DNA from: JACRDV01 sp024860865 [NCBI: Methanobacteriota archaeon]
GTDB lineage: Archaea > JACRDV01
Direction of reading: 5' to 3'
DNA: 5,544 bases
NCBI GenBank assembly: GCA_024860865.1
Contig: JACRDV010000028.1
Location: forward strand, 1-5,544
The notes under the pieces are model-generated. The model did no database searches and was not told where the DNA came from. It worked only from the letters and a program-made list of their open reading frames with translations. A program made the position numbers and the translations under genes. Shown here piece after piece: positions 1 through 5,544 of the stretch. Each line of letters opens with the position of its first letter. The stretch's first letter is position 1.

Positions 1-73
1 AATGCGCGGTTCTAAACATGACCCCGACTGGCACAAATATCAAATTACAGATGAAGGATTCAAAATTATTTAG
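1..73 (+). CDS. C-terminal tail of an upstream gene (partial)
   Basis: An open frame enters from the left edge and ends at TAG 71-73, giving about 23 readable residues that finish DPDWHKYQITDEGFKII. The mix of charged and aromatic residues looks like coding sequence, and a T-rich tract follows the stop directly, as expected at an archaeal gene end. The ending has the flavour of a winged-helix or small globular domain tail, but too little is visible to name a family. A Met codon at 2-4 is internal or unrelated; the true start should lie outside the window. It could also be chance open frame, hence the modest confidence. Confidence 0.4.
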   Translation, partial: MRGSKHDPDWHKYQITDEGFKII

Positions 74-76
74 CTA

Positions 77-90
77 AATTTTGTTTATTG
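77..90 (+). terminator. T-rich terminator after the partial upstream gene
   Basis: A T-rich run (ATTTTGTTTATTG) begins four bases after the TAG at 71-73. Archaeal RNA polymerase terminates at such oligo-T tracts without needing a hairpin. The assignment rests on position and composition only. Confidence 0.35.
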
Positions 91-157
91 TAGGTAACTC
101 CCAATATCTTTGTGGAAATCAAGACAGTCCCCATTCACCAAAGTTATTTTAAGATTA

Positions 158-193
158 GAAGCTCAGTTCCAGTGGGATCCGAATCCGAGCTTC
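158..193. other. Hairpin with 7-bp perfect stem
   Basis: GAAGCTC (158-164) pairs with GAGCTTC (187-193). Inside it, GGAT (175-178) pairs with ATCC (183-186) around the tetraloop CCGA, leaving a 10-base unpaired stretch on the 5' side. It is more GC-rich than its surroundings. It could be a structured RNA element or a protein-binding palindrome; nothing nearby identifies its role. Confidence 0.4.
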
Positions 194-304
194 CATGTAA
201 AGGCCGATAGATTATTTGGTCCAGTGTTCTAAAAAATAGATAATGGTTTTTAGCAATTCAAACTCTAGTTTAGGCTTTTAGAAAAAAGTTTACTTTCTTT
301 TTAA

Positions 305-318
305 GGAACGAGAGTTCC
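305..318 (+). other. Small hairpin with GNRA tetraloop
   Basis: GGAAC (305-309) and GTTCC (314-318) pair around GAGA, a GNRA-class loop that is stable in RNA on the plus strand. A T-rich stretch precedes it and none follows directly, so it is not a clear terminator. Its function is unknown. Confidence 0.3.
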
Positions 319-459
319 ATCATTTTGAAAAAAGTTAATCAATCATCTTGACTTGACGCTACGTGATACAATTTGTACCATCTACTTAGAATCGAATTAG
401 GGGTTTCAAAAATACTAATGGAGTTCTATGGGCTCCGAAAATGATTTTAGTAAATTTCA

Positions 460-467
460 TTTATATG
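460..467 (+). promoter_or_regulatory. Candidate TATA box upstream of the lysyl-tRNA synthetase
   Basis: TTTATATG matches the archaeal TATA consensus better than anything closer to the gene. Transcription from it would start near 490 and give a leader of roughly 120 bases, much longer than the leaders inferred for other genes here. A poorer A-rich alternative lies at about 583-592. The assignment is tentative. Confidence 0.35.
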
Positions 468-603
468 ATTATACAATTGTTTTATTCACGTATTAGAAGG
501 TCTCAAAATTAATAGCACCTGAACTTCTATCAAAGATAATGCTGAAATAGGAATCAAGGAAAAAATTGCGCAAATCCAAGAAAAAATACAAATTAACATG
601 AAA

Positions 604-609
604 GGTGAT
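604..609 (+). promoter_or_regulatory. Shine-Dalgarno deciding a TTG start
   Basis: GGTGAT complements the 3' end of archaeal 16S rRNA (AUCACC). It leaves four bases before TTG 614, while it overlaps the alternative GTG at 605 and cannot serve it. This is the main reason for placing the synthetase start at TTG. Confidence 0.6.
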
Positions 610-613
610 ATGG

Positions 614-2203
614 TTGCATATTCCGATACATTGGGCAGATAAAATTGCAGAAGAATTAATCGCAACTGGTGCCCAAATTCATGTAATCGCTACAGGCATC
701 ACCCCTTCTGGCCCGGTACATATAGGGAATATGCGGGAAGTGTTAACCGCTGATGCTATTCTTCGAGCTTTAAAGGATAAAAGAGCTCACGCAAAACTTT
801 TGTACATAGCAGATGATTACGATCCGCTCCGCAGGAAATATCCATTTTTGCCTGAAAAATTTTCGCAGTATATTGGAAAACCACTAGTTGAGATTCCTTG
901 TCCAGAAAATTGCTGCCAAAATTATGCTCAACATTTTTTAAAACCATTCTTTGAAAGTTTAGATAGGCTTGGCATTCATCCAGAAATTCATTTATCTTCT
1001 GAAGCTTATCGAAGCGGAAAATATACAAAGTTGATTAAACTAGCTCTCACTCACAAGGACGAAATTAAAAAAATACTTGAAGAAAAAACTGGCCGAAAAA
1101 TGCCGGAAGATTGGGCTCCATTTAATGTCCGATGTGAGAAATGCGGTCGATTGAATACTACATTTGTAAAAAAGTTGGAAAATAATAAAGTTCACTATTT
1201 TTGCAAAGCATGCAATATTGAAGGCAAAGTCGATATTACTAAAGGCAATGGAAAACTACCTTGGCGAATTGACTGGCCAGCGCGCTGGGTTATTTTTGGC
1301 GTAACATGTGAACCGATGGGGAAGGATCATGCTGTTGCAGGGGGATCTTACGATACTGGCAAAGAAATCGTTAAGCTTTTCGGGGGGCAGGCTCCCTATC
1401 CAGTGCCATACGAGTGGATTTATTTCAAAGGAAAAGGCGCGATGAAAAGCTCAAAAGGCATAGCCTTTACTGGAGCCCAATGGTTGCAAGTTGCTCCGCC
1501 TGAAACCCTTCGATATTTAGTTATCAGGACAAAACCGCTGAAGCACATAGAATTTGACCCGCAGTTTGGTTTAATTGATATAATTGATCAGTACGACCGA
1601 ACTGAGAGGATCTATTTCGGAAAAGAAATTTCAGAGATTAGAGAAGAGGCCGAGGAGATGAAGCGCTCATATGAGCTCTCTCAAATTAAAGAAATACCAA
1701 GGCAATTGATACTTGCCTTGCCCTACAAATTTGCATCCATTTTAGTTCAAGTCCTGCTTGATAAGCAAACCCAACTCCAGAAAACTGTTGAAATATTAAG
1801 AAGAACCGGGCACTTAACAGAATCTCCAACCGATGTTGAGCTTAAAAAGACTAAAGAGCGATTAGAATTAGCTGAAAAATGGATAAATTGGTACGCACCT
1901 GAAGGTATGAAGTTTAAGCTTTTAGAAACTTTGCCAGAAAATATTATCTCACAGCTAACTGCAGAGCAAAAGCAATCGCTAAAAGAACTTAAACAATCGC
2001 TTCAAGCTAAAGATTGGACGCCAGTTGATTTACATAATGAATTTTATCGAATTGCTACAGAAGCAAAAATTAAACCACAGCAATTGTTTGAGGCAGCATA
2101 CCAGGTGCTTACAGGGAAGAAATTTGGGCCAAGGCTTGGATGGTTTTTGCTTTCTTTAGATAAACCTTGGATACTAAAAAGGTTGGAGGAAGCAGCTAGC
2201 TAA
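614..2203 (+). CDS. lysS: Lysyl-tRNA synthetase, class I (archaeal type, LysK)
   Basis: Charges tRNA-Lys with lysine using ATP in the cytoplasm. This is the archaeal class I enzyme, unrelated in fold to the bacterial/eukaryotic class II form. From TTG 614 it is 529 residues, the usual length. The HIGH motif is HIGN (36-39) in GITPSGPVHIGNMRE. A CxxC...CxxC zinc knuckle is at C174/C177 and C197/C200. The family block WRIDWPARW...EPMGKDHAVAGGSYDTG follows, then the KMSKS equivalent MKSSKG (277-282). The rest is the helical anticodon-binding part. Start choice: GTG 605 is in frame and gives 532 residues, but GGTGAT (604-609), a strong match to the archaeal anti-Shine-Dalgarno, sits four bases before TTG 614, and homologues begin close to the HWAD segment. 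An in-frame TGA at 599-601 rules out longer forms. The stop overlaps that of the convergent gene. Often called lysK in archaea. Confidence 0.97.
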   Translation: MHIPIHWADKIAEELIATGAQIHVIATGITPSGPVHIGNMREVLTADAILRALKDKRAHAKLLYIADDYDPLRRKYPFLPEKFSQYIGKPLVEIPCPENCCQNYAQHFLKPFFESLDRLGIHPEIHLSSEAYRSGKYTKLIKLALTHKDEIKKILEEKTGRKMPEDWAPFNVRCEKCGRLNTTFVKKLENNKVHYFCKACNIEGKVDITKGNGKLPWRIDWPARWVIFGVTCEPMGKDHAVAGGSYDTGKEIVKLFGGQAPYPVPYEWIYFKGKGAMKSSKGIAFTGAQWLQVAPPETLRYLVIRTKPLKHIEFDPQFGLIDIIDQYDRTERIYFGKEISEIREEAEEMKRSYELSQIKEIPRQLILALPYKFASILVQVLLDKQTQLQKTVEILRRTGHLTESPTDVELKKTKERLELAEKWINWYAPEGMKFKLLETLPENIISQLTAEQKQSLKELKQSLQAKDWTPVDLHNEFYRIATEAKIKPQQLFEAAYQVLTGKKFGPRLGWFLLSLDKPWILKRLEEAAS

Positions 2204-2418
2204 AAAACTGTTGTTAAAGAAGCCAGCTGTTGAAGTTCATTTGCTGTGATTGGTTGATGGAATAATTCACTTACGAAGCGCTTAACATCAGAATGCGGGC
2301 CTTCAACGACTAACCAGACATTCTTGCCTTTAACACGTTTGCTCCATATTTGGCACTTACCAATGCTAACTGGTTGCCTCAAAATCGAGTCGTTAAAAAT
2401 TGGGAGTACTAATCGCAT
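2200..2418 (-). CDS. Hypothetical 72-residue basic protein
   Basis: I do not recognise the family. The protein reads as a compact alpha/beta domain: a hydrophobic strand at the N-terminus (MRLVLPIF), a strand pair through residues of about 19-42 (GKCQIWSKRV and GKNVWLVVEGP), an amphipathic helix (SDVKRFVSELF) and a final helix. It has one cysteine and no signal peptide or membrane segment. ATG 2418 is preferred to the in-frame TTG at 2430 because GAGGAT (2423-2428) gives proper Shine-Dalgarno spacing to the ATG and overlaps the TTG. A perfect TATA box (2451-2458) places the transcription start near 2428. These signals together argue for a real gene. It is convergent with the lysyl-tRNA synthetase and their stop codons overlap (2200-2202 and 2201-2203). 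Confidence 0.72.
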   Translation of the reverse strand: MRLVLPIFNDSILRQPVSIGKCQIWSKRVKGKNVWLVVEGPHSDVKRFVSELFHQPITANELQQLASLTTVF

Positions 2419-2450
2419 TTTAATCCTCAAGAATATTTGGAGTTAGAAAA

Positions 2451-2458
2451 TATATAAA
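2451..2458 (-). promoter_or_regulatory. TATA box of the 72-residue gene
   Basis: On the minus strand this reads TTTATATA, the archaeal TATA-box consensus. Its centre is about 26 bases before 2428, so the leader would be only about 10 bases, with the Shine-Dalgarno at its 5' end. Confidence 0.7.
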
Positions 2459-2461
2459 CCC

Positions 2462-2479
2462 GTCCGACATTAGTCAGAC
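2462..2479. repeat. Tandem GTCNGAC palindromes, operator-like
   Basis: GTCCGAC (2462-2468) and GTCAGAC (2473-2479) are two copies of the palindrome GTC-N-GAC, spaced 11 bases start to start, about one helical turn. They lie directly upstream of the minus-strand TATA box, where an archaeal activator or repressor would act on factor B recruitment. CGGAC recurs at 2487-2491 in inverted orientation to GTCCG. Whether a regulator binds is inference. Confidence 0.4.
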
Positions 2480-2840
2480 TATCTAACGGACAGAAAAATC
2501 CTTTAAACGAATATCTAACGATAAAAACAAATGTCAGTTCAGATTTCTACTTTAAAATAATGTTTGATGTGTGTTTTAGAAAACTATCACTTGGATTTGA
2601 AAAAAATTCTCATTATATCTTGTGTTCTTCCCTATTTTTGTAGAGGAATTTAGGCATCAGTTGGAAATCCTTTAACTTCCTGAAACCTAACTCCTCATTT
2701 TCCGTTTGAGGATTCAACTTGTAGAGGTTCTTCACACTTAGAATCGGCAATTTTAGTCATTTGTTTCACTTTCAATGAATTGCATAAACCAGTCGCTAAG
2801 GCGATGCACAATCACAGCTTAAAAGAACAAAAAAATTAGC
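2480..2840. other. 360-base stretch without a clear gene
   Basis: No long open frame is present on either strand. Visible items are a direct repeat TATCTAACG (2480-2488 and 2512-2520), a 9-base repeat TTGTAGAGG (2638-2646 and 2719-2727), a 6-bp hairpin (TCCTCA 2692-2697 with TGAGGA 2707-2712), a 5-bp hairpin (GTCGC 2792-2796 with GCGAT 2801-2805, one G-U pair) and a 21-codon minus-strand frame (2695-2760). The 9-base repeats are about what chance gives at this length and composition. Confidence 0.5.
2821..2837 (-). terminator. Poly-T terminator of the guide RNA
   Basis: On the minus strand, TTTTTTTGTTCTTTT starts about six bases after the closing stem of the guide RNA. A long, nearly pure T-run in the template orientation needed for this strand is a good archaeal terminator and supports a short independent transcript. 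Confidence 0.6.
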
Positions 2841-2907
2841 GGCGCTCTGGATCAGGTGCGATCGTCATAAGTTTCCCTCTGTTTGGGACGGCTTCATCAT
2901 TGCGCCA
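2841..2907 (-). ncRNA. Candidate C/D box small guide RNA (2'-O-methylation guide)
   Basis: Such RNAs assemble with L7Ae, Nop5 and fibrillarin and direct 2'-O-methylation of rRNA or tRNA. Reading the minus strand: stem GGCGC (2906-2902), one A, C box ATGATGA (2900-2894), 12-base guide AGCCGTCCCAAA (2893-2882), D' box CAGA (2881-2878), a 9-base linker, C' box ATGACGA (2868-2862), 12-base guide TCGCACCTGATC (2861-2850), D box CAGA (2849-2846), stem GCGCC (2845-2841). Both guide intervals have the archaeal 12-base spacing. The closing stem, 3-base bulge AAU and tandem G-A pairs form a predicted kink-turn. A TATA-like element lies about 26 bases upstream and a T-run follows. Oddities: CAGA replaces CTGA in both D boxes, and a CTGA inside the second guide (2855-2852) is mispositioned for either stem or spacing. 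By the box-plus-five rule the predicted targets are UUUGGGACGGCU (fifth base G) and GAUCAGGUGCGA (fifth base A). I could not match either to an rRNA from memory. Confidence 0.72.
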
Positions 2908-2913
2908 ACTTAA

Positions 2914-2922
2914 CTATATTTA
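2914..2922 (+). promoter_or_regulatory. TATA box of the radical SAM gene
   Basis: CTATATTTA is centred about 27 bases before ATG 2946. Transcription would therefore start at or beside the A of the start codon, giving a leaderless mRNA. No Shine-Dalgarno precedes that ATG, which fits. Confidence 0.6.
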
Positions 2923-2931
2923 GGACTCTTT

Positions 2932-2939
2932 TCATAAAC
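2932..2939 (-). promoter_or_regulatory. TATA-like element for the guide RNA
   Basis: The minus strand reads GTTTATGA with an A-rich stretch before it that could be a factor B recognition element. Its centre lies about 26-28 bases upstream of 2907-2910, exactly where the guide RNA's closing stem begins. Confidence 0.5.
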
Positions 2940-2945
2940 TTTTTC

Positions 2946-4031
2946 ATGGTTAGAAAAATCCAGAAAACTGAAGCAGAATCTCTTTTAGTAGGGGAAATGC
3001 CAGAAGGTTGTCAACTTTGCATAAAAGGCGCTAAGCTTGTTCTTTTTGTGACTGGATTATGCAGTCGATACTGCTATTTTTGCCCCATATCCGAAAAAAG
3101 AAAAGATAAGGACGTAACTTATGCTAATGAACGGTTAGTAAAAAAAGATGAAGATATAATTGAAGAAGCTAAGCTAATGGAAGCAGAAGGAACAGGGATT
3201 ACTGGGGGTGAGCCTTTAGCCCAATTTGAGAGAACTCTCTATTACATCAAATTATTGAAAAAAGAGTTCGGAGATAAACATCACATTCACTTATACACTA
3301 ATGGTGATTTGCTAACAGAAGCGAAACTTGAAAAATTGGTTTCAGCCGGACTTGATGAGATTAGATTACATCCAGTAAGCGGTGATTTTTCAATAATTGA
3401 GCAGGTAATCAAATCAAAGATTGATGTAGGTTGTGAGATTCCTGTAATTCCAAACAACAAAACAGGGATCATTAAACTTGCTGAGTTTCTTGAAAATTGC
3501 GGTGCAAAATTTCTTAATTTAAATGAATTAGAATTCTCTCCAACTAATGCAGAAGCTCTCCTGCAACGAGGACTTAGTCTTAGAAATGAAATTTCAACAG
3601 GGGTTAAAGGATCAGAAGAACTTGCTAAAGAAATTCTTGAGTGGGCAAGCGACCATACAAGAAGATTAAGTTTACACTACTGCCCTGCTCGACTCAAAAT
3701 GGTTTTTCAATTTAAGAACCGTTTGCTAAGGAGAGCTAAGCATGTTGCCAAACCATATGAGGAAATCTCTGATGAAGGGCTGCTAATTAAGGGTATAATT
3801 TTTTCAGAGGGTTTATCCGCTGAGCAACTGCATCGGCTAAGAAATGATCTAATCGAGGAGTTAGGAATACCAAGCGAGTTAATCGCTGTGGATGAAGAGA
3901 AAATGAGGCTAGAAACAGCTTGGCACTTCATCGATGAAATTGCCCGCAAAAAAAAGTCTGGTCTAAGATTGGCTGTAGTTAAAGAGTACCCAACAGCTGA
4001 TCGGCTTGAAATCGAAGTAATCCCGCTTTAA
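2946..4031 (+). CDS. Radical SAM protein, COG2108-like (related to pyruvate formate-lyase activating enzyme)
   Basis: A 361-residue cytoplasmic radical SAM enzyme of unknown substrate. The SAM-cluster motif CxxxCxxC is C39/C43/C46 in GLCSRYCYFCP, and GGEP (87-90) is the SAM-binding motif after the second strand. A further pair, C22xxC25 (GCQLCIKGAK), precedes the cluster, and C246 lies in a conserved-looking YCPAR segment of the C-terminal half; these could bind a second metal centre. The C-terminal region of about 90 residues is charged and has no catalytic motif I can name. Start: the frame opens at TTG 2883 and would add 21 residues, but that stretch overlaps the TATA box and the guide RNA, so ATG 2946 with a leaderless mRNA is preferred. 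The resemblance to an archaeal family kin to glycyl-radical activases comes from motif memory; the reaction is unknown. It stands alone, with its own promoter and 148 bases before the histone. Confidence 0.88.
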   Translation: MVRKIQKTEAESLLVGEMPEGCQLCIKGAKLVLFVTGLCSRYCYFCPISEKRKDKDVTYANERLVKKDEDIIEEAKLMEAEGTGITGGEPLAQFERTLYYIKLLKKEFGDKHHIHLYTNGDLLTEAKLEKLVSAGLDEIRLHPVSGDFSIIEQVIKSKIDVGCEIPVIPNNKTGIIKLAEFLENCGAKFLNLNELEFSPTNAEALLQRGLSLRNEISTGVKGSEELAKEILEWASDHTRRLSLHYCPARLKMVFQFKNRLLRRAKHVAKPYEEISDEGLLIKGIIFSEGLSAEQLHRLRNDLIEELGIPSELIAVDEEKMRLETAWHFIDEIARKKKSGLRLAVVKEYPTADRLEIEVIPL

Positions 4032-4047
4032 AGGCTATTAATTCATC

Positions 4048-4060
4048 TGTTTTCGTGTTT
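4048..4060 (+). terminator. Possible T-rich terminator after the radical SAM gene
   Basis: CTGTTTTCGTGTT lies about 17 bases after the TAA at 4029-4031. It is the only T-rich tract soon after the stop. It is interrupted and so may be weak. Confidence 0.25.
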
Positions 4061-4122
4061 AAGAGATAATTTGAGCTTAATAAACCATTTGGAGTTCTAT
4101 AATTTTCGTACGAAGAAAAAGC

Positions 4123-4133
4123 ATATATATAAA
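4123..4133 (+). promoter_or_regulatory. TATA box of the histone gene
   Basis: ATATATATAAA is a strong archaeal TATA element preceded by an A/G-rich segment (GAAGAAAAAG) suited to factor B. A start point around 4150-4156 is expected, giving a histone leader of roughly 25-30 bases. Confidence 0.65.
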
Positions 4134-4147
4134 AAGAGCTTGAGTCA

Positions 4148-4180
4148 ATGCGTGTTTCGGCGATTGGGGGTGCAGTATAA
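4148..4180 (+). CDS. Possible 10-codon upstream ORF in the histone leader
   Basis: ATG 4148 opens ten codons reading [10 protein letters not shown] and ends at TAA 4178-4180, whose last A is the first base of the histone ATG (TAATG). That junction is typical of translational coupling. Against it, the predicted transcription start falls within a few bases of this ATG and may lie downstream of it. The histone also has its own Shine-Dalgarno inside this frame. Confidence 0.2.
4166..4172 (+). promoter_or_regulatory. Shine-Dalgarno of the histone gene
   Basis: GGGGGTG lies seven bases before ATG 4180, a purine-rich match to the archaeal anti-Shine-Dalgarno, fixing the start used here. Confidence 0.55.
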
Positions 4181-4389
4181 TGGGAGAATTGCCGTTAGCT
4201 CCAGTTGATCGAATCATTAGGAAAGCTGGCGCTGAGCGGGCTTCTGCTGAGGCGGTTAAAGCTTTAGCTGAAGCAATGGAAGAAATTGCAACTGACATTG
4301 CAAAAGAAGCAGCTATTTTAGCTGTTCATGCTGGAAGAAAAACTGTTTCAGCTGAAGATATTAAACTTGCTACTAAGCGCTTCTTATAG
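4180..4389 (+). CDS. Archaeal histone (HMfB-type)
   Basis: A 69-residue single histone fold that dimerises and wraps DNA. It aligns over its full length with HMfA/HMfB, with one extra residue at the N-terminus. Recognisable blocks are [20 protein letters not shown] (helix 1 and loop 1, with the DNA-contacting R20), the long central helix (about 23-50), and [19 protein letters not shown] (loop 2 with R53, K54, T55, then helix 3). L47, H50 and D60 correspond to L46, H49 and D59 of HMfB, the residues at the dimer-dimer interface, so stacking into extended hypernucleosome filaments is plausible. There is no eukaryote-like tail. It has a strong TATA box and Shine-Dalgarno and is monocistronic by spacing. 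Identification is secure; the paralogue number in the genome is unknown. Confidence 0.97.
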
Positions 4390-4415
4390 CTTACTCAGCT
4401 TGTATTTAAACGGTC

Positions 4416-4448
4416 TAAACAATCGTAAACTTTTGGTTTGTTTATTTC
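4416..4448 (+). terminator. Hairpin plus T-rich tract after the histone gene
   Basis: TAAACAA (4416-4422) is the inverted repeat of TTGTTTA (4438-4444), and the 3' half lies in a T-rich run (TTTTGGTTTGTTTATTT, 4431-4447). This suits termination of the histone mRNA before the promoter of the next gene at 4458. The stem is AT-rich, so the T-run is probably the active element. Confidence 0.4.
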
Positions 4449-4457
4449 GGAAATGCC

Positions 4458-4464
4458 TTTATAG
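4458..4464 (+). promoter_or_regulatory. TATA-like element of the DUF151 gene
   Basis: TTTATAG is centred about 26 bases before 4487, so the mRNA would begin at the Shine-Dalgarno and have a leader of about 10 bases, the same arrangement as the 72-residue gene. Confidence 0.45.
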
Positions 4465-4485
4465 TTGGTTATCTCTTTTTTACCA

Positions 4486-4491
4486 GAGGAG
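4486..4491 (+). promoter_or_regulatory. Shine-Dalgarno deciding a TTG start
   Basis: GAGGAG lies five bases before TTG 4497. No other start codon with such a site exists nearby; the first in-frame ATG (4536) lies inside the conserved first strand. Confidence 0.6.
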
Positions 4492-4496
4492 CAAGA

Positions 4497-4946
4497 TTGA
4501 GCAACTTTACTCAGGTTAAAGTAACTGGCGTGTTCATGTCTGGTTCAGCTACGCCTCAGCCAGTAGTCCTGCTAGAAGATGGTAAGAAAAGATTTTTGCC
4601 TATTTTTATTGGAGTTGCAGAGGCGTTTTCAATCCAAGCTGCTTTATCTAAAAAAATCTCGCCTAGACCGCTAACACATGACCTTGTAGCAACTGTTCTT
4701 GATGAAATTGGAGTTAAAGTCAAACAAATCACTATTGATCAGCTTAAGGATGAGATTTTCTTTGCAAGACTTACTATTGAAACAAATGGCAAGCACAAAG
4801 AGATCGATGCTAGACCAAGCGACTGCATTGCTATTGCTTTACGAACTAGCGCTCCAATTTTTGTGGCTGAAGATGTAATGAAAGTAGCTAGTATAGCAAA
4901 AAATTTAATAAAAGACCAATTTGAGCAGCTAAATGGCTATGCTTAG
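4497..4946 (+). CDS. DUF151 / bifunctional nuclease family protein
   Basis: 149 residues, essentially one DUF151 (DNase-RNase, PF02577) domain. The family signature is clear: an N-terminal strand with GSATPQPVVLLEDGKKRFLPIFIG, then RPLTHDLVATVLDEIGVKV, a central LKDEIFFARLTI strand, and IDARPSDCIAIALRTSAPIFV close to the C-terminus. Plant and bacterial members have been reported to degrade DNA and RNA, and a Thermotoga member has a solved structure. Catalytic residues are not settled, so nuclease activity here is inferred only from family. There is no signal peptide or membrane segment, so it should be cytoplasmic. It starts at TTG, supported by GAGGAG, with its own TATA-like element 107 bases after the histone. 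It is convergent with pelota across a 111-base gap. Confidence 0.92.
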   Translation: MSNFTQVKVTGVFMSGSATPQPVVLLEDGKKRFLPIFIGVAEAFSIQAALSKKISPRPLTHDLVATVLDEIGVKVKQITIDQLKDEIFFARLTIETNGKHKEIDARPSDCIAIALRTSAPIFVAEDVMKVASIAKNLIKDQFEQLNGYA

Positions 4947-4979
4947 TTTTTAATTGCAACGATTTAAAACTAAAAAAAA
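4943..4979. terminator. Inverted repeat between convergent genes, likely bidirectional terminator
   Basis: TTAGTTTT (4943-4950) and AAAACTAA (4966-4973) form an 8-bp perfect inverted repeat that begins at the end of the DUF151 stop region. T5 (4947-4951) serves the plus strand. The A8 run (4972-4979) becomes T8 on the minus strand, serving transcripts from pelota. Confidence 0.5.
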
Positions 4980-5025
4980 GATTATTTAGAGCTTAGATGG
5001 CTTTAATTAAAGAGATACTCCGCAT

Positions 5026-5050
5026 AAATCAAAAAAACATTTTTCGATTT
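5026..5050 (-). terminator. Terminator downstream of pelota
   Basis: AAATC (5026-5030) pairs with GATTT (5046-5050), with an A-run facing a T-run inside. On the minus strand T7 (5031-5037) comes about 20 bases after the pelota stop, suitable as a primary terminator. Confidence 0.45.
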
Positions 5051-5057
5051 AAATTTC

Positions 5058-5544
5058 TTAATGCTCTATTTTTAAAGGATATCTTAATAAAGCTGCTATT
5101 CCGCCTAAAGCAAGCAATTTTTTTCCAGATTCATGTTCAGTGCTGACGATTATTATCGCTCCGCGAGCTTTTCTAGCGGTTTCAAGAATTGAATCAATAT
5201 CAATAGCCTTTTCAAATCTAGCCTTCCGCAAGAACTCATCAGCTACTAGCAGCGTTTCAATAGCACCATAGTTTGCTGCCGTTTCAACTGCTTCAAACCC
5301 ATAAGTTGCTAAATTTGAATCCTTCCCAATTTCTTCAAAAACTCTTTCAACTAATGTTGTTTCTTTTGCAACTCTAGTTTCTTTAACTACTCTATCTATT
5401 ATGCCCCGCTTGATAGCTTCCTGTACGCCAGCTGTTCCAACTGCACTCACTGTCTCAACTGAAGTCTTAGAAGCGATCTCTAGATATTTCTCTTTTAATA
5501 AATCAAAAAATTCATTTTTAACAAAGCCTGGCCCAGCTATAACA
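5058..5544 (-). CDS. pelA: Pelota homologue, C-terminal part (partial at window edge)
   Basis: Pelota is the archaeal/eukaryotic eRF1 paralogue that enters the A site of stalled ribosomes and, with ABCE1, splits them for rescue and mRNA quality control. Here 162 codons are visible; the N-terminal half lies beyond the right edge. The visible part begins in domain 2 (VIAGPGFVKNEFFDLLKEK) and continues into domain 3, with GAIETLLVADEFLRKA, a segment of VSTEHESGKKL and the ending LGGIAALLRYPLKIEH, all typical of pelota. The GGQ release motif of eRF1 is absent from what is seen, as expected. A GTG at 5450 could be mistaken for a start, but the frame is open to the window edge and the upstream residues fit the family. 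The stop is TAA 5058-5060. Convergent with the DUF151 gene. Confidence 0.95.
   Translation of the reverse strand, partial: VIAGPGFVKNEFFDLLKEKYLEIASKTSVETVSAVGTAGVQEAIKRGIIDRVVKETRVAKETTLVERVFEEIGKDSNLATYGFEAVETAANYGAIETLLVADEFLRKARFEKAIDIDSILETARKARGAIIIVSTEHESGKKLLALGGIAALLRYPLKIEH

What the first reader, a model, noticed from the sequence alone, without database searches (positions are those of the whole stretch)
2841..2907. Unannotated C/D box guide RNA with complete architecture
The minus strand shows C box ATGATGA, C' box ATGACGA, two CAGA boxes, two guide intervals of exactly 12 bases, and a 5-bp closing stem with the 3-base bulge and tandem G-A pairs of a kink-turn. A TATA-like element sits at the right distance and a T-run follows. 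The joint spacing is unlikely by chance. Gene finders would leave this as intergenic or bury it under an N-terminal extension of the radical SAM gene.
Basis: partly seen in the sequence, partly recalled or inferred. Interest (0 to 1): 0.75.

Follow-up and report, generated by a model that had tools for sequence, protein, structure and literature searches.

The report
Ordinary archaeal C/D box guide RNA
An uncultured archaeon carries a gene for a small RNA of a well-known kind that directs methyl groups onto ribosomal RNA; its anatomy is real and complete, one of its two guides probably addresses a well-known spot in the ribosome, and nothing about it is a new type of system.

Summary
Minus strand 2906-2841 holds a complete archaeal C/D box sRNA: GGCGC/GCGCC stem, C AUGAUGA, 12-nt guide, D' CAGA, spacer, C' AUGACGA, 12-nt guide, D CAGA. 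It scores 34.7; the best in 12 Markov shuffles of 489 kb from this genome is 31.7. Three other strong C/D candidates and a Nop5-fibrillarin pair are in the genome. CAGA departs from CUGA, but the second letter also varies in other archaeal candidates.

The MAG lacks 16S and 23S, so targets were sought in other archaea. The D' guide pairs nine bases of the 23S P-loop in 26 of 29; the fifth-base rule then names E. coli G2251, predicted as sRNA-guided in three archaea (PMC4644070). The statistics are mixed: 6 of 300 shuffled guides pass a test chosen after the fact, but 16% do as well by plain score. The D guide's target is open. Conservation could not be tested for want of close kin, and no RNA data exist. 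New member of a known kind.

The parts
2841..2906 (-). whole C/D box sRNA gene (66 nt, closing stem to closing stem)
   Evidence: scanner
2902..2906 (-). 5' half of closing stem, GGCGC
   Evidence: pairs 5 of 5 with 2845-2841
2894..2900 (-). C box ATGATGA (consensus RUGAUGA)
2882..2893 (-). D' guide AGCCGTCCCAAA; probable target 23S P-loop, methyl site E. coli G2251
   Evidence: for; unremarkable
2878..2881 (-). D' box CAGA
2869..2877 (-). D'-C' spacer GGGAAACTT: possible 2-bp stem (G.U, G-C) capped by GAAA, then L1
   Evidence: pairing read by eye
2862..2868 (-). C' box ATGACGA
2850..2861 (-). D guide TCGCACCTGATC; target unresolved
2846..2849 (-). D box CAGA
2841..2845 (-). 3' half of closing stem, GCGCC
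2931..2944 (-). candidate BRE/TATA-like element AAAAAGTTTATGAA
   Evidence: read by eye; about 28 nt before the stem; no statistic
2829..2835 (-). run of seven T, candidate archaeal terminator
   Evidence: read by eye; no statistic

Best explanation
This is a gene for an archaeal box C/D sRNA with two guides. Its C/D and C'/D' motifs bind L7Ae as a kink-turn and a short capped internal kink, and recruit Nop5 and fibrillarin. Each guide pairs with rRNA, and fibrillarin methylates the 2'-OH of the target nucleotide paired to the fifth guide base before box D or D'. Shown: the anatomy, its excess over chance, and genes for Nop5 and fibrillarin in the genome. Probable, about 0.6 on its own: the D' guide addresses the 23S P-loop (helix 80), giving Gm2251 in E. 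coli numbering. Open: the target of the D guide. Inferred from the known family: RNP assembly and catalysis. No transcript or methylation has been observed. The confidence given is for the class and mechanism, not for the targets; the first two rivals differ only in the targets.
For: All boxes, two 12-nt guides and a 5-bp closing stem in register. Score above every shuffle (34.7 against 31.7; 39.5 against 28.2). Three other strong C/D candidates in the roughly 30% of the genome read (C8:3118, C24:153-206, C42:11923). Nop5 and fibrillarin adjacent on C62. The D' guide pairs t3-t11 of the 23S P-loop without a break in 26 of 29 archaeal LSU. The rule nucleotide is G2251, numbering checked on an E. 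coli 23S. 19 of 29 meet 'nine pairs, at most one G.U, covering the rule position', against 6 of 300 shuffled guides and 10 of 300 random 12-mers that reach 15 sequences. PMC4644070 (section 7 read) predicts sRNA-guided methylation of G2251 in three archaea.
Against: D and D' are CAGA, not CUGA. By plain column score the D' site is not significant (p=0.159; 2 of 25 shuffles on LSU alone), and best scores per sequence are no better than those of shuffled guides (12 to 23 of 40 shuffles reach the observed value in the four guide-by-rRNA tests). The run test was chosen after seeing the site. The two guide bases next to D' pair with the P-loop in none of the 29 sequences. The D guide finds no conserved site (p=0.68; at most 1 sequence). 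The genome's own rRNA was not found. No homologue in 60 other archaeal genomes, none of them close. No RNA data.
Confidence: 0.88

Rival explanations
1. It is a C/D box sRNA, but the D' guide addresses the anticodon arm of tRNA-Pro(UGG) rather than the P-loop: its complement UUUGGGACGGCU reads as loop UUUGGGA plus a 3' stem CGGCU.
For: 12 of 12 pairs with a hypothetical tRNA-Pro(UGG); the genome's tRNA-Pro(CGG), spliced by eye, has a comparable arm GCCGG-CUCGGGA-CCGGC.
Against: No tRNA-Pro(UGG) gene was found; this is weak, as the genome is 92% complete and its tRNAs are intron-rich. The rule nucleotide would be G36, for which I recall no precedent. A match to some tRNA loop is cheap by chance (not computed).
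Confidence: 0.08
2. It is a C/D sRNA whose guides are orphans or have rRNA targets specific to this lineage; the P-loop match is chance.
For: Plain scores are unremarkable (D' p=0.159, D p=0.68). Orphan guides are common: 28% in the Pyrobaculum data set (passage of PMC7994747).
Against: The D' register falls exactly on G2251, predicted in three archaea (PMC4644070), and about 2-3% of shuffled or random guides pass the run test.
Confidence: 0.3
3. It is a decayed or untranscribed C/D sRNA pseudogene.
For: CAGA in both D boxes; no Rfam match over threshold.
Against: Both guides exactly 12 nt, stem perfect, G.A bases intact, candidate promoter and T-run present. Of 8 other candidates above the null, 3 have a second letter other than U in D and 5 in D'.
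Confidence: 0.06
4. Chance resemblance inside an intergenic region.
Against: No equal in 5.87 Mb of shuffled sequence or in 3 x 906 kb with the second D letter free.
Confidence: 0.02

Closest known systems
Archaeal box C/D sRNA (double-guide, L7Ae-Nop5-fibrillarin RNP)
   Same: Size, order of boxes, two 12-nt guides, k-turn closing motif by sequence, intergenic gene, Nop5 and fibrillarin in the genome
   Different: CAGA instead of CUGA in both D boxes; 9-nt D'-C' spacer with a possible GAAA cap, against 3 nt in the three other candidates of this genome
Rfam sR1 (RF01152)
   Same: End-to-end alignment, mainly of the boxes, 16.1 bits
   Different: Far below the gathering score of 45
Guides for Gm2251 (sRNA-guided site predicted in three archaea, PMC4644070 section 7; counterparts yeast Gm2619, human Gm4196, Arabidopsis Gm2620, and RlmB in bacteria, table passages of PMC11542601)
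   Same: Predicted methyl site
   Different: No sequence comparison with those guides was made

Membership tests
archaeal box C/D sRNA | C box RUGAUGA and C' box close to it | tested here: met
   ATGATGA; ATGACGA, one base off; consensus from PMC7994747 passage
archaeal box C/D sRNA | D and D' boxes with GA in register for tandem G.A pairs with C and C' | tested here: met
   CAGA twice, by sequence only
archaeal box C/D sRNA | D and D' boxes fit the consensus CUGA | tested here: inconclusive
   Not met to the letter: three of four letters, second letter A. A consensus rather than an absolute rule: of 8 other candidates above the null (7 from other archaea, 1 from this genome) 3 have another second letter in D and 5 in D', none of them A (candidates, not proven RNAs)
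archaeal box C/D sRNA | Closing stem and k-turn geometry | tested here: met
   5 bp, 3-nt bulge, G.A bases, by sequence; folding and L7Ae binding not tested
archaeal box C/D sRNA | Guides of 10-12 nt between boxes | tested here: met
   12 and 12; range from PMC7994747 passage
archaeal box C/D sRNA | Guide complementary to a stable RNA of the organism | tested here: inconclusive
   Own 16S and 23S not found; D' fits archaeal P-loops with mixed statistics; D does not settle
archaeal box C/D sRNA | Core proteins in the genome | tested here: met
   Nop5 and fibrillarin on C62; L7Ae not searched
archaeal box C/D sRNA | Conservation in relatives | tested here: inconclusive
   60 other archaeal genomes, none nearer than the same domain: only matches of 16 and 21 nt in two of them, without C/D architecture there
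archaeal box C/D sRNA | Stable 60-70 nt transcript and 2'-O-methylation | not testable with these tools
   No RNA data held
Rfam sR1 | Score over gathering threshold | tested here: not met
   16.1 of 45 bits

The most novel reading that the evidence does not exclude
One sRNA in which both D boxes have moved to CAGA, so that the closing k-turn carries a Watson-Crick U-A at 3b-3n and the internal motif a C.A. This would be a C/D guide whose two L7Ae sites fold by different rules: the outer one mainly on protein, the inner one, GAAA-capped, on metal ions alone, giving an ordered assembly.
Probability: 0.08. Interest if true: 0.4.

Novelty: new member of a known kind. Interest (0 to 1): 0.22.

Why it matters
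It extends a known guide-RNA family to an archaeal genome with no close kin among the genomes searched, where a gene finder could miss it. If its D' guide makes Gm2251, that widely shared P-loop methyl mark is RNA-guided in this lineage too. It changes no general understanding.

Tried and rejected
Own rRNA: no 16S and no 23S over threshold in the MAG. A first scan of rRNAs from other archaea and the alignment took minus-strand loci in the wrong orientation; one search repeats the scan with strands corrected, and only it and later calls are used. One search scanned loci as fetched, without turning them; for the 22 tRNA matches this was redone, unspliced, with no run above 8 pairs.

A tRNA-Pro(UGG) target was pursued. 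One search (whole genome, 3 mismatches) found four tRNA-Pro-like 3' ends: tRNA-Pro(CGG), an intron-bearing tRNA-Pro(GGG), a lone 3' end, and one unassigned.

D-guide near-matches were weighed and left open: 16S helix 24 (E. coli 755, 11 of 12; archaeal L065 11 of 12 with one G.U) and 23S near E. coli 2365 (11 of 12; 10 of 12 at best in 29 archaea). Whole-genome search for the D target with one mismatch gave three other places, as many as its control (4 against 4 with the window itself).

Relatives: the radical SAM protein (query begun one codon before ATG 2946) found none in genome contigs; LysS found 8 loci, best 47% identity, Archaeoglobaceae. Neither allowed a test of the RNA's neighbourhood.

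Rfam also lists a plus-strand match to TtnuCD6 at 2901-2973 (21.1 of 50 bits, E 6.2): taken as chance. The bacterial promoter and terminator scan found nothing and does not cover archaeal signals.

Literature on CAGA boxes: of 12 papers that hold at least four of the terms archaeal, sRNA, box D, CAGA, RUGAUGA, the 10 listed hold no CAGA (listing only). This is no claim that such boxes are unpublished.

PMC11542601 equates H. marismortui Gm1950 with E. coli G2251; from recall the P-loop of that species is numbered about 2284-2285, so that equation was not used. PMC2584109 (passages) names a Haloferax sRNA for Gm1934 (Gm1950) in a supplementary title; not read.

Full report
What is there. The minus strand of the window reads, from 2906 to 2841: GGCGC-A-AUGAUGA-AGCCGUCCCAAA-CAGA-GGGAAACUU-AUGACGA-UCGCACCUGAUC-CAGA-GCGCC. 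This is the complete order of an archaeal C/D box sRNA: closing stem, C, guide, D', spacer, C', guide, D, closing stem. Both guides are exactly 12 nt. The closing stem has 5 Watson-Crick pairs, the bulge is A-A-U, and the bases of the tandem G.A pairs are in register.

Chance. A scanner with hand-set weights for the boxes (recalled consensus, not trained) was run on 489 kb of the window's own genome, some of it in overlapping stretches. The window locus scored 34.7; the highest score in 12 first-order Markov shuffles, 5.87 Mb on both strands, was 31.7. Four distinct loci exceed the shuffles: C8:3118, C24:153-206, C42:11923 and the window (the C8 locus is listed twice because two stretches overlap). 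Weaker scanner hits are not clearly in excess: 12 at 20 or more, duplicates included, against 7.2 per shuffle. With the second letter of D and D' left free and guides of 9-14 nt, the window scored 39.5 against a null maximum of 28.2 in three shuffles of 906 kb. A pattern search of the whole genome for C-D'-C' gave 9 matches and none for the reversed pattern; some of the 9 look like coding sequence by eye, which was not tested.

Setting. The genome is an archaeal MAG of 1.54 Mb in 160 contigs, 92.45% complete; the 60 other genomes searched as relatives are no closer than the same domain. The window carries a class I lysyl-tRNA synthetase, a radical SAM protein, an archaeal histone, a bifunctional-nuclease-domain protein and an eRF1 part. 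The RNA lies between the synthetase and the radical SAM gene, on the strand opposite to both. The longest radical SAM frame starts at TTG 2883 and overlaps the RNA; ATG 2946 is the likelier start. Nop5 and fibrillarin genes are adjacent on contig 62. L7Ae was not searched.

D boxes. Both are CAGA. In the three other candidates of this genome the D box is CUGA. In the free-letter scan (this genome, 400 kb from ten other archaeal genomes, and 60 rRNA-bearing loci), eight other candidates lie above the null: seven from other archaea and C8 from this genome. Their second letter differs from U in D in 3 of 8 and in D' in 5 of 8; none is A. C24 and C42 do not appear there, because of a 17-nt guide and a D' of AUGA. 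A few hits below the null maximum carry CAGA and are taken as noise. So the second letter varies in archaea; CAGA is unusual in this small sample but not outside the kind. In k-turn terms (my assignment) the closing motif has 3b-3n = U-A and the inner one C.A. The abstract and passages of PMC4382518 say a Watson-Crick pair there prevents folding in ions alone while 3b=C permits it, and that L7Ae still folded the worst such turn. PMC5689011 (parts 1 and 2 of 5 read) finds that -1n=G favours ion folding; the closing motif here has -1n=G, so the two rules point in opposite directions for it. Whether this matters is untested.

Targets. The genome holds no 16S or 23S over threshold, so guides were compared with rRNAs of other archaea: 30 LSU loci (all 30 genomes of 41 with a match) and 30 SSU loci (of 34 genomes with a match); the LSU alignment has 29, one partial sequence left out. 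Per sequence, the best scores of both guides are no better than those of shuffled guides (23, 17, 12 and 15 of 40 shuffles reach the observed mean for D'-LSU, D'-SSU, D-LSU, D-SSU, on the first ten sequences). By alignment column, the best site of the D' guide is the 23S P-loop (2 of 25 shuffled guides do as well on LSU; p=0.159 on both rRNAs). There t3-t11 (UGGGGCGGC) pair without a break, with one or two G.U, in 26 of 29 sequences; t1 and t2, next to D', pair in none. The rule nucleotide is t5; on an E. coli 23S the U of UGGGG is 2249, so t5 is G2251. By a run test chosen after the site was seen (nine pairs, at most one G.U, covering t5, in at least 15 sequences), the guide hits 19 of 29, while 6 of 300 shuffled guides and 10 of 300 random 12-mers pass. 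PMC4644070 (section 7 read) predicts sRNA-guided methylation of E. coli G2251 in three archaea and places it in the P site. PMC11542601 (passages with parts of two tables) lists its counterparts in yeast, human and Arabidopsis. I put the D' target at about 0.6. The D guide has no significant conserved site (p=0.68; at most 1 sequence). Near-matches in 16S helix 24 and 23S near 2365 need the organism's own rRNA.

Controls. The same column method applied to the guides of the three other candidates (seven entries) gave low values for the C24 D guide (p=0.005) and the C42 D' guide (p=0.02), and none for the other five entries, one of them a second trimming of the C24 D' guide. With nine entries tested in all, only the first stands clear of multiple testing, and the printed target strings for it were truncated. 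So a conserved target can sometimes be found this way, and lack of one is common.

Conservation. A search of 61 genomes, the window's own included, found the 78-nt region only in itself, apart from matches of 16 and 21 nt in two others that lie in sequence without C/D architecture. With no close kin this says little.

Conclusion. It is a new member of a known kind with a slightly unusual D box, one probable target of an already known type, and one open guide.

Noticed in passing
own genome, L074-L095 (tRNA matches) and L128:4360-4494: Of the 22 tRNA matches 19 are 84-119 bases long (two of them tRNA-Ser of normal length) and many look interrupted by introns, some apparently at unusual places; a tRNA-Pro(GGG) on C43 seems to carry two. 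Judged by eye.
   Followed up: partly
L152 (G000:C87:5547-5569, minus strand): The last 23 bases of tRNA-Pro seem to stand alone without the rest of a tRNA: an integration-site remnant or the 3' piece of a split tRNA.
   Followed up: no
window 1-604: About 600 bases upstream of lysS without any frame of 60 codons, ARAGORN tRNA or Rfam match over threshold.
   Followed up: no
window 2200-2430, minus strand: A 76-codon frame convergent with the end of lysS, no Pfam match.
   Followed up: partly
G000:C24:153-206 (L148, minus strand): Another C/D sRNA candidate (score 36.4). Its D guide gives the strongest target signal of all tested (23S, p=0.005); its D' guide resembles the complement of a conserved 23S stretch, but with p=0.20.
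   Followed up: partly
L030 (unnamed archaeon G030): Its P-loop reads CUGGGACGG, with A where the other 28 LSU sequences have G; it pairs with the window's D' guide as many positions as the others do.
   Followed up: no
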